Positions 1 through 64,000 of a stretch of 64,000 bases of DNA are shown piece after piece. Origin of the DNA: Streptomyces sp. ASQP_92 (lineage in GTDB: Bacteria; Actinomycetota; Actinomycetes; Streptomycetales; Streptomycetaceae); assembly GCF_025399895.1 (NCBI RefSeq), contig NZ_JAODUA010000013.1, positions 124,001-188,000 of the forward strand. Reading direction: 5' to 3'. Below the pieces are notes generated by a model. That model ran no database searches, was not told the origin of the DNA, and saw only the letters and a program-made list of their open reading frames with translations. Both the position numbers and the translations under genes were made by a program. How positions within the stretch are numbered: position 1 is the stretch's first letter; each line of letters opens with the position of its first letter.

Positions 1-493
1 CCCGCCGGTCATCCGGCCGGCGCCCCCCGACGGCGCGCCCGGTGGGGCTTTCTTCGTCGAGCCGGCGCCGCAGCCCGCGCAGGCCGGACCTCATCATCAG
101 GGCGTGGTTGGCGCGGAACACCGGCCGGCCGGGCACCGCGAGCCGTCGCATGAGGGGCTTGCGCACCTCGACGGCCTGCTCGTAGACGGCCCGCGTTCCG
201 CCGCGGTGCCCGAACAGCGTCCAGCGCGCCCAGCCTTCGAGGTCACCGCTCAGCGCGGCCTCCAGGACGAGCCCGGCGGGGTCGCGCCGGCTCTCGCGGG
301 CGGTGACACACAGGTCGTACGGGACGAGGGAGCGGAAGCGGGTGGTGGCGGTGCGCTCGTCGACGCGGTGCACCTCGCGGACCTCGCGCCACCAGCGCGG
401 GTACTCCTCGACGCGCTCCAGGACGGCGTACACGGCGCCGGGCGGCGACGCCAGGTCCCAGACGCTGCGGAAGCGGTAGCGGCACCAGTCCAT
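1..493 (-). CDS. SRPBCC family protein (3' end outside window)
   Basis: The reading frame starts at the ATG at 493 (MDWCRYRFRSVWDL) and is still open at the window edge, so the C-terminus is missing. About 164 residues are visible. The early pattern (SVWDLASPPGAVYAVLERV, then YPRWWREV) is typical of the START/polyketide cyclase-dehydrase fold, which binds hydrophobic ligands in a deep cavity; the ligand cannot be told from sequence. The visible C-terminal part is Arg-rich (RSGLRGLRRRLDEE). A strong hairpin at 547-587 separates it from the tRNA-Val upstream, so it has its own promoter. The family call is fairly safe; the function is unknown. Confidence 0.75.
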   Translation of the reverse strand, partial: MDWCRYRFRSVWDLASPPGAVYAVLERVEEYPRWWREVREVHRVDERTATTRFRSLVPYDLCVTARESRRDPAGLVLEAALSGDLEGWARWTLFGHRGGTRAVYEQAVEVRKPLMRRLAVPGRPVFRANHALMMRSGLRGLRRRLDEESPTGRAVGGRRPDDRR

Positions 494-546
494 GCCCCCA
501 GTCTGCGCGCCGGGGCGGGTGGCGAAACGGGTGGCGGCCGGGAACG

Positions 547-587
547 CCGAAGGCCCCGGAGATCGAGGTGATCTCCGGGGCCTTCGG
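547..587 (-). terminator. Terminator downstream of tRNA-Val(CAC)
   Basis: Perfect 17-bp stem (547-563 with 571-587) and a 7-nt loop. It lies just 3' of the minus-strand tRNA and upstream of the SRPBCC gene. There is no T-tract, as is usual for Streptomyces terminators. Confidence 0.75.
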
Positions 588-594
588 TCCGGGG

Positions 595-666
595 TGGGCG
601 ATACTGGGTTCGAACCAGTGACCTCTTCGGTGTGAACGAAGCGCTCTCCCACTGAGCTAATCGCCC
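595..666 (-). tRNA. tRNA-Val (anticodon CAC)
   Basis: A 72-nt cloverleaf on the minus strand: acceptor GGGCGAT pairs with ATCGCCC, followed by discriminator A. The D-loop reads AGCTCAGTGGGAGAGC and the T-arm contains GGTTCGAACCC. The anticodon stem CTTCG/CGAAG closes the loop TTCACAC, giving anticodon CAC, which reads GUG. CCA is not encoded. Confidence 0.95.
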
Positions 667-718
667 GGGCGCACCGCAAACATTACCGCATGTCAGCGGG
701 GCCTTTGACCAGGTGCGG

Positions 719-1120
719 TCACTCGTTGATCTTCCACGGCATCACGAAGCCGAACTTCCAGACGTAGATCGCGACGAGCACGGCGACGATCACCAGGCCG
801 ACCGTGGTCAAGATGATGTTGCGCCGCCGCACCTTGGGGTCCAGCGCCTTCTGCGCGGCCTCGGTGACCTTGCGCTTGGTCCAGCGCAGCACGAGCTGGG
901 CCCAGACGAATTCGGTCGCCCAGATCGCCATGCCGCCGAAGATCACCAGCCAGCCGGGGCCCGGCAGCGGCAGCATCACGACGCCTGCCGCCACGACCGC
1001 GAGACCCACCACGAAAACGCCGACCTGCCAGCTCAGATGCAGCGGCCTGGACGCCTTGATGAACTTCGGCGCCCGCGAGCCGAGAGCCACGTCGCCCTGT
1101 TCGTCACTCCCCGTATCCAT
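719..1120 (-). CDS. PGPGW-motif membrane protein (TIGR02611-like)
   Basis: About 133 residues with two N-terminal hydrophobic segments around the diagnostic PGPGW turn (VMLPLPGPGWLVIFGG), an amphipathic basic stretch (VLRWTKRKVTEAAQKAL), and a third hydrophobic segment near the C-terminus (IILTTVGLVIVAVLVAIYVW). This matches the small actinobacterial membrane family TIGR02611, whose role is unknown. A TTG three codons upstream (1129) is possible. I chose the ATG at 1120 because a TAGGTT -10 element (1128-1133) lies 7 nt before it, the geometry of a leaderless transcript. It is divergent from ssgB. Confidence 0.8.
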   Translation of the reverse strand: MDTGSDEQGDVALGSRAPKFIKASRPLHLSWQVGVFVVGLAVVAAGVVMLPLPGPGWLVIFGGMAIWATEFVWAQLVLRWTKRKVTEAAQKALDPKVRRRNIILTTVGLVIVAVLVAIYVWKFGFVMPWKINE

Positions 1121-1151
1121 GCCTCCCAACCTACCGGAAGGGTGTCTCGAA

Positions 1152-1240
1152 AGGGGTTCACCGAAATGGACCTATAACCCAAAGTAATAGTCCGCCGTAC
1201 GAGCTACGTGAACCCCTGCAAAACGGTCAGAGGGGTTTAC
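1152..1240. promoter_or_regulatory. Three AGGGGTTYAC repeats between PGPGW gene and ssgB
   Basis: AGGGGTTCAC at 1152-1161 (+), its exact reverse complement at 1208-1217, and AGGGGTTTAC at 1231-1240 (+). The last copy contains GTTT at 1235-1238, followed after 14 nt by GGTGGC, a weak match to a SigB/SigH-type promoter. From memory, ssgB of S. coelicolor is driven by SigH. The repeats could be operators or sigma-factor elements; this is inference. Confidence 0.4.
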
Positions 1241-1319
1241 AACGGCACCGTAGGTGGCATGTCGATTTCGCCGACGTGCGAATCCCCGAGCGCACACTGA
1301 GCGAAAGGCCCTGGCGCTT

Positions 1320-1736
1320 ATGAACACCACGGTCAGCTGCGAGCTGCACCTGCGCCTCGTTGTGTCGAGCGAGTCCTCACTGCCTGTACCCGCGGGCCTG
1401 CGGTATGACACGGCCGATCCCTATGCCGTGCACGCCACCTTCCACACCGGAGCCGAGGAGACCGTCGAGTGGGTATTCGCCCGCGACCTCCTCGCCGAGG
1501 GCCTGCACCGGCCCACCGGAACCGGCGACGTCAGAGTCTGGCCGTCACGTAGTCACGGCCAGGGCGTCGTCTGTATCGCCCTGAGCTCGCCGGAAGGAGA
1601 AGCCCTGCTCGAAGCCCCGGCGCGGGCCCTGGAGTCGTTCCTGAAGCGGACCGACGCCGCGGTGCCGCCCGGCACCGAGCACCGTCACTTCGATCTCGAC
1701 ACGGAACTCTCACACATCCTGGCCGAGAACAACTGA
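1320..1736 (+). CDS. ssgB: SsgB, sporulation-specific cell division activator
   Basis: The protein is 138 residues from the ATG at 1320 (MNTTVSCELHLRLVV) and is essentially the canonical Streptomyces SsgB. SsgA-like proteins are trimeric and specific to sporulating actinomycetes. SsgB recruits FtsZ to future septum sites in aerial hyphae and so marks where sporulation septa form. An AAAGG ribosome binding site lies about 11 nt upstream. The open frame runs further upstream to 1254, but conservation and the RBS favour 1320. It is monocistronic, with hairpins on its 3' side at 1756-1786 and 1804-1865. Identity is close to certain. Confidence 0.97.
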   Translation: MNTTVSCELHLRLVVSSESSLPVPAGLRYDTADPYAVHATFHTGAEETVEWVFARDLLAEGLHRPTGTGDVRVWPSRSHGQGVVCIALSSPEGEALLEAPARALESFLKRTDAAVPPGTEHRHFDLDTELSHILAENN

Positions 1737-1755
1737 GGTCAGGCCGAGAGCCGCA

Positions 1756-1786
1756 CGGCGCCGTCCGACTCGGGGCGACGGCGCCG
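1756..1786 (+). terminator. ssgB terminator hairpin
   Basis: Perfect 10-bp stem CGGCGCCGTC/GACGGCGCCG with an 11-nt loop, 20 nt after the ssgB stop. Confidence 0.65.
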
Positions 1787-1803
1787 CGCGGACAACCACA
1801 TAG

Positions 1804-1865
1804 CGGCACGCACCGGTGCCGTCCCCCATGAAAGCCGTCATGGGGGACGGCACCGGTGCGTGCCG
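1804..1865. terminator. 28-bp perfect inverted repeat after ssgB
   Basis: Arms at 1804-1831 and 1838-1865 are perfectly complementary over 28 bp with a 6-nt loop (aagccg). The hairpin lies after the ssgB terminator and about 66 nt before the GTG of the CGNR gene. It may be a second terminator or an element in the CGNR 5' region. Confidence 0.7.
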
Positions 1866-1931
1866 GGCACGAGCCGCTAGAGTCGGCCAGCACCGACGGG
1901 CGCCCGCCCGCGGCAGGCCAGGGAGCGAATC

Positions 1932-2489
1932 GTGCTGATCCCTCACGACACCCGGATCGCCCTCGACATGGTGGTCGATCTGGTGAACACCGCGCCGGAG
2001 AGCGAGCCGACCGACCGCCTCGCGGACGTGGACGCGCTGTACGGCTTCGTCCAGGACCACAGCGTCAGCGGTGTGGAGCGGCTCTCCGCCGGTGACCTCC
2101 TGGGCGTCCAGGGCGTGCGGAGCAGGTTCGCCGAGATCTTCGCGGCGCCCGACGCCCGCACCGCCGCCGAGCTCGTCAACCAGCTCGTAGCGGCCGCCGG
2201 CACCACCCCCCAGCTCACCGACCACGACGGCTACGACTGGCATGTGCACTACTTCGCGCCGGGCGCCTCGGTCGCCGACCACCTGGCCGCCGACGGCGGC
2301 ATGGCGCTCGCCTTCATCGTCGTCACCGGCGAACAGGAACGCCTTCGCCGGTGCGAGGCCCCGGAGTGCGGGCGGGCCTTCGTGGACCTCTCCCGCAACC
2401 GCTCCCGCCGCTACTGCTCCAGCCGCACCTGCGGAAACCGGCTGCACGTGGCGGCGTACCGGGCCCGGCGCAAGGAAGCCGCGGGCTGA
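1932..2489 (+). CDS. CGNR zinc-finger protein (ABATE/CGNR family)
   Basis: GTG start at 1932 with GGGAG 7 nt upstream; 185 residues. The N-terminal ~130 residues form the ABATE-type domain (DMVVDLVNT early, then helices). The C-terminus carries the CGNR zinc finger: RRCEAPECGRAF with its CxxxxC pair, then RRYCSSRTCGNR with the second Cys pair and the signature CGNR. Family members are thought to be stress-related transcriptional regulators that bind DNA through the finger, but no target is known. It is alone on this strand between the 28-bp hairpin and convergent small genes. Confidence 0.88.
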   Translation: MLIPHDTRIALDMVVDLVNTAPESEPTDRLADVDALYGFVQDHSVSGVERLSAGDLLGVQGVRSRFAEIFAAPDARTAAELVNQLVAAAGTTPQLTDHDGYDWHVHYFAPGASVADHLAADGGMALAFIVVTGEQERLRRCEAPECGRAFVDLSRNRSRRYCSSRTCGNRLHVAAYRARRKEAAG

Positions 2490-2522
2490 TCCCGGACCCC
2501 CTCTCCCCCGGCGCCGGACCGC

Positions 2523-2723
2523 TCAGAGCAGGAACAGATCGTGCACGGCCGCCATGAGGAGCAGGCACCCGATCACCCCCAGGAAGATCATCAGGGGCGG
2601 CTGGGAGAGCGCGAAGAGACAGCCCCGTGCCTGCGGGTCGGGCGCGCTCGGCTTGTCGGTCGGTGCAGGGGTGGAGCCCTGGGAAGTGTCCAGCATCTCC
2701 GGGCGATGATGACCCAGCCGCAC
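2523..2723 (-). CDS. Small single-pass membrane protein
   Basis: A short protein with a polar Pro-rich N-terminus (TPAPTDKPSAPDP) and one C-terminal membrane segment (PPLMIFLGVIGCLLLMAAV). The start is unclear: GTG at 2723 gives 66 residues; ATG at 2696 gives 57 but has GGAG directly abutting it. Codon positions look like real coding sequence and I recall similar short proteins beside ssgB in other Streptomyces. Function unknown. Confidence 0.6.
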   Translation of the reverse strand: MRLGHHRPEMLDTSQGSTPAPTDKPSAPDPQARGCLFALSQPPLMIFLGVIGCLLLMAAVHDLFLL

Positions 2724-2873
2724 CGCATGGGTATACCAACACGCCCATAAGCAGAGGGAGTTCGCCCGAACTCGTAGCGCGTACGGGGACGGACACGCTA
2801 GATTTCCGCGCCCTCGGGCTGCCGTGCTCCGGCTCGCGGTCGCCCGGCCGGCCCGGACGGGCGACCGGGGCCC

Positions 2874-3317
2874 TCAGATGCCGTGTTTCTTCAGGATGGC
2901 CTCGATGTCGCTGAAGTCCTCGCTCGCGGCGGGCTCGGCCCGCGCCGTCGGCTGCGCGGCCGGCGCCCGGCCGGCGCCGAGCGAGGGGGCCGAGGCGGTC
3001 GGGGCCACCGCGCCCCGCTGGGCGCCGGCCGCGGCGGCCTTGCGCTCCTTGCGGGTGCCGCCGCCGCGCCGCTCGACGGCCCGGGTCGTCAGGAACAGCA
3101 GCCACGCGACCCCGAGCAGGCCGAAGCCCAGCCACACGCTCGGTTTGAAGACGATCCCCGACACCCACGCCACGACCCCGGTCATGACGAGACCGACCGG
3201 GACCAGCGCATAGGCGGCGATGCGCGTGGCCGCGAGGAAACGCCTGCGGTACGCCGTGACGGCAGCGATGCCCAGTCCGGCCGCGGACACGGCGGAGCAG
3301 ACGGTCTCGGCTAGCAT
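2874..3317 (-). CDS. Conserved membrane protein with Ala-rich tail
   Basis: The ATG at 3317 is preceded by GGAGG at a 7-nt spacing, which fixes the start (MLAETVCSAVSA); 147 residues. Three hydrophobic segments fall in the first ~95 residues (AGLGIAAVTAYR, YALVPVGLVMTGVVAWV, WLGFGLLGVAWLLFL), followed by a basic, Ala/Pro-rich cytoplasmic stretch and a conserved-looking end (EDFSDIEAILKKHGI) that resembles a short docking helix. No enzymatic motif is visible. It is divergent from the DsbA-like gene. Confidence 0.7.
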   Translation of the reverse strand: MLAETVCSAVSAAGLGIAAVTAYRRRFLAATRIAAYALVPVGLVMTGVVAWVSGIVFKPSVWLGFGLLGVAWLLFLTTRAVERRGGGTRKERKAAAAGAQRGAVAPTASAPSLGAGRAPAAQPTARAEPAASEDFSDIEAILKKHGI

Positions 3318-3457
3318 CCGGTTCCTCCAGGCATGGGGGGTATGGCTTCTTCCATCCTGCACCGGAACCCGCCCCTCGGGCCACGCTCCGCCGCGACCTC
3401 AGGGAGATCTCCGGGGCGGCATCCTCCCCAGGTCCCGGTTGCTGGAAGACTGGTCCC

Positions 3458-3976
3458 ATGAGCGACACCACCCCCTCCAGCACCGCCGGCCCCGTCGTCC
3501 TCGACGTGTGGTGCGAGCTGCAGTGCCCCGACTGCCGTACCGCCCTCGACGACATCCGCGCCCTGCGCGCCCGCTTCGGCGACCGGATGGACATCCGGCT
3601 GCGGCACTTCCCGCTGGAGAAGCACCAGCACGCCTTCGCCGCGGCCCAGGCCTCGGAGGAGGCCTTCGAGCAGGGCCGGGGCTGGCCGTACGTGGAGGCG
3701 GTGCTCGCCGGCACCGAGCGCCTCGCCGCCCAGGGCGAGTCCTTCCTGGTGGAGGTCGCGGCCGAACTCGGCCTGGACGCCGAGGAGTTCGAGACCGCTC
3801 TCATCGACGGCCGGCACATCCTGATCGTCGACGCCGATCAGGCCGAGGGCAAGGCGATCGGCGTGACCGGAACGCCGACGTACGTCATCGGCGACGAGCG
3901 CCTGGACGGCGGCAAGAGCCAGGAGGGTCTGCGCGAGCGCATCGAGGAGATCGCGGAGCGCCTGCTCGCCGCCTAG
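3458..3976 (+). CDS. DsbA family thioredoxin-fold oxidoreductase
   Basis: 172 residues, ATG start. A beta strand (VVLDVWCELQCPDC) leads into the CPDC redox motif, followed by the helical insert of DsbA/FrnE-like proteins and the cis-proline loop (GVTGTPTYVIGDERLDGG). No signal peptide or membrane segment is present, so it probably acts in the cytoplasm as a thiol-disulfide oxidoreductase; the substrate is unknown. It converges on the GNAT gene, whose stop codon lies one base beyond its own. Confidence 0.87.
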   Translation: MSDTTPSSTAGPVVLDVWCELQCPDCRTALDDIRALRARFGDRMDIRLRHFPLEKHQHAFAAAQASEEAFEQGRGWPYVEAVLAGTERLAAQGESFLVEVAAELGLDAEEFETALIDGRHILIVDADQAEGKAIGVTGTPTYVIGDERLDGGKSQEGLRERIEEIAERLLAA

Positions 3977-3977
3977 C

Positions 3978-4811
3978 TCAGAGCAGGCGCTTGTACTGGT
4001 GGAAGAGGGTGGGCCGGTACCCGAGCGACTCGTACAGGCGCAGCGCCGGGGTGTTGTCCGCGAAGACGTGCAGCCCGATCGTGTCCATCCCGTCGGCCAG
4101 CGCCACCCGCTCCGCCAGCAGCATCAGCGAGCGGCCGTGACCCCGGCCCCGGTGCTCCTCGGCGACGTTGACGTCGAAGACGTACGCGCCGTCCCCGGGG
4201 GCCGGCGCCCTGGCGACCCATACGGTGCCGACCGCGCTCCCCCGCTCTTCGAGGACCAAAAAGCGCGCCCCCGCGGTGGCGAGCCCTTCCGGCATCAACG
4301 CGCGGTGTTCCGCGGCGGAGCGCTCCCGGGCCTGCGCCTCGGGCACGCCCCGCTCGGTCCAGCTCCGCGCGTAGCTCTCCACCTCCGCGCGCTCCCAGCG
4401 CTCGAACTCCTCCGCCGTCATCGCCCGCCCGGTCACGGTGGGCGCCAACTCGGGCGCGGCTGACGGGAGTTGCTTGACCATGTTGCGGCTGCCCTCCAGG
4501 TATCCGAGGGCGCGCGCCATGCGCAGCGCCGCGTCCGCGTCGGCCGGAACGGAGAGGCGGACCTGTTCGCAGCCCCAGCCGCGCAGCACCTCCTCGGCGG
4601 CGAGCGCGGCGACGGTGCCGCGCCCGCGGCCACGGTCGGGCCGGTCGATGTGGAGCTCCTCGATCCGGCCCATGGCGGCCCCGAACCGCCCATCGGTGGT
4701 GATCTTGATCCGTCCGACGCGTCGGCTGTTCACACACACGTCGTACATACGCGACTTGGCGCCGTCGGCGCCCTGCTGAAGCGGCTCGGTCGGCCGAATG
4801 GTGGTGGTCAT
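3978..4811 (-). CDS. Tandem-domain GNAT N-acetyltransferase
   Basis: 277 residues with two acetyltransferase-like halves. The N-terminal half (about residues 20-100) has a degenerate acetyl-CoA loop (HIDRPDRGRGRGTVAAL). The C-terminal half (about 120-277) has the clear motif A VAEEHRGRGHGRSLMLLAE and motif B GLHVFADNTPALRLYESLGY. Tandem GNATs include mycothiol synthase; this one lacks obvious MshD hallmarks, so the substrate is open. The chosen ATG has no strong RBS, and a GTG at 4844 just past the pabC-type stop is an alternative. It probably follows pabB-pabC in one transcript. Confidence 0.82.
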   Translation of the reverse strand: MTTTIRPTEPLQQGADGAKSRMYDVCVNSRRVGRIKITTDGRFGAAMGRIEELHIDRPDRGRGRGTVAALAAEEVLRGWGCEQVRLSVPADADAALRMARALGYLEGSRNMVKQLPSAAPELAPTVTGRAMTAEEFERWERAEVESYARSWTERGVPEAQARERSAAEHRALMPEGLATAGARFLVLEERGSAVGTVWVARAPAPGDGAYVFDVNVAEEHRGRGHGRSLMLLAERVALADGMDTIGLHVFADNTPALRLYESLGYRPTLFHQYKRLL

Positions 4812-4852
4812 CAAGGCCGTTGTACCTGCCGGGGCGCCGTCCGTCACCAGCT

Positions 4853-5674
4853 TTACGGGTCCAGATCCGATCCGGCCCGCTCGTCGAAGATCCGCATGGC
4901 CTTGACCGTGACGGGCCCGGGCGCGGCGGCCAACTGCCGTCCGTCCACGCGGTGTACGGCCTGCACATCGCGCAGCGTGGAGGTCAGGAAGATCTCCTCG
5001 GCGCTCTCCAGGACGTCGAGCGGCAGCTCGGTCTCGTGGGCACCGGTCCACTCGACGGTCAGGGCGCGGGTGATCCCGCCGAGGCAGCCGGAGGCGAGCG
5101 GCGGGGTGTGCAGCCGGCCGTCGACGACCACGAAGACGTTGGTGCCGGTGCCCTCGCAGAGGTGCCCCGCGGTGTTGGCGAAGAGGGCCTCCGAAGCACC
5201 CGCTTCATGAGCCTTGGCGAGGGCGACGACGTTCTCGGCGTACGACGTGGTCTTCAGGCCCGCGACCGCGCTGTGCTCGTTGCGGGTCCACGGGACGGTG
5301 ATCACAGCCGTGGTGTCGGGCCTGCGGGCGGTCTCGCCGATCGCGACGACCAGGGTGGGCCCGGTGGCTCCCCGCTCGGAACCGAGGGGGGAGAGCCCGC
5401 CGGTGTAGGTGATCCGCAGCCGGCCGAGCGGCATGGGATTGGCCTCGACGACGGCCGCGCAGGCGCGCCGCACCTCGTCGAGGTCCGGATCGGCCAGGCC
5501 GAGTCCCCGGGCCGAGCGGGTCAGCCGCTCCAGATGGCGGGTGAGCGCGAACAGCCTCCCGCCGGTCGCTTTGACCGTCTCGAAGACACCGTCGCCCACG
5601 GTGAGCCCGTGGTCGAGGACGGACACCCGCGCGGCGTCGGCGTCGCGCAGAGCGCCATTGACCCAGATCTGCAT
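4853..5674 (-). CDS. pabC: Class IV aminotransferase, 4-amino-4-deoxychorismate lyase type
   Basis: 273 residues of fold-type IV PLP enzyme. The likely PLP lysine is in GLKTTSYAENVVAL; family landmarks include DHGLTVGDGVFETVK near the N-terminus, EGTGTNVFVVVDGRL, and the C-terminal CLGGITRALTVEW. Aminodeoxychorismate lyase removes pyruvate to give p-aminobenzoate for folate. The assignment rests mainly on its position: its ATG directly abuts the TAA of pabB. Branched-chain or D-amino-acid transaminase activity is the alternative. Confidence 0.87.
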   Translation of the reverse strand: MQIWVNGALRDADAARVSVLDHGLTVGDGVFETVKATGGRLFALTRHLERLTRSARGLGLADPDLDEVRRACAAVVEANPMPLGRLRITYTGGLSPLGSERGATGPTLVVAIGETARRPDTTAVITVPWTRNEHSAVAGLKTTSYAENVVALAKAHEAGASEALFANTAGHLCEGTGTNVFVVVDGRLHTPPLASGCLGGITRALTVEWTGAHETELPLDVLESAEEIFLTSTLRDVQAVHRVDGRQLAAAPGPVTVKAMRIFDERAGSDLDP

Positions 5675-6730
5675 TTACCCGGTCCTTCCACTGTGCCCGC
5701 TGTGGGCACCCGCGCCCGACGCTACCGTCAGCAGGCGCGACGCCTTCAGCTCGGTCTCCTCCCACTCCCGCTCCGGGTCCGAACCCCAGGTGATGCCCGC
5801 CCCGGTGCCGAAGCGCAGTACCCCGCGCGGCCGGTCCACCCAGAAGGTACGTATCCCTACGGCGAGCTCGGCGGTGCCCCGGTCGGCGTCGACCCAGCCG
5901 ATGCCGCCGCAGTAGGGGCCGCGGGGCGCGGTCTCCAGGGCTTCGATGATCCGCAGAGCGCTGGTCTTCGGCGCACCGGTGACCGAGCCCGGCGGGAACG
6001 TGGCCCTCAGCAGATCGCGCCAGCCCGCGCCCGCGCGCAGCTCTCCGCGCACGGTGGAGACCAGGTGGACCAGGCCGGGGTGCTCCTCGACGGCGCACAG
6101 CTCGGGCACGGTCACCGAGCCCGTGGCGCAGACCTGCCCCAGGTCGTTGCGGACGAGGTCCACGATCATCACGTTCTCGGCGTGGTCCTTCTCCAGAAGG
6201 TCCTCGGCGGTCCGCCCGGTCCCCTTGATGGGGCCCGACTCGATCACCCGACCGGTGCGCCGCAGAAACAGTTCGGGCGAGGCGGTCGCGATCTCGACCC
6301 CGTGCGCGGGCAGCCGAATCGTTCCGGCATAGGGCGCCGGGTTGCCTCGGGCCAGCAGCGCGGTGAGCGCGTCGACGTCGGCCGCCGCCGGGTCGGGCAG
6401 CGGCGCGGTCAGCACCCGGCAGAGGTTCGCCTGATAGACCTCGCCGGCCGCGATGTGCTCGCGGATGCGGCGCACTCCGGCCGTGTACGCGGCCCGGTCG
6501 AGGGAGGACGTCCAGTCCTCGGCGGCGGGCCCGCGCCAGGCCCCGGGCACCGGTTCGGGGACCGGTCGCGTACGGACGTCCGCGAAGCGGGCGCAGACGA
6601 GACGGCCCTCGAAGTCGGCGGAGACGGCCCAGAAGCCGGTGGAGTCGAGAGCCTCGGGATCACTGGTGACATCACGCAGGTCCGAAGCGACAAGGCGGCC
6701 GAAACGGGCCAGCGGAGCGAGGTCGTGCAC
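5675..6730 (-). CDS. pabB: Aminodeoxychorismate synthase component I (chorismate-binding)
   Basis: The chorismate-binding domain is clear: YQANLCRVL early, the catalytic stretch GPIKGTGRT, then AENVMIVDLVRNDLGQVC, FPPGSVTGAPK and the C-terminal PYCGGIGWVD block. The enzyme aminates chorismate using ammonia from a separate PabA/TrpG glutaminase, which is not encoded nearby. I start at the GTG at 6730 (VHDLAPLARF), about 351 residues, because a TAGACT -10 (6738-6743) sits 7 nt upstream, which suggests a leaderless mRNA; the longer open frame to 6886 has no support. It forms an operon with the downstream pabC-type gene. Confidence 0.9.
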   Translation of the reverse strand: MHDLAPLARFGRLVASDLRDVTSDPEALDSTGFWAVSADFEGRLVCARFADVRTRPVPEPVPGAWRGPAAEDWTSSLDRAAYTAGVRRIREHIAAGEVYQANLCRVLTAPLPDPAAADVDALTALLARGNPAPYAGTIRLPAHGVEIATASPELFLRRTGRVIESGPIKGTGRTAEDLLEKDHAENVMIVDLVRNDLGQVCATGSVTVPELCAVEEHPGLVHLVSTVRGELRAGAGWRDLLRATFPPGSVTGAPKTSALRIIEALETAPRGPYCGGIGWVDADRGTAELAVGIRTFWVDRPRGVLRFGTGAGITWGSDPEREWEETELKASRLLTVASGAGAHSGHSGRTG

Positions 6731-6921
6731 GCAGACGAGTCTAGGGCCGGTGCAGGTGGGGTGCCCCGGAGTGACCTGGAGACGAACAGGCGACCGCCCC
6801 CTGACCGGGGTCCGGACCGGGTGCAGGGCAGCACGCTGCACAAACGCGTTTTTGTGCTGGCCCGGGAATCCGCTAGAGTTCAACACGTCGCCGGGACGCG
6901 CAAGCGAAACGGAAACGACAA

Positions 6922-6994
6922 GCGGACGTGGCTCAGTTGGTAGAGCATCACCTTGCCAAGGTGAGGGTCGCGAGTTCGAATCTCGTCGTCCGCT
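6922..6994 (+). tRNA. tRNA-Gly (anticodon GCC)
   Basis: 73 nt; acceptor GCGGACG pairs with CGTCCGC, discriminator T. The anticodon loop TTGCCAA gives GCC. The T-arm reads GAGTTCGAATCTC. First of a five-tRNA cluster. Confidence 0.96.
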
Positions 6995-7032
6995 CGATGT
7001 GGGGGATCTTCCCGAACCCCATATGCACTCCT

Positions 7033-7103
7033 GGTGGAGTGGCCGAGAGGCGAGGCAACGGCCTGCAAAGCCGTCTACACGGGTTCAAATCCCGTCTCCA
7101 CCT
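7033..7103 (+). tRNA. tRNA-Cys (anticodon GCA)
   Basis: 71 nt; acceptor GGTGGAG pairs with CTCCACC. The anticodon stem ACGGC/GCCGT closes the loop CTGCAAA, giving GCA. The T-arm reads GGGTTCAAATCCC. CCA is not encoded. Confidence 0.95.
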
Positions 7104-7107
7104 CCAA

Positions 7108-7179
7108 GCGCGATTAGCTCAGCGGGAGAGCGCTTCCCTGACACGGAAGAGGTCACTGGTTCAATCCCAGTATCGCGCA
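7108..7179 (+). tRNA. tRNA-Val (anticodon GAC), copy 1
   Basis: 72 nt; acceptor GCGCGAT/ATCGCGC, discriminator A. The anticodon loop CTGACAC gives GAC. First of three identical copies at a 119-nt period; it starts only 4 nt after tRNA-Cys, so the cluster is surely co-transcribed. Confidence 0.96.
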
Positions 7180-7198
7180 CGCAGTAACACGAAGTAAC

Positions 7199-7222
7199 CG
7201 GCCCCGGTAGGTTGGGGGGCCG
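7199..7222 (+). ncRNA. Spacer hairpin 1 between tRNA-Val copies
   Basis: Stem CGGCCCC (7199-7205) with GGGGCCG (7216-7222). It occupies the same place as the hairpin at 7318-7341 and differs from it by two compensated base pairs. Possibly a processing signal. Confidence 0.6.
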
Positions 7223-7226
7223 TCCC

Positions 7227-7298
7227 GCGCGATTAGCTCAGCGGGAGAGCGCTTCCCTGACACGGAAGAGGTCACTGGTTCAATCCCAGTATCGCGCA
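7227..7298 (+). tRNA. tRNA-Val (anticodon GAC), copy 2
   Basis: Identical in sequence to copy 1. It is followed by the same 21-nt segment (cgcagtaacacg...) seen after copy 1, then a variant hairpin. Confidence 0.96.
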
Positions 7299-7317
7299 CG
7301 CAGTAACACGAAGTAAC

Positions 7318-7341
7318 CGATCCCGGTAGGTCTGGGGATCG
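7318..7341 (+). ncRNA. Spacer hairpin 2 between tRNA-Val copies
   Basis: Stem CGATCCC (7318-7324) with GGGATCG (7335-7341). Relative to spacer 1, GC becomes AT on the 5' arm and GC becomes AT on the 3' arm, so pairing is kept. Confidence 0.6.
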
Positions 7342-7345
7342 TCCC

Positions 7346-7417
7346 GCGCGATTAGCTCAGCGGGAGAGCGCTTCCCTGACACGGAAGAGGTCACTGGTTC
7401 AATCCCAGTATCGCGCA
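7346..7417 (+). tRNA. tRNA-Val (anticodon GAC), copy 3
   Basis: Same tRNA sequence as copies 1 and 2. Unlike them, the bases after the discriminator read CCA (7418-7420), so this copy has a genomically encoded CCA end, possibly by chance. A terminator follows at once. Confidence 0.95.
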
Positions 7418-7422
7418 CCACC

Positions 7423-7458
7423 CGGAACCCCCGGCCTTCTCCAAGGCCGGGGGTTCCG
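7423..7458 (+). terminator. Terminator of the tRNA cluster
   Basis: 16-bp perfect stem (7423-7438 with 7443-7458), loop ctcc, 6 nt after the last tRNA-Val. Confidence 0.85.
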
Positions 7459-7697
7459 CCGTTCCCGGCGCTGTACGGCGGCTCTGCCGGGCGGGCCCGC
7501 ATGAGGGGCGCCTGCGAGGGGCCTGCGCGAGGGGCCCGTAGGTCAACTCGCTTGCGGGGAAGGCCGGTTGGGCCGGGGCTCGGCGAGTCCGGTCGGCGTC
7601 CGGGAGAGCGGGCAGGGAAGCGGGCGGGACGCGGGGACGCGGGCGGGACGGCGGGCGGGACGCGGGGAAGCGGGCGGGACAGCGGGCGGGCATGCAA
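7459..7697. repeat. Non-coding GCGGGAC-rich repeats
   Basis: The stretch up to 7832 holds no gene I can support. From about 7610 to 7690 it contains irregular direct repeats built from gcgggcgggac and gcgggga units. Open frames crossing it are Gly/Arg-rich artefacts of the skewed composition. Confidence 0.5.
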
Positions 7698-7741
7698 AAG
7701 GCGTTGCCCGATCGGCTCCCCAGCCGATCGGGCAACGCCTT
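7698..7741 (-). terminator. Terminator hairpin, 20-bp perfect stem
   Basis: Arms 7698-7717 and 7722-7741, loop cccc. It lies downstream of the minus-strand small gene that ends at 7833. It may also stop read-through from the tRNA cluster. Confidence 0.75.
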
Positions 7742-7832
7742 CTACTGCCGTCCGCCGCACCCCCGTCCCCACGGGGCTGAAAAGAGGCCGGATGTCCCGA
7801 CCCGGTCCGCTCTACCGGGTCCGGAGCGCCGC

Positions 7833-8042
7833 TCAGCGCCCCAACATCACGCCCACGGACGACGCCTGTGTGACCACCGCGTCCCAGCCACCGAAGACGA
7901 CGACGAGCAGGGCGGCCAGGGGAAGGACCATGGCCGTCGCCACCAAGGGGTGGCGCGGGCCGGAGCTGCGGGCACCGAACGCCGCGCTGTACGCCCTGCG
8001 TCCCCGCGTGCGGATGATCGTCCGCGCAGCCGTGTCCGCCAT
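7833..8042 (-). CDS. Small single-pass membrane protein
   Basis: 69 residues from the ATG at 8042, which has GGAGAGG upstream at good spacing; a second ATG at 8063 is less favoured. A basic N-terminus (IIRTRGRRAYSAAF) precedes one membrane helix (HPLVATAMVLPLAALLVVVFGGW). No recognised domain. The terminator at 7698-7741 follows it. Confidence 0.65.
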   Translation of the reverse strand: MADTAARTIIRTRGRRAYSAAFGARSSGPRHPLVATAMVLPLAALLVVVFGGWDAVVTQASSVGVMLGR

Positions 8043-8319
8043 GGTCCTCTCCTGTTCGCTCATCGGTCGGTTCGCCGATCGCGCCGCGTCGCATGCGTTG
8101 GTACTTCGCCTGCGCGGGTTCGGCGGTTGCGCTGGTCTGCCGGTTGTCGGTTTGCAGCGGCGGGCGTCTGACCTCGGGGGACGAGTGCATCACCCGCCGC
8201 TTGACTTCAACACTAGGGATCCTCGCGGCGCCGGACGTCATGCCCTCGTACCGATCCCCGGGCCTCCCAGGGGATGAGCCGTCGCCCCGCGCCTACTCCC
8301 CAGGGTGGAGACGGACCCC

Positions 8320-8598
8320 CTACGCCTTGGGGTCTTCCCGGAGGGGGCGGCCCTGCGCCCGGGCCTCGGCCTCCCCCACGTCCTGCCTCGGGACGGGCTG
8401 CTCCACCAGGGCGAGCACCCGGGTGGCCATGAAGCGGGCGGTGCGCACGACAGTGCCGCTGCGGGTGACTTCGCTCACTTCCACCACCCCGCGCCGGACC
8501 GCCGTCTCCACCCTGCGACCCGCCCGGCTTGCCACCACTTCGTACGTCCGGGTCGTGTCTCCCGCGTCCACCACTATCTCCACGCGGTCACCCTTCAT
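8320..8598 (-). CDS. Conserved small protein, unknown function
   Basis: 92 residues from the ATG at 8598, with AAGGGGG about 9 nt upstream. The first half looks like a small beta sheet (MKGDRVEIVVDAGDTTRTYEV, then ETAVRRGVVEVSEVTRSGTVV), and the C-terminus is charged and probably disordered (VGEAEARAQGRPLRED). No family recognised. It is divergent from the protein kinase gene, with about 190 nt between them. Confidence 0.65.
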   Translation of the reverse strand: MKGDRVEIVVDAGDTTRTYEVVASRAGRRVETAVRRGVVEVSEVTRSGTVVRTARFMATRVLALVEQPVPRQDVGEAEARAQGRPLREDPKA

Positions 8599-8791
8599 AG
8601 ATCCAAACCCCCTTCTGCGACGGACCGTTGAGATCTCGCACGGGGCAGCGGCCATGGATCCGCGGCCTGCTGACCACTCCTCAAGTTTCCCACCGGGCAC
8701 TGACAATCGCTCGGGCCGCGAGGGCGCGGCCTATGAGCACACCGGGCGACGGGTACGTAAGCTGTGCCCGTCAACAGGACTGGCAGCGGGG

Positions 8792-10075
8792 ATGAAAATG
8801 GCGATGATGCGGCTCCGGCGCGAGGACCCGCGTGTCGTCGGCTCGTTCAGGCTCCACCGGCGGCTCGGCGCGGGCGGCATGGGGGTCGTGTACCTCGGGT
8901 CCGACCGGCGCGGACAGCGGGTGGCCCTGAAGGTGATCCGGCCCGATCTCGCCGAGGACCAGGAGTTCCGGTCCCGGTTCGCCCGTGAGGTCTCGGCCGC
9001 GCGCCGGATCCGGGGCGGTTGCACGGCCCGCCTCGTGGCGGCCGACCTCGAGGCCGAGCGGCCCTGGTTCGCTACGCAGTACGTACCCGGGCCCTCCCTG
9101 CACGACAAGGTCGCGGAGGAGGGGCCGCTCGCGGCCGCCGACGCCGCCGCGATCGGGGCCGCGCTGTCGGAGGGGCTCGTGGCGGTGCACGAGGCCGGTG
9201 TCGTCCACCGCGACCTCAAGCCGTCCAACATCCTGCTGTCTCCGAAGGGGCCCAGGATCATCGACTTCGGCATCGCGTGGGCCACGGGTGCCTCGACGCT
9301 GACCCACGTCGGCACCGCGGTCGGCTCCCCCGGCTTCCTCGCGCCCGAGCAGGTACGCGGGGCGGCCGTCACCCCGGCCACCGACGTCTTCTCGCTGGGC
9401 GCGACGCTGGCGTACGCCGCGATGGGTGACTCGCCCTTCGGGCACGGCAGTTCCGAGGTGATGCTCTACCGCGTGGTGCACGAGGAGGCTCAGCTGCGCG
9501 GTGTTCCTGACGCGCTGGCGCCGCTCGTACGGGCCTGCCTGGCGAAGGATCCGGAAGAGCGTCCCAGCACGCTTCAGCTCTCGATGCGGCTCAAGGAGAT
9601 CGCGGCGCGGGAGGCGCAGGGGGGGTTGCACGGGCAGGGGGCGGAGGGGCGGCCGCCGGCCCAGCGTGAGCGGGTGGAGGTCGATCGGCTCGATCGGGCT
9701 GAGCGGCTTGAGCGGTTGGAGCGGCCTACGGGGCGGCTCGATGACCGTACGCAGCGGTACACCGAGGCCGGTCGGGATCGGGGTACCGGGGCGTCGGCCT
9801 CCCGTCCGGAGGGGCGGGGTGGTTCCGTGCCCCGTACGGGGGGTTCGCGTACGGGGGGGTCGGCTACGGGCGGGGCACGTCCGGGGAGCTCGCGTACGGG
9901 GGGTTCGCGTGGCACCGGCTCGCGGCCCGGGCGGCCGGGCACCCGGACCGGGGCGCGCACGTCGGGCGGAGGGCTGCGGCCCGCCAACCCGCGGCTGCTG
10001 CGGCAGCGGCTTACCGTGTTCGTGCTGGTGACGTTGATCGTGTTGCTCGGGATTGCTGCGGTCAAGCAGTTCTGA
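8792..10075 (+). CDS. Membrane-anchored serine/threonine protein kinase
   Basis: A Hanks-type kinase. The glycine loop LGAGGMGVVYLG and the ATP-binding lysine (VALKVIRP, about residue 48) are followed by the catalytic loop VHRDLKPSNILL and DFG in IIDFGIA, then GTAVGSPGFLAPEQ as activation and APE segment. The kinase domain ends near residue 280. A ~120-residue linker rich in Arg, Gly, Ser and Thr follows (TGGSRTGG-type repeats), then a single C-terminal membrane helix (VFVLVTLIVLLGIAAV), with no extracellular sensor. The open frame extends to 8093, but 8792 (MKMAMM) with the preceding AGCGGGG is the likely start; 8798 is close behind. Confidence 0.93.
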   Translation: MKMAMMRLRREDPRVVGSFRLHRRLGAGGMGVVYLGSDRRGQRVALKVIRPDLAEDQEFRSRFAREVSAARRIRGGCTARLVAADLEAERPWFATQYVPGPSLHDKVAEEGPLAAADAAAIGAALSEGLVAVHEAGVVHRDLKPSNILLSPKGPRIIDFGIAWATGASTLTHVGTAVGSPGFLAPEQVRGAAVTPATDVFSLGATLAYAAMGDSPFGHGSSEVMLYRVVHEEAQLRGVPDALAPLVRACLAKDPEERPSTLQLSMRLKEIAAREAQGGLHGQGAEGRPPAQRERVEVDRLDRAERLERLERPTGRLDDRTQRYTEAGRDRGTGASASRPEGRGGSVPRTGGSRTGGSATGGARPGSSRTGGSRGTGSRPGRPGTRTGARTSGGGLRPANPRLLRQRLTVFVLVTLIVLLGIAAVKQF

Positions 10076-10132
10076 GGGTTCTGGTGGGTTGCGGGGGGCC
10101 CGCTGGTGGTTCGGCTGCGGGTTGTGTGGGGT

Positions 10133-10380
10133 TGCTCGCGCAGTTCCTCGCGCCCCTATAGGGCGTGCTGCTCGGCGGGGCCGTGTAGCCGGGCTCTGCT
10201 TCCCCGGGGCGGGGCGGGTGTTCGGGTGCGGATCGTGCGGGGTGCTCGCGCAGTTCCCCGCGCCCCTCAAGGGCATGCGGCTCGGCGGGGCCGTGTAGCC
10301 GGGCTCTGCTTCCCCGGGGCGGGTGTTCGGGTGCGTGCCGTGGTTGGTTGCTCGCGCAGTTCCTCGCGCCCCTCAAGGGC
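10133..10380. repeat. Three copies of the GCGCAGTTCCTCGCGCCCCT repeat with ~110-bp duplication
   Basis: The 323-nt gap after the kinase holds the element ctcgcgcagttccycgcgcccc at about 10136, 10246 and 10361. A second shared block, ctcggcggggccgtgtagcc and what follows, is at 10171 and 10280, so most of the gap is a ~110-bp direct duplication. The same core occurs at 26148-26280 and 54411-54550. It contains no credible gene. Confidence 0.8.
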
Positions 10381-10398
10381 ACGTCCTCGCCCGGGGGG

Positions 10399-11217
10399 TC
10401 AGGGGGTTGGGGTGCCTGTTGCTACGGCGTAGAAGGCCACTGCCGCTGCCGCTCCCACGTTCAGGGAGTCGACCCCGTGGGCCATCGGGATGCGGACCCA
10501 CTCGTCGGCCGCCACCAGGGCCTGGGTCGAGAGGCCGTCGCCCTCGGCGCCCAGCATCAGGGCCACCTTGTCGAGCTGGTGGGGGGCCGCCTCCTCGATG
10601 CTGGAGGCCTTTTCGTCGGGGGTCAGGGCCAGCAGGCGGTAGCCGGCGCCGCGGACCGTCTCCAGGCCCTTGGGCCACGACTCCAGACGGGCGTACGGGA
10701 CGGAGAAGACCGCGCCCATCGACACCTTCACCGAGCGCCGGTACAGGGGGTCCGCGCAGTCCGGGGACAGCAGGACCGCGTCCATGCCCAGGGCCGCCGC
10801 GCTGCGGAAGATCGCGCCGATGTTGGTGTGGTCGTTGACCGCCTCCATCACCACCACCCGGCGCGCGGCGGCCAGGAGCTCGTCCGAGGCCGGAAGCGGC
10901 TTGCGCTGCATCGAGGCGAGCGCGCCCCGGTGCACGTGGTAGCCGGTGACGCGTTCGGCCAGGTCCGGGCTGACCGCGTACACCGGCGCCGGGAGCTCGT
11001 CGATGACGTCCCTCATGACGTCGACCCACTTGGCCGAGAGCAGCATCGAGCGCATCTCGTAGCCGGCGTCCTTGGCCCGTCTGATGACCTTCTCGCCCTC
11101 GGCGATGAAGAGGCCTTCGGCGGGCTCGCGGCGGCGCCGCAGCTCCACGTCGGTCAGGCCCGTGTAGTCGCGCAGTCGCGGGTCGTCGGGGTCGGTGACG
11201 GTGATGAGATCGGCCAC
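10399..11217 (-). CDS. SpoU/TrmH family RNA 2'-O-methyltransferase
   Basis: 272 residues, ATG start. SPOUT knot motifs are intact: motif 1 NDHTNIGAIFRSAAALGMDA, motif 2 ALMLGAEGDGLS, motif 3 VRIPMAHGVDSLNVGAAAAV. The N-terminal ~100 residues look like the substrate-binding domain of TrmH/RlmB-type enzymes (EGLFIAEGEKVIRRA). It would methylate a ribose 2'-OH in tRNA or rRNA using AdoMet through the trefoil knot; the site cannot be predicted. A second SPOUT enzyme lies at 53451-54305. Confidence 0.92.
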   Translation of the reverse strand: MADLITVTDPDDPRLRDYTGLTDVELRRRREPAEGLFIAEGEKVIRRAKDAGYEMRSMLLSAKWVDVMRDVIDELPAPVYAVSPDLAERVTGYHVHRGALASMQRKPLPASDELLAAARRVVVMEAVNDHTNIGAIFRSAAALGMDAVLLSPDCADPLYRRSVKVSMGAVFSVPYARLESWPKGLETVRGAGYRLLALTPDEKASSIEEAAPHQLDKVALMLGAEGDGLSTQALVAADEWVRIPMAHGVDSLNVGAAAAVAFYAVATGTPTP

Positions 11218-11333
11218 AGGGTGATACTGCCTTGTCCTGGGTGGGGTGCCAACGGCTGGGACGGAGATCCGGCGCCGGTGGTCGTGGGTGGGGATGCCCG
11301 CCCCTGGGCGCTCATGGGCGGGCGTACGCGGCG

Positions 11334-12554
11334 CTACGGGCGGGGGTTCACCGCGACGACGTCACCGATGACGATGACCGCCGGAGGCTTGACCGCCTCG
11401 GCCCTGACGACCTCGCCGACCGTTCCCAGGGTGGCGTCCACGCGGCGCTGGGCGGCGGTGGTGCCCTCCTGGACGAGGGCGACCGGGGTGGACGGGTTCT
11501 TGCCGTGGGCGACGAGGGCTCCGGCGATCGCGCCGATCTTGTCGACGCCCATCAGGATCACCAGGGTGCCGCGCAGTTGGGCCAGCGACTTCCAGTCGAC
11601 GAGTGAGCGCTCGTCGTCCGGGGCCACATGGCCGCTGACCACGGTGAACTCGTGCGCCACCCCCCGGTGGGTGACCGGGATGCCGGCCGCGCCCGGCACC
11701 GAGATGGAGCTGGAGATGCCGGGCACCACCGTGCAGGCGATGCCGGCCTCGGCGAGCGCCTGGAGTTCCTCCATGCCGCGCCCGAAGACGTAGGGGTCGC
11801 CGCCCTTGAGCCGCACGACCGCCTTGCCCGCCTTGGCGTGCTCGATCAGCGCGTTGTTGATGGCCTCCTGCGCCATGAACCGCCCGTAGGGGATCTTCGC
11901 GGCGTCGATGACCTCGACGTGCGGGGGGAGTTCGTCGAGCAGGTCGCGGGGGCCGAGCCGGTCGGCGATGACGACGTCCGCCTCGGCCAGCAGCCTGCGG
12001 CCGCGCACGGTGATCAGGTCCGGGTCGCCGGGGCCGCCGCCGACCAGGGCGACACCGGGGGTGCGGGTGCGCTGCTGCGGGGCGACCAGGGTGCCGTCGC
12101 GCAGGCCCTCGACGACGGCGTCGCGGATGGCGGCGGAGCGCCGCGGGTCGGGGGTGTCCGTGGTGAGCACGGCGACGGTGACGCCCTCGGAGCGGCCGGT
12201 GGCCGGGGTCCAGGCGGTGGCGGCGGTCGCGTCGTCGGAGCGTACGCACCAGACGCGGAAGCGCTCGGCCTCGGCCGAGATGCGCGCGTTGGCCTCGGCG
12301 TCGGCGGTGGCGACCAGGGCGTACCAGGCGTCCGCGAGGTCGCCGTCGGCGAAGCGGCGGCGCTCCCAGCGGATCTCGCCGGCGTCCGCCATCGCCTCGA
12401 CGGAGGGGGTGGCGCTCGGGGAGACCAGGGTGACGTCGGCTCCGGCGGCGATGAGGGCCGGCAGCCGGCGCTGGGCGACCTGGCCGCCGCCGACGACGAC
12501 GACGCGGCGGCCGGTGAGGCGAAGGCCTACGGGGTACGCGGGGTGTTCGACCAT
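11334..12554 (-). CDS. cobA: Uroporphyrinogen-III C-methyltransferase with precorrin-2 dehydrogenase domain
   Basis: 406 residues from the ATG at 12554 (GAGGAG about 11 nt upstream). Residues 1-150 form a Rossmann domain like CysG-N/Met8 (VVVVGGGQVAQRRLPAL) for NAD-dependent precorrin-2 oxidation. Residues ~165-405 are the SUMT tetrapyrrole methylase (VALVGGGPGDPDLITVRG, then VVRLKGGDPYVFGRG and VPGISSSISVPGAAGIP). It methylates C2 and C7 of uroporphyrinogen III, feeding siroheme and cobalamin. Downstream of cobT on the same strand but behind a hairpin at 12678-12706, so partly uncoupled. Confidence 0.93.
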   Translation of the reverse strand: MVEHPAYPVGLRLTGRRVVVVGGGQVAQRRLPALIAAGADVTLVSPSATPSVEAMADAGEIRWERRRFADGDLADAWYALVATADAEANARISAEAERFRVWCVRSDDATAATAWTPATGRSEGVTVAVLTTDTPDPRRSAAIRDAVVEGLRDGTLVAPQQRTRTPGVALVGGGPGDPDLITVRGRRLLAEADVVIADRLGPRDLLDELPPHVEVIDAAKIPYGRFMAQEAINNALIEHAKAGKAVVRLKGGDPYVFGRGMEELQALAEAGIACTVVPGISSSISVPGAAGIPVTHRGVAHEFTVVSGHVAPDDERSLVDWKSLAQLRGTLVILMGVDKIGAIAGALVAHGKNPSTPVALVQEGTTAAQRRVDATLGTVGEVVRAEAVKPPAVIVIGDVVAVNPRP

Positions 12555-12677
12555 GGCGGCGGTGCTCCTCGGGCGGAGTGACGTGCGGTGAGCCGCTGCG
12601 GCGGTGAAGCGGCTGGTGGGAGGGGGTACGCGATCCCGCGGACAGCCTAAGGGGCGGGCGGGTGGTGCGGCACGAGT

Positions 12678-12706
12678 GGGGGCCGGGGTCTGTGACCCCG
12701 GCCCCC
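12678..12706 (-). terminator. Terminator between cobT and cobA
   Basis: 13-bp perfect stem (12678-12690 with 12694-12706) and a 3-nt loop, 17 nt after the cobT stop. Confidence 0.75.
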
Positions 12707-12722
12707 CGCTCATGCGTACGGG

Positions 12723-15700
12723 CTACTTCTCGGTGACGCCCGCCGAGTCGAACGTGGCGACCTCGTGCATCGCGCGGGCCACGCTCTGCACCACCGGGAG
12801 GGCGAGCAGGGCGCCGGTGCCTTCGCCGAGGCGGAGGTCGAGGTCGACCAGGGGGCGCAGGCCCAGCTTGTTGAGGGCGGCCGCGTGGCCGGGTTCGGCG
12901 CTGCGGTGGCCCGCGATGCAGGCGGACAGCACCTCGGGGGCGATGGCGCGGGCGACCAGGGCGGCCGCTCCCGTGCTGACGCCGTCCAGGATCACCGGCG
13001 TACGCAGCGAGGCGCCGCCGAGCAGGAAGCCGACCAGGGCCGCGTGCTCCAGGCCGCCGACCGCGGCGAGCACGCCGATCGGGTCGGCCGGGTCCGGCTG
13101 GTGCAGTTCGAGGGCGCGGCGGACGACATCGACCTTGCGGGCGTGCGTCTCGTCGTTGATGCCGGTGCCCCGGCCGGTGACCTCGGCCGGGTCGACGCCG
13201 GTGTACAGGGAGATCAGGATGGCCGACACCGTGGTGTTGGCGATGCCCATCTCACCCGTCAGAAGCGCCTTGTTGCCGGCCGCCACCAGATCGCGGGCGG
13301 TCTCGATGCCGACCTCGATGGCCGCGATCGCCTCCTCGCGGGTCATCGCGGGACCGGTCGTCATGTCGGCCGTGCCCGGGCGCACCTTGCGGGGCAACAG
13401 GCCCGGGGTGGCCGGGAGTTCGGAGGCGACGCCCACGTCGATGACGCACACCTCGGCGCCCACCTGGTTGGCGAAGGCGTTGCAGACCGCGCCGCCGCCG
13501 AGGAAGTTGGCGACCATCTGGCCGGTGACTTCCTGGGGCCAGGGGGTGACGCCCTGGGCGTGCACCCCGTGGTCCCCCGCGAAGATCGCGACGGCCGCGG
13601 GCTCCGGGATCGGCGGCGGACACTTGCGGGACAGGCCGCTGAGCTGCGCGGAGATGATCTCCAGCATGCCGAGCGCACCGGCCGGCTTGGTCATCCGCTT
13701 CTGCCGCTCCCAGGCCTCGCCGAGCGCCTTGGCGTCCAGCGGGCGGATGCCGGCGACGGTCTCCTGGAGCAGGTCGTGCGGGTCCTCGCCGGGCAGCGCG
13801 CGGCGGCCGTACGTCTCCTCGTGGACGACCCAGGACAGCGGGCGGCGCTTGGACCAGCCCGCCTGCATCAGCTCGGGCTCCTCCGGGAACTCGTCCACGT
13901 AGCCGACGCAGAGGTAGGCCACGACTTCGAGGTGCTCGGGCAGTCCGAGGGCGCGCACCATCTCGCGCTCGTCGAAGAAGGAGACCCAGCCGACGCCGAG
14001 GCCCTCGGCGCGGGCCGCGAGCCACAGGTTCTCGACGGCGAGCGCCGAGGAGTACGGGGCCATCTGCGGCTGGGTGTAGCGGCCCAGGGTGTGCCGGCCG
14101 CCCCGGGTCGGGTCCGCGGTGACGACGATGTTCACCGGGGTGTCGAGGATGGCCTCGATCTTCAGTTCCTTGAACTGCTTGGCCCGGCCCTTGGGCAGCG
14201 ACTTGGCGTACGCCTCGCGCTGGCGCTGGGCGAGTTCGTGCATGGTGCGGCGGGTCTCGGCGGACCGGATGACCACGAAGTCCCAGGGCTGCGAGTGTCC
14301 GACGGAGGGCGCGGTGTGGGCCGCCTCCAGGACGCGGAGCAGCACCTCGTGCGGGATGGGGTCGCCGCGGAAGCCGTTGCGGATGTCGCGGCGCTCGCGC
14401 ATGACGCGCAGGACGGCCTCGCGTTCGGCGTCGTCGTAGGCCGGGGCTGCGGGCGCCTGCTCGGGCACCTCGACGGCCTCGGCGACCTGCTCGGCGGCGG
14501 GCGCCTCCGGCTCGGCCGAGGGGGCGGCGGGCTCGGGCTCCGGTGCGGCGGACGGCTGGGGCGCGACGATCACTTCGAGGGGCTCGTCCGGCACGGACAT
14601 GGCCTCGGAGACGACGGGAGCGGCCACCGGAGCCTCTTCGGGGGCCGCCGCCGGAACGGCGACGGACTGCTCGGCGGCTTCCTGCTGTCCCGGCTGCTCC
14701 TGCTGCGGTACGAGCACGGGCTCGGGCGCCTGGACGGGCTCGGCGACGGGCACCTGCGCCGTCTCGGGTGCCGGCACCTCGGCGGCGGGCTCGGCCGGGC
14801 TCGCCTGCTGCGGCGTCTGCTCGGCCACTGCGGCCTGCGGCACGCGCAGGGCCACGTGCGTGGCGGCCTGGCTCTGCGGCGCGGCCTCCTCGACGACGGG
14901 CGGTACGGCGACGGGCTGTTCGGCGACGGGCTCGACCGCCACGGGCTGCTGCGGGAGCGGCGCCTCGACGACGGGCTCGGCCACGGCCTGCTCGGCGGGC
15001 CCGGGCTCGCCCACGACCGGCTCGGGCGTGACGGGCTCGGCGGTGGCGGTCTCGGCCTGAGCCGGCTCGGTCACGATCGGCTCGGCGGACGCGGGTTCGT
15101 CGGCGACCGGCGCCGCCGGGGCGGCCTGCTGCTCGGCGACCGGTTCCGGCGCTGCCTGTTCCGCGACGGCCTGTTCGGCCACCGGGGCCTCGGCGGTGGC
15201 GGATCCGGCCCCGACCGGGGCGACGAACCCGGCGGGAGCGGCCTGCTCGGGCTGAGCGGCCGGCGGTACGGGCTCGGCGGCCATCGGCACGTCCTGCGCC
15301 ACAGGCTCCTGGGGCACGTCCTGCGCGGGCGCGGCCGTGGCCGGCGCGAGGTGGGGGCCGGTCGGAACGGACCCCTCCACGGGCACGAACTGGCCGACGG
15401 GCTGCGGCTGTTCGGGCTGCCGCGCCATCTGCTGGGCGGCCTGCCGCGGCGCCTGCTGGGCGACGAGCTGGTCCACGAGGAGCGCGGGCTGGGCAAGGGC
15501 CTGTGCCTGCGCCGCGTGTTCGGCGCCCTGGTGCTGGGCGCCCGAAGTGGCGGCCTGCCCAGCGAACTCCTCGAACTCCTCGGGGACGACCGTTTCTGCA
15601 GGGGGCATGGGGGTGTTGAGCGAGGCGTGCGGCGCCGAACGCTGCTGAGGCGTCCATGCCATTCCGGGCCCCGGCGGGAGGTCCCCGAACTGCGGTCCCG

Positions 15701-16217
15701 GCGCCTGGGCGGCCGGCTCCTCGCGCGGGATGTCCAGGTATTCGGGGCCCGTGGTCGCGGGCCCCTGGGTGCGCGCGGCCGTCGGGTTGCCCGGCGTTCC
15801 GGCCGGGCCGCGGTCGGCGAGGGAGCGTACGACGCCCCCGGAGGCGTCCGGGACCTGCGGGCCGAGGTGCAGGGGGCGGCGGGACGGCGGCGGGGTGGTG
15901 GCCGCGGGCGCCTGGGCCGCGCGGGCGCCGCCGAGTTCCACCGAGCCGGTGTCGCGGCCGCCGGCCTCGTGCGCGCCTGGCTCGGCGCGGCCGGGCGCCT
16001 GGGCCATGACGGGAGCGGGGGCGGGCGCGGACTGCGGGTCGATCCAGGCGCCCTGGGCGCCCGGCATCAGCAGCAGATCGTCGTCGTCCACGGGGTTCAC
16101 CGAACTGTCTGCGGGATCGAGGAAGGTGTAGGCGCCGGGAGCGGGGAAGCCCGGCTGTTCCACCATGCCTGCGTTCTCCGGCAGTCCCTCGCCCGGGACC
16201 TGGCCGGTGTCAGTCAT
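12723..16217 (-). CDS. cobT: Fusion: disordered N-terminus, BluB-type DMB synthase, CobT phosphoribosyltransferase
   Basis: 1164 residues, ATG with GAGGGG upstream. Residues 1 to ~590 are low-complexity, dominated by Pro, Ala, Glu, Gln and Val with AEPV-like repeats. Residues ~594-810 are a nitroreductase-fold BluB domain (RERRDIRNGFRGDPIPHE, SVGHSQPWDFVVI, EGLGVGWVSFF), which cleaves FMNH2 to 5,6-dimethylbenzimidazole. Residues ~824-1164 are CobT: GDHGVHAQGVTPWPQ, GEMGIANTTVSA, and LRLGEGTGALLALPVV with the catalytic Glu. CobT attaches DMB to nicotinate mononucleotide to form the lower ligand of B12. The fusion would pass DMB directly. No cobalamin riboswitch is seen in the 340 nt upstream. 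Confidence 0.93.
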   Translation of the reverse strand: MTDTGQVPGEGLPENAGMVEQPGFPAPGAYTFLDPADSSVNPVDDDDLLLMPGAQGAWIDPQSAPAPAPVMAQAPGRAEPGAHEAGGRDTGSVELGGARAAQAPAATTPPPSRRPLHLGPQVPDASGGVVRSLADRGPAGTPGNPTAARTQGPATTGPEYLDIPREEPAAQAPGPQFGDLPPGPGMAWTPQQRSAPHASLNTPMPPAETVVPEEFEEFAGQAATSGAQHQGAEHAAQAQALAQPALLVDQLVAQQAPRQAAQQMARQPEQPQPVGQFVPVEGSVPTGPHLAPATAAPAQDVPQEPVAQDVPMAAEPVPPAAQPEQAAPAGFVAPVGAGSATAEAPVAEQAVAEQAAPEPVAEQQAAPAAPVADEPASAEPIVTEPAQAETATAEPVTPEPVVGEPGPAEQAVAEPVVEAPLPQQPVAVEPVAEQPVAVPPVVEEAAPQSQAATHVALRVPQAAVAEQTPQQASPAEPAAEVPAPETAQVPVAEPVQAPEPVLVPQQEQPGQQEAAEQSVAVPAAAPEEAPVAAPVVSEAMSVPDEPLEVIVAPQPSAAPEPEPAAPSAEPEAPAAEQVAEAVEVPEQAPAAPAYDDAEREAVLRVMRERRDIRNGFRGDPIPHEVLLRVLEAAHTAPSVGHSQPWDFVVIRSAETRRTMHELAQRQREAYAKSLPKGRAKQFKELKIEAILDTPVNIVVTADPTRGGRHTLGRYTQPQMAPYSSALAVENLWLAARAEGLGVGWVSFFDEREMVRALGLPEHLEVVAYLCVGYVDEFPEEPELMQAGWSKRRPLSWVVHEETYGRRALPGEDPHDLLQETVAGIRPLDAKALGEAWERQKRMTKPAGALGMLEIISAQLSGLSRKCPPPIPEPAAVAIFAGDHGVHAQGVTPWPQEVTGQMVANFLGGGAVCNAFANQVGAEVCVIDVGVASELPATPGLLPRKVRPGTADMTTGPAMTREEAIAAIEVGIETARDLVAAGNKALLTGEMGIANTTVSAILISLYTGVDPAEVTGRGTGINDETHARKVDVVRRALELHQPDPADPIGVLAAVGGLEHAALVGFLLGGASLRTPVILDGVSTGAAALVARAIAPEVLSACIAGHRSAEPGHAAALNKLGLRPLVDLDLRLGEGTGALLALPVVQSVARAMHEVATFDSAGVTEK

Positions 16218-16557
16218 GCGTACCCCTCGCCCATCTGTAGTGCTCCTTCGGCCTGCGCCCGGGGAGCCGCGCTCATGTCACGCGCGGCACCCGTCGCTCG
16301 CGACGAGTGCGCCGCGCGGTGGCGAGCGGCCCGCAGGCGTCAACGACACCATGCATTGTCGCGGGCCTTCGCCGCCGTGGCGGTCAGTCTCGGCCACGGA
16401 CCGTGTGGGCTGCGCCACGTTGCGCGTCCCCCGGATGTGCCGTACCGCCGACGGCGCCAAAGGGGGCCCCTTTTCCGGCCCTTGACGAGGTGAGCGCCGA
16501 ACGGCCGGGTGCGGTACAACGATCGGCCAGCCTACCCCCCGCGACGCGCCGGAGGAG
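16218..16557. other. Gap upstream of cobT with no gene
   Basis: About 340 nt between cobL and cobT. No credible coding sequence; the cobT promoter probably lies here. A TAGGCT hexamer on the minus strand near 16530 is a weak -10 candidate. I looked for a B12 box and riboswitch core on the minus strand and did not find one. Confidence 0.4.
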
Positions 16558-17772
16558 TCACGGGGATCTTTCTTTCCGCCTTCCGGAGAGCAGGAAGGCG
16601 ACCGAGCGTTCGCGCTCCGTCCAGGCGCTCGTGTCGAGGTCGACCGATTGCAGCAGGGCGCACTCGACGTCGTATCCGCCGGCGCTCAGCGCCGCTCCCA
16701 CGGCCTCCGCCCCGTCCCGGGTGGCCGCGTGCGTCACGATGCGCTCCGGTCTGCGGTCGGCGCACGCCGCCACGACGGCGGCGCCGCCCCCTCCGACGCG
16801 TACGACGTCGGGTTCGGGCAGCGACTCCAGTGCGTGCGGGGCCCTGCCGTGGACGGCCTGGACCTGGACGCCGAAGCGGCGGGCGGTGGACTCGGTGCGT
16901 GAGCAGGCCTCCGCGTCGGCGTCGACGGCGATGACGGCGGCGCCGAACCGGGCCGCCTCGGCGGACAGCGCGCCGCTGCCGCAGCCGATGTCCCAGACGA
17001 GGTCGCCGACGCGCGGCCCGAGCCGGGCGAGTTGGGCGGCGCGCAGTTCGGTGGACTCGCCCGGGCCGAGCCCGGCGCCGTACTCGCGGGCGGGCAGCGC
17101 CCAGCCGCGGGGCGCGGAGGGGTAGCCGGGGGCGGGTCCGGCGAGCCAGCCGTCGCCCTCGGTGGCGGGGCCGCCGCCGAGGACGATGACCACGTTGGGG
17201 TCGCGCCAGGCGTGGTCGGCGGCGTTCTCGGAGGTGAGGACGGTGACCTGTTCGCGGTCGCTGCCGAGTTCCTCGCAGATGACGAACGTGCGGTGGACGC
17301 CTTCGAGGAGCAGCGCGAGTTCGGCGGGCCCGGCGCCGGGCGAGGTGAGGACGGCGACCTTGCGGTGGGCGCGGCAGACGTTGACGGCGCGGCGCAGGGT
17401 GCGGGGGTGGGCGACGACGATCCGGGCGTCGTCCCAGGGCATCCCGGCGCGGGCGAAGGCTCCGGCGACGGACGGGACGGCGGGCACGACCTCGACCTCG
17501 AGGCCGTGCTCGGGGTCCCTGAGGGTACGGACGACGCCGAAGAATCCGGGGTCGCCGTCGGCGAGGACGACCGCGCTGCCGCGGTGGCCGGCGATCCGGC
17601 GGGCGGCCAGGCCCACGCTGCCCAGGCGGATGCGCTCGGCGCCGGGCGGTACTTCGGGGAGTGCGAGGTGGTGGGCGGCGCCGGCCACCAGGGTGGCCGC
17701 GGAGAGGGCGGAGGTGGCCGCGGGGGTGAGGGGCGAGCCGTCCCAGCCGATCACCGTGACGCGGTCGGCCAT
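16558..17772 (-). CDS. cobL: Precorrin-6Y C5,15-methyltransferase, CbiE-CbiT fusion
   Basis: 404 residues. The N-terminal ~210 residues are a tetrapyrrole methylase (VTVIGWDGSPLTP, ADGDPGFFGVVRTL, VPAVPSVAGAFAR), the CbiE-like C5/C15 methyltransferase. The C-terminal ~180 residues are a class I SAM methyltransferase (DLVWDIGCGSGALSAEAARFG), the CbiT-like half that also decarboxylates. Together they convert precorrin-6Y to precorrin-8 in the corrin pathway. It begins the minus-strand cobalamin block leading to cobT and cobA. Confidence 0.93.
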   Translation of the reverse strand: MADRVTVIGWDGSPLTPAATSALSAATLVAGAAHHLALPEVPPGAERIRLGSVGLAARRIAGHRGSAVVLADGDPGFFGVVRTLRDPEHGLEVEVVPAVPSVAGAFARAGMPWDDARIVVAHPRTLRRAVNVCRAHRKVAVLTSPGAGPAELALLLEGVHRTFVICEELGSDREQVTVLTSENAADHAWRDPNVVIVLGGGPATEGDGWLAGPAPGYPSAPRGWALPAREYGAGLGPGESTELRAAQLARLGPRVGDLVWDIGCGSGALSAEAARFGAAVIAVDADAEACSRTESTARRFGVQVQAVHGRAPHALESLPEPDVVRVGGGGAAVVAACADRRPERIVTHAATRDGAEAVGAALSAGGYDVECALLQSVDLDTSAWTERERSVAFLLSGRRKERSP

Positions 17773-17896
17773 CTTCGTCAGACTCCAGGTGTGGTCGCGG
17801 GTCGGGGCGGCAGCGGTGCCGGCGTACGGAACGAGGGTAGTCGCGGACGATCCGCGCGGCTGTCGGCGGTGGGCCGGTTCCCGTCGGTGCGGGGGA

Positions 17897-18541
17897 TCAG
17901 TTCCAGTCGGTGTAGGAGGCGTATCCGGCGTCCGCGAGCTGGTCGGCGATCCCGTCCAGGTCCTCGGGGAGCAGGCTCCACACGATGAGGTCGGTGCGGA
18001 TGTCCGTCCAGCCGCCGTCCTCGGTCTGCGTACGCGCTATCCACGCGTTGCGCAGCACCCCCTCGCTGATGCAGCCGATCTTCTGCGCGACCTGCTGGGA
18101 GGCGGTGTTGTCGGCGGCGGTGCGCAGTTCGAGGCGCTCGAACCGCTGGTCCCTGAACAGCCATTGGGCGGTGGCGAGCACGGCCTCGGTGGCATAGCCC
18201 TCGCCGCGCGCCCAGGGCGCCACGACATAGCCGACCTCGGTGGCCAGGGTGCGCCAGTTGGTGTTCTGGAGGTGAACGATGCCGACGAGGCGCTGGGTGA
18301 GGAACTCGGTGACCGCCAGAACGATTCCTCGGCCCTCGGTGCGCTCGCGCGGGGCGATGTGGCGGACCCAGTCGTCGGCGTCGCGGGCCGTGTAGGGGTG
18401 GGGCACGGCGGTCCAGGCGACGACCTGCTCGTCGTTCATCATCTCGATGAGCGCGGGGCTGTCGGCATCCTCGAAGGGGCGCAGCACCAGGCGGTCCGTG
18501 CTGATGGAGATGTCCGGGAAGACCGGAAAGGGGGTAGTCAT
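17897..18541 (-). CDS. GNAT acetyltransferase, RimJ/RimL type
   Basis: 214 residues from the ATG at 18541 (GGAG at 7 nt). The pattern STDRLVLRPFEDADSPALIEMM at the N-terminus, VGYVVAPWARGEGYATEAVLA for acetyl-CoA binding, and ELRTAADNTASQQVAQKIGC near the end are those of the ribosomal-protein-alanine acetyltransferase-like group. The substrate may be a protein N-terminus or a small amine. It stands alone between cobL and the metQ terminator. Confidence 0.85.
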   Translation of the reverse strand: MTTPFPVFPDISISTDRLVLRPFEDADSPALIEMMNDEQVVAWTAVPHPYTARDADDWVRHIAPRERTEGRGIVLAVTEFLTQRLVGIVHLQNTNWRTLATEVGYVVAPWARGEGYATEAVLATAQWLFRDQRFERLELRTAADNTASQQVAQKIGCISEGVLRNAWIARTQTEDGGWTDIRTDLIVWSLLPEDLDGIADQLADAGYASYTDWN

Positions 18542-18677
18542 GTGCCGCTCCATGCCGTGGACCGCCGTGGGGACCGCGGGGCCCCTGGGGCCTCCGTGGC
18601 CCGTCAACCGATAAGGACCGTAAAGGCACAGCATGCAGCATCGGGCCGTCGGCGCGCATGGCCGGGTGGCCGTGGCG

Positions 18678-18719
18678 ACGAAGGTCCCGGACACCTGACG
18701 AGGCGTCCGGGACCTTCGT
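18678..18719 (-). terminator. Terminator of the metNIQ operon
   Basis: 15-bp perfect stem (18678-18692 with 18705-18719) and a 12-nt loop, 19 nt beyond the metQ stop. Confidence 0.85.
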
Positions 18720-18737
18720 ACGGCCTTACGGGGAGCG

Positions 18738-19589
18738 CTACTTGGCGGCGCCGAACGCGGGGACGACGGAGCCCGCGTACTTGTCGGTGATGAACTTCTT
18801 GACCTCGTCGGAGTTCAGGAGCTTGACGAGCTTCTGGACGCGCGGGTCGTTCTCGTTGCCCTGCTTGACGGCGAGGAAGTTGGCGTAGGGGTTGCCCTCC
18901 GCCTTCTCCAGGGCGAGGGCGTCCTTGGCCGGCTTGAGGTCGGCCTCGATGGCGTAGTTGCCGTTGATGACGGCGGCGTCCACGTCGCTCAGGGCGCGGG
19001 GCAGCGTGGCGGCCTCCAGCTCCTTGAACTTCAGGCCCTTGCTGTCCTTGATGTCGGAGAGCTTGGCGCCGGAGCCGGCCCCGTCCTTCAGGGTGATCAG
19101 GCCGTTGGTGGCGAGGAGTTGGAGCGCGCGGCCCTCGTTGGTGGTGTCGTTGGGGACGGCGACCGTCTGGCCGGAGGTGATGTCCTTGAGGGCCTTGACC
19201 TTGTGCGAGTAGAGGCCGAGGGGCTCCAGCTCCACATTGACGACGGGCACGATGTGGGTGCCGTTCTTCTTGTTGAAGTCGTCCAGGTAGGGCTTGTGCT
19301 GGAAGAAGTTGGCGTCGACCTGACCCTGCTCGGTGGCGGTGTTCGGCAGGACGTAGTCCGTGAACTCCTTCACCTCCAGCTTGAGTCCGGCCTTGGCCGC
19401 CAGGTTGTCCTTGACGTACTTCAGGATGTCGGCGTGCGGGGTCGGGGACGCCGCGACGACCAGCGCCTTGGACTCGTCGGCCTTGCCGCCGGCCGTCTTC
19501 GGGTCGGAGGAGGAGCCGCAGGCGGTGAGGCCGGCGGCGAGCGCGGCGGTGACGACGGCGACAGCGGTGATCTTGGTGTTCTTACGCAC
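18738..19589 (-). CDS. metQ: MetQ/NlpA-type substrate-binding lipoprotein
   Basis: 283 residues, GTG start. A lipoprotein signal peptide ends in the lipobox LTAC (GLTACGSSS), so the mature protein would be lipid-anchored outside the membrane. The fold is NlpA/MetQ: LVVAASPTPHADILKYVKD, EFTDYVLPNTATEQGQVDANFFQHKPYL, then IVPVVNVELEPLGLYS. It delivers methionine, or a related sulfur compound, to MetNI. Third gene of the operon, 69 nt after metI. Confidence 0.93.
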   Translation of the reverse strand: MRKNTKITAVAVVTAALAAGLTACGSSSDPKTAGGKADESKALVVAASPTPHADILKYVKDNLAAKAGLKLEVKEFTDYVLPNTATEQGQVDANFFQHKPYLDDFNKKNGTHIVPVVNVELEPLGLYSHKVKALKDITSGQTVAVPNDTTNEGRALQLLATNGLITLKDGAGSGAKLSDIKDSKGLKFKELEAATLPRALSDVDAAVINGNYAIEADLKPAKDALALEKAEGNPYANFLAVKQGNENDPRVQKLVKLLNSDEVKKFITDKYAGSVVPAFGAAK

Positions 19590-19658
19590 GAAAAGTGCCT
19601 CTTTCCGGTGGTGCGGTGTGACGCCCGGACAAGGAGTGCGGGCCGTTGGGGAGAAGGG

Positions 19659-20327
19659 TCAGGAGGTCCGGCCGCGGCGGGCGAGCAGGCGTACGACGCC
19701 GTCGCCGAGCAGCTGGATCACGGTGACGATGGCGATCAGGACGGCCACCGTGACGAGCATGAAGGTGGTCTCGAAGCGCTGGTAGCCGTAGGTGATGGCG
19801 ACCGAGCCGAGACCGCCGCCGCCCACCGCGCCGGCCAGCGCGGAGTAGCTGACGAGGGTGATCACGGTGGTGGTGATCGCGGAGACGAGCGAGGGCAGCG
19901 ACTGCGGCAGCAGCACCTTCCACACGATGGTGGGAATGCCGCCGCCCATGGACTGGACGGCTTCGACGAGCCCGTGGTCGACCTCGCGCACGGCGGTCTC
20001 CACGAGGCGCGCGAAGAAGGGGACGGCGCCGATGGACAGCGGCACGATCATGGCGCTGGGGCCGATGAAGGTGCCGACGAGCCAGGTGGTGAAGGGGATC
20101 AGGGCGATCAGCAGGATGATGAAGGGCAGCGAGCGGCCGATGTTCACGATCACGCCGATGACCTTGTTCACCGGGCGGTTCTGGAGCAGGCCGCCCTTGT
20201 CGGTGAGCACGAGCAGCACACCGAGCGGCAGCCCGAGCCCGATGGTGACCAGGGTCGCCCAGAGCACCATGTAGAGGCTGTCGTACGTTCCCTGCGACAG
20301 CAGCGGCTGCATGTCCGACCAGCTCAC
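19659..20327 (-). CDS. metI: MetI-type ABC transporter permease
   Basis: 222 residues with five hydrophobic segments. The start VSWSDMQPLLSQGTYDSLYMV and the cytoplasmic EAA-like loop EAVQSMGGGIPTIVWKVLLPQSLPSLV are those of the methionine importer permease. The GTG start overlaps the metN stop (GTGA), so the two are translationally coupled. Confidence 0.94.
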   Translation of the reverse strand: MSWSDMQPLLSQGTYDSLYMVLWATLVTIGLGLPLGVLLVLTDKGGLLQNRPVNKVIGVIVNIGRSLPFIILLIALIPFTTWLVGTFIGPSAMIVPLSIGAVPFFARLVETAVREVDHGLVEAVQSMGGGIPTIVWKVLLPQSLPSLVSAITTTVITLVSYSALAGAVGGGGLGSVAITYGYQRFETTFMLVTVAVLIAIVTVIQLLGDGVVRLLARRGRTS

Positions 20328-21379
20328 TTGGCACCTTCCTCGACCAGGTCGAGCGCCTGGCTGTCGTTCGGGACGCTGTCGTCCACGACGTCCACCTGGA
20401 GGCCCTGCTCGCGCAGGAAGCCGACGGGGACGACGTTCTCCTCGTAGCGGCCGGGCAGTTCGATCCGCATCCGGCCGATCTGCTTGCCGGCGACGGTGTC
20501 CATGGCCGCGCCGAGGATCGAGATGTCGATGTTGTACGTCCGCGACAGCTGGGAGATGACCGGCTGGGTGGCGGCCTCGCCGTGGAAGGTGACGTCGATG
20601 ACGGTGCGCTCGGGGCCGGAGGCCTCTCCGGTCACGGGGAAGAGTTCGGAGGCGAGTTCGGAGCCGGGGGTGGCGAGCAGCTCGCCGACCGTGCCGGACT
20701 CGATGACGCGGCCCTTGCGCATGAGGGCGGCCGAGTCGCAGATCGTCTTCACGACGTCCATCTCGTGGGTGATGAGCAGGACGGTGAGGCCGAGCTGCTG
20801 GTTGAGGTCGCGAAGGAGCTGGAGGATCGAGCGGGTGGTCTCCGGGTCGAGGGCGCTGGTCGCCTCGTCGGAGAGCAGCACCTTGGGGTCGCCGGCCAGG
20901 GCGCGGGCGATGCCGACGCGCTGCTTCTGGCCGCCGGAGAGCTGGGCGGGGTAGGCCCTGGCCTTGTCGGCGAGGCCCACCAGGTCGAGCAGTTCCAGCG
21001 CCTTGCGGGAGCGCTCCTTGCCGGAGATCCCGAGGATCTCCAGGGGCAGCTCGACGTTGTCCTGCACGGTGCGCGAGGACAGCAGGTTGAAGTGCTGGAA
21101 GACCATGCCGATGCGGGAGCGGGCCCGGCGCAGGTCCTTGCCGGCCCGGCGGCCGCGCCCGGCGAGCGCGGTCAGGTCGACGCCGTCGACGGTCACCGTG
21201 CCGGAGGTGGGGCGCTCCAGGAGGTTGACGCAGCGGATGAGGGAGGACTTTCCGGCGCCGCTCTGGCCGATGACGCCGTACACCTCGCCCTCGCGCACAT
21301 GCAGGTCGACGCCGTCGAGCGCGGTGATATCTCGTCCGCGCGACTGGTAGACCTTGGTCAGGCCCGTTGTGGTGATCAC
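20324..21379 (-). CDS. metN: MetN ABC transporter ATPase
   Basis: Walker A GQSGAGKSS, signature LSGGQKQRVGIARAL and Walker B LLSDEATSALDPET are intact (note LLSDEA, Ser in place of the usual Cys). After the ATPase domain, residues ~265-350 form the ACT-like regulatory domain (VIDVTFHGEAATQPVISQLSR) that in MetN binds methionine and inhibits transport. I use the GTG at 21379 (VITTTGLTKVYQS); the frame is open to 21433. The leader peptide at 21577-21663 precedes it on the same strand. Confidence 0.93.
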   Translation of the reverse strand: MITTTGLTKVYQSRGRDITALDGVDLHVREGEVYGVIGQSGAGKSSLIRCVNLLERPTSGTVTVDGVDLTALAGRGRRAGKDLRRARSRIGMVFQHFNLLSSRTVQDNVELPLEILGISGKERSRKALELLDLVGLADKARAYPAQLSGGQKQRVGIARALAGDPKVLLSDEATSALDPETTRSILQLLRDLNQQLGLTVLLITHEMDVVKTICDSAALMRKGRVIESGTVGELLATPGSELASELFPVTGEASGPERTVIDVTFHGEAATQPVISQLSRTYNIDISILGAAMDTVAGKQIGRMRIELPGRYEENVVPVGFLREQGLQVDVVDDSVPNDSQALDLVEEGAK

Positions 21380-21576
21380 AGGATTTCCGTCACTGTCGAG
21401 TGCGCGGCGCGGGGTGGGCCGGGCACGGGGCAAACGTGTTCGGGGCGCGGCTCGGCCTCATCGGTGGATACCGGGGGCACGGTGGCGCGGGGCAGGCCGG
21501 ATCCGTAGCTCGTGGTACGGAGACGGGCGCGGCCGACGTGGTCTCGCTTCGGGGCGCGAGGCTCAGGCGGGGGCCC

Positions 21577-21663
21577 TCAGAAGGCGCACATTCGACACAG
21601 ACAACGAGCACCGGGCGTCGTGATCGCCTCGGTCGCAAGGGTGCGGCTGCTCGTCGTGGTCAT
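21577..21663 (-). CDS. Cys-rich leader peptide upstream of metNIQ
   Basis: A 28-codon frame missing from standard length cut-offs: ATG at 21663, beginning MTTTSSRTLATEAITTP and ending RCLCRMCAF before TGA. Three cysteines fall in the last eight residues, preceded by Arg and Pro. This resembles short actinobacterial leader peptides before sulfur-uptake genes, where ribosome stalling at Cys codons reports Cys-tRNA supply. No ribosome binding site is visible; TTTACT 6 nt before the ATG suggests a leaderless message. About 197 nt separate it from metN. Confidence 0.65.
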   Translation of the reverse strand: MTTTSSRTLATEAITTPGARCLCRMCAF

Positions 21664-21697
21664 GTCGCAAGTAAAGCAGAACCGGTCGGGAACGAAT

Positions 21698-21726
21698 CAG
21701 GGATGTCCGAATACCGGACATCCCTG
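21698..21726 (-). terminator. Hairpin between HAD remnant and met leader
   Basis: 12-bp stem CAGGGATGTCCG/CGGACATCCCTG, loop aatac. It follows the stop of the HAD remnant and lies about 35 nt upstream of the leader-peptide ATG, so it insulates metNIQ. Confidence 0.65.
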
Positions 21727-21745
21727 GACTGCCATGTGGACGCTC

Positions 21746-22006
21746 TCACTCCGCCGCGGTGATCTCCACTCCCCCGTCCGTGACCAGCGCGGAGACGGCC
21801 GACAGGTGCTTCCCGACCACATCGGCGAGGAGCTCCTCGGCCCGGTGCGTTGTGGCCAAGGCCACGGTGGTCACGCCCGCGGCCCGGGCGGCCGCGAGCC
21901 CCGCCGGGGCGTCCTCGAAGACCACCCAGCGGGCCGGGTCCACGTCGAGGCGGGCGGCCGCGAGCAGGAAGGGCTCGGGTCGGGCTTTGCCCCGGGTGAG
22001 CCTACG
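21746..22006 (-). pseudogene. Remnant of a HAD-superfamily phosphatase (C-terminal third)
   Basis: The minus-strand frame from about 22006 to 21746 reads TRGKARPEPFLLAAARLDVD, WVVFEDAPAGLAAARAAG and TTVALATTHRAEELLADVV, the last ~85 residues of a beta-phosphoglucomutase-like HAD hydrolase with motif III Lys and motif IV ED. The N-terminal part with the nucleophile DxDG is absent; upstream, the frame runs into unrelated sequence opposite the membrane protein gene at 22062. No start codon gives a plausible protein. It looks like a 5' deletion, not a sequencing frameshift, because no missing domain is seen in other frames. Confidence 0.75.
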
Positions 22007-22061
22007 GGCGGGGGTGGGGGTGAGCGCATCGGGCCTTTCGGCCCGTAATACCCTCGACCCC

Positions 22062-22421
22062 ATGCTCGATGCCCTGACGATCGCGGTCGCCGCCGCCGCG
22101 CTCGCCCTCGCCGCCTGGTGCGGATTGGCCGCATACCGGGACCAGGCCACCAAGGACTGGCACTTCATCGGCATGGCCGTGGTCACCGTCCTCGCGCTGG
22201 CCCAGCTCGTGGTCGGGCTCGTTCAGCTCGGCCGCGGCGAGCGGCCCGAACAGGGCGTCGCGATCTTCGTCGCGTATCTGGCCGGAGCCTTCGCGGCCGT
22301 CCCGGCGGCGGGCTTCCTCTCGCTCTCCGAGCGGACCAAGTGGGGCTCGGTGACGGTGTCCGCGGGCGCCGTGGTGCTCGCCGTGCTCGAAGTGCGTCTC
22401 TACGACATCTGGGGAGGCTGA
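22062..22421 (+). CDS. Four-helix membrane protein, unknown function
   Basis: 119 residues from the ATG at 22062; TAATAC (22046-22051) upstream fits a -10 for a very short leader. Hydrophobic segments: LTIAVAAAALALAAWCGLAA, AVVTVLALAQLVVGLVQ, AYLAGAFAAVPAAGFLSL, and VTVSAGAVVLAVLEVRL. Likely one unit with the next gene, whose GTG begins 3 nt after this stop. Codon bias fits a real gene. No family is recognised. Confidence 0.75.
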   Translation: MLDALTIAVAAAALALAAWCGLAAYRDQATKDWHFIGMAVVTVLALAQLVVGLVQLGRGERPEQGVAIFVAYLAGAFAAVPAAGFLSLSERTKWGSVTVSAGAVVLAVLEVRLYDIWGG

Positions 22422-22423
22422 CC

Positions 22424-22840
22424 GTGACCGAGTCCGCCACTGACACCACGCCCGCCGAGAAGCTCGGCTCCGGGCCCGGCCGGGTACTCGTCTGGTTCTA
22501 CGGGGTGTTCACCGTGGCCGCGGCGTCCCGCTCGATCGTCCAGATGATCATGGACTTCGGCAAGGCCCCGCTGGCGTACGTACTGTCCGCGATCGCGGCC
22601 TGCGTCTACGGCTTCATCACGTACTCACTGGTGCGCGGCGGCGAGAAGGCCCGCCGGGCGGCGCTGGTGTGCTGCGCGGCGGAGCTCCTCTTCGTCCTGA
22701 TCGTCGGCACCTGGACCCTGGCGGACGCCTCCGCCTTCCCCGACGCCACGGTCTGGTCGGACTACGGCATGGGCTATCTCTTCATCCCGGTGATCCTGCC
22801 GGTCCTCGGCATGCTCTGGCTCAGGCGCGCCAAGCCCTGA
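22424..22840 (+). CDS. Integral membrane protein, unknown function
   Basis: 138 residues, GTG start with GGGGAGG inside the end of the previous gene. Four membrane helices (VLVWFYGVFTVAAASRSI, YVLSAIAACVYGFITYSL, AALVCCAAELLFVLIVGTW, MGYLFIPVILPVLGML). It resembles the many small Streptomyces membrane proteins annotated only as integral membrane. Translationally coupled to the upstream gene, so the two probably act together. Confidence 0.78.
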   Translation: MTESATDTTPAEKLGSGPGRVLVWFYGVFTVAAASRSIVQMIMDFGKAPLAYVLSAIAACVYGFITYSLVRGGEKARRAALVCCAAELLFVLIVGTWTLADASAFPDATVWSDYGMGYLFIPVILPVLGMLWLRRAKP

Positions 22841-22843
22841 CGA

Positions 22844-23347
22844 TCAGGCGCTGGCCGCGAACTCCGAGGCCGCCGCGTCCTTTTCGAGGGTGATCAGGGA
22901 GAGCCGCGCGCTCACGGCCTCGGTGGCCACGGTCGCGTACCCGTGTCTGCGGTAAAGGCGCAGGTTCGACTCGCTGCGGTGGCCGGTGAACAGCTGGAAC
23001 CGCTTGGCGTCGAGTTCGGCCGCGCAGTGCGCCTCGATGGCGTCCAGGAGCCGGCCCCCCAAGCCGTGTCCCTGCATCCGGGGGTGCACGATCAGCTTGT
23101 CGATGCGGCCGGTGCCGGACGCGTCCACCCGCCCCCGCACCGAGGCCACGACCTCGTCGCCGAGCCGGGCCACCAGGGCGTATCCGGTGGAGAGTTCGGC
23201 CCTCAGCTCGTCGAGGGTCTGGGTCAGGGGCTGGATCGAGTAGTCGCCGTAGAGCTCGGCCTCGCGCTGATAGCACAGGAACTGCAGCTTCAGTATCTGC
23301 TCGGCATCCTGTGCGCCGGCCGCAGAGATGGTCACGCTCATGCCCAT
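22844..23347 (-). CDS. GNAT family acetyltransferase
   Basis: About 167 residues from the ATG at 23347; GAGAGG lies 9 nt upstream. A TTG at 23368 is the longer alternative. Acetyl-CoA loop IVHPRMQGHGLGGRLLDAIE, then FQLFTGHRSESNLRLYRRHGY. Converges on the membrane protein gene with 3 nt between the stops. Confidence 0.85.
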   Translation of the reverse strand: MGMSVTISAAGAQDAEQILKLQFLCYQREAELYGDYSIQPLTQTLDELRAELSTGYALVARLGDEVVASVRGRVDASGTGRIDKLIVHPRMQGHGLGGRLLDAIEAHCAAELDAKRFQLFTGHRSESNLRLYRRHGYATVATEAVSARLSLITLEKDAAASEFAASA

Positions 23348-23383
23348 GTGTGCATGCCTCTCGCTCAACTGGTCCCCGATTGT

Positions 23384-23887
23384 CTACCGCTCCTTTCCCC
23401 CATGTTCAGGAGCGGCAACCTCCGCCGCCAGCATTCTGCGCAGGCATCCCAGGCAACGGGAACGCATCGGCCCCAGACTGCCCTGTGAGATATCCAACTC
23501 CCCTGCGATTTCCCGGTAGGTGGGGTCCTGCGGCGAGAGCAGCGCGGTCAGCAGCCGGGGGCAGTTGCCCGGGGTGCGGCCCACCGCGGCGCGCAGCGTG
23601 CGGCGCCGCTCGGCGGTGAGGGCGGCGAGTTCGGGCCCCGGTGCCGGGTCGGCGGCGGGCGCGCTGGCGTACGGACTCTCCCGGCGGCGCAGGCGGCGGG
23701 CCCGGCGCGCCTCGGCCCGCACGGCGGTGCGCACCCAGCGCGCCGGGACCGGGGCGCCCGACTGCTGTTGTTCCAACAGCCTGAGCCAGACGGCCTGTTC
23801 GAGGTCGGCGGCGTCGACCCCGGTGCCGGCCGCCTCCGCGGCGGCCTCGGCGGCGAGAAGCGGGCTGAGCTCTGTGACGAGATCCAT
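23384..23887 (-). CDS. Short sigma-70-like factor
   Basis: About 167 residues if the ATG at 23887 (MDLVTELSPLLAAEA) is used; a GTG at 23935 adds 16. A reduced region 2 is suggested by VDAADLEQAVWLRLLEQQ and WVRTAVRAEARRARRLRRRE. Region 4 is better: CPRLLTALLSPQDPTYREIA, then LDISQGSLGPMRSRCLGCLRR, a helix-turn-helix. The linker is Pro/Ala-rich. No anti-sigma gene is adjacent. It is an atypical small ECF-like sigma factor; promoter specificity is unknown. Confidence 0.7.
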   Translation of the reverse strand: MDLVTELSPLLAAEAAAEAAGTGVDAADLEQAVWLRLLEQQQSGAPVPARWVRTAVRAEARRARRLRRRESPYASAPAADPAPGPELAALTAERRRTLRAAVGRTPGNCPRLLTALLSPQDPTYREIAGELDISQGSLGPMRSRCLGCLRRMLAAEVAAPEHGGKER

Positions 23888-23971
23888 GCCCGGCGGGACG
23901 CGCCCGCCGCGGCGACCGGTTTCCGCGACGGGCACTTCTCACTCGTACGGGGACGAAGGGCGCTCCGGCTC

Positions 23972-25132
23972 TCAGCGCCCGCGGAAGTCGGCCGCGGCGA
24001 GCAGCGCGGTGTCCGCGTTGTCGGAGAACACCGCGTCGATACCGGTGGCGAAGTACGTCCTGAAGGCGCCGAACGCGTCGCCGTAGGCGTTGGGGTCGGT
24101 GCCGCGGCGGAAGTCGGCGGGCAGGAAGGTGTTCTCGTTGCGCATCGTGTAGGGGTGCAGGATCAGCCCCCGCGCGTGCGCGTCACGGACGAGGGAGGTC
24201 GGCCGGGTCAGCCGGCCCGCCGCGTCCTTGGGGATGATCAGGTCGAGGGTGGGGCCGATGCCCTGGGCGTACGAGGCGATCCACTTCAGGCCGTCGGGCC
24301 TGACCAGGTCGTCGACGGTACGGGGGTCGCCGCTGACGACGAAGTCCCAGGGCCTGGTGCCCGCGTTGGACAGCAGCACCACCGAGGGCGTGTCGACCAG
24401 CTTCGCCAGGCGCTGGATGCTGCTGGGCTCGAAGGACTGGAGGAACTGCGGGGAGTCGGCGCGGTGGCGTCCGTAGCGGCGCAGCATCGAGGCGAGCCGG
24501 TCCTCCAGGGGCAGCCCTATGCCGCGGAAGTAGGTGGGGTGCTTGGTCTCGGTGTGCAGCCAGATCCGGCGTCCCAGGCGCCGGCCCTGCTCCTGCGCCC
24601 AGCGCAGCACCTCCTCGAAGGTGGGAATGTCCCAGCGGCCGTCGTACAGCGTGTTGCGCTGACGGTTGGCCGGGATGCGCTCCTTCGCGCGCAGCGTCTT
24701 GAGCTCGGCGAGCGTGAAGTCCTCGGTGAACCAGCCCGTGACGGAGACCCCGTCGATGCTCTTGGTGGTCTTGCGGGAGGCGAATTCGAGGTGGTCGGCG
24801 ACGTCGGTGGTGGCCGAGATGTCGTTCTCGTGGCGGCACACCAGATGCCCGTCCTTGGTGGGCACCAGATCCTGCTCGATGACATGGGCGCCCAGATCGA
24901 GGGCGTGCTGGTAGGAGCCGAAGGTGTGCTCCGGGCGGTAACCGGCGGTCCCCCGGTGCCCGATGACATACGGGACGGGCAGGTCGCGGTAGGAGCCGGG
25001 GCCCCGGCCGTGGCGGTCGGCGGCCGAGGCCGGTGCGCCCGCGAGCCCGGTGGCCGCGGTCGCGAGCACGACGGCACCGGCCGCCCCCAGCACGCCGCGC
25101 CGCCCGGGACTCATCCGCTCACCCTCAGTCAT
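23972..25132 (-). CDS. glpQ: Secreted glycerophosphodiester phosphodiesterase
   Basis: About 386 residues from the ATG at 25132 (GAGGAG 5 nt upstream). The signal peptide begins MSPGRRGVLGAAGAVVLAT and ends near ASAADRH; the RR suggests possible Tat export. GDPD catalytic features: VIGHRGTAGYRPEHT with the first His, EQDLVPTKDGHLVCRHE with acidic metal ligands and the second His. It hydrolyses glycerophosphodiesters, such as phospholipid head groups or teichoic acid units, to glycerol-3-phosphate. A PHO-type repeat at 25285-25324 upstream fits control by PhoP, which I recall for glpQ1 of S. coelicolor. Confidence 0.92.
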   Translation of the reverse strand: MTEGERMSPGRRGVLGAAGAVVLATAATGLAGAPASAADRHGRGPGSYRDLPVPYVIGHRGTAGYRPEHTFGSYQHALDLGAHVIEQDLVPTKDGHLVCRHENDISATTDVADHLEFASRKTTKSIDGVSVTGWFTEDFTLAELKTLRAKERIPANRQRNTLYDGRWDIPTFEEVLRWAQEQGRRLGRRIWLHTETKHPTYFRGIGLPLEDRLASMLRRYGRHRADSPQFLQSFEPSSIQRLAKLVDTPSVVLLSNAGTRPWDFVVSGDPRTVDDLVRPDGLKWIASYAQGIGPTLDLIIPKDAAGRLTRPTSLVRDAHARGLILHPYTMRNENTFLPADFRRGTDPNAYGDAFGAFRTYFATGIDAVFSDNADTALLAAADFRGR

Positions 25133-25284
25133 GAACACTCCTCAGTCATCGGTTCCCCCGCGCCTTTTCGCGCGCCGGGCACGCTTGTCCCGCACCTGCC
25201 AGAGCGAGGAGTCGAGCGTAGGCAAAGAGAGCTGAAGAAAGGGATGCTTCGGGGGTACCCGGGGACCAACGCGGGCGGAAGTCG

Positions 25285-25324
25285 GCGCGAACACATGTCA
25301 ACAGCGCGTATCCACTTCGTGAAC
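25285..25324 (-). promoter_or_regulatory. PHO-box-like repeats upstream of glpQ
   Basis: On the minus strand GTTCACG (25318-25324), GGATACG (25307-25313), GTTGACA (25296-25302) and a weaker TTCGCGC (25285-25291) repeat at exact 11-nt steps. The PhoP consensus is tandem GTTCACC at 11 nt. The units are 164-190 nt before the glpQ ATG. Confidence 0.65.
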
Positions 25325-25412
25325 CCGGTGTGCGATCAGAGGTGACCCGCGAGTATCGTCCTCACCTGCACACATCCCACCCACCCAGACCCAGACGACC
25401 CCGGAGGGCCCG

Positions 25413-26084
25413 TTGTCCCGCTTCGCGCTCATCAAGGCAGTGCTCGGACCGATCATGCGCCTGATGTTCCGCCCACAGGTGGAAGGCGCCGAGAACATTC
25501 CGGGCACCGGTCCAGTGATCCTCGCCGGCAACCACGTGACGTTCATCGACTCGATCGTGCTGCCCATCGTGTGCGACCGGCAGGTGTCCTTCATCGGCAA
25601 GGACGAGTACGTCACCGGCAAGGGTCTCAAGGGTCGCCTCATGGCGTGGTTCTTCACCGGGGTCGGAATGATCCCGGTCGACCGGGACGGCGCGAACGGT
25701 GGTGTGGCGGCGCTGATGACCGGCCGCCGCGTCCTGGAGGACGGCCAGATGTTCGGCATCTACCCGGAGGGCACCCGCTCCCCCGACGGCCGTCTCTACC
25801 GCGGCCGTACGGGTGTCGCCCGCCTCACCCTGATGACGGGTGCGCCGGTCGTGCCGTTCGCGATGATCGGCACGGACAAGTTGCAGCCGGGTGGTGCGGG
25901 GATGCCGCGGCCCGGCAAGGTGACGGTCCGCTTCGGCGAGCCGATGGAGTTCTCGCGCTACGAGGGCATGGACCGGGACCGCTATGTGCTGCGGGCGGTC
26001 ACGGATTCGGTGATGGCGGAGGTCATGCGGCTGTCCGGGCAGGAGTACGTAGACATGTACGCCACCAAGGCCAAGGCCGCCTAA
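25413..26084 (+). CDS. 1-acyl-sn-glycerol-3-phosphate acyltransferase family protein
   Basis: 223 residues from a TTG at 25413 with GGAGGG at 6 nt. The PlsC motif HX4D is GNHVTFIDS (His41, Asp46), followed by motif III in GIYPEGTRSPDGRL. It would acylate lysophosphatidate, or a related lysolipid, at the membrane in phospholipid synthesis. Streptomyces carry several paralogues, so the exact substrate is open. Divergent from glpQ, sharing the region with PHO-type repeats. Confidence 0.9.
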   Translation: MSRFALIKAVLGPIMRLMFRPQVEGAENIPGTGPVILAGNHVTFIDSIVLPIVCDRQVSFIGKDEYVTGKGLKGRLMAWFFTGVGMIPVDRDGANGGVAALMTGRRVLEDGQMFGIYPEGTRSPDGRLYRGRTGVARLTLMTGAPVVPFAMIGTDKLQPGGAGMPRPGKVTVRFGEPMEFSRYEGMDRDRYVLRAVTDSVMAEVMRLSGQEYVDMYATKAKAA

Positions 26085-26147
26085 CCCCAACTCCCCACCC
26101 CTTCAATGCCCTTGGCCCCCACCCCGCCAGGGCACGCCCCAACCCCG

Positions 26148-26280
26148 CCAGGGGCGCGGGGAACTGCGCGACCAGCCCCAGCCGACCCGCACCCAAACCC
26201 TCAGCCCCCAGGGCACAGCCCACGTCCGCTCCAGACCGCAGACCGTGCCGGGCCGATCGCGCAGTTCCCCGCGCCCCTGG
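26148..26280. repeat. 24-bp inverted pair of the GCGCAGTTCCCCGCG repeat
   Basis: CCAGGGGCGCGGGGAACTGC... at 26148-26171 and its exact reverse complement at 26257-26280. It is the same element as at 10136-10380 and 54411-54550, here as an inverted pair spaced by 85 nt, in the 379-nt gap between the convergent acyltransferase and MFS genes. Confidence 0.8.
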
Positions 26281-26373
26281 CAGCACTGACGCCCAAGCAC
26301 CCCGGGCCCCCGGCGGCGCCAACGCCCAGGCCCCCAAACCGCAGAGGGACGCCCGCACCCGGGCGGCGTCCAA

Positions 26374-26464
26374 GCGCGGGCACCCCCGACCGAGCGGGGT
26401 AATCGGCGCGGGCACCCCCGGCCAAGCGGGGTAATCGGCGCGGGCACCCCCGGCCGAGCGGGGT
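26374..26464. repeat. Three tandem 32-bp repeats at the MFS 3' end
   Basis: Units starting GCGCGGGCACCCCCG at 26374, 26406 and 26438, period 32 bp, separated by ...gcggggtaatcg. Each unit holds CCCCCG and CGGGG arms able to form a small hairpin. The array touches the MFS stop codon and may act as a terminator. Confidence 0.8.
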
Positions 26465-27999
26465 CAGTCCGGTGGGGACTCCGCGAGGGCCTGGCCGCGG
26501 AGGAGGAACCAGGCCGCCAGCGCCGTGGCGAACAGCACCACCGACCCCACCGCCGCCGCCGTCTGGAAGCCGTCCGTGAACGTGGCCCGCGCCGCCGCGA
26601 GCATCGCGTTCGCCTGGTCCGCCGGGAGCTTCGCGGCCGCCTCCACCGCCCCGCCCAGCGAGTCGTGCGCCTCGGCCGCGACATCCGCGGGGACACCGGC
26701 CGGGGCCTCGAAGCCCCGGTAGATGCCGGTCACCACCGAGCCGAGCAGCGCGATCCCGAGGGCCGCGCCGAGTTCGTACGCGGTCTCGGAGACCGCGGAC
26801 GCCGCCCCCGCCTGCTCCTTGGGCACGCTGGAGAGGATGACGTCCGCCGTCACCGTGAAGGCGAGGCCCGCGCCGAGCCCGCCCACGAACAGGGCGATGC
26901 CGAGCGAGACCACCCGCGTGTCCGCGCCGAGCACCACGCAGGCCGCGAGGGAGAGCCCCACCGCCGCGAGCCCGCCGGCGACCGCGCTGCGTACCGAGGC
27001 CCGCCGCGCGATGGTGCCGGCCGCGAGTCCGGCCCCCACCGCTCCGACGGCGGCGGGCAGTTCGATGAGCCCGGCCTCCAACGGGGAACGCCCCTGGACG
27101 AGTTGGAGGAACTGGGAGAGGAAGAAGACGAGCCCCGACAGGCCGAGGATGGTCAGCAGGTCGGCCAGGACGGCCCCGGAGAAGCCCCGGTGGTGGAAGA
27201 GGCGGATGTCCAGGAGCGGCGAGTCCAGGGTGCGCTGGCGGCGTACGAACCAGACGAGGGCCGCGATGCCGAGCACGGCCGACACCGCGATGTCCCAGCG
27301 GAACCCGCTGACCGCCGCCTCCTTGACCGCGTACACCACGGCGACCATGCCGACCAGGGAGAGACCGACGCTGATGAGGTCCCAGGGCCCGGGGTCCGGA
27401 TCGCGCGACTCGGGGAGCAGCTTGATGCCGACCAGCACCAGGACGGCCATCACGGGCAGGTTGATGAGGAAGACCGAGCCCCACCAGAAGTTCTCCAGGA
27501 GGAACCCGCCGACCACCGGCCCGACCGCCGCGCCCGCGGAGGCGGCCGCGCCCCAGATGCCGACGGCGAGGCTGCGTTCGCGGGGGTCGTGGAAGATGTT
27601 GCGGATCAGGGCGAGGGTGGACGGCATGAGGGTCGCGCCCGCGACGCCGAGCAGCGCCCGCGCCAGGATCATCATCTCGGGGCTGGAGGCGTAGGCATTG
27701 AGCACGGAGACCGCGCCGAACGCGACGGCGCCCACGAGCAGCAGCTTCTTGCGGCCGATCCGGTCGCCGAGGCTGCCCATGGAGACCAGCAGTCCGGCGA
27801 TGACGAAGGAGTAGACGTCGCCGATCCACAGGAGCTGGGTGCCGGACGGTTTCAGGTCCTCGCTGAGGAAGGGCGTGGCGAGGCCGAGCACGGTCGCGTC
27901 GACAGCGACGAGCAGCACGGCGAGTACGAGCACCGCGAGCGCGAGCCAGCGGCCCATCGGGCCGACGGCCTGGGGCGCCCGCTGTTCGGTTGCGGTCAC
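26464..27999 (-). CDS. MFS drug/proton antiporter, DHA2 (14-helix) family
   Basis: 511 residues with about 14 hydrophobic segments. Early features: VDATVLGLATPFLSEDL (motif D1-like), LGDRIGRKKLLLVG (motif A), and GVAGATLMPSTLALIRNIF (motif C-like). The last stretch is a long periplasmic loop rich in Ala before helix 14. It probably exports a drug or other toxic compound. Its GTG overlaps the tetR-type stop (GTGA), so it is co-expressed with its likely repressor. Confidence 0.9.
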   Translation of the reverse strand: MTATEQRAPQAVGPMGRWLALAVLVLAVLLVAVDATVLGLATPFLSEDLKPSGTQLLWIGDVYSFVIAGLLVSMGSLGDRIGRKKLLLVGAVAFGAVSVLNAYASSPEMMILARALLGVAGATLMPSTLALIRNIFHDPRERSLAVGIWGAAASAGAAVGPVVGGFLLENFWWGSVFLINLPVMAVLVLVGIKLLPESRDPDPGPWDLISVGLSLVGMVAVVYAVKEAAVSGFRWDIAVSAVLGIAALVWFVRRQRTLDSPLLDIRLFHHRGFSGAVLADLLTILGLSGLVFFLSQFLQLVQGRSPLEAGLIELPAAVGAVGAGLAAGTIARRASVRSAVAGGLAAVGLSLAACVVLGADTRVVSLGIALFVGGLGAGLAFTVTADVILSSVPKEQAGAASAVSETAYELGAALGIALLGSVVTGIYRGFEAPAGVPADVAAEAHDSLGGAVEAAAKLPADQANAMLAAARATFTDGFQTAAAVGSVVLFATALAAWFLLRGQALAESPPD

Positions 28000-28547
28000 T
28001 TCTCCACGCTCCGCCGTACACCGCCGAGCAGCAACTCGGCGATCATGTACTGGAAGTCCTTGGCGGCGACCCGGCCGTCCTGCACCGCCCAGGCGCCGGA
28101 CCCGATGAGCCCGTAGAGGGCCTCGGTGAGCCAGGCGGGGGTGAGGTCGATCCGGAACGCGCCCTGCTCCTGGCCGCGCCGGAACAGCGCGGAGACCCGG
28201 GCGTCGATGCGGGCCCAGCCCTGGTTCATCTGTTCGCCCTCGAAGAGCTGGTTCTCGGTGACCAGGAAGGCGAGCAGGCCCGCGACGGGCTCGACCTCGG
28301 CGACCAGGCGGCGCAGCGCGTCCGGCGCGCCGTCCTCGTCGAGCCGGGCCGCCTCCAGGGCGGCCTCCAGCTCGCGGATGCCGAGCTCTTCGAGCGCTCT
28401 GACCAGGGCCTCGCGCCCGGCGAAGTGGCGGTGGAGAGTGGCGCGTCCGATGCCGGCCGCGCGGGCCACCTCGTCCATGGTGGCGGTGGCCTTACGGGTG
28501 AGGAGGGCTGCGGCGGTGCGGAGCACCTGGTCTCGGTCCACGGTCAT
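27996..28547 (-). CDS. TetR family transcriptional repressor
   Basis: 183 residues. N-terminal helix-turn-helix: ATMDEVARAAGIGRATLHRHFAGREALVRAL. The C-terminal ligand domain is mostly helical. It precedes and overlaps the MFS exporter gene, a standard repressor-pump arrangement. TGAGAC half-sites directly upstream (28547-28592) are candidate operators. Confidence 0.9.
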   Translation of the reverse strand: MTVDRDQVLRTAAALLTRKATATMDEVARAAGIGRATLHRHFAGREALVRALEELGIRELEAALEAARLDEDGAPDALRRLVAEVEPVAGLLAFLVTENQLFEGEQMNQGWARIDARVSALFRRGQEQGAFRIDLTPAWLTEALYGLIGSGAWAVQDGRVAAKDFQYMIAELLLGGVRRSVEK

Positions 28548-28592
28548 GAGACAAGCCTAGCCCCGATGAGACACGGACGTCTCATCGGGGCT
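28547..28592. promoter_or_regulatory. TGAGAC half-sites and 14-bp hairpin upstream of tetR gene
   Basis: TGAGAC at 28547-28552 and at 28567-28572 (20 bp apart), and GTCTCA at 28579-28584. The last two form the core of a perfect 14-bp inverted repeat, 28559-28572 with 28579-28592, loop acggac. It can serve as the argH terminator, as the TetR operator, or both. Confidence 0.55.
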
Positions 28593-28616
28593 TGAGGGGC
28601 TGCCCGCCGGCCGGGG

Positions 28617-30047
<1,431 letters not shown>

Positions 30048-30154
30048 TCAAGCTCCTCAGAAGTGGATGTGCCGCCCGCCGCCAAGGAGCGGGGAGGTGG
30101 CCGTTCAACGATCCGCGCCCACCTGAGGTCGCGCCGCGCGACCCTCTCGATGAT

Positions 30155-30180
30155 GAGCATAACTATGCAGTCCTCTGTAT
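30155..30180 (-). promoter_or_regulatory. ARG-box-like site upstream of argH
   Basis: The minus strand contains GCATAGTTATGC (30157-30168), a palindrome of GCATA and TATGC around GT, in an AT-rich patch unusual for this DNA, about 115 nt before the argH GTG. ArgR boxes of Streptomyces have similar TATGCA-type half-sites. Confidence 0.6.
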
Positions 30181-30291
30181 GTTTTGTCAAAGGCGTCGCC
30201 GCTCGCGCACGACCCGCGGGCATCGCGCGTACGGAGCAATTCCGGCCCGTCCCTGCGGCTCGACGGGCGGGCGGCGCATACGGTCCGGAGC

Positions 30292-30981
30292 ATGCGCCTC
30301 ACCGCCCTGCTCCTCGCGTCCCTGCTGGTCCCGCTCGCCGGGCCCGCGCCCACCGAGCCGCTGCCCGCGCGGATGGCCCGTACCGGGGGCGGCAGCCAGC
30401 TCCTGACCGCCGAGGCGCCGAGCCCCGGGGCCACCGAGGGCCGGCTCACCTGGTGGGACCGGCGCGGCCGGCGCTGGGTGGCGGTGGGCTCGGCGCCCGC
30501 CAGGTTCGGCGCCAAGGGCCTGGTGGAGGGCGCGAAGCGGGTCCAGGGCACCGACACCACGCCGACCGGCCTCTACGCGCTGCCGTACGCCTTCGGGGTG
30601 GCGGCCGCACCGCCCGGCACCCGCTACCCCTACCGGCGCGCGACGGACCGGTCCTGGTGGTGCCAGGACAACGAGTCGCACGCCTACAACCGCTGGGTGG
30701 AGGGGCTGCCCCGGGACTGCCGGGCGAGCGAGTCCGAACATCTGACGGCGTACGCCACGCAGTACGCCCGGGCGCTGGTCATCGCCTTCAACTACCGCAA
30801 GCCGGTGCGCGGCCGGGGCGCCGGGATCTTTCTGCACGTCAACGGGAAGGGTGCGACGGCCGGTTGTGTCTCGGTGCCCGCCGAAGCGATGGACCGGGTC
30901 CTTGCCTGGGCCGATCCCGTACGGTTCCCGCACATCGCGATCGGCACGGAGAGCGGCCCGACCGCGATCACCGGGTACTGA
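30292..30981 (+). CDS. Secreted L,D-transpeptidase (YkuD) family protein
   Basis: 229 residues from the ATG at 30292; GGAGC lies immediately upstream. The signal peptide (MRLTALLLASLLVPLAGPA) ends near APTEP. The catalytic motif is HVNGKGATAGCVSVP, i.e. His, Gly and the nucleophilic Cys of the YkuD fold; a second conserved block is VQGTDTTPTGLYAL. Such enzymes cross-link peptidoglycan 3-3 or attach proteins. No LysM or other binding domain is present. Convergent with argR. Confidence 0.88.
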   Translation: MRLTALLLASLLVPLAGPAPTEPLPARMARTGGGSQLLTAEAPSPGATEGRLTWWDRRGRRWVAVGSAPARFGAKGLVEGAKRVQGTDTTPTGLYALPYAFGVAAAPPGTRYPYRRATDRSWWCQDNESHAYNRWVEGLPRDCRASESEHLTAYATQYARALVIAFNYRKPVRGRGAGIFLHVNGKGATAGCVSVPAEAMDRVLAWADPVRFPHIAIGTESGPTAITGY

Positions 30982-31000
30982 ACTCGCCCTGCGAGGGCGG

Positions 31001-31026
31001 GAGTTGGGGGCTCGCGCCCCCGACTC
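31001..31026. terminator. Shared terminator between YkuD gene and argR
   Basis: 11-bp stem GAGTTGGGGGC/GCCCCCGACTC with one T-G wobble and loop TCGC, between two convergent stops (30981 and 31030). Confidence 0.75.
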
Positions 31027-31029
31027 GCC

Positions 31030-31572
31030 TCAGCGGTGGTCGTTCTGGGCCAGCCGCAGCAGATGGTCGGCAAGCGCCTGGCCGCCCGAGGGGTCACGGC
31101 TGATCAGCATCAGGGTGTCGTCGCCCGCGATGGTGCCGAGGATGTCGTGCAGCTCGGCCTGGTCGATGGCGGAGGCGAGGAACTGGGCGGCACCGGGCGG
31201 GGTGCGCAGCACCACGAGATTGGCCGACGCCTCCGCGGAGATGAGGAGTTCGGCGGAGAGCCTGCGCATCCGCTCCTCCTTCGCGGACTCGCCGAGCGGC
31301 GCCTTCGGGGTGCGGAAGCCGCCCTCGCTGGGCACCGCGTAGATCAGCTCGCCGCCGGTGTTGCGGATCTTGACCGCGCCCAGCTCGTCGAGGTCGCGGG
31401 AGAGCGTCGCTTGGGTGACGCTCAGCCCGTCGTCCGCGAGGAGTTTGGCGAGCTGGCTCTGGGACCGCACCGGCTGCCGGTTGAGGATGTCCACGATCCG
31501 GCGGTGGCGGGCGGTGCGGGTCTGCGGTACGGCGGGGCCGCCCGGCTCGAAGTCCTGCGCCTCGTCGGTCAT
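31030..31572 (-). CDS. argR: Arginine repressor
   Basis: 180 residues from the ATG at 31572, 7 nt after argD. N-terminal winged helix ([41 protein letters not shown]) and a C-terminal oligomerisation and arginine-binding domain ([36 protein letters not shown]). With arginine it binds ARG boxes; candidates here are upstream of argC and argH. Last gene of the arg operon, so it represses its own synthesis. Confidence 0.96.
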
Positions 31573-31579
31573 CGTCGTC

Positions 31580-32776
31580 TCATTCTCCGGATCGTCCGTC
31601 CCCGCCTGCTTCGTCGAGAACACCGGGCAGCGCCTGGAGGAACGCGTCCACCTCCGCGTCACCGATGATGAGCGGCGGCATGAGCCGTACGACATCGGGG
31701 GCGGGTGCGTTGACCAGGAAGCCGGCATCCTGAGCCGCCTGCTGCACTCTTGGTGCGAGGGGCTCGTTGAGCACGATACCCAGCAGCAGCCCCGCACCAC
31801 GGACGTGGGAGACCAGTGGGTGCCCCAGCGCCTCGATTCCGTCGCGCAGCCTCTCCCCGGTCCACTTGACCCGGTCGAGGACTCCGTCGGCGGACAGCGT
31901 GTCCAGGACGGCGATTCCGGCGGCGCAGGCGACCGGGTTCCCGCCGAAGGTGGTGCCGTGCATTCCGGGCCGGAACAGCTCCGCCGCGGCGCCGAAGGCG
32001 ACGGTGGCGCCGAGCGGGAGACCGCCGCCCAGGCCCTTGGCCAGGGTCACGACGTCCGGGTCGACGCCCTCGTGCCGCTGGTACTCGAACCAGGCGCCGG
32101 TCCGCCCGATGCCGGTCTGCACCTCGTCCAGGACGAGCAGCGTTCCGGTGGCGCGGGTGATCTCCCGGGCGGCCTTGAGGTAGCCGGCCGGCGGGACGAC
32201 CACGCCGATCTCGCCCTGGATCGGCTCGATGACGACGAAGGCGGTCTCCTCGGTGACGGCGGCCCGCAGCGCCTCCACGTCTCCGAAGGGCACATGGGTG
32301 ACATCGCCGGGCAGCGGCACGAACGGCGTGCGCTTGCCCTCCTGGCCGGTGAGCGCGAGCGCGCCCATCGTGCGGCCGTGGAAACCGCCGTGGGTGGCGA
32401 CCATGTGGGTGCGCCCGGTCAGCCGGCCGAGCTTGAAGACGGCCTCGTTGGCCTCGGCACCGGAATTGCAGAAGTACACGCGACCGGGCCGGCCGAAGAG
32501 CGTCAGGAGGCGCTCGGCGAGCGCCACCGGCGGCTCCGCCACGAACAGGTTCGAGACATGGCCGAGCGAGGCGATCTGCTCGGACACCGCCCGCACCACG
32601 GCCGGGTGGGCGTGGCCGAGCGCGTTGACGGCGATGCCGCCCACGAAGTCGGCGTACGCGGTGCCGTCCGCGTCCCACACCGTGGCCCCGGCGCCCCGCA
32701 CCAGCGAGAGCTTCGGTGTGCCGTAGTTGTCCGTCATGACGTGCTGCCAGCGCTGTGCGAGTTCCTGGTTGGTCAC
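31580..32776 (-). CDS. argD: Acetylornithine aminotransferase
   Basis: 398 residues, GTG start overlapping the argB stop (GTGA). Class III aminotransferase: [17 protein letters not shown], the PLP-contact [14 protein letters not shown], and the Schiff-base lysine in [16 protein letters not shown]. It converts N-acetylglutamate semialdehyde to N-acetylornithine. The end [18 protein letters not shown] is typical. Confidence 0.96.
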
Positions 32777-33689
32777 CGCGCTCCCCCTTGTCCGTCCGTC
32801 ACGCCTTTGTCGTCCGGCACGACCATCGTGCCGATGCCCTCGTCGGTGAAGATCTCCAGCAGGATCGAGTGCTGGACCCGCCCGTCGATCACGCGCGCGG
32901 TGTTGACGCCGTTGCGCACCGCGAACAGACAGCCCTCCATCTTGGGGACCATGCCGCTGGAGAGCTCGGGCAGCAGTTTCTCCAACTGGGTGGCCGTCAG
33001 TTTGCTGATGACGTCGTCGCTGTTGGGCCAGTCCTCGTAGAGGCCCTCGACGTCGGTGAGGACCATCAGGGTCTCGGCGCCCAGCGCAGCCGCAAGTGCC
33101 GCAGCCGCCGTATCAGCATTGACGTTGTAGACATGTCCGTCGTCCTGGGAGCGGGCGATCGAGGAGATGACCGGGATCCGGCCGTCGTCCAGGAGCGCCT
33201 GGATGGCGCCCGGGTCGATCGCGGTGATCTGACCGACCCGGCCGATGTCGACCAGCTCGCCGTCGATCTCGGGGCGGTGCTGGGTGGCGGTGATGGTGTG
33301 GGCGTCCTCGCCGGTCATGCCGACGGCGAGCGGCCCGTGCTGGTTGAGCAGCCCGACGAGCTCGCGCTGCACCTGCCCGGCGAGCACCATGCGGACGACG
33401 TCCATGGCCTCGGGCGTGGTGACCCGAAGGCCCGCCTTGAACTCGCTTACCAGGCCCTGCTTGTCGAGCTGGGCGCTGATCTGCGGTCCCCCGCCGTGCA
33501 CGACGACGGGCTTGAGGCCGGACTGGCGCAGGAACACCACGTCCTGGGCGAACGCGGCCTTCAGCTCCTCGTCGACCATGGCGTTGCCGCCGAACTTGAT
33601 GACGACGGTCTTTCCGTGGTGCCGGGTCAGCCAGGGCAGCGCCTCGATGAGGATCTGCGCCTTGGGCAGTGCGGTGTGTTTGCGAGTGC

Positions 33690-33693
<4 letters not shown>
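32773..33693 (-). CDS. argB: Acetylglutamate kinase
   Basis: 306 residues, ATG at 33693 overlapping the argJ stop (ATGA). Amino acid kinase fold: [20 protein letters not shown] with the ATP lysine, [18 protein letters not shown], and [20 protein letters not shown]. It phosphorylates N-acetylglutamate and is the usual arginine-feedback point; the N-terminal extension before the kinase core ([15 protein letters not shown]) resembles that of arginine-sensitive enzymes. Confidence 0.97.
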
Positions 33694-35928
<2,235 letters not shown>

Positions 35929-36014
35929 AAGAAGTGGCGGAGCTCGGCGGATGTGCACAGGCGGCCGATCCGGCGCACGGTGGAACGTGGAGAAAGTGGA
36001 GAAAGGAGACCATC

Positions 36015-36233
36015 ATGCGCAAGCACGAGTTGTACGAGCGGGACGTCTCGTCCGCCGCGTGGCGCACGAGCACCCGCAGCGAGGGCGGTGCGAGCTGTGT
36101 GGAGGTGGCCGGCCTCGGCGGCGGCGCGGTCGCCGTGCGGGACTCCAAGGATCCCGTCCGGGGCGACCTGCGCTTCACCGGGCAGCAGTGGGCGGCCTTC
36201 CGCGACGGGGTGCGCGACGGCGAATTCGGCTGA
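36015..36233 (+). CDS. DUF397 domain protein
   Basis: 72 residues, ATG with GAAAGGAG upstream. Typical pattern: WRTSTRSEGGASCVEVA, then VAVRDSKDPVRGDLRFTGQQWAAF. DUF397 proteins are frequent in Streptomyces and usually sit beside a helix-turn-helix regulator of the WhiJ type. No such partner is adjacent here, so this is an orphan. It is divergent from argC. Confidence 0.9.
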   Translation: MRKHELYERDVSSAAWRTSTRSEGGASCVEVAGLGGGAVAVRDSKDPVRGDLRFTGQQWAAFRDGVRDGEFG

Positions 36234-36297
36234 CGGGCGGCGTCTTGGCGGTCCGGCCGGCGGGGTCGGCCCGCGAGGGGGGAGCTAGGATCCCGGC

Positions 36298-37242
36298 ATG
36301 GCTGTGACCATGAGGGACGTGGAGCGGTTCGAGGCGTTCAGGCCTCGCCTCGAGGCCATCGCCTACCGGCTTCTCGGCTCCGCGAGCGAGGCCGAGGACG
36401 CGGTACAGGAGACGTACCTGCGCTGGCAGGCCTCCGGCGTCGAGCACATCGAGGTCCCCGAGGCCTGGCTCACCAAGGTCCTCACCCACCTGTGCCTCAA
36501 CCAGCTCACCTCGGCCCGCGCGCGGCGCGAGACCTATGTGGGCCAGTGGCTGCCCGAACCGCTGCTCGCCGGGGACCCGATGCTCGGCCCCGCCGAGACC
36601 GCCGAACAGCGCGAGTCGGTCTCGTACGCGGTCCTCGCCCTGATGGAGCGCCTGTCCCCCAACGAGCGGGCGGTGTACGTCCTGCGGGAGGCCTTCGGCT
36701 ACTCGCACCGGGAGATCGCGGAGGTCCTCGACCTCAGCGAGGCCGCCAGTCAGCAGATCTTCCACCGGGCCAAGAGGCACGTCGCGGAGGGCAGGCCCCG
36801 CACCGAGGTCGACGAGGCCGCGGCGCGGCGGATCGTCGAGGAGTTCCTGGCCGCGGCCACCAGCGGGAAGACCGAGCCGCTGGTGCGGCTGCTCACCGCC
36901 GACGCCGTATCGATCGGCGACGGGGGCGGGAAGGTACCGGCGCGCGCCAAGGCCTTCGAGGGCGCGCTCGCGGTGGCGACCTTCATGCGGGGGCTGTTCA
37001 AACCCGGCAAGGCCAAGCGCGCCCTGGTCGGCGGCACGGCCGAGATCCATGCCACGACCGCCAACGGCGCCCCCGCCGTCGTGGCGGTCGTCGAGGGCCG
37101 GGTCGTCGGCGTCATGTGCCTGGAGGTGGGCGCGGACGGCATCACCGCGTTCCGCAACCAGGTCAACCCCGACAAGCTCGACCGCGCGACCCGGCGCTGG
37201 GCGGCCGCCGACCACGGAGAGCCCCTGTTCCGCGCCTTCTGA
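36298..37242 (+). CDS. ECF41-type RNA polymerase sigma factor (SigJ family)
   Basis: 314 residues. Region 2: AYRLLGSASEAEDAVQETYLRW. Region 4: LSPNERAVYVLREAFGYSHR, then EIAEVLDLSEAASQQIFHRA. The ~110-residue C-terminal SnoaL-like extension (AARRIVEEFLAAATSGKTEP onward) is the ECF41 hallmark; it replaces a separate anti-sigma factor. TAGGAT 6 nt before the ATG suggests a leaderless message. The next gene is an oxidoreductase, as expected for ECF41 (COE-type partners). Confidence 0.92.
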   Translation: MAVTMRDVERFEAFRPRLEAIAYRLLGSASEAEDAVQETYLRWQASGVEHIEVPEAWLTKVLTHLCLNQLTSARARRETYVGQWLPEPLLAGDPMLGPAETAEQRESVSYAVLALMERLSPNERAVYVLREAFGYSHREIAEVLDLSEAASQQIFHRAKRHVAEGRPRTEVDEAAARRIVEEFLAAATSGKTEPLVRLLTADAVSIGDGGGKVPARAKAFEGALAVATFMRGLFKPGKAKRALVGGTAEIHATTANGAPAVVAVVEGRVVGVMCLEVGADGITAFRNQVNPDKLDRATRRWAAADHGEPLFRAF

Positions 37243-37347
37243 CCGGGCCTCCGGCCGCGATGTGAGCTGCTTCACACCACCCACCTGTCAGGAAAGGGCG
37301 GGCTGCCCGGTTCAAGGGGCGAAACCGCGCGAGACAGGAGCAGGGAC

Positions 37348-38556
37348 ATGCAGCACCGCATCATCGTCCTCGGAGCCGGCTACGCCGGAGCCATCGCCGC
37401 CGGGCGCCTCGCCAGGCGGCTCCACCGCGACGACGTGGCCATCACCCTCGTCAACGCCGAGTCCGACTTCGTCGAGCGGGTGCGGTTGCACCAGCTCGCG
37501 GCCGGCCAGGATCTCAGGCCCCGGCCCTTGAGCGGGATGTTCGCGGGCACCGGCGTCGACGTGAGGCTCGCGAGGGTCACCGGCGTCGATGTCGAGCGCG
37601 GGACCGTCACCGTGGTGGACGCGGACGGCGGGCGGGGCCAGGAGCACGAGCTGGAGTACGACACGCTCGTCTACGCCCTCGGCAGCGGCTGGAGCGACCA
37701 GGGCGTTCCCGGCAGCGCCGAACACGCCCACGAGATCGCCTCGCGCGCCGGTGCGCTGCGGCTGCGCGAGCGGCTGGCCCGGCTCGACGCCGGGCGGCCG
37801 GTGGTCGTGGTCGGCGGCGGCCTGACCGGTCTGGAGGCCGCGACCGAGATCGCGGAGGCCCGCCCGGACCTCCGGGTCGCCCTCGCGGCACGCGGCGGCC
37901 TCGGCGACTGGCTCTCCCCCAGGGGTCGTGACCATCTACGGCGCGTCTTCGGCCGGCTCGGCATCACCGCGTACGAGCACACCGAGGTCACCGGCGTCCG
38001 GGAGGATGGCGTCGTCCTCGCGGACGGCACGTCGATCGAGGCCGCGGTCACCGTGTGGACCACGGGCTTCGCCGTGCACCCCCTTGCCCGGGCCACCGCG
38101 CTCGAAGTCTCCGGAAGCGGCCGGATCATGGTCGACGCGACCATGCGCTCGGTCTCGCACCCGGACGTGTACGCGATCGGCGACGCGGCACAGGCGATCG
38201 GCCCCGGCGGCAAGCCGCTGCGGATGTCGTGCGCCTCGGGCACCCCCATGGCCTGGCAGGCCGCCGACGCGATCGCGGCCCGCCTGACCGGCGGAAAGCT
38301 CCCCGATGTGCCGCTGCGCTACGTCAACCAGTGCGTCTCGCTGGGCCGCGAGGACGGCCTGATCCAGTACGTGACCGCCGACGACCGCGCGGTGCGGGCC
38401 GCGCTCACCGGGCGGGTCGCCGCCCTCTACAAGGAGTTGGTCTGCAAGGGCGCGGCCTGGGCCGTCGCCCACCCGCTGCTGGGAATGCCGGCCCGGCGGC
38501 GCCGCGTGGTGCGGGAGCCGGTCCGGCCGGCCCCGGCGGTCAAGGCCTCGCTCTGA
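37348..38556 (+). CDS. FAD-dependent NAD(P)H dehydrogenase-like oxidoreductase
   Basis: 402 residues, ATG with GGAGCAGGGAC. The first Rossmann motif is IIVLGAGYAGAIAAGRLAR (FAD), the second VVVVGGGLTGLEAATEIAE (NAD(P)H), and the FAD-binding end is VYAIGDAAQAIG. It matches the type II NADH dehydrogenase-like group and ends in a basic tail. It follows the ECF41 sigma gene by 105 nt and is its likely target. A TGTCAGG near 37287 is only a partial match to the ECF41 -35 element. Confidence 0.88.
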   Translation: MQHRIIVLGAGYAGAIAAGRLARRLHRDDVAITLVNAESDFVERVRLHQLAAGQDLRPRPLSGMFAGTGVDVRLARVTGVDVERGTVTVVDADGGRGQEHELEYDTLVYALGSGWSDQGVPGSAEHAHEIASRAGALRLRERLARLDAGRPVVVVGGGLTGLEAATEIAEARPDLRVALAARGGLGDWLSPRGRDHLRRVFGRLGITAYEHTEVTGVREDGVVLADGTSIEAAVTVWTTGFAVHPLARATALEVSGSGRIMVDATMRSVSHPDVYAIGDAAQAIGPGGKPLRMSCASGTPMAWQAADAIAARLTGGKLPDVPLRYVNQCVSLGREDGLIQYVTADDRAVRAALTGRVAALYKELVCKGAAWAVAHPLLGMPARRRRVVREPVRPAPAVKASL

Positions 38557-38620
38557 CCCGCGAGCCGCCCTCGGCGCCGGGTCGTCCACGACCACCCACG
38601 CGCCCCTGCCGCCGGACCCT

Positions 38621-39877
38621 TCAGGCCTCCGGCCGCCCGCCCGACTCCGCCAACCTCCGCTCCAGGAAGGCGCGTTCGGCGTCGTTGGCGGTGCGGTCGA
38701 GGGCCCGGCCGTAGGCGAGGGCCGCCTCCCGCGTGCGGCCGAGGCGGCGCAGCAGGTCCGCGCGGGTGGCGTGGAAGAGGTGATAGGCCTCCAGGTCGAG
38801 CGCGTCGACGAGGGCGAGGGCCCGGTCCGGCCCCTCGGTCTCGGCGACCGCGACCGCCCGGTTGAGCGCGACGACCGGCGTGGGCGTGAGGGCGAACAAC
38901 TGGTCGTACAAAAGCCGGATCTGGCGCCAGTCCGTCGCCTGCGGCGTCCGGGCGTCGCTGTGTACGGCGTTGATCGCGGCCAGGATCTGGTAGGGGCCCG
39001 GCCGGTCGCGGCGCAGGCAGCGGCGCACCAACTCCTGTCCCTGGGCGATGAGTTCGGGGTCCCAGCGGGTGCGGTCCTGGTCGGCGAGGAGGACGAGTTC
39101 GCCGCCGGGGGTGGACCGGGCGGCCCGGCGGGACTCGGTGAGCAGCATGAGGGCGAGCAGGCCGAGCGCCTCCGGTTCGTCCGGCATGAGCTCGACGAGC
39201 AGCCGGCCCAGACGCACCGCCTCGGCACACAGGTCCGCCCGTACGAGGTGCTCGCCCGAGCTCGCCGCGTACCCCTCGTTGAAGATCAGGTAGAGCACGC
39301 CGAGGACCGCCCGGAGGCGGTCGGGCAGGTCGGCCTCGTGCGGGACGCGGTACGGGATGCGGGCGTCGCGGATCTTGCCCTTGGCCCGCACCAGGCGCTG
39401 GGCCATCGTCGGTTCGGGCACCAGGAAGGCGCGGGCGATCTCGGCGGTGCTGAGCCCGCCCAGGAGCCGGAGCGTCAGGGCGAGTTGGGCCGCGGGGGCG
39501 AGCGAGGGGTGGCAGCAGGTGAAGATCAGCCGGAGCCGGTCGTCGCGCACGGGGCCCTCCTCCACGGGTTCCGCGGCGGCGTCCAGCCGTTCCCGGCGGA
39601 CCGCCTCGGCCTGCCGGTCCGCGCGGGTCGCCTCCCGGCGGAGCCGGTCCACGGCCCGGTTGCGGGCGGTGGTGATGATCCAGCCGGCCGGGCTGGGCGG
39701 GATGCCGTCCTTGGGCCATCGGGCCACGGCCGTCGCGAACGCGTCCTGGACCGCCTCCTCGGCGAGGTCGATGTCCCCGAGGACGCGGACGAGGACGGCG
39801 ACCGCGCGGCCGTACTCGGCGCGGAAGACCCGCTCGATCGCGGCGTCCCCGGGTTCGCCGGACTCCGGTGGCCTCAC
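38621..39877 (-). CDS. ECF42-type RNA polymerase sigma factor
   Basis: 418 residues from the GTG at 39877, which overlaps the YciI stop (GTGA). Sigma regions 2 and 4 occupy about the first 180 residues ([43 protein letters not shown]). A long alpha-helical C-terminal extension follows ([60 protein letters not shown]), a TPR-like domain typical of ECF42. The YciI neighbour is the family's usual partner. Confidence 0.92.
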
Positions 39878-40239
39878 TCGTCGACGTGGCCGTGGAAGGG
39901 CCGGACCTCGATCGGCAGGGTGGTCGCGCGCAGCGCCTTGCGGCCCCACTCCAGGGCCGCGTCGAGGTCGGGCGCCTTCACGATGCACAGGCCGCCGAGG
40001 TACTCCTTGCTCTCGATGTACGGGCCGTCGGTGGTGAGCACCTCGCCGTTCTTGTCGCGCAGCACCGTGGCCGTGCCGGGGGCCGCGAGGCCTCCGGCGA
40101 AGACCCAGGCTCCGGCGTCCTTCAGTTCCTGGTGGAAGGCCTGGAGGTGCTCGGTGATCCGCGCCATGCCCTCGGCGTCGGGCGGGGTTCCCTCGGCCGG
40201 CTGGACCACGCTGAGCAGGTAGTACGCCGCGTTCGTCAT
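39874..40239 (-). CDS. YciI (DGPF) family protein, ECF42 partner
   Basis: 121 residues from the ATG at 40239 (GAGGAGATC upstream). Small alpha/beta fold, [17 protein letters not shown] at the start and [20 protein letters not shown] (DGP motif) in the middle. YciI/DGPF proteins regularly precede ECF42 genes, and are suspected regulators or targets. An ECF42-like promoter (40288-40316) precedes it, so sigma factor and partner may autoregulate. Confidence 0.9.
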
Positions 40240-40287
40240 CACGATCTCCTCGGACGGTGGCGCCCCGGCGGGGCGGCCCTCACCATC

Positions 40288-40316
40288 TATACGAACGGGG
40301 CCCCGCCGGATCGACA
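40288..40316 (-). promoter_or_regulatory. Candidate ECF42 promoter (TGTCGA-N17-CGTATA)
   Basis: On the minus strand TGTCGA (40311-40316) and CGTATA (40288-40293), spacer 17 nt, 49 nt before the YciI ATG. TGTCGA is the -35 motif I recall for ECF42. Confidence 0.55.
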
Positions 40317-40353
40317 CGGAACGCGAAGGCGCGCCGATGTTTTTTCGAGCGGG

Positions 40354-40785
40354 TCACTGCCGGCCGAGCGCCATCCACTTGTCCGTGGTTTCCAGGGGGC
40401 GGAAGCCGATCTTCTCGTAGACCCCGTGGGCGTCCGCCGTGGCCAGCAGGATCCTGCGCAGCCCGGCCGGTTCCAGGTGGTCGCGCACGGCGGTGACCAG
40501 TGCCGTGCCGAGACCCTGGCCACGTGCCGCGCGGTCCACGTACACATCGCACAGCCAGGCGAAGGTGGCGTGGTCGGTGACGATCCGCGCATAGGCCACC
40601 TGGTCCCCCGAACTCCGTTCGTACGCACCGAAGTTGAGGGACCCCGCGATGGCGGCGTCCTGCTTCTCGCGGCTGCGGCCGAGCGCCCAGTACGCGTCCG
40701 TGGAGAGCCAGTTGTGGACCCGCGCGGCGTCGAGGCGGCCGGGGTCGCTGGAGATCACGTAGTCGCGGAAGATCACTTCACTCAT
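40354..40785 (-). CDS. GNAT family acetyltransferase
   Basis: 143 residues from the ATG at 40785. Acetyl-CoA loop VYVDRAARGQGLGTALVTAV; ending ATADAHGVYEKIGFRPLETT. The block RDYVISSDPGRLDAARVHNW near the start matches a common stand-alone GNAT group with probable small-molecule substrates. Confidence 0.85.
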   Translation of the reverse strand: MSEVIFRDYVISSDPGRLDAARVHNWLSTDAYWALGRSREKQDAAIAGSLNFGAYERSSGDQVAYARIVTDHATFAWLCDVYVDRAARGQGLGTALVTAVRDHLEPAGLRRILLATADAHGVYEKIGFRPLETTDKWMALGRQ

Positions 40786-40926
40786 GGCGGGAGCCTGCCA
40801 GGTGGCGGGGCGATTGTCAGTGGCGGGTGCCACGCTGGAGGTCCGGGGTGGAGGTGATCGGGGCACGGGTCGACCAGGGGGTGTCCAGGGAGTATTGACC
40901 GTCCGGGAAGGCGAGCGGGGTGGGGG

Positions 40927-42378
40927 TCATTGGTCCAGCGGCCGGGCGAGCGCGCCGTCCAGGGCGGTGCGCAGTCTGCGGACCGCCTCGCCGATCTCCA
41001 CGCGGCCCGTCACGCCCGCGAAGCTGAGGCGGAGGTGGCCGGCGGGGGGTTCGGCGCTGAAGTAGGGGCGGCCGGGGGCGACGGCGACGCCCGCGCGCAG
41101 GGCCGCGGACAGCATCGCGCTCTCGGGGAGCCCGTCGGGCAGGCGGAGCCAGAGGTGGTAGCCGCCGGAGGGGATGTGCGGCAGGGCGAGTTCGGGGAGG
41201 TGGTGCAGGACGGCGGCGGCGAGGGCCTCCCGGCGTGCGGTCAACTCGGCGGACACCGCGCGCAGATGACGGCTCCAGGCCGGGGAGCCGACGAGTTCGA
41301 GGGCGGTCTCCTGGAGGGGGCGCGGCACGAAGAAGGAGTCGACGACCTGGATGGCGCGCAGCCGTTCCAGTACGGGTCCGCGCGCGGCGAGCGCGCCGAC
41401 GCGCAGGCTCGGCGAGGTCGCCTTGGTGAGCGAGGAGACATGGACGACGACGCCGTCCGGGTCGTCGGCGGCGAGCGGGGCGGGCAGCGGGCCCGCGTCC
41501 TCGTGGGCGAGCCGGCGGGCGAAGTCGTCCTCGACGACGAACGCGCCGCACTCGTGCGCTATGCGGACCACTTCGCGGCCCCGTTGCGGGGAGAGCAGGG
41601 CGCCCGTCGGGTTCTGGAAGAGGGGCTGGCAGACCAGGACGCGGGCGCCGGTGGCGGCGAAGGCCCGGGCGAGGAGTTCGGGGCGCAGGCCGTCGGAGTC
41701 GAGGGGGACGGGGACGGGGCGCAGACCGCAGGCGCGGGCGATGGCCAGCAGGCCGGGGTAGGTCGGTGATTCGACGAGGACGGGCGCGCCGGGCGCGGCG
41801 AGCGCGCGCAAGGTGGTGGTCAGCGCGGTCTGGCCGCCCGCGGTGACCAGGACGTCCGCGGCGGTGACGCCGCCGCCGATCTCACGGGCGAACCAGGCGC
41901 GCAGCTCGGTGAGCCCCTCCACGGGCGGACGGCTCCAGACCCCGGGGCGCCGGCCGGCCCGGCCGAGGGCCGCCGCCATGGCCCGCTCGGGCTGGAGGCC
42001 GGGGTCGAGATAGCCGCCGCTGAGGTCGATGACGCCGGTCGGCGGGACGGCGAGGGTGGCGAGGACCCCGGTGGCGTCGACGGCGCGGGGAGCGGCGTCG
42101 GTGGCGCCGTCGGCGCTGAGCGCGACCTCCTGCCAGGAGGTGTCGCCGGTGCGCGGGGTGGATTCGCGGATCTCGGCGCGATAGGCACCCGCGCCGGGCC
42201 GGGTGACCACCAGGCCCTCCGCGACGAGCTGGGCGAGCGCGCGCGACACCGTCACCGGGGAGACCCGATAGCGCTCCACGAGCGTCCGACTCGACGGCAG
42301 CTTTCCACCCGGCGAGTAGCGGTTCAGTTCGTTCCGCAGGGATGTGACCAGCTCGGACACACTGCTACGCTCGTGCAT
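40927..42378 (-). CDS. MocR-type GntR regulator with aminotransferase domain
   Basis: 483 residues. The winged helix is N-terminal: GGKLPSSRTLVERYRVSPVT, VSRALAQLVAEGLVVTRPGAG. A fold-type I PLP domain follows; the Schiff-base lysine is in VSSLTKATSPSLRVGAL, and FQNPTGALLSPQRG and VESPTYPGLL are typical. MocR proteins use bound PLP-amino acid as signal. The start is shared base for base with the divergent EamA gene, its most likely target. Confidence 0.92.
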   Translation of the reverse strand: MHERSSVSELVTSLRNELNRYSPGGKLPSSRTLVERYRVSPVTVSRALAQLVAEGLVVTRPGAGAYRAEIRESTPRTGDTSWQEVALSADGATDAAPRAVDATGVLATLAVPPTGVIDLSGGYLDPGLQPERAMAAALGRAGRRPGVWSRPPVEGLTELRAWFAREIGGGVTAADVLVTAGGQTALTTTLRALAAPGAPVLVESPTYPGLLAIARACGLRPVPVPLDSDGLRPELLARAFAATGARVLVCQPLFQNPTGALLSPQRGREVVRIAHECGAFVVEDDFARRLAHEDAGPLPAPLAADDPDGVVVHVSSLTKATSPSLRVGALAARGPVLERLRAIQVVDSFFVPRPLQETALELVGSPAWSRHLRAVSAELTARREALAAAVLHHLPELALPHIPSGGYHLWLRLPDGLPESAMLSAALRAGVAVAPGRPYFSAEPPAGHLRLSFAGVTGRVEIGEAVRRLRTALDGALARPLDQ

Positions 42379-43303
42379 GACAGCACAGGATAGCGCTACT
42401 CTCCCGATGACGATAGCGGTCGACGCCGACAGCCGGGCCGGTTCCGTTCTGCCGCGCGGGGGGCTTCTCGCCGCGCTCGGCGTGGTCTCCTTCTCCCTGA
42501 CCTTCCCCGGCACCATGTGGGGCCTGGAGAGCTTCGGCCCCTGGTCCCTGGTGTCGTTGCGGATCGCGCTGTCCGCGCTGATCGCGGGCGCGCTGCTGCT
42601 CGGGCAGCGGGTGCCCGTGCCCGACCGGGCGCACTGGGCCGGCCTCGCGGTGGTGGCGGGCGGCTCGCTCGTCGGGTTCCCGCTGCTCACCACCCTCGCC
42701 CTGGAGACCTCGACGACGTCGCACGCCGCCGTGGTGATCGGGCTCCTTCCGCTGGCCACGGCCGCGCTGGGCGCGGCACGGACCGGGCGCAGGCCCTCCC
42801 GCGCGTTCTGGGCGGCCGCGCTCGCCGGGGCCGCGGTGGTCGCCGTGTTCACGGTGCAGCAGAGCGGCGGGGCGCTGTCCGCCGGGGATCTGTACCTCTT
42901 CGCGGCGCTGCTGGTGTGCGCCGCCGCCTATGTGGAGGGCGGCCGGCTGGCCTCGGTCATGCCGGGCTGGCAGGTGGTCGGCTGGGCCCTGGTGCTGTGT
43001 CTGCCGTTCGCGCTCGCCGGGTCCGCGGTGGCGCTCTCCTACGAACCCTGGCACCTCACCGCGCACGGGGTGGCCGGTCTGGTGTGGCTGGCGGCCGGCT
43101 CCAACTGCTTCGGCCTGTACGTCTGGTACCGGGGGCTCGCCGCGGTCGGGGTGACCAAGGCCAGCCAGCTCCAGCTCGCCCAGCCGCTGCTCACCCTGGT
43201 CTGGTCGGTGCTGCTGCTCGGCGAGCACCTCTCGCCCGCCGCCCCGCTGGCGGCGGCCGGCGTCCTGGTGTGCATCGCGGTCACCCAGCGGGCCAGGTCC
43301 TGA
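42377..43303 (+). CDS. EamA/DMT family transporter
   Basis: 308 residues if the ATG at 42377 is used; the ATG at 42407 (MTIAVDADSRAG) would give 298. Ten hydrophobic segments in two EamA repeats (SLTFPGTMWGLESFGPWSLV, AAYVEGGRLASVMPGWQVVG, KASQLQLAQPLLTLVWSVLL). Drug/metabolite family exporters commonly move amino acids or their analogues. The gene is divergent from the MocR regulator with zero spacing. Confidence 0.88.
   Translation: MTAQDSATLPMTIAVDADSRAGSVLPRGGLLAALGVVSFSLTFPGTMWGLESFGPWSLVSLRIALSALIAGALLLGQRVPVPDRAHWAGLAVVAGGSLVGFPLLTTLALETSTTSHAAVVIGLLPLATAALGAARTGRRPSRAFWAAALAGAAVVAVFTVQQSGGALSAGDLYLFAALLVCAAAYVEGGRLASVMPGWQVVGWALVLCLPFALAGSAVALSYEPWHLTAHGVAGLVWLAAGSNCFGLYVWYRGLAAVGVTKASQLQLAQPLLTLVWSVLLLGEHLSPAAPLAAAGVLVCIAVTQRARS
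42389..42418. promoter_or_regulatory. Direct repeats GATAGCG in the MocR/EamA region
   Basis: GATAGCG at 42389-42395 and 42412-42418, starts 23 bp apart, with the palindrome TAGCGCTA overlapping the first. MocR regulators bind direct repeats. The first copy overlaps AGGATA, the minus-strand -10 (TATCCT), fitting repression. Confidence 0.5.
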
Positions 43304-43372
43304 CCCGCCGCTCTCGCCGGCAGGCGCGCTGCCCCGGACGACCGGGGCCCGCCGGGGTCCGCCTGAGCGACG

Positions 43373-43409
43373 GCGGTTCGGGCCCGGGTCGTCAGCGAGC
43401 CCGAACCGC
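43373..43409. terminator. Shared terminator of convergent EamA and glycosidase genes
   Basis: 11-bp stem GCGGTTCGGGC/GCCCGAACCGC. The right arm overlaps the last codons of the minus-strand gene. Confidence 0.7.
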
Positions 43410-44696
43410 GTAGTGGTCGGCGACGACCCGGGCCATGGCCCCGATCCGGTCCTCTGCGACCTCCTTCGCGGCGAAGAAGCAGTGGCCGCGCACCGAGGCG
43501 TAGCGCCCGGCCAGGGTCAGATGGCGGGAGAGCTCGGCCGGGTCCTGCCAGGCGGCGGGCTGGGCCGGGTCGCCCGCCTTGTACAGGGCCTCGCCGACGT
43601 ACAGCTCGACGCCGGTGCCCCGCGCGACCTCGTCCCACCAGGGCACCAGGACCGCGTAGTCGGCGGCGGGCAGCCCGATGTTCCAGTAGAGCTGGGGGCA
43701 GATGTAGTCGACGAGCCCCGCGCGCACCCAGCCCCGGGTGTCGGCGTACAGGTCGTCGTAGGTCTGCGCGCCGGCCGTCGTCGCCGAGCCGCGCGGGTCG
43801 CTCGCCGCGTTGCGCCACACCCCGAACGGGCTGATCCCGAACCGGACTTGGGGCCTGATCTCCTTGATCCTGGCGGCCGTCTCCCGCACCAGCAGGTCGA
43901 TGTTGTCGCGCCGCCAGGCGGCCCGGTCGGGAAAGCCCGCGCCGTGGTCGGCGTACGCCTCGTCGTCGTCGAAGCTCTGGCCCGCCACCGGGTACGGGTA
44001 GAAGTAGTCGTCCCAGTGGACGCCGTCGATGTCGTAGTGGCGGACCGCGTCCAGCATGGCGTCCTCGACGAACCGGCGGACCTCGGGCAGACCCGGGTTG
44101 TAGTAGAGCTTCCCGCCGTAGGGCACGATCCAGTCGGGGTGCACGCGTGCCGGGTGGGACGCGATCAGACGCGAGGGGTCGGTGTGGTTGGCGACCCGGT
44201 ACGGGTTGAACCAGGCGTGCAGGGCGAGGCCGCGCCGGTGCGCCTCCTCGACGGCGGTGCCCAGCGGGTCCCAGCCCGGGTCCCGCCCCTGCACGCCCGT
44301 CAGCCACTGGGACCACGGCTCGTACGGGGACGGCCACAGCGCGTCGGCGGTGGGGCGGACCTGGAGGACCACGGTGTTCAGACGGCGCTCGACCGCCTTG
44401 TCGAGGTGGCCGATGAGCTCGGCGCGCTGGGCCTCGGCGGTCAGGCCCGGCCGGGAGGGCCAGTCCCGGTTCACCACGGTCGCCAGCCACACCCCGCGGA
44501 ACTCGCCCCCCGTGCCGTCGCCCGCCTCCCGCTCCGCCCGGGCCCGCCCCTGCGGGCGGCCCGCGGCCGCATCCCGCACGGCCCGCTCCAGGGAGCCGTC
44601 CCGGTCCGCGGCGGCGACCGCGCCGCCCGCCGTGATCAGCCCGCCGAGCGCTCCGGCCGTGCCCGCCACGAAGCCCCGCCGCGTGATTCGCCCCAC
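43392..44696 (-). CDS. Secreted GHL10-type glycosidase-like protein
   Basis: About 434 residues from the GTG at 44696 (GAGGGG at 5 nt); an ATG at 44720 is possible. A Tat signal with RITRRGFVAG precedes a hydrophobic stretch. The TIM-barrel domain (DUF187/GHL10) shows FRGVWLATVVNRDWPS, VVLQVRPTADALWPS, HAWFNPYRVANHTDPS, DGVHWDDYFYPYP and ISPFGVWRNAA. Members may cleave bacterial or fungal polysaccharide; none of this subgroup has a substrate I can name. Export by Tat is suggested by the twin arginine. Confidence 0.85.
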   Translation of the reverse strand: MGRITRRGFVAGTAGALGGLITAGGAVAAADRDGSLERAVRDAAAGRPQGRARAEREAGDGTGGEFRGVWLATVVNRDWPSRPGLTAEAQRAELIGHLDKAVERRLNTVVLQVRPTADALWPSPYEPWSQWLTGVQGRDPGWDPLGTAVEEAHRRGLALHAWFNPYRVANHTDPSRLIASHPARVHPDWIVPYGGKLYYNPGLPEVRRFVEDAMLDAVRHYDIDGVHWDDYFYPYPVAGQSFDDDEAYADHGAGFPDRAAWRRDNIDLLVRETAARIKEIRPQVRFGISPFGVWRNAASDPRGSATTAGAQTYDDLYADTRGWVRAGLVDYICPQLYWNIGLPAADYAVLVPWWDEVARGTGVELYVGEALYKAGDPAQPAAWQDPAELSRHLTLAGRYASVRGHCFFAAKEVAEDRIGAMARVVADHYAVRAR

Positions 44697-44859
44697 GTTC
44701 GCCCCTCGCTCAGGTCCCATGTGCCCAGGTGTACCGGACGGCGTGGCCGCCCCGGACCCACGGGCCCGCGCGCGTTCGGAGTAACGTCAGGGGCCGAAGG
44801 CGGGCGCCGGAATCACACGGGGGACCTGCCGGGGACTGCAGTAGAGCGAAAGGCACGAT

Positions 44860-45720
44860 GTGACCGACATCGAACGCGTCGGAATTGTGGGCTGTGGCCA
44901 GATGGGCGCGGGCATCGCGGAGGTGTGCGCCCGCAGCGGCCTGGACGTCATGGTCGCCGAGACCACCGGCGAGGCCCTGGAGATCGGCCGCACCCGGCTG
45001 CACAACTCCCTCTCGAAGGCCGCCGAGCGCGGCAAGATCTCCGAGGAGGAGCGCGACGCGACGCTCGCCCGTCTCAGCTTCACCACCGACCTGGGCGAGT
45101 TCGCCGATCGCGATCTCGTGATCGAGGCCGTCGTGGAGAACGAGCAGGTCAAGACCGAGATCTTCCAGATCCTCGACCAGGTGGTGACCCGCCCGGACGC
45201 GATCTTGGCGTCCAACACCTCCTCGATCCCGCTGGTGAAGCTCGCCGTGGCCACCTCGCGCCCGGACCAGGTCATCGGCATCCACTTCTTCAACCCGGCC
45301 CCGGTGCAGAAGCTGGTCGAGCTGATCCCCGCGCTCACCACCTCCGAGGGCACCATCAGCCGGGCGCAGGTGCTGGTCGAGAAGGTGCTCGGCAAGCACG
45401 CCATCCGCGCCCAGGACCGCTCCGGCTTCGTGGTCAACGCGCTGCTCATCCCGTATCTGCTCTCGGCGATCCGGATGTTCGAGTCGGGCATCGCGAGCCG
45501 TGAGGACATCGACAACGGCATGGAGCTGGGCTGCGCCCACCCGATGGGCCCGCTGAAGCTGTCCGACCTCATCGGCCTGGACACCGTCGCCTCGGTCGCG
45601 GACTCGATGTACGACGAGTACAAGGAGCCCCTCTACGCCGCTCCCCCGCTGCTCCAGCGGATGGTGGACGCCGGACGCCTCGGCCGCAAGACCGGGTCCG
45701 GTTTCTACTCCTACGCCTGA
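44860..45720 (+). CDS. 3-hydroxybutyryl-CoA dehydrogenase
   Basis: 286 residues, GTG start. NAD-binding VGIVGCGQMGAGIAEVCARS; catalytic His in VIGIHFFNPAPVQKLVELIP; CoA-binding Ser-rich loop LASNTSSIPLVKLA; C-terminal GRLGRKTGSGFYSYA. It oxidises or forms 3-hydroxybutyryl-CoA, used in butyrate, PHB or the ethylmalonyl-CoA pathway. No other pathway gene is adjacent. Confidence 0.93.
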   Translation: MTDIERVGIVGCGQMGAGIAEVCARSGLDVMVAETTGEALEIGRTRLHNSLSKAAERGKISEEERDATLARLSFTTDLGEFADRDLVIEAVVENEQVKTEIFQILDQVVTRPDAILASNTSSIPLVKLAVATSRPDQVIGIHFFNPAPVQKLVELIPALTTSEGTISRAQVLVEKVLGKHAIRAQDRSGFVVNALLIPYLLSAIRMFESGIASREDIDNGMELGCAHPMGPLKLSDLIGLDTVASVADSMYDEYKEPLYAAPPLLQRMVDAGRLGRKTGSGFYSYA

Positions 45721-45912
45721 GCACATCGGCGTACGTCTGTATACGCGGGCATACGCCTGAAAGGCGTGGGCCGGGCTCGCGCCGCGCACACCCGGTGTGC
45801 GGTACGAGCCCGCATATGCCCGTCGCACACGCTCCCGCCCCTGGTGCACGGCGAGTTGACTCTGAGCCAGCACATTCCTGGCACGTCCGGAACAGGACTA
45901 AGGAGCCACACC

Positions 45913-46170
45913 GTGTCCACCCACTCGGGACATTCGACCAGCGTCGACGAACTGGCGGAGTTACGCCGCTGTCTGGAAGTCGGCATGGCCCACATGGACG
46001 GTCAGCTCGCGCTGCTCGCCCAGCGGGGCGAGCAGACGGAGCGTGAACTGACCGAGACGGCGGGACGGGTGGCGGCCCTCGAACACCTGAGGTGGCCGCT
46101 CCCCGCCCTCACCGTGCTGACCGCCATGGGCGCGTTCTCGCTCGCCCTGTGGCAGGCCCTGGGTCACTAG
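45913..46170 (+). CDS. Small coiled-coil membrane protein
   Basis: 85 residues, GTG with AAGGAG at 8 nt. An amphipathic helix (LAELRRCLEVGMAHMDGQLA, LLAQRGEQTERELTETAGRV) forms a probable short coiled coil, followed by one membrane segment (PALTVLTAMGAFSLALWQAL). Tail-anchored topology. Family unknown. Convergent with the Nudix gene 11 nt away. Confidence 0.75.
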   Translation: MSTHSGHSTSVDELAELRRCLEVGMAHMDGQLALLAQRGEQTERELTETAGRVAALEHLRWPLPALTVLTAMGAFSLALWQALGH

Positions 46171-46181
46171 GGTCGCCGCGG

Positions 46182-46718
46182 TCAGCCGTCGGCCGGCCGC
46201 AGATGGTGCAGGAGGAGGAGTCCGGCCGCCATGTTGGCGGCCGGGACCTCCCCTCGGGCGACCATGTCGGGCACCAGCTTGAGGGGTATCCACTCACGGC
46301 GGGACGACTCGAAGTCGTCCTGGGGGTGGCCGATGTACTCGGCCGACTCGGACCAGAACAGATGGTGCCGGGCGTCGATGAGCCCGTTGGCGGGCTCGAC
46401 GGTGAGCAGGGGTTTGAGCGGTCCCGGCCGCCAGCCGGTCTCCTCCTCCATCTCCCGGGCGGCGGCGGCCGCGATGTCCTCGCCGTCCTCGACGACTCCG
46501 GCGGCCAGTTCCCAGCCCCAGCTGTCGGTGATGAAGCGGTGCCGCCACAGCAGCAGCACCTCGTTGGCGGCGTTGACGGCGGTCGCGACGGCGACCGGCC
46601 GCAGCCTGATCAGGAAGTGGTCCAGGTGTCGCCCGTCCGGAAGCGCTACGTCCGCGAGGTTGACCCGAAACCAGCGATTCTCATACACGGTTTGTTCGTT
46701 CAGGTTCGTCCACTGCAC
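46182..46718 (-). CDS. Nudix hydrolase
   Basis: 178 residues from the GTG at 46718, with GGAAGGTGG upstream; a TTG at 46739 is the longest option. The Nudix box GVVEDGEDIAAAAAREMEEE with following TGW fits Gx5Ex7REUxEExGU fully. The overall length and ADP-ribose-pyrophosphatase-like arrangement (NEVLLLWRHRFITDSWGWEL) suggest an NDP-sugar or ADP-ribose hydrolase. Confidence 0.9.
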   Translation of the reverse strand: MQWTNLNEQTVYENRWFRVNLADVALPDGRHLDHFLIRLRPVAVATAVNAANEVLLLWRHRFITDSWGWELAAGVVEDGEDIAAAAAREMEEETGWRPGPLKPLLTVEPANGLIDARHHLFWSESAEYIGHPQDDFESSRREWIPLKLVPDMVARGEVPAANMAAGLLLLHHLRPADG

Positions 46719-46769
46719 GTTTCTGCCACCTTCCGACAAGTAGATGGCAATATCGCAGCAGGCTGACGG

Positions 46770-48110
46770 TTACAGGGGAACGCGAAGTGCCCCGTCGATC
46801 AGCTCGGCGGCCTCGTCGGCGCCCGCGCAACCGCTCTCGATCAGGTGCTCGCGCACCAGGCGCAGCCGGTCACGCAATCGCTGCGACTCCATCCCCCGGG
46901 CGCGCTCCGCCATCTCGACCGCGGTGGCCACGGCCCGGTCGGCGTCGCCCTGCCGCAGCTCGATCTGGGCGAGCATCGCAAGGCGGTGCACCCTGCCCCT
47001 GTCGTGGCAGGGCTCCTCGGCCGCGAGCGCGGCCTGTTCGCGCGCGGCCGTCAGATCGCCGAGACTGAGCAGGGCCTCGGCCACCTGGACGTTGACCAGG
47101 CCCGGCTGGACATAGCCGGTCTCGGCCGGCTCCTCGCCCGGCCTGATCCGCCCGGCGGCCGACTCCGCGCTCCTGATCGAGGACAGCGCGCTGTGCCCGT
47201 CTCCCAGATGCGCGTACGCCTTGCCCTGCATGGCGTGCAGATCGGCGGCGAGCGCGGGGCTCAGCCGGCCGCCCGCAGCCCGCAGCGCCGCCTCCGCGAA
47301 GGCGACCGACTGGCGGTAGTCCCGCATGAACAGGGACTGGTTGACGAGCAGCGCGATGACATAGGCCCCAAGTCCCCTGTCACCACTGGCCTTCGCGAGC
47401 CGCAGCGCCTGGTGGAAGTAGCGCTGGGCCAGACCCTGGGCGTTGGAGTCGTACGCGCAGATCCCGGCGACGGCCACCAACCCGCCGGTGGCGCGGTGGA
47501 GTTGGCGCCCGGTGGCGTCGGTGTAGCCGCCGCGCAGCAGCGGGGCGGTCTCGGCGTTGAGGAAGCCCACGATGCGCGAACGGGTCGCGATGCCGCCCGC
47601 CTTGCGGTACATCAACTCGTAGTGCTCACGCGCCGAGCGCAGCATCTCGATGTCGGACTCGCTCACCGCGGTCTGCCCGTCGCGGGACACGTCGGTATCC
47701 TCCGGCGGGTTCTCCCACTCCCATACGGGCATCACGGCCGGGGTTCCGGTGACGGCCGGGGCGTCGAGGATGTGGGTGCGCTGCTGTTCGTCCGAGCGCC
47801 ACAGGGCGGTGGCGCGCTCGACGAACCCGGCGAGCGGCGAGCCGTGCACGGGGGCCGGCCCGCCCGGCACTCCGAGGCCGATGTCGTCGAGGGTGACCCG
47901 CCGGCGCAGCCGTCCCGCCAGCACCTCGCAGATCAGGTCGGGCACCTGACCGCGCGGCCGCTGGCCCTTCAACCACCGGGCGACCGCGGTGTGTTCGTAT
48001 CTGAGTGCGAGACCTCTGGCACGTCCCGCCTGGTTCACCCGGGCCGCGAGCCCGGCGTGGGAGATCCCCGCCTCGTCCACCAGGGAGTCGAGCAGGGTGT
48101 TGGGCTGCAT
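46770..48110 (-). CDS. HTH/TPR-domain transcriptional regulator
   Basis: 446 residues, ATG with GGAGGG. N-terminal helical DNA-binding-like domain (SHAGLAARVNQAGRARGLAL, HTAVARWLKGQRPRGQVPDL) is a Streptomyces XRE-type motif. A long alpha-helical TPR-like region follows (AQRYFHQALRLAKASGDRGL, AVATAVEMAERARGMESQRL). It is similar in layout to NsdA-like negative regulators of antibiotic production and sporulation, though this is inference. Likely monocistronic. Confidence 0.8.
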   Translation of the reverse strand: MQPNTLLDSLVDEAGISHAGLAARVNQAGRARGLALRYEHTAVARWLKGQRPRGQVPDLICEVLAGRLRRRVTLDDIGLGVPGGPAPVHGSPLAGFVERATALWRSDEQQRTHILDAPAVTGTPAVMPVWEWENPPEDTDVSRDGQTAVSESDIEMLRSAREHYELMYRKAGGIATRSRIVGFLNAETAPLLRGGYTDATGRQLHRATGGLVAVAGICAYDSNAQGLAQRYFHQALRLAKASGDRGLGAYVIALLVNQSLFMRDYRQSVAFAEAALRAAGGRLSPALAADLHAMQGKAYAHLGDGHSALSSIRSAESAAGRIRPGEEPAETGYVQPGLVNVQVAEALLSLGDLTAAREQAALAAEEPCHDRGRVHRLAMLAQIELRQGDADRAVATAVEMAERARGMESQRLRDRLRLVREHLIESGCAGADEAAELIDGALRVPL

Positions 48111-48415
48111 GGGGCCCTCCGTCGGCTCGGTGCGGCCAGCGTAATCGAGGGCGGTTCACACGGGGTGTGAAGCGAGTACCCGCATTTACGCGCCGCGCTC
48201 TCTGCCCGTGAGCGTCCCCAGTCGGTTGACTCTGAACCGCCTCCCGTTGAGGCGAACGGGCCGCCTGCTCCCCCTCGTACAGTGCGGCGGCCCGCTCCCG
48301 GCGCCGTCCGCCCTGTCCGCGCTGCCCGGCACTCCCGGCAGGGCGAACGGCGCCTCATCGCGCGGTGTGCCTCCGGCCCCGACGGGCTTGGTGGTACGGC
48401 CCGTTCACCCACGCC
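48111..48415. other. Gap between regulator and pheT terminator
   Basis: About 305 nt without a gene I can support. It contains the promoter of the minus-strand TPR regulator. Overlapping frames here are compositional. Confidence 0.4.
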
Positions 48416-48453
48416 GAGAGGGGCGCACCGGACGTTCCCGGTGCGCCCCTCTC
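48416..48453 (-). terminator. Terminator of the pheST operon
   Basis: 16-bp perfect stem (48416-48431 with 48438-48453), loop acgttc, 21 nt after the pheT stop. Confidence 0.88.
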
Positions 48454-48474
48454 AGCGCGTTCTCGCGGCGCGGA

Positions 48475-51003
48475 TCACGCCCCGCGCAGCACCGCGCCCG
48501 TTTCCTCACCGGCGCGGGCGACCGCGGCGTCGCGGGCGGCCGAGGCCTCCTCGACGGTCAGGGTCCGGTCGGCCGCGCGGAACCGCAGCGCATAGGCGAG
48601 CGACTTCTTGCCCTCGCCGATCTGCTCGCCGCTGAACACGTCGAACAGGCGGATGGACTCCAGGAGTTCACCGGCCCCCGAGCGCAGCGCGTGCTCCACC
48701 GAGGCGGCCGGCACCGAGGCGTCGACGACGAGCGCCACGTCCTGGGTCGCCACCGGGAAGGAGGAGATGCGCGGCGCCTGGACCACCCCGTCGACGGCCC
48801 GCTCCAGGGCGTCGAGGTCGAGCTCCATCGCGCAGCTCCGGGCGGGCAGCCCGAACGCCTTGACGACGCGCGGGTGCAGCTCACCGGCGTGCCCGACCAG
48901 GGTCTTCGCGCCGCCGGGGAACACATACAGCTCGGCGCAGCGGCCCGGGTGCCAGGGGCCGTACTGGCCCTGCTCCACGGCGAGTTCGAGGCCCGCCTCG
49001 GCGGCCACGGCACGCGCCGCCTCGACGGCGTCCGCCCAGTCGGCCGGGCGGCCCTTGCCCCACCAGCCGGCCTGCTCGCGCGCACCGGCCAGGACGGCGC
49101 CCACGTGGCGCGGCTGCACGGGCAGCACCGCGTCCAGGGAGGCGATCTCCGCCTCGGTGGGGCGGCGGTCGACGGGCAGCCGGGCCGCGACGCCCGGGTT
49201 CGGCGACGGGTGGAAGACCAGGCCCGTCTCGAAGAGCGCCAGGTCGTGGCTGCCGCGGCCGACGTTGCGGCGCAGCGTGGCAAGCAGCCCCGGAAGGAGC
49301 GTGGTGCGCAGCGCCGGCTCCTCGTCGCTGAGCGGGTTGACCAGCTTCACGACGTCGCGGTTGGCGTCGTCCTTGTCGAGACCGAGCTGGTCGAAGACCG
49401 ACTCGGCGACGAACGGGTAGCTCGGCGCCTCGGTGAACCCGGCCCCGGCGAGCGCCCGGCCGACCCTGCGGTGCAGGCGCTGACGCTCCGTCAGACCCCG
49501 TCCGGCGGGCGGCTTGGGCAGCGTGGAGGGCAGGTTGGCGTAGCCCTCCAGGCGGATGACCTCTTCGGCCAGGTCGTTCGGCTCGGTGAGGTCGGGGCGC
49601 CAGGACGGCACGGTCACGACGAGCTCGTCCTGCCCGTACGCGTCGCAGCCGACCTCCTGGAGGCGGCGTACGACGGTCTCGCGGCCGTACTCGATGCCCG
49701 CGACGCGGTCCGGGTGGTCGGCGCGCATGGAGATGGTGCGCGGCGCGGACGGCGAGACGATCTCGGTGACGCCGGCCTCGGCCGTGCCGCCCGCGAGCAG
49801 CACGAGCAGGTCGACGGTCCGCTGGGCGGCGGCCGCCGCGGCCTGCGGGTCGACACCGCGCTCGAAGCGCTTGGACGCCTCGGAGCTCAGCCTGTGGCGG
49901 CGCGCGGTGCGGGCGATGGCGACCGCGTCGAAGTGCGCGGCCTCGATGACGACCTCGGTGGTGCCCCTGACCTCACCGGTCTCGGGGTCCGTGACGGAGT
50001 CGGCGATCTCGGTGTTGGCTCCGCCCATCACGCCGGCGAGGCCGATGGGGCCCCGGTTGTCGGTGATGACGAGGTCGGCGGCGTCCAGCGTCCGCTTGGT
50101 GCCGTCCAGCGTGGTCAGCACCTCGCCCGCCTCGGCGCGGCGCACGCCGATGGGGCCGTCGACCTGGGTGCGGTCGTAGGCGTGCAGCGGCTGGCCCAGC
50201 TCGATCATCACGTAGTTGGTGATGTCGACGGCCAGCGAGATCGGGCGCATCCCGGCCTTCTGGAGTCGGCGCTGGAGCCAGATCGGGGAGCGGGCCTCGG
50301 GGTCGAGACCGGTCACGGTGCGCGCCGTGAAGCGGTCGCAGCCGATCGGGTCGGCGACCTTGACCGGGTAGCCGTAGGAGTTGGGCGCGGGCACGTCGAG
50401 CAGGGCCGGGTCGCGCAGCGGCAGACCGTAGGCGATGGCGGTCTCGCGGGCGACGCCGCGCACCGACAGGCAGTCGCCTCGGTTGGCGGTGACCGCGATG
50501 TCCAGGACCTCGTCGACGAGTTCGAGCAGCGCGATGGCGTCGGTGCCGGCCTCGTGCTCCGGCGGCAGCACGATGATGCCGCCGGTCGGGTCCGGGCCCA
50601 TGCCCAGCTCGTCGCTGGAGCAGATCATGCCGTGCGAGGTACGGCCGTACGTCTTGCGCGCGGCGATCGCGAAGTCACCGGGCAGCACGGCGCCGGGCAG
50701 CACCACGACGACCTTGTCGCCGACGGCGAAGTTGCGGGCGCCGCAGACGATCTCCTGCGGCTCACCGGTGCCGTTGGCCGCGCCGACGTCCACGGTGCAG
50801 AAGCGGATGGGCTTCTTGAAGCCCTCCAGCTCCTCGATGGTGAGGACCTTGCCGACGACGAGCGGGCCCTTGAGCCCGGCGCCGAGCTGCTCGACGGTCT
50901 CGACCTCGAGGCCGGCGTCGACGAGCCTGGCCTGCACATCGCGGCCGGTCTCGGTGGCGGGGAGGTCGACGTACTCCCGCAGCCAGGAAAGCGGGACCCG
51001 CAT
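48475..51003 (-). CDS. pheT: Phenylalanine-tRNA ligase beta subunit
   Basis: 842 residues, ATG sharing one base with the pheS TGA. N-terminal EMAP/Myf tRNA-binding domain ([40 protein letters not shown]), then B3/B4 editing domain, B5 (around residues 400-470) and the C-terminal ferredoxin-fold anticodon-binding domain ([20 protein letters not shown]). With PheS it forms the alpha2beta2 synthetase; this subunit edits Tyr-tRNAPhe and binds tRNA. Essential gene. Confidence 0.97.
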
Positions 51004-52124
51004 CAGATCTCCATCCCGAACGGCCGGGTGAACCGAACGTCACCCTCGACCATGTCTCGCATGTCTTCTACGTTGTGGCGGAACATCAGCATGCGCTCGA
51101 TGCCGAAGCCGAAGGCGAATCCGCTGTACTTCTCGGGGTCCACACCGCAGGCGGTGAGCACCTTCGGGTTGACCATGCCGCAGCCGCCGAGCTCGATCCA
51201 GCCCTCGCTGGAGCAGGTGCGGCAGGGACGGTCCGGGTTGCCGACGGACGCGCCGCGGCAGACGTAACAGACCATGTCCATCTCGGCGGACGGCTCGGTG
51301 AAGGGGAAGAAGTTCGGCCGCAGCCGCGTCTCGATGCCCTCGCCGAACAGCGCCTTGACCATGTGGTCGAGGGTGCCCTTCAGGTCGGCCATGGTCAGGC
51401 CCTCGTCCACGGCGAGCAGCTCGACCTGGCGGAACACCGGGCTGTGCGTGGCGTCCAGCTCGTCGGTGCGGTACACCCGGCCGGGGCAGATCACGTACAC
51501 CGGCGGCTCGCGGTGGAGCAGGGAGCGGATCTGCACGGGCGAGGTGTGGGTGCGCAGCACGACGCCGGAGTTGGCGGAGTTGTCCTGGCCCTGCACGAAG
51601 AAGGTGTCGTGCTCGGTGCGGGCCGGGTGGTCCGGGCCGATGTTGAGCGCGTCGAAGGTGAACCACTCGGCCTCGGCCTCGGGGCCCTCGGCGACCTCGT
51701 AGCCCATGGCCACGAAGACGTCCTCGATGCGCTCCGAGAGCGTGGTCAGCGGGTGGCGGGCGCCGGCCGGTACACGGTCGTGGGGCAGGGTGACGTCCAC
51801 CGCCTCCTCGACCAGGACCCGGGCGTCGCGCTCGTCCTCCAGCTCGGCCTGGCGGGCGGCCAGGGCCTTGTTCACGGCGCCGCGGGCCATGCCCACGAGC
51901 TTGCCGGCCGCGGCCTTGGCCTGCGGCGGCAGCGCGCCGATCTCGCGGTTGGCGAGCGAGAGGGGTGAGGTGCCACCGGTGTGCGCGGTCTTCGCCTGGG
52001 CGAGCGCGTCGAGGTCGCCGGCGGCGGCGAAGGCGGCGAGCGCCTCGTCCCGCATGCGCTCGATCTCTTCCGGTTTCAGCGCCTCGACCTCAACAGGGTC
52101 GTACGACTTATTGGGTGCCGACAT
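51003..52124 (-). CDS. pheS: Phenylalanine-tRNA ligase alpha subunit
   Basis: 373 residues, ATG at 52124. N-terminal coiled coil ([20 protein letters not shown]), then the class II catalytic core: motif 2 [20 protein letters not shown], motif 3 [21 protein letters not shown] probable -10 TAGACT is at 52218-52223, so the leader is about 90 nt. A longer in-frame extension to a TTG at 52211 exists but is unlikely. No Phe-rich leader peptide seen. Confidence 0.97.
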
Positions 52125-52217
52125 CTCTTCCCGTGCTTCCGATTGTCTTGGCTGGGGGTCCCCGCGACCGCGACGCGATACCGCGATAGCGCGCGGACAC
52201 AAACGCGCCAAAAGTCG

Positions 52218-52223
52218 AGTCTA
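52218..52223 (-). promoter_or_regulatory. Candidate -10 element of pheST
   Basis: TAGACT on the minus strand, 93 nt upstream of the pheS ATG. No good -35 was found. Confidence 0.4.
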
Positions 52224-52271
52224 ACGGGGTGAAGGAAGGCGAGTGCGCCCGTGGGCGGCTCGGAGGGCGAT

Positions 52272-53396
52272 CTACTGGAGATACGCCGGAGCGCCGACGG
52301 GCAGGATAAATCGGAACTGGGCGCCGCCGCCGGGGCCCCGCCCGACCGCGATGGTGCCGCCGTGCGCCTCGACGATGCCCTTGACGATGTACAGACCGAG
52401 CCCGGTCCCGCCGCGCTTGCTCCCCCGCCAGAAGCGGGTGAAGACACGGCCCATCGACTCCTCGGGGATGCCGGGACCTTCGTCGCTCACGGTGACGGCC
52501 GTTCCCTTCTCGTCGTGCTCGTCGATACGGACCGGCGCGGACGCCACCTCAATGGTGACGGTTCCCTCGCCGTGGCGCACCGCGTTTTCCAGCAGGTTGC
52601 CCAGGATCTGGTCGATCTTGTCGGGGTCGGCCCACAGATCGGGCAGCGGCCGCTGGACGCGCACCAGGAAGCGGTCCGGGGTCTGGCCAGAGGCGACGTG
52701 GGCCTGGAGGTGGCGGCCGACGGCGGCCGGGATGTCGACCGGCTGGCGGCGCACTTCGAGGCGGCCCGAGTCGATGCGCGAGATGTCCAGGAGTTCGGCG
52801 ATGAGCCGGGTGACGCGGTTGGCGTCGGCGTCGACCGTCTCCAGCATCAGCCGCTTCTGGTCGTCCGTGAACCGCTCCCACTTGGCGAGCAGCGTCGCGG
52901 TGAAGCCCTTGACGGAGGTCAGGGGAGAGCGCAGCTCATGGGCGACGGTGGCGATCAGCTCGGCGTGCGAACGCTCGGTGCGGCGCCGGGCCTCGGTGGA
53001 GCGCAGGCTGACCACGACCCGGCGCACGGGTCCCCTGGGGCGTTCGCGTACGTAGCGGGCGGAGACCAGCACTTCGCGTCCGCCGGGCAGCAGCAGATTG
53101 CGCTCGGGCTGGCCGACCCGGATGGCGAGGCCGCCGTAGGGGTCGGTGAGCTGCCACCAGCGACGTCCCTTGAGGTCCTCCAGGGGCAGGGCCCGCTCCA
53201 GCGGGAAGCCGATCGCCTCGTGCTTGGCGATGGCCGTGATCCGGACGGCGGCGGCGTTGAAGCAGATGACCCGGCCCGTGTCGTCGGCGACCACGATGCC
53301 GTCGGGCAGGTCGTCGGGGTCGAAGCCGAGGACGTCAGGACCGCCGGACGGACACAGCGCGGTGCTGTTGCCGTTGCTGCTCATGCCGACAGCCAT
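52272..53396 (-). CDS. Orphan PAS-domain sensor histidine kinase
   Basis: 374 residues. The PAS domain spans about residues 25-130 (LPDGIVVADDTGRVICFNAA). The H-box is ATVAHELRSPLTSVKGF with His153. ATP-binding boxes: NLLENAVRHGEGTV (N), VSDEGPGIPEESMGRVFTRF (G1/F), GTGLGLYIVKGIVEAHGG (G2). No membrane segment, so a cytoplasmic sensor. No response regulator gene is within reach; it is between pheS and a methyltransferase. Its place beside pheST seems conserved in Streptomyces. Signal unknown. Confidence 0.9.
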   Translation of the reverse strand: MAVGMSSNGNSTALCPSGGPDVLGFDPDDLPDGIVVADDTGRVICFNAAAVRITAIAKHEAIGFPLERALPLEDLKGRRWWQLTDPYGGLAIRVGQPERNLLLPGGREVLVSARYVRERPRGPVRRVVVSLRSTEARRRTERSHAELIATVAHELRSPLTSVKGFTATLLAKWERFTDDQKRLMLETVDADANRVTRLIAELLDISRIDSGRLEVRRQPVDIPAAVGRHLQAHVASGQTPDRFLVRVQRPLPDLWADPDKIDQILGNLLENAVRHGEGTVTIEVASAPVRIDEHDEKGTAVTVSDEGPGIPEESMGRVFTRFWRGSKRGGTGLGLYIVKGIVEAHGGTIAVGRGPGGGAQFRFILPVGAPAYLQ

Positions 53397-53450
53397 CCCC
53401 CTATCCCACCTCCCCGAAGCGCTGAGTGGGCCCCCGGGCCCGCAACACTA

Positions 53451-54305
53451 CTAGGAGGAGGTCACGGAGCGGCACCCTCCGGCAGCACGCTGCGCACGAG
53501 CGGAGGCGTAGAGGCACACGGCCGCGGCGGTGGCGAGGTTGAGGCTTTCGGCCTTGCCGTGGATGGGCACGCGCACCACGGCGTCCGCGAGCGCGCGGGT
53601 CTCCTCGGGCAGGCCCCAGGCCTCGTTGCCGAAGATCCAGGCGGTCGGGCCGCCCATCGTGCCCGCGTCCAGCTCGGCGTCGAGGTCGTCCTCGCCCGCG
53701 CCGTCGGCCGCCAGGATGCGTACGCCCGCGTCCCTCAGGCCCTGGACGGCCTGCTCCACGGGGACGCCCACGGCGACCGGCAGATGGAAGAGCGAACCGA
53801 CCGACGCGCGCACGGACTTGGGGTTGTACAGGTCGACGGAGGCGTCGGTGAGGACGACCGCGTCGGCGCCGGCGGCGTCCGCGCAGCGCAGTACGGTGCC
53901 GGCGTTCCCGGGGTCGCGCACGTGCGCGAGCACGGCGACGAGCCGGGGCCGGGCGCGGAGGATCTCCTCGAACGGCGAGTCCAGGAAGCGGCAGACGCCG
54001 ACCAGGCCCTGCGGGGTGACGGTCTGGGAGACCTCGGCGAGCACCTCGTCGTCGGCGTAGTGGACACGCGCCCCCGCGTCGAGGGCGGCGGCCACGATGT
54101 CGGCGTACCGCTCGGCGGCCTCGACGGTGGCGAACAGTTCGACGAGCGTGGCCTCACCACCACTGCGATGCCCCACGGCCTCCCTGACGGCCTGCGGCCC
54201 CTCGGCGATGAACCGGCGCTCCTTCCCCCGGAAATTACGCCGCGCGAGCCGCCGGGCGGCGGCGACGCGGGGGGAGCGCGGGGAGATCAGCTCGGGGGTG
54301 GGCAT
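53451..54305 (-). CDS. TrmH/SpoU family rRNA or tRNA methyltransferase
   Basis: 284 residues, ATG at 54305. N-terminal substrate-binding domain (AARRLARRNFRGKERRFIAE) and SPOUT knot: VLAHVRDPGNAGTVLRCADA (motif 1), WIFGNEAWGLPEETRALADA (motif 2), VRVPIHGKAESLNLATAAAV (motif 3). AdoMet-dependent 2'-O-methylation of rRNA, most like the TsnR/RlmB group. Its place next to rplT/infC and pheST matches the Streptomyces gene order I recall. Confidence 0.93.
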   Translation of the reverse strand: MPTPELISPRSPRVAAARRLARRNFRGKERRFIAEGPQAVREAVGHRSGGEATLVELFATVEAAERYADIVAAALDAGARVHYADDEVLAEVSQTVTPQGLVGVCRFLDSPFEEILRARPRLVAVLAHVRDPGNAGTVLRCADAAGADAVVLTDASVDLYNPKSVRASVGSLFHLPVAVGVPVEQAVQGLRDAGVRILAADGAGEDDLDAELDAGTMGGPTAWIFGNEAWGLPEETRALADAVVRVPIHGKAESLNLATAAAVCLYASARAQRAAGGCRSVTSS

Positions 54306-54410
54306 GTAGGCGGTCTCTCTACGAGGGGGGTGGGTCCAGGGGCGGGCCGGCATAGGTAAGCGGGTTGCGGAGGCGCGGAACCTCGACCCGCCCCCAAGAG
54401 GGGGCTGAGC

Positions 54411-54560
54411 GGCGCGGGGAACTGCGCGACCAGCCACCCAGGACCCGCAGACGTCAACGGGTTCCAGGGGCGCGGGGAACTGCGCGACCAGCCGCCTACG
54501 ACCCGCAGACGTCGACGGGTTCAGGGGCGCGAGGAATCGCGCGAGAACCGACCACGGCCC
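54411..54560. repeat. Tandem ~56-bp units carrying the GCGCGGGGAACTGCGCGACC repeat
   Basis: The core occurs at 54411-54434, 54466-54490 and, degenerate, 54522-54550. It is joined by the shared segment acccgcagacgtcracgggt. The same element is found at 10136-10380 and 26148-26280. The 483-nt gap 54306-54788 contains no gene beyond this and the rplT terminator. Confidence 0.8.
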
Positions 54561-54730
54561 GCAGACATAGCAGACATAAACGGGGGTCAGGGCGGAACGC
54601 CCCCGAAGAGGGAGCCGGGAAGCGCAACCCCGAAGCAGGGTCCAGGGGCGCGGCCCCGGAAGGGCCTCCTCGGGGCGCGGTCCCAGGAGGGGGCTCGGGG
54701 GCACAGCCCCCGCAGGTGCCCGCAACGCAC

Positions 54731-54763
54731 CCGGACCCGCAGGCCAGCGGCCTGCGGGTCCGG
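54731..54763 (-). terminator. Terminator of infC-rpmI-rplT
   Basis: 15-bp perfect stem (54731-54745 with 54749-54763), loop agc, 25 nt after the rplT stop. Confidence 0.9.
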
Positions 54764-54788
54764 TCCGGCTCAACCAGCCGTCAGGCGC

Positions 54789-55172
54789 TTACGCGGCCTT
54801 CGGGGCGTTGACGTCGCTCGGGAGGGCCTTCTGGGCCACCTCGACGAGCGCGGCGAACGCGTTGGCGTCGTTGACGGCCAGCTCCGCGAGGATCTTGCGG
54901 TCCACCTCGATGTTGGCGGCCTTCAGACCCTGGATGAGGCGGTTGTAGGTCATGCCGTTCTGGCGGGCAGCGGCGTTGATGCGCTGGATCCACAGCTGAC
55001 GGAAGTCGCCCTTGCGCTTCTTGCGGTCGTTGTAGTTGTAGACCAGCGAGTGGGTGACCTGCTCCTTGGCCTTGCGGTACAGGCGCGAACGCTGACCGCG
55101 GTAGCCGGAGGCCGCCTCGAGAATTGCCCGGCGCTTCTTGTGGGCGTTGACTGCCCGCTTGACGCGTGCCAC
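54789..55172 (-). CDS. rplT: 50S ribosomal protein L20
   Basis: 127 residues, GTG with AAGGAG. Basic N-terminus ([20 protein letters not shown]) and the L20 core [20 protein letters not shown]. Needed early in 50S assembly; in other bacteria L20 also binds its own mRNA to repress this operon. Third gene of infC-rpmI-rplT. Confidence 0.98.
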
Positions 55173-55276
55173 TTGTTAACTCCTTGTAGCGGGGCCGTGG
55201 TTGGACTCACACGACCCGAAATCGAATAGGTCCCGGTCTCGACGTTCCGCCTCCGGCGAGCGGAGGCGGAGGAACG

Positions 55277-55471
55277 TCACTTGCCGAGAAGCTTCTTGAC
55301 CTTCTTGGCGTCGGCCGGGGCCAGAACGACCGTGCCCGTCAGCGAGCGGGTCTTCTTGGACGACTTGTGCTCGAGCAGGTGGCGCTTGCCGGCACGCTCA
55401 CGGAGCACCTTGCCGGAGCCGGTGATCTTGAAGCGCTTGCTGGCACCGCTGTGCGACTTGTTCTTCGGCAT
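55277..55471 (-). CDS. rpmI: 50S ribosomal protein L35
   Basis: 64 residues: [20 protein letters not shown] start and [26 protein letters not shown] precedes it. A strong hairpin at 55497-55533 lies just upstream of the RBS. Confidence 0.98.
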
Positions 55472-55496
55472 AGCGCCGTTATCTCCTCGTCAGTGG

Positions 55497-55533
55497 CGCT
55501 CCCAGCCGGTCCGGAGACCGGCGCTCGGGAGCG
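55497..55533 (-). promoter_or_regulatory. Hairpin between infC and rpmI
   Basis: Two coaxial helices: outer 7 bp (55497-55503 with 55527-55533), inner 6 bp GCCGGT/ACCGGC (55505-55510 with 55517-55522). It ends 25 nt before the rpmI start and may control rpmI-rplT translation or mRNA processing. Confidence 0.5.
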
Positions 55534-55575
55534 TCATATGTATCGGATTGATATCCGGAACGGGCTGTCCCGGAA

Positions 55576-56244
55576 TCAGGCCTCGGCGGGGTGTTCCTCG
55601 GCCACGGCTTCGGCGGCGGGCGCCTCGGCCACGGACTCGTCCTCGACGGACTCGTCCGACGTGGCCGACAGACCCTGGCGCTCCGCCTTGCGGGCCGCCT
55701 GGGCCTCGCGGGCTTCGGCCATCGCCTCGGTCTTCTTCTTGTGCGGACCGAGGACCATGATCATGTTTCGGCCGTCCTGCTTCGGGCTGGACTCGACGAA
55801 GCCGAGGTCCTCCACGTCCGAAGCGAGGCGCTGGAGCAGTCGGTAGCCGAGCTCCGGCCGGGACTGCTCACGACCACGGAACATGATCGTGATCTTGACC
55901 TTGTCGCCCTGCTTGAGGAACCGGACGACGTGACCCTTTTTGGTGTCGTAGTCGTGCGGGTCGATCTTCGGCCGGAGCTTCATCTCCTTGATGACCGTGT
56001 GCGCCTGGTTCTTGCGCGCCTCACGGGCCTTCATGGCCGACTCGTACTTGAACTTCCCGTAGTCCATGAGCTTGCACACGGGCGGACGGGCGGTCGCCGC
56101 GACCTCGACCAGGTCGAGGTCGTACTCCTGGGCGAGCTCCAGGGCCTTGGCAAGCGGAACAATTCCGACCTGCTCGCCGCTGGGGCCGACAAGTCGGACC
56201 TCGGGAACGCGAATCCGGTCGTTGATGCGGGGCTCGGCGCTGAT
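55576..56244 (-). CDS. infC: Translation initiation factor IF-3, ATC start codon
   Basis: 222 residues. The N-domain begins [19 protein letters not shown] after an ATC at 56244, preceded by GAGGAGG at 4-nt spacing. An in-frame TGA lies four codons upstream of the ATC, and the first GTG/ATG is 55 codons into the conserved protein, so ATC must be the start. The C-domain is complete ([20 protein letters not shown]), then a Streptomyces-specific acidic Ala/Glu tail. IF-3 binds 30S and discriminates against non-canonical starts, so a rare codon gives autoregulation, as known for the ATT start of E. coli infC. Confidence 0.95.
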
Positions 56245-56545
56245 GGATCCTCCTCAGTAGCACCACACGACTGTCTGGGGGACAGCCGCGTATGTCTCTA
56301 GTGACATGACCAACCGCCTGGAGGCACAAAAAATGCCCCGGACGGACACAGGCGGGGCTCCAAGAAAACCGGAACACCGCCGCGGTCCACCGCGGGGCGC
56401 ACATCGGGCGGCTCCATCGTCCGTACGGAACGATGGGGGCCACCTGACCGGAAGACCCGCCTCCCGTGAGGGTGGTCGGGTGGGAGATCGGAGCCTCCAC
56501 TTGTGGGCCGGGCACACGTGCCTGGCCGGTCGTTACACAAGGTTA
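56245..56545 (-). promoter_or_regulatory. infC promoter and ~290-nt structured leader
   Basis: A -10 TAACCT (56540-56545, minus strand), with a weak TTAGCC 18 nt upstream, gives a leader of about 290 nt. It includes a 7-bp hairpin CCATCGT/ACGATGG (56414-56436) and a GC-only hairpin GCCCCG/CGGGGC (56335-56340 with 56353-56358) followed by A and six U residues (56328-56333). The U6 run is exceptional in this DNA and suggests a transcription attenuator. CCGCCTG of this hairpin can also pair with CAGGCGG downstream, an alternative fold. Confidence 0.6.
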
Positions 56546-56616
56546 GCAGCAACCGGACAGAGGGGCTAATCGAGTGCGCGGGAAGAGGGGGCGCGCGCAC
56601 CGCATATCGTGTGGGC

Positions 56617-56976
56617 ATGAGTGAGACGCCCCCCAATGAAACCGCAGACTTCGACACCATGGCCCGCGACATCGCGGAGGTTCCCGCGGTCGAGGTGATC
56701 GTGACGGTCGCCGTGAACCTGATGAGCGCCGCCGCCGTGAAGCTCGGTCTGACCGAGGAGGGCGACCAGTACAAGGACCTCGACGAGGCCCGCAAGCTGG
56801 TGCACGCCCTGGCCGGGCTCCTCGACGCCGGGGCCACCGAGATCTCGTCGTTCCACGCCGCTCCGCTGCGGGACGGCCTCAAATCGTTGCAGCTCGCGTT
56901 CCGCGAGGCGTCCATCGTGCCGGACGCGCCGGGCCAGGGGCCGGGCGAGAAGTACACGGGCGCCGTCTTCGGCTGA
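56617..56976 (+). CDS. DUF1844 protein
   Basis: 119 residues, ATG. TATCGT (56605-56610) lies 6 nt upstream, so probably leaderless. Conserved part: EVPAVEVIVTVAVNLMSAAA, VKLGLTEEGDQYKDLDEARK, LVHALAGLLDAG. DUF1844 is a small helical family found beside infC in actinomycetes. Function unknown. Divergent from infC. Confidence 0.92.
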   Translation: MSETPPNETADFDTMARDIAEVPAVEVIVTVAVNLMSAAAVKLGLTEEGDQYKDLDEARKLVHALAGLLDAGATEISSFHAAPLRDGLKSLQLAFREASIVPDAPGQGPGEKYTGAVFG

Positions 56977-57000
56977 GCCCGCCTCCCCTTCCGGTTCCGG

Positions 57001-57046
57001 CGAACGAGCCGCTCCTCACCTCACCGGGTGAAGAGCGGCTCGTTCG
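57001..57046. terminator. Shared terminator of DUF1844 and SseB genes
   Basis: 14-bp perfect stem (57001-57014 with 57033-57046), loop 18 nt. The right arm lies inside the last codons of the minus-strand SseB gene, so this is a bidirectional terminator partly made of coding sequence. Confidence 0.75.
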
Positions 57047-57749
57047 GCTGTGGGGCCCCGGGCGGCAGCAGGGCGAGGTCGAGGCCCGCCACGAGCCGTG
57101 CCCGCAGGGTCTCGTCGGCGGCGAGCAGCTCGGCCACCCGGCGTCCCGCATCGGCGGGCGCCGCGCCGTCGGCCAGGACCAGGGCGAGCGTGCCGTCCGC
57201 GCTGCCGGGGCCGAGATGGGCGCGGACCACGGCGGGTACGGCCGCCACCGCCGAGCGCACCGCCTCGATCACCAAGGGGTCCCGGAGCGGGTCCGCGCTG
57301 TCGCGTCCCTCCGCGAGGGCGAGCAGGGCCGCACCCCTCAGTTCGTACGCCACCGGGCCCGCGAGGTCGATGACCACGGTGTCCGCCTTCTCGTGGACGG
57401 CGGCCGCGAGCGCCTGGTGCAGCGGTACGGCGACCGGCCGGGCCTCGGGGTCCCACAGCGCCAGCGCCTCGATCGAGGTGAACGCGGGCAGGGCCGTGCG
57501 GTCGCCCGCCTTCAGGGTGGGGACCGCCATGTCGCTGGTCTTCTCGCGCTTCAGACCGTTCTCGTCGATCTCGCTCTCGCCGAGCATCGCCACCACGGGC
57601 ACGAGCAGCCGGGCCGTGCGCAGGGCGGCGAGCACCCGCGGCTCGGCCGATCGGTCCTTCGCCCAGGCGGCCAGCGCCTCGGTCAGTTCGGGGGCGGCAG
57701 TGCCGTCGTCGTCGGAGAAGCCGGAATCCGGAATGTTCTTGAGCGCCAC
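57021..57749 (-). CDS. SseB family protein
   Basis: 242 residues, GTG start. SseB domain: LAALRTARLLVPVVAMLGES, AGDRTALPAFTSIEALALWD and AVHEKADTVVIDLAGPVAYE. SseB-like proteins are common in Streptomyces, with an early link to serine sensitivity in E. coli; the real role is unknown. The N-terminus NIPDSGFSDDDGTAAPELTE is typical of the actinobacterial group. Confidence 0.88.
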   Translation of the reverse strand: MALKNIPDSGFSDDDGTAAPELTEALAAWAKDRSAEPRVLAALRTARLLVPVVAMLGESEIDENGLKREKTSDMAVPTLKAGDRTALPAFTSIEALALWDPEARPVAVPLHQALAAAVHEKADTVVIDLAGPVAYELRGAALLALAEGRDSADPLRDPLVIEAVRSAVAAVPAVVRAHLGPGSADGTLALVLADGAAPADAGRRVAELLAADETLRARLVAGLDLALLPPGAPQPNEPLFTR

Positions 57750-57798
57750 GTCACGAGCCTAACCGGGCCCTTTCGCGGCCCCGCCGCGGCCCGTCGGC

Positions 57799-59142
57799 TC
57801 AGAGCCATTCGCGCGGGGTCCTGACCCGGGTGGAGCGCCAGAGCGCCACCCCGGCGCCGAGCAGCAGGACGCCGCCGCCCGCCGAGAGAGGGGCCAGCCA
57901 GTCCGCCGGGTCGTCGGAGGCGACGGGCGCGTCCGGGCCGCCCCCGAAGTACGTCGTGCCGTACGCCGCCGACTCCGGGCGCAGCCCCGCGGGCTTCAGC
58001 TTCGCGGCGGCGGTGAGGGCGGCGGCCGGGTCGATCATCCCGTAGCCGCGGGCGTCGTCGCGGCCGCCCTCGGGGGCGTTGCGGGCGGTGTCCTCGAGGA
58101 GCTGCTTGATCTGGGCCGGGGTGAGGCCGGGGTGGGCGGCGCGGATCAGGGCGACGGCGCCGGAGACGAACGCGGAGGCGGCGCTGGTGCCCCAGCCCTC
58201 GTAGTACTTGCGGTCCGGGTCGGCTATGACGACGTCCACGCCGGGGGCGCTGACGGTGGCGTACCAGCGCCGGGTGGAGAACGAGGCGTGGGTGCCGTTC
58301 TTGTCGACGGCGGCCACCGCGATGACGCCGGGGTAGGCGGCCGGGTAGGAGATGTGGTCGCCCTGGTCGCCGCCGTTGCCCGCGGAGGCCACGACGACGG
58401 CGCCCTTGCCGAGCGCGTACTGGATCGCGGCGTCCTCGCCGGGCTCGGGGTGGGCGGACTCGCTGTCGTCGCCGAGCGAGAGGTTGATGACGTCGGCGCC
58501 GTTGTCGGCGGCCCAGCGGATGCCCGCGGCCAGGGCGCCGCCCTTGGTCTCGCGGGCCTGCTTGCGGGCCGGGTCGGTGGATTCCAGGATGACCCGGACC
58601 GGCAGGATCTTGGCGTCGGGGGCGATGCCGAGCACTCCCGCGCGGTTCCCGGCGCCATGGCCGTGGCCCGCCACGATGCCGGCCATGGCGGTGCCGTGCC
58701 GGGCCCAGTCGCGGCTGCCCTGCCCGGCCCCGAACCCGATGAGGTCGTTGCCGGGCAGCACCTGCCCGGCGAGGTCGGGGTGGCTTCCGTCGACCCCGGT
58801 GTCCAGGACCGCGACGGTCACACCCCCGCCCCTGGTCGTACGCCACGCCTGCTCGGTGTGCATGGCGCCCAGCTCCCACTGCCGGTCCCGGATGCCGTCG
58901 GCGCGGGCCGGCGCGGCGGACAGGAGCAGGGTGAGCACGGCGACGGAGACGAGGGCGGCGGCGCGGCGCGGGCGGGGGCCGGGGAGGGCGGCACCGGTCG
59001 GCGCGGTCGTGGTGGGCGCGGTCGCGGTGCCGGTGGGCCCGGTGCCGGTCGGCGCGGTCGTGGTGGGCGCGGTCGCGGTGCCGGTGGGCCCGGTGCCGGT
59101 CGGCGCGGTCGCGAGGGGCGCGGGCTCGGGCGGTCGGGTCAT
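57799..59142 (-). CDS. mycP: Mycosin-type S8 subtilisin protease, type VII secretion associated
   Basis: 447 residues, ATG overlapping the upstream stop (ATGA). A cytoplasmic N-terminus with a duplicated 17-residue Pro/Thr repeat (PTGTGPTGTATAPTTTA, residues ~15-48) precedes a signal/anchor helix (AAALVSVAVLTLLLSAAPA). Catalytic triad: Asp114 (VAVLDTGVDG), His149 (ARHGTAMAGIVA), Ser320 (GWGTSAASAFVSGA), oxyanion Asn257. A C-terminal membrane helix (GGGVLLLGAGVALWR) ends it. Mycosins stabilise and cleave ESX components; no EccC, EsxA/B or other ESX gene is in this window. Confidence 0.92.
   Translation of the reverse strand: MTRPPEPAPLATAPTGTGPTGTATAPTTTAPTGTGPTGTATAPTTTAPTGAALPGPRPRRAAALVSVAVLTLLLSAAPARADGIRDRQWELGAMHTEQAWRTTRGGGVTVAVLDTGVDGSHPDLAGQVLPGNDLIGFGAGQGSRDWARHGTAMAGIVAGHGHGAGNRAGVLGIAPDAKILPVRVILESTDPARKQARETKGGALAAGIRWAADNGADVINLSLGDDSESAHPEPGEDAAIQYALGKGAVVVASAGNGGDQGDHISYPAAYPGVIAVAAVDKNGTHASFSTRRWYATVSAPGVDVVIADPDRKYYEGWGTSAASAFVSGAVALIRAAHPGLTPAQIKQLLEDTARNAPEGGRDDARGYGMIDPAAALTAAAKLKPAGLRPESAAYGTTYFGGGPDAPVASDDPADWLAPLSAGGGVLLLGAGVALWRSTRVRTPREWL
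58997..59113. repeat. 51-bp tandem repeats inside mycP
   Basis: Two perfect copies (58997-59047, 59048-59098) and a partial third, giving the 17-residue repeat at the mycosin N-terminus. Copy number probably varies among strains. Confidence 0.85.
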
Positions 59143-60194
59143 GGGGCGGGCTCCGGGCTTGCGGCGGCCTTTTTGCGCAGGCCGCGTTCGACGTTGTCGG
59201 CGATGCCCTTGGCGTCGTGGCCGAGGCCCGACTCCGCGACGGGTCCGCTCGCACCGCCGGCCGTGGCCTGCTCGGCGGACTGGGGGGCGGCGAACGGGCG
59301 GCCGTCGGCGAAGCCGGAGGTGGCGGTCACCACCACGGGGGCGTCGGTGAGGACCCGCACCGTCCAGCTCGCCCGCTGTTTGTCGCCGAACGCGGCGGCT
59401 TCGGTGCCCTTGACTGGGTAGGCCCGCGGCATCAGATCGGAGCGGGCGCCCAGCTTCTCGGTGCTGAACCGGTTCGCCAGGGCGGCCATCGCGGCGGGTT
59501 CGGCACGGGTGAAGACCAGGCCGACGGTGGTCACGCCGCTGTGCGTGGCGTCGGTGTAGGTGGCGCGCACCATGCGGGCGCAGCCGACCGGTTCGAGCAC
59601 CTTCAGCAACAGGGGGTCGAGCGCCTCCGCGCAGCCGCTGTCCGGCGCGACCCCGACGCGGGTCCACTCGCGGTCGGCGCCCCCGGGGCCCGCGCCGGTG
59701 CCCCGGATGGTGCGCGGGAAGAGGGTATCCACGGGCACGCTGTGCCACAGGTCACGGGCGGCCGTGTAGGTGCTGGTGGCGGTGGGCCCGTCGGAGTCCT
59801 GGTCGAGCCAGGTGCCCGCGGCGGCCCCGCCGATCAGGCCGGTGCCGAGCACCACGCAGATCATCGCGGCCGCCACGCGTCCGGGCCGGCGCGCGGGCAC
59901 CGGCCGCAGCGGGCCCGGCTCGTCGGACAGCGGCTCCGGGGGAAGCAGGGGCCTCGGCGGAGCGAGGGGTGGCGGGGGTATCGCGGGAGGGCGCGGGGCC
60001 GAAGGCGTGGGCGATATGGGGGTGTTCGGCAGGACCGGTCCCGGATCGATGAGGTCGAGGGCGGAGCGGAGGCGGTCCGCCGCCTCGTCGGACGACGGCG
60101 CGGGGGCGCCCGCGGCGGGGGGCTCGAAGGGCGGGGATTCCGGTGCGGGCGGCGGCAGTTGAGGGGAGCTCGGGGGTCGTGCGTCGGTGGTCAT
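59139..60194 (-). CDS. Membrane-anchored protein, partner of mycosin, unknown function
   Basis: 351 residues. Residues 1-~105 are cytoplasmic and rich in Pro (PPPPLAPPRPLLPPEPLSDE); one membrane helix follows (VAAAMICVVLGTGLIGGAAA), then an external domain with Cys pair (DSGCAEALD, EPVGCARMV) likely to form a disulfide, and a Lys/Ala-rich end. Its stop overlaps the mycosin ATG, so the two are made together. It could hold or inhibit the protease; there is no family match I know. Confidence 0.75.
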   Translation of the reverse strand: MTTDARPPSSPQLPPPAPESPPFEPPAAGAPAPSSDEAADRLRSALDLIDPGPVLPNTPISPTPSAPRPPAIPPPPLAPPRPLLPPEPLSDEPGPLRPVPARRPGRVAAAMICVVLGTGLIGGAAAGTWLDQDSDGPTATSTYTAARDLWHSVPVDTLFPRTIRGTGAGPGGADREWTRVGVAPDSGCAEALDPLLLKVLEPVGCARMVRATYTDATHSGVTTVGLVFTRAEPAAMAALANRFSTEKLGARSDLMPRAYPVKGTEAAAFGDKQRASWTVRVLTDAPVVVTATSGFADGRPFAAPQSAEQATAGGASGPVAESGLGHDAKGIADNVERGLRKKAAASPEPAP

Positions 60195-60388
60195 CCGCCC
60201 CCCTCGTGCCCCTCTTGCCGTCCAGCTCAGCCCGTTACCGCCAGGGCGTCACTCTACGGGCTGCTCCCGGGCGAACGCAGACCGGCCGGGATCCGCATCC
60301 GTACCGGTCCCGGCCGCCCGCCACCGCTTCCCACATCCACCCCCGCCCTCCCCTACCTTGTGGTAACCCGTTCTGGCAGGCTTCCGCC

Positions 60389-61591
60389 ATGACACCCCGC
60401 GCCGCTGACCGCGCCCGGTACGACCGGGCGACCGCTCATCTCGATGCGCCCGTGGCCATCGTCGACCTGGAGGCGTTCGACGCCAACGCGGACGACCTGG
60501 TCCGCCGGGCGGCGGGCAAGCCGATCCGGGTGGCCAGCAAGTCGGTGCGGTGCCGGGCTCTGCTGGAGCGGGTGCTGGCCCGGCCCGGGTTCGCCGGGAT
60601 CATGTCGTTCACGCTCGCCGAGTCGCTGTGGCTGGCGCGGGCCGGGTTCGAGGACGTGCTGCTCGCCTATCCGTCCGCCGACCGGGCCCACTTCGCCGAA
60701 CTGACCTCGGACCCCAAGCTGGCCGGGGCCGTCACCGTGATGGTGGACGATCCCGCGCAGCTCGACCTCGTGGACCGGGCGCGCGAGCGCGAGGGCCTGG
60801 AGGTGCGGGTCTGTCTGGAGCTGGACACCTCGCTCCAGTTGTTCGGCGGCCGGGTGCGCGTCGGGGCCCGCCGCTCCCCCCTGCGCACTCCGGCCCAACT
60901 CGCGGACCTGGCCCGCTCGGTGGCCCGTCGGCCCGGGTTCCGGCTGGTGGGTCTGATGGCGTACGAGGGTCACGTCGCCGGGGTCGGGGACGCGGTGGCG
61001 GGCAGTCCGCTGCGCTCGCGGGCGATCCGTCTGATGCAGGCCGCGGCGCGCAAGGAGCTGGCGGCGCGGCGCGCGGAGGTGGTGCGTGCGGTGCGGGCGG
61101 TCGTGCCGGACCTGGAGTTCGTCAACGGCGGTGGCACGGGCAGTGTGCAGCACACCGCGGCCGAGGCGGCGGTGACCGAGATCGCGGCGGGTTCGGGGCT
61201 GTATGTGCCGCGCCTCTTCGACAACTACACGTCGTTCAGCGGGCGTCCGGCCGCGCTGTTCGCCCAGCCGGTGGTGCGCCGGCCGGGCGTCGGCGTCGTC
61301 ACGGTGCTGGGCGGGGGCTATCCCGCGTCGGGTGCGCCGGGCGCGGACCGGCTGCCGGTGCCGTATCTGCCGGAGGGACTGCGCTATGACGCGCAGGAGG
61401 GCGCGGGCGAGGTGCAGACCCCGCTGCTCGGGTCCGCCGCCGACGACCTGCTGATCGGCGACAAGGTGTGGTTCCGGCACGCCAAGGCGGGCGAACTGTG
61501 CGAGCGTTTCGAGGAGTTGAGCCTCGTCGAGGGTGACCGGGTGACGGCGACCGTACCGACGTACCGGGGCGAGGGCCGCACCTTCCTGTAG
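60389..61591 (+). CDS. Amino acid deaminase/aldolase, alanine racemase fold
   Basis: 400 residues, ATG start. N-terminal PLP barrel: the lysine is in IRVASKSVRCRALL (about residue 51). VCLELDTSLQLFGGRVRVGA and GLMAYEGHVAGVG follow, then FVNGGGTGSVQHTA for PLP phosphate. C-terminal KVWFRHAKAGELCERF carries the His and Cys pair seen in D-threonine aldolase/D-serine dehydratase-like metal sites. Acts probably on a D-amino acid or beta-hydroxy amino acid. Confidence 0.87.
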   Translation: MTPRAADRARYDRATAHLDAPVAIVDLEAFDANADDLVRRAAGKPIRVASKSVRCRALLERVLARPGFAGIMSFTLAESLWLARAGFEDVLLAYPSADRAHFAELTSDPKLAGAVTVMVDDPAQLDLVDRAREREGLEVRVCLELDTSLQLFGGRVRVGARRSPLRTPAQLADLARSVARRPGFRLVGLMAYEGHVAGVGDAVAGSPLRSRAIRLMQAAARKELAARRAEVVRAVRAVVPDLEFVNGGGTGSVQHTAAEAAVTEIAAGSGLYVPRLFDNYTSFSGRPAALFAQPVVRRPGVGVVTVLGGGYPASGAPGADRLPVPYLPEGLRYDAQEGAGEVQTPLLGSAADDLLIGDKVWFRHAKAGELCERFEELSLVEGDRVTATVPTYRGEGRTFL

Positions 61592-61648
61592 GCCGCGCGG
61601 TCGCCTCGTGCCACGGGACCCGGCCGCACCTTCCTGGGGCCCGGCCGG

Positions 61649-62566
61649 TCACAGGGACGGCGGGGGCAGGCTGGTGCCGACTCCGCCGTTCGTTCCGCCA
61701 CCGCCGATCGGCGCGATGCCGCGGGTGATGGTGTCCATCAGGGCGAGCGGCGGCCCGCCGGGGCCCGCGTCGAAGGCGAACCGCGCGATGACCATCGCCT
61801 CGCTGCCCACCGTGGAGGGAAAGGCGAGCGACTCGACGTAACCGCCGGGCCCCGAGCCGGTCTTGACCTGCCAGCGCACCAGGTATCCGGTGCGGCCGTC
61901 CACCGCCACCGGGCCGGACTTCACCTCGTGATGCGCGGTGATGCCGTTGTAGAGGCGGGTGCCCACGGCGTCGTGGTCGTAGGCGTCGTCGGCGGCGTCC
62001 GCGATGTCGTTCTTGGCGACGGCTTCGGCGGTCTTGAGGTCGGTCGCGGTGGCCGTCGACGTGGTGGCCTTGCCGTGGTGGCAGAAGCCCGAGCCGCCGG
62101 GGCAGTCATAGGTGTCCTTCGTCGCCATGGTGACGAGGCCGCCCACCATGTCGTCGGACCTCTCCCAGCCGTCCGGGATGGGCAGGGTGATGCCGTTGAG
62201 CTGGTCGACCAGCGTGTGCGGATCACCCGAGGGAGCCGAACTCGCGGATGTAGAGGGCGAGTTGACGACCACTGGCGCGGTCGCGCTCCTGGTCGTGCCG
62301 GTGGTGCCCGGCTCGTCGTCCGTGTCGCCGAGGAGCGCGAGCCCGGTGGCGACCGCGGCCACCAGGACCGCGGCGGCCACGCCGGCCGCCACCAGCGGGC
62401 GGCGTCGTCGCGCCGCGGGCGCGGTCACCGCCGTGACCGGCTGCCCGAGCCCGAAGGCCTGACCGGCCGCCCGGGTGTGGGCGCTCCAGGCGGCGCCGTC
62501 CCACCAGCGTTCGGTGCCGGGCGCGCCCGGATCCGGGTACCAGCCGGGCGGGGTCGTCATGCTCAT
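61649..62566 (-). CDS. DUF2510 protein with one membrane helix
   Basis: 305 residues. The N-terminus TPPGWYPDPGAPGTERWWDG is the DUF2510 signature, followed by a basic patch and a membrane helix (PLVAAGVAAAVLVAAVATGL). The extracytoplasmic domain has a Cys pair (YDCPGGSGFCHHG) and resembles lipoprotein-like surface domains (LNGITLPIPDGWERSDDMVG). ATG at 62566: TAGGGT 7 nt upstream suggests a leaderless transcript. Confidence 0.82.
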   Translation of the reverse strand: MSMTTPPGWYPDPGAPGTERWWDGAAWSAHTRAAGQAFGLGQPVTAVTAPAARRRRPLVAAGVAAAVLVAAVATGLALLGDTDDEPGTTGTTRSATAPVVVNSPSTSASSAPSGDPHTLVDQLNGITLPIPDGWERSDDMVGGLVTMATKDTYDCPGGSGFCHHGKATTSTATATDLKTAEAVAKNDIADAADDAYDHDAVGTRLYNGITAHHEVKSGPVAVDGRTGYLVRWQVKTGSGPGGYVESLAFPSTVGSEAMVIARFAFDAGPGGPPLALMDTITRGIAPIGGGGTNGGVGTSLPPPSL

Positions 62567-62589
62567 GGCCCACACCCTAGGACCCGTGC

Positions 62590-63873
62590 TCAGCCCCCGT
62601 ACACCGAGTCCCGCTGGTTGGGGACGACCGAGCCGTCGGCCCGGCGCACCGGGGCCGGGGTGCCGTCGTGGTCGGTGTAGCCGGTGGTGGCGCAGGGGTA
62701 GGGCGCCGCCTTCCGGCCCTTGGGCTCGATGAACATCGGGTTCACGATCCAGCGGCCGTCGCTGTCGTCGTACGCCCGGCACATCAGCTCGTTCTTGTTG
62801 CGGTTCAGGACGAGCCGCAGCCCGGTGGCGTCGCGCAGGAAGGAGACGTCGGTGTCGGAGTCGCCGGCCGCGAACACCTGGCGCCTGGCGGCGGGCTGGA
62901 CCTTCTCGGCGGCGGCACCCCGCACGCCGAAGATCTCCTGGTTGATCCAGCAGCGCTTGCCGTCGATGTAGGTGATCATCGAGTCGTCGCCGTCCTTGGC
63001 GGCGCCGCAGCCCTTGAGGTGCGAGGTGAGGCGGCCGTGCTCGGTGGTGGAGCGGATGCCGATCGCGTGGTCGGGGTCGACGCCCGCGCCGCGTGCCCAG
63101 GCGTCGACGACGGGCTCGGGCGAGGCCGAGGTGATCCAGACGTCGAAGCCGGCCTTCTTGAGCGTACGGATCAGATCGCGCTGCTGGTCGTAGTAGCGCA
63201 CCCAGGCCGTCGCCTTGGTGTTGCTGCCCACGGTCTGGACGGCATCCGCCGGCGCGTTGAGGTTCTCGGCGCGGGCCGCGCTCGCGAAGGCCCTGACCTG
63301 GGCCGGGGACCAGCCGTGCAGGAGCTGGGCGAGCCAGGCGTAGGAGGGCTCGATGGTGCGGCGGTCGTAACCCGCGAAGGCGGGGGCGCCCTTGCCCGTC
63401 CTGCCCTCGCCGTAGACCGCGAGTATCTCGTCGGCGCAGCGGGTGTCGGTGGCGGTCGGCAGGGTCGTGGAGCGGCCGGCCGGGCAGGCGGTGGCGAGGG
63501 ACGCCGCCGCGTCGTCGGTGAGATAGCGGCTGGTGGTGTGCCAGTCGCCGCGCACCGGGCGCTGGATCTTGGAGTGGCGCAGCAGCCAGTACATCGTGGC
63601 GTCGCCGACGTCGTTCTTGACGACGGTGTTGTCCCAGTCGAAGACGGCGACCGGCTTCTTGCCGTGGCCCGCGCCCGCACCGCACGTCCCGTACGTGTCG
63701 ATCAGCTCCTGGAGGCGGGTCTGGTTGTCCCCGTACCACCCTGCGGAGATGGTCAATTGGGGGCAGTGGGGCGTCCGCGCCTCGGCGGGCTGGGCGGCGG
63801 CGAGGCCGGCGGCGGCGAGGGAGAGGGCCGCGGCGAGGACCGGCAGTCGCCGGGCGGTGCTGGACGTGGACAC
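62590..63873 (-). CDS. Secreted HAD-family phosphatase
   Basis: About 427 residues from the GTG at 63873, AGGAG 9 nt upstream; an ATG at 63903 is possible. A signal peptide (PVLAAALSLAAAGLAAAQPA) ends near AEAR. HAD motif I is AVFDWDNTVV (Asp79, Asp81), motif II WITSASPEP, motif IV AAGDSDTDVSFL. The fold resembles secreted phosphoserine-phosphatase-like enzymes (haloacid dehalogenase-like). A PHO-type repeat at 63957-63974 suggests induction by phosphate limitation, fitting a phosphate scavenger. Confidence 0.85.
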   Translation of the reverse strand: MSTSSTARRLPVLAAALSLAAAGLAAAQPAEARTPHCPQLTISAGWYGDNQTRLQELIDTYGTCGAGAGHGKKPVAVFDWDNTVVKNDVGDATMYWLLRHSKIQRPVRGDWHTTSRYLTDDAAASLATACPAGRSTTLPTATDTRCADEILAVYGEGRTGKGAPAFAGYDRRTIEPSYAWLAQLLHGWSPAQVRAFASAARAENLNAPADAVQTVGSNTKATAWVRYYDQQRDLIRTLKKAGFDVWITSASPEPVVDAWARGAGVDPDHAIGIRSTTEHGRLTSHLKGCGAAKDGDDSMITYIDGKRCWINQEIFGVRGAAAEKVQPAARRQVFAAGDSDTDVSFLRDATGLRLVLNRNKNELMCRAYDDSDGRWIVNPMFIEPKGRKAAPYPCATTGYTDHDGTPAPVRRADGSVVPNQRDSVYGG

Positions 63874-63921
63874 GCTGGAGGACTCCTGTCGTCGGTGGAT
63901 CATCGCGGACGGTAGACAGGA

Positions 63922-63948
63922 CAGCCGGGCGTCGTGCGACGCCCGGCT
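63922..63948. terminator. Perfect hairpin upstream of the HAD phosphatase
   Basis: 13-bp arms CAGCCGGGCGTCG/CGACGCCCGGCTG around TG. It may be the terminator of a gene beyond the right edge or a 5' leader structure of the phosphatase. Confidence 0.5.
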
Positions 63949-63956
63949 GCCGGGTG

Positions 63957-63974
63957 GGTGACCCCCGGGTGAAC
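63957..63974 (-). promoter_or_regulatory. PHO box (GTTCACC/GGTCACC at 11 nt)
   Basis: Minus strand GTTCACC (63968-63974) and GGTCACC (63957-63963), exactly 11 nt apart: both units match the PhoP consensus almost fully. It points toward the secreted phosphatase gene, 84 nt upstream of its start, but a gene to the right cannot be excluded. Confidence 0.7.
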
Positions 63975-64000
63975 AACGGGGGTGGAGGACTCTAGAGGGG

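Follow-up and report, generated by a model that had tools for sequence, protein, structure and literature searches.

A reading frame with cysteine codons near its end is conserved upstream of metNIQ in Streptomyces: a candidate attenuator of methionine import

In a 64,000-nucleotide stretch of the Streptomyces sp. ASQP_92 genome (the window), a short minus-strand frame that ends in closely spaced cysteine codons stands ahead of the genes of a methionine importer. Is this a chance frame or a regulatory leader, which amino acid would it read, and how could it act on the genes that follow? The frame has 28 codons, starts with ATG and stops with TGA (21577..21663, minus). Its translation is MTTTSSRTLATEAITTPGARCLCRMCAF, with Cys at codons 21, 23 and 26 (21603-21601, 21597-21595 and 21588-21586, minus), and after the stop 197 bases intervene before the GTG of metN, with metI and metQ farther downstream. 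An earlier note, made from the letters alone, had described just such a 28-residue frame ending RCLCRMC upstream of metNIQ, with three Cys near the stop, and it is present as claimed. Among the 414 stop-bounded frames of the window able to give an ORF of 20-60 residues, no other has three or more Cys in the last eight residues. The 28-residue peptide matches no NCBIfam or Pfam family at E ≤ 1. The note called the frame unannotated, which holds only in part: in S. lividans TK24 the ortholog is annotated as metL (SLIV_29928). The ORF itself is already in print through that ortholog. In the available part of Droste et al. 2021 (PMC8079986), metL of this one strain is described as a leaderless, methionine-dependent element before metNIQ with several methionines and threonines. 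It is the same element: its peptide MSTTSDRTPATEATTTPGARCMCRRMCAF precedes metNIQ, and hairpins lacking a typical terminator are reported for it. Three loci of our set (L117, L118 and L122) carry the metL peptide letter for letter.

The names of the downstream genes are consistent with the family models, though MetN and MetI score under the NCBIfam cut-offs. metN (20324..21379, minus) codes for the ATP-binding protein of the importer; its best NCBIfam match is TIGR02314 (381 bits, curated cut-off 499.7) and it carries the NIL domain PF09383. The metN start codon (21377..21379, minus) is GTG, and 189 of 191 loci have GTG at the position aligned with it. The permease gene metI (19659..20327, minus) matches PF00528 and NF008049 (205 bits against a cut-off of 212), and metQ (18738..19589, minus), the gene for the substrate-binding lipoprotein, matches PF03180 at 312 bits. 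In S. coelicolor, the available text of PMC4991794 lists metNIQ (SCO1557-1559), and likewise cysteine biosynthesis genes, as up-regulated under oxidative stress, which its authors ascribe to HbpS-SenS-SenR.

Where would the leader mRNA begin? A -10 box, TTTACT (21670..21675, minus), ends 6 nt before the ATG. The hexamer is found in 186 of the 191 loci of the genus and as a one-base variant in the other five, always ending 6 or 7 nt before the ATG, and ATG is the start codon of all 191 leader ORFs. For the S. lividans ortholog a leaderless start from RNA-seq is given in the part of PMC8079986 available. Because the spacing of the -10 box is 6 nt, we predict a leaderless start for the window ORF as well, transcription probably beginning on the A of the leader ATG. 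Just upstream of this promoter is the palindrome TGTCCGGTATTCGGACA (21704..21720, minus), centred about 49 nt before the predicted start and conserved in most leaders of the genus. From its conserved columns and position it is a probable operator, the putative site of an activator or a repressor. The operator consensus that we searched had a single exact match in the genome, the leader palindrome, and gave 21 weaker rows versus seven for the reversed pattern. The spacing in the palindrome, GTCCG-N5-CGGAC, equals that of the 15-bp box GTCCA-N5-YGGAC of NdgR, an IclR-type protein; SCO1557, SCO1558 and SCO1559 are absent from the main text of the S. coelicolor NdgR ChIP-seq paper. Farther upstream of the leader is the C-terminal part alone of a HAD-type hydrolase (21746-22186, minus; PF00702 profile positions 151-191 of 191). 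It adjoins two small ORFs on the opposite strand (22062-22421 and 22424-22840) and looks like a truncated gene.

The earlier note had named lack of conservation, or of translation, as what would speak against a leader. The frame is not a chance ORF: in all 190 testable Streptomyces genomes metN is preceded by a leader ORF whose ATG has a -10 box 6-7 nt upstream. A search with the peptide gave matches in 199 genomes; 150 places from 149 of these were retrieved, and all 150 are upstream of metN. The remaining 50 genomes were searched with MetN, because weak or broken leaders might otherwise be missed. Of these, 44 have metN, three of them with too little upstream DNA, and the leader and -10 box are there in 41 of 41. 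Leaving out these three (G008, G073 and G050, whose metN match begins at contig base 6) gives the 190 genomes. One genome (G002) contributes two loci, hence 191. Where metN is not matched at E ≤ 1e-60, in six of the 199 genomes, leader matches are likewise no better than E 0.26. The leader ORF also occurs at 41 loci of related genera, which were picked by a match to the RNA model described below and are thus silent on genera lacking such a match. From 240 loci with a metN match we counted 234 leaders, dropping L178 and L188 (too little upstream DNA, no ORF), the metN paralogues L194-L196 and the locus L284 (no -10 box near the chosen ORF). At L242 the choice of ORF fell on an upstream GTG instead of the ATG. 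The 191 leader ORFs of the genus stop at TGA in 114 cases and at TAG in 77.

Is the frame read by ribosomes? Near its end is the nearly invariant hexanucleotide CGAATG (21589..21594, minus), which in frame with the ATG is the Arg codon CGA followed by a Met codon; CGA is rare, used at 0.24% of the 10526 codons that 22 long, GC3-rich window ORFs contain. CGAATG is present in 229 of the 234 leaders and absent from five. Its distance from the ATG takes ten values between 66 and 96 nt, and in all 229 leaders with the motif the distance is divisible by three. Because the ORFs counted had been chosen for being open, the count was repeated with only the -10 box and CGAATG as anchors: 209 of 209 were in frame (25 of the 234 could not be anchored). 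Distances from the stop to metN are spread over the three remainders (83, 71 and 75). Since the distances from ATG to CGAATG vary and yet are all multiples of three, the pattern indicates that the frame is under selection, and the leader ORF is probably translated.

A conserved frame need not mean a conserved peptide, and here the codon positions point the other way. In the 155 leaders of 28 codons variability is lowest at third positions (0.052, versus 0.071 and 0.108 at the others), the opposite of selection on the peptide, and codon differences are non-synonymous in 613 cases and synonymous in 102. As third positions vary least, it is not, for the most part, the peptide that is conserved, and in related genera its N-terminal part is swapped outright (for example MTATTNWTPTGTLPAGERAMCRRMCHC). 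All this makes it most improbable that the leader is a nascent-chain arrest peptide, in which the peptide itself would sense a small molecule in the exit tunnel, although the ending PGARC-CRM is conserved within the genus, as such a peptide would want. The reason for the low variability of third positions is RNA structure, in which most of the conservation of this leader resides.

That structure is a three-way junction inside the ORF (21601..21657, minus; leader nt 7-63), drawn from the minimum-energy fold and from covariation within the genus and among divergent members. Its minus-strand stems are P1 (21649-21657/21601-21609), P1a (21642-21645/21634-21637) and P1b (21625-21633/21610-21617). 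A hairpin, P2 (21543..21560, minus), lies 3' of the stop codon; its stem CUCGC/GCGAG covaries and its loop GCCCCGAA, searched as GCCCCGAAG, is found in 185 of 191 loci. In 59 diverse leaders the 27 pairs of the model are 94.0% paired and nine show two-sided changes, where shuffles give 2.9 ± 1.1 and slid controls 3-7; further pair types show no excess in these leaders, 74 of 500 shuffles reaching the observed number. In a divergent set of 50 leaders, 42 from outside the genus, 25 of the 27 pairs have two-sided changes versus 11.5 ± 1.9 shuffled, counts that lean towards structure because the alignment (A3) was fitted to the model. The covariance model (R1) gives one match each in 74 of 121 genomes of the family, in 12 of 17 genera, and has matches in 23 of the 246 genomes searched from the class, 22 in the window's genus and one in another family; both searches used stricter filters, and weak copies may be missed.

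Could the junction be a ligand-binding riboswitch that happens to overlap an ORF? The junction is real in the sense that it covaries, and the loop of P2 is almost invariant. However, the junction loops and most joining bases are the least conserved, unlike an aptamer core, and the reading frame is strictly kept. Moreover, the leader matches no Rfam family at the gathering threshold, Streptomyces-metH and Streptomyces-metK included, and a permissive scan of 21300-21800 gave one chance match, mir-3389. We therefore hold this explanation to be very unlikely. Elsewhere in the window, Rfam matches mark a five-tRNA gene cluster (6922-7417) and the Streptomyces sRNA Scr1601 (RF02830; 56328-56534, minus).

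If the leader is translated, which codons matter? Cysteine makes up 638 of the 2340 residues (27%) in the last ten positions of the 234 leaders versus 84 of 4323 (1.9%) before them. All 234 have at least one Cys there and 222 have at least two, mostly non-contiguous and split by Met and Arg. UGU accounts for 444 of the 638 Cys codons of the leader ends versus 12 of 90 in the 22 long window ORFs. Of the 155 leaders of 28 residues, 142 have kept Cys at codon 21, 145 at codon 23 and 111 at codon 26, where another 41 have Arg. The ending RCLCRMC of the earlier note is thus true of the window peptide but not of the genus, whose consensus is GARC(M/L)CRM(C/R). Related genera keep the ending (for example ...AMCRRMCHC) while the remainder changes.

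The published reading of S. lividans metL is that the ribosome reads the Met codons, so that the importer would be induced when methionine is short. In its favour, the operon imports methionine, and the published naming goes with this reading. Methionine makes up 431 of the 2340 terminal residues (18%), at least two Met occur among the last ten residues in 192 of the 234 leaders, and the pair RM is kept in 233. The Met at codon 25 (151 of 155) is kept better than any of the Cys codons, which means that conservation alone cannot show cysteine to be the signal. Yet Cys is denser than Met at the leader ends, the leader L182 has four Cys but lacks an internal Met, and none of the 234 lacks Cys in the last ten. 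CGAATG, moreover, is kept at the nucleotide level too, since codon 24 is CGA in 151 of the 151 leaders that have Arg there (n = 155). Cysteine appears to us the better reading, and a methionine-reading attenuator unlikely. The proposal of the earlier note that the transporter answers to cysteine supply accordingly keeps its footing in the Cys codons conserved near the stop but has to live with a Met codon that is kept even better. A further suggestion, that the transporter has a wider range of substrates, found no support in this analysis. Methionine can feed cysteine via reverse transsulfuration, and for this reason answering to cysteine needs no new substrate: methionine import would help a cysteine-poor cell by that route.

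How might the position of a ribosome on these codons be passed on to metN? The minimum-energy fold of the window leader shows the junction, with pairs to nt 61, and from nt 62 a long-range helix, P4. Its proposed 5' strand, UGUCGA-(AU)-GUGCGC (21584..21597, minus), spans Cys codons 23 and 26. The 3' strand (21389..21405, minus) lies before the ribosome-binding region of metN and consists of GCGCACUCGACA at 21394-21405 and of GAC at 21389-21391, which pairs with leader nt 62-64. Both strands were placed from the fold and from complementarity, and both motifs could be placed in 218 of the 234 leaders, to which the counts refer. At least ten of twelve positions pair in 177 loci and all twelve in 76, and the half UGUCGA/UCGACA is fully paired in 149. 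P4 is 87.9% paired versus 87.0 ± 0.2% with shuffled partners, a level that none of 500 shuffles reaches, a significance inflated by relatedness; covariation is almost absent, and an uncompensated C stands opposite A at leader positions 69 and 76 in 21 and 52 loci, respectively. The duplex between the Cys region and the sequence upstream of metN has a mean energy of -24.4 kcal/mol versus -21.2 (sd 4.5) with shuffled partners and beats every one of its five shuffles in no more than 92 of 234 leaders, a test that is weak because of GC content. The folding energy of the whole leader is ordinary (z -0.20 versus shuffles).

Folding with a masked ribosome was done on every third of the 191 loci that hold CGAATG (n = 63). 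Masking a stalled ribosome's footprint opens the P4 partner region in 50 of the 63, masking a ribosome at the stop codon in 22 and a control mask in 15. In the free state the Shine-Dalgarno window is already about half open; its mean gain on stalling is 0.04 (control 0.01), with a gain in 34 of the 63 leaders (control 14). The region of the metN start codon does not open under the stalled mask (0.525 to 0.500, n = 63), and the summed P4 pairing reaches at least four pairs in only 34 of the 63.

As for the invariance of CGAATG, it covers two bases that bulge from the proposed P4, and its A is kept in 34 of the 37 loci where the P4 partner is C; neither helix P4 nor the peptide explains this invariance. 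Two other ideas were discarded. A competing pairing between the 3' arms of the junction and of P2 is 93.5% paired, with no excess over shuffles. A hairpin-stabilised pause of RNA polymerase at CGAATGUG was dropped because the spacing between ATG and motif is not constant in the genus, ranging from 69 to 96 nt.

On balance we favour a ribosome-mediated attenuator that controls metNIQ through the Cys codons and probably acts on metN translation, and P4 complementarity and the mask test, with their limits, are why translation attenuation is held as the leading mechanism. The mRNA would start at the A of the leader AUG, as reported for the S. lividans ortholog and as the -10 spacing suggests here. 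A ribosome would load on that AUG and open the three-way junction while reading. When charged tRNA-Cys is scarce, it would stall on the Cys codons near the stop, most of which are the rare UGU. Parked there, it would cover UGUCGAAUGUGCGC and so prevent pairing with the sequence before the metN ribosome-binding region, and metN would be translated. When cysteine is ample the ribosome would finish and leave, the junction and P4 would form, and metN translation would fall; the C-rich untranslated RNA might then also be exposed to Rho. In this scheme we infer the stalling, the amino acid sensed and the role of P4 as the switch.

The last step has a version that can stand by itself. The same Cys-reading leader might have as its output Rho-dependent termination of transcription in the C-rich stretch that separates it from metN; this is a serious competitor of translation attenuation, or may work together with it. 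The stretch is 46% C and 29% G, C exceeds G in 191 of 191 loci, and the best 78-nt window of C minus G has a median of 0.24 versus 0.13 upstream of the promoter and -0.09 on the antisense strand. An intrinsic terminator between leader and metN was not found (no terminator-like site in 21300-21800), and TTTT occurs in only 10 of the 191 intervals. A similar weak prediction for mycobacterial cys leaders appears in the available part of Seliverstov et al. (PMC1262725). Against this, C-richness also fits a plain unstructured leader, the sequence of the interval is poorly conserved, and no rut consensus exists. Taken as the output, Rho seems to us somewhat unlikely, an estimate that overlaps the one for translation attenuation, since the two share the reading of Cys.

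To what known system does the metN leader, with translation attenuation as its preferred mechanism, come closest? In attenuators of the trp/ilv type, the position of the ribosome on control codons chooses between RNA structures. The same kind of choice would be made at the metN leader; unlike those systems, no U-tract terminator hairpin was found there. The closest known kind would be the leaderless polycysteine sORF attenuators of mycobacteria (Canestrari et al. 2020, as presented in the available parts of PMC9031893, PMC13236596 and PMC9094748), for which earlier leads are found in the parts available of Shell et al. 2015 (PMC4633059) and Seliverstov et al. 2005. As these sources describe them, the Cys codons of the mycobacterial sORFs are contiguous or clustered, and the genes downstream are cysteine-metabolic or hypothetical. 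The metN leader shares with them, so far as those texts go, a leaderless start, Cys codons just before the stop, a sulfur gene downstream and the lack of an obvious intrinsic terminator; the leaderless start is indicated here indirectly, by the position of the -10 box, 6-7 nt upstream of the ATG at all 191 loci. It differs in the Met and Arg codons that alternate with those for Cys, in having a methionine importer as its target and in the three-way junction within its ORF. The earlier note had set the leader beside the Cys-rich uORFs that actinobacteria use for cysteine-dependent attenuation, and a conserved, probably translated frame with Cys near its stop is of the same general kind as the leaderless uORFs of mycobacteria.

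The available part of the S. lividans metL account (PMC8079986) neither proposes a reading of Cys nor describes a conserved RNA structure or a long-range helix. Among the titles and abstract openings that we searched, few of them from subscription journals, no paper takes the leader to read cysteine or gives an account of its RNA structure. What is added here is a frame under selection, a junction RNA with covariation, an end that keeps Cys and Met, and complementarity of the Cys stretch to the sequence before the metN ribosome-binding region. If the Cys-reading attenuator is right, cysteine-codon attenuation would extend from mycobacterial cys genes to a methionine importer in Streptomyces and related genera, methionine uptake would be linked to cysteine supply, and the published label 'methionine-dependent' would be corrected. 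The leader would also be a clear case of a small ORF conserved for RNA structure and reading frame and not for its peptide. Cysteine supply feeds mycothiol and sulfur-containing natural products. A broader proposal, which we put forward only tentatively, is a translational switch common to the whole family that makes methionine import a cysteine-supply route in Streptomyces and relatives. In it one leaderless ORF would be at once a junction RNA, a reader of Cys (possibly of Cys and Met) through the rare codons UGU and CGA, and one strand of a long-range helix that closes the ribosome-binding region of metN.

Do such frames occur farther afield? We examined eight of 21 metN matches from outside the genus (L308-L315). 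L309, L311 and L313 have no leader frame upstream of metN, the frames at L312 and L315 have two Cys towards the end and were not counted as leaders, and the Cys-rich frames at L310 and L314 are doubtful. A clear Cys-rich frame, ending RRMCGC, precedes metN at L308. This is the same place as L284, in another family, where the frame (1466-1594 of that locus, minus) ends GCTRCRRMCGC; the RNA model matches it weakly (E 5e-6 for one genome), and its start has no -10 box of the same kind. Finally, two genomes have a metN paralogue (L194 and L195, about 50% identity) with a different short ORF, MSRTLFCTRRRTVDHMVITSAACFSH, in front of it.
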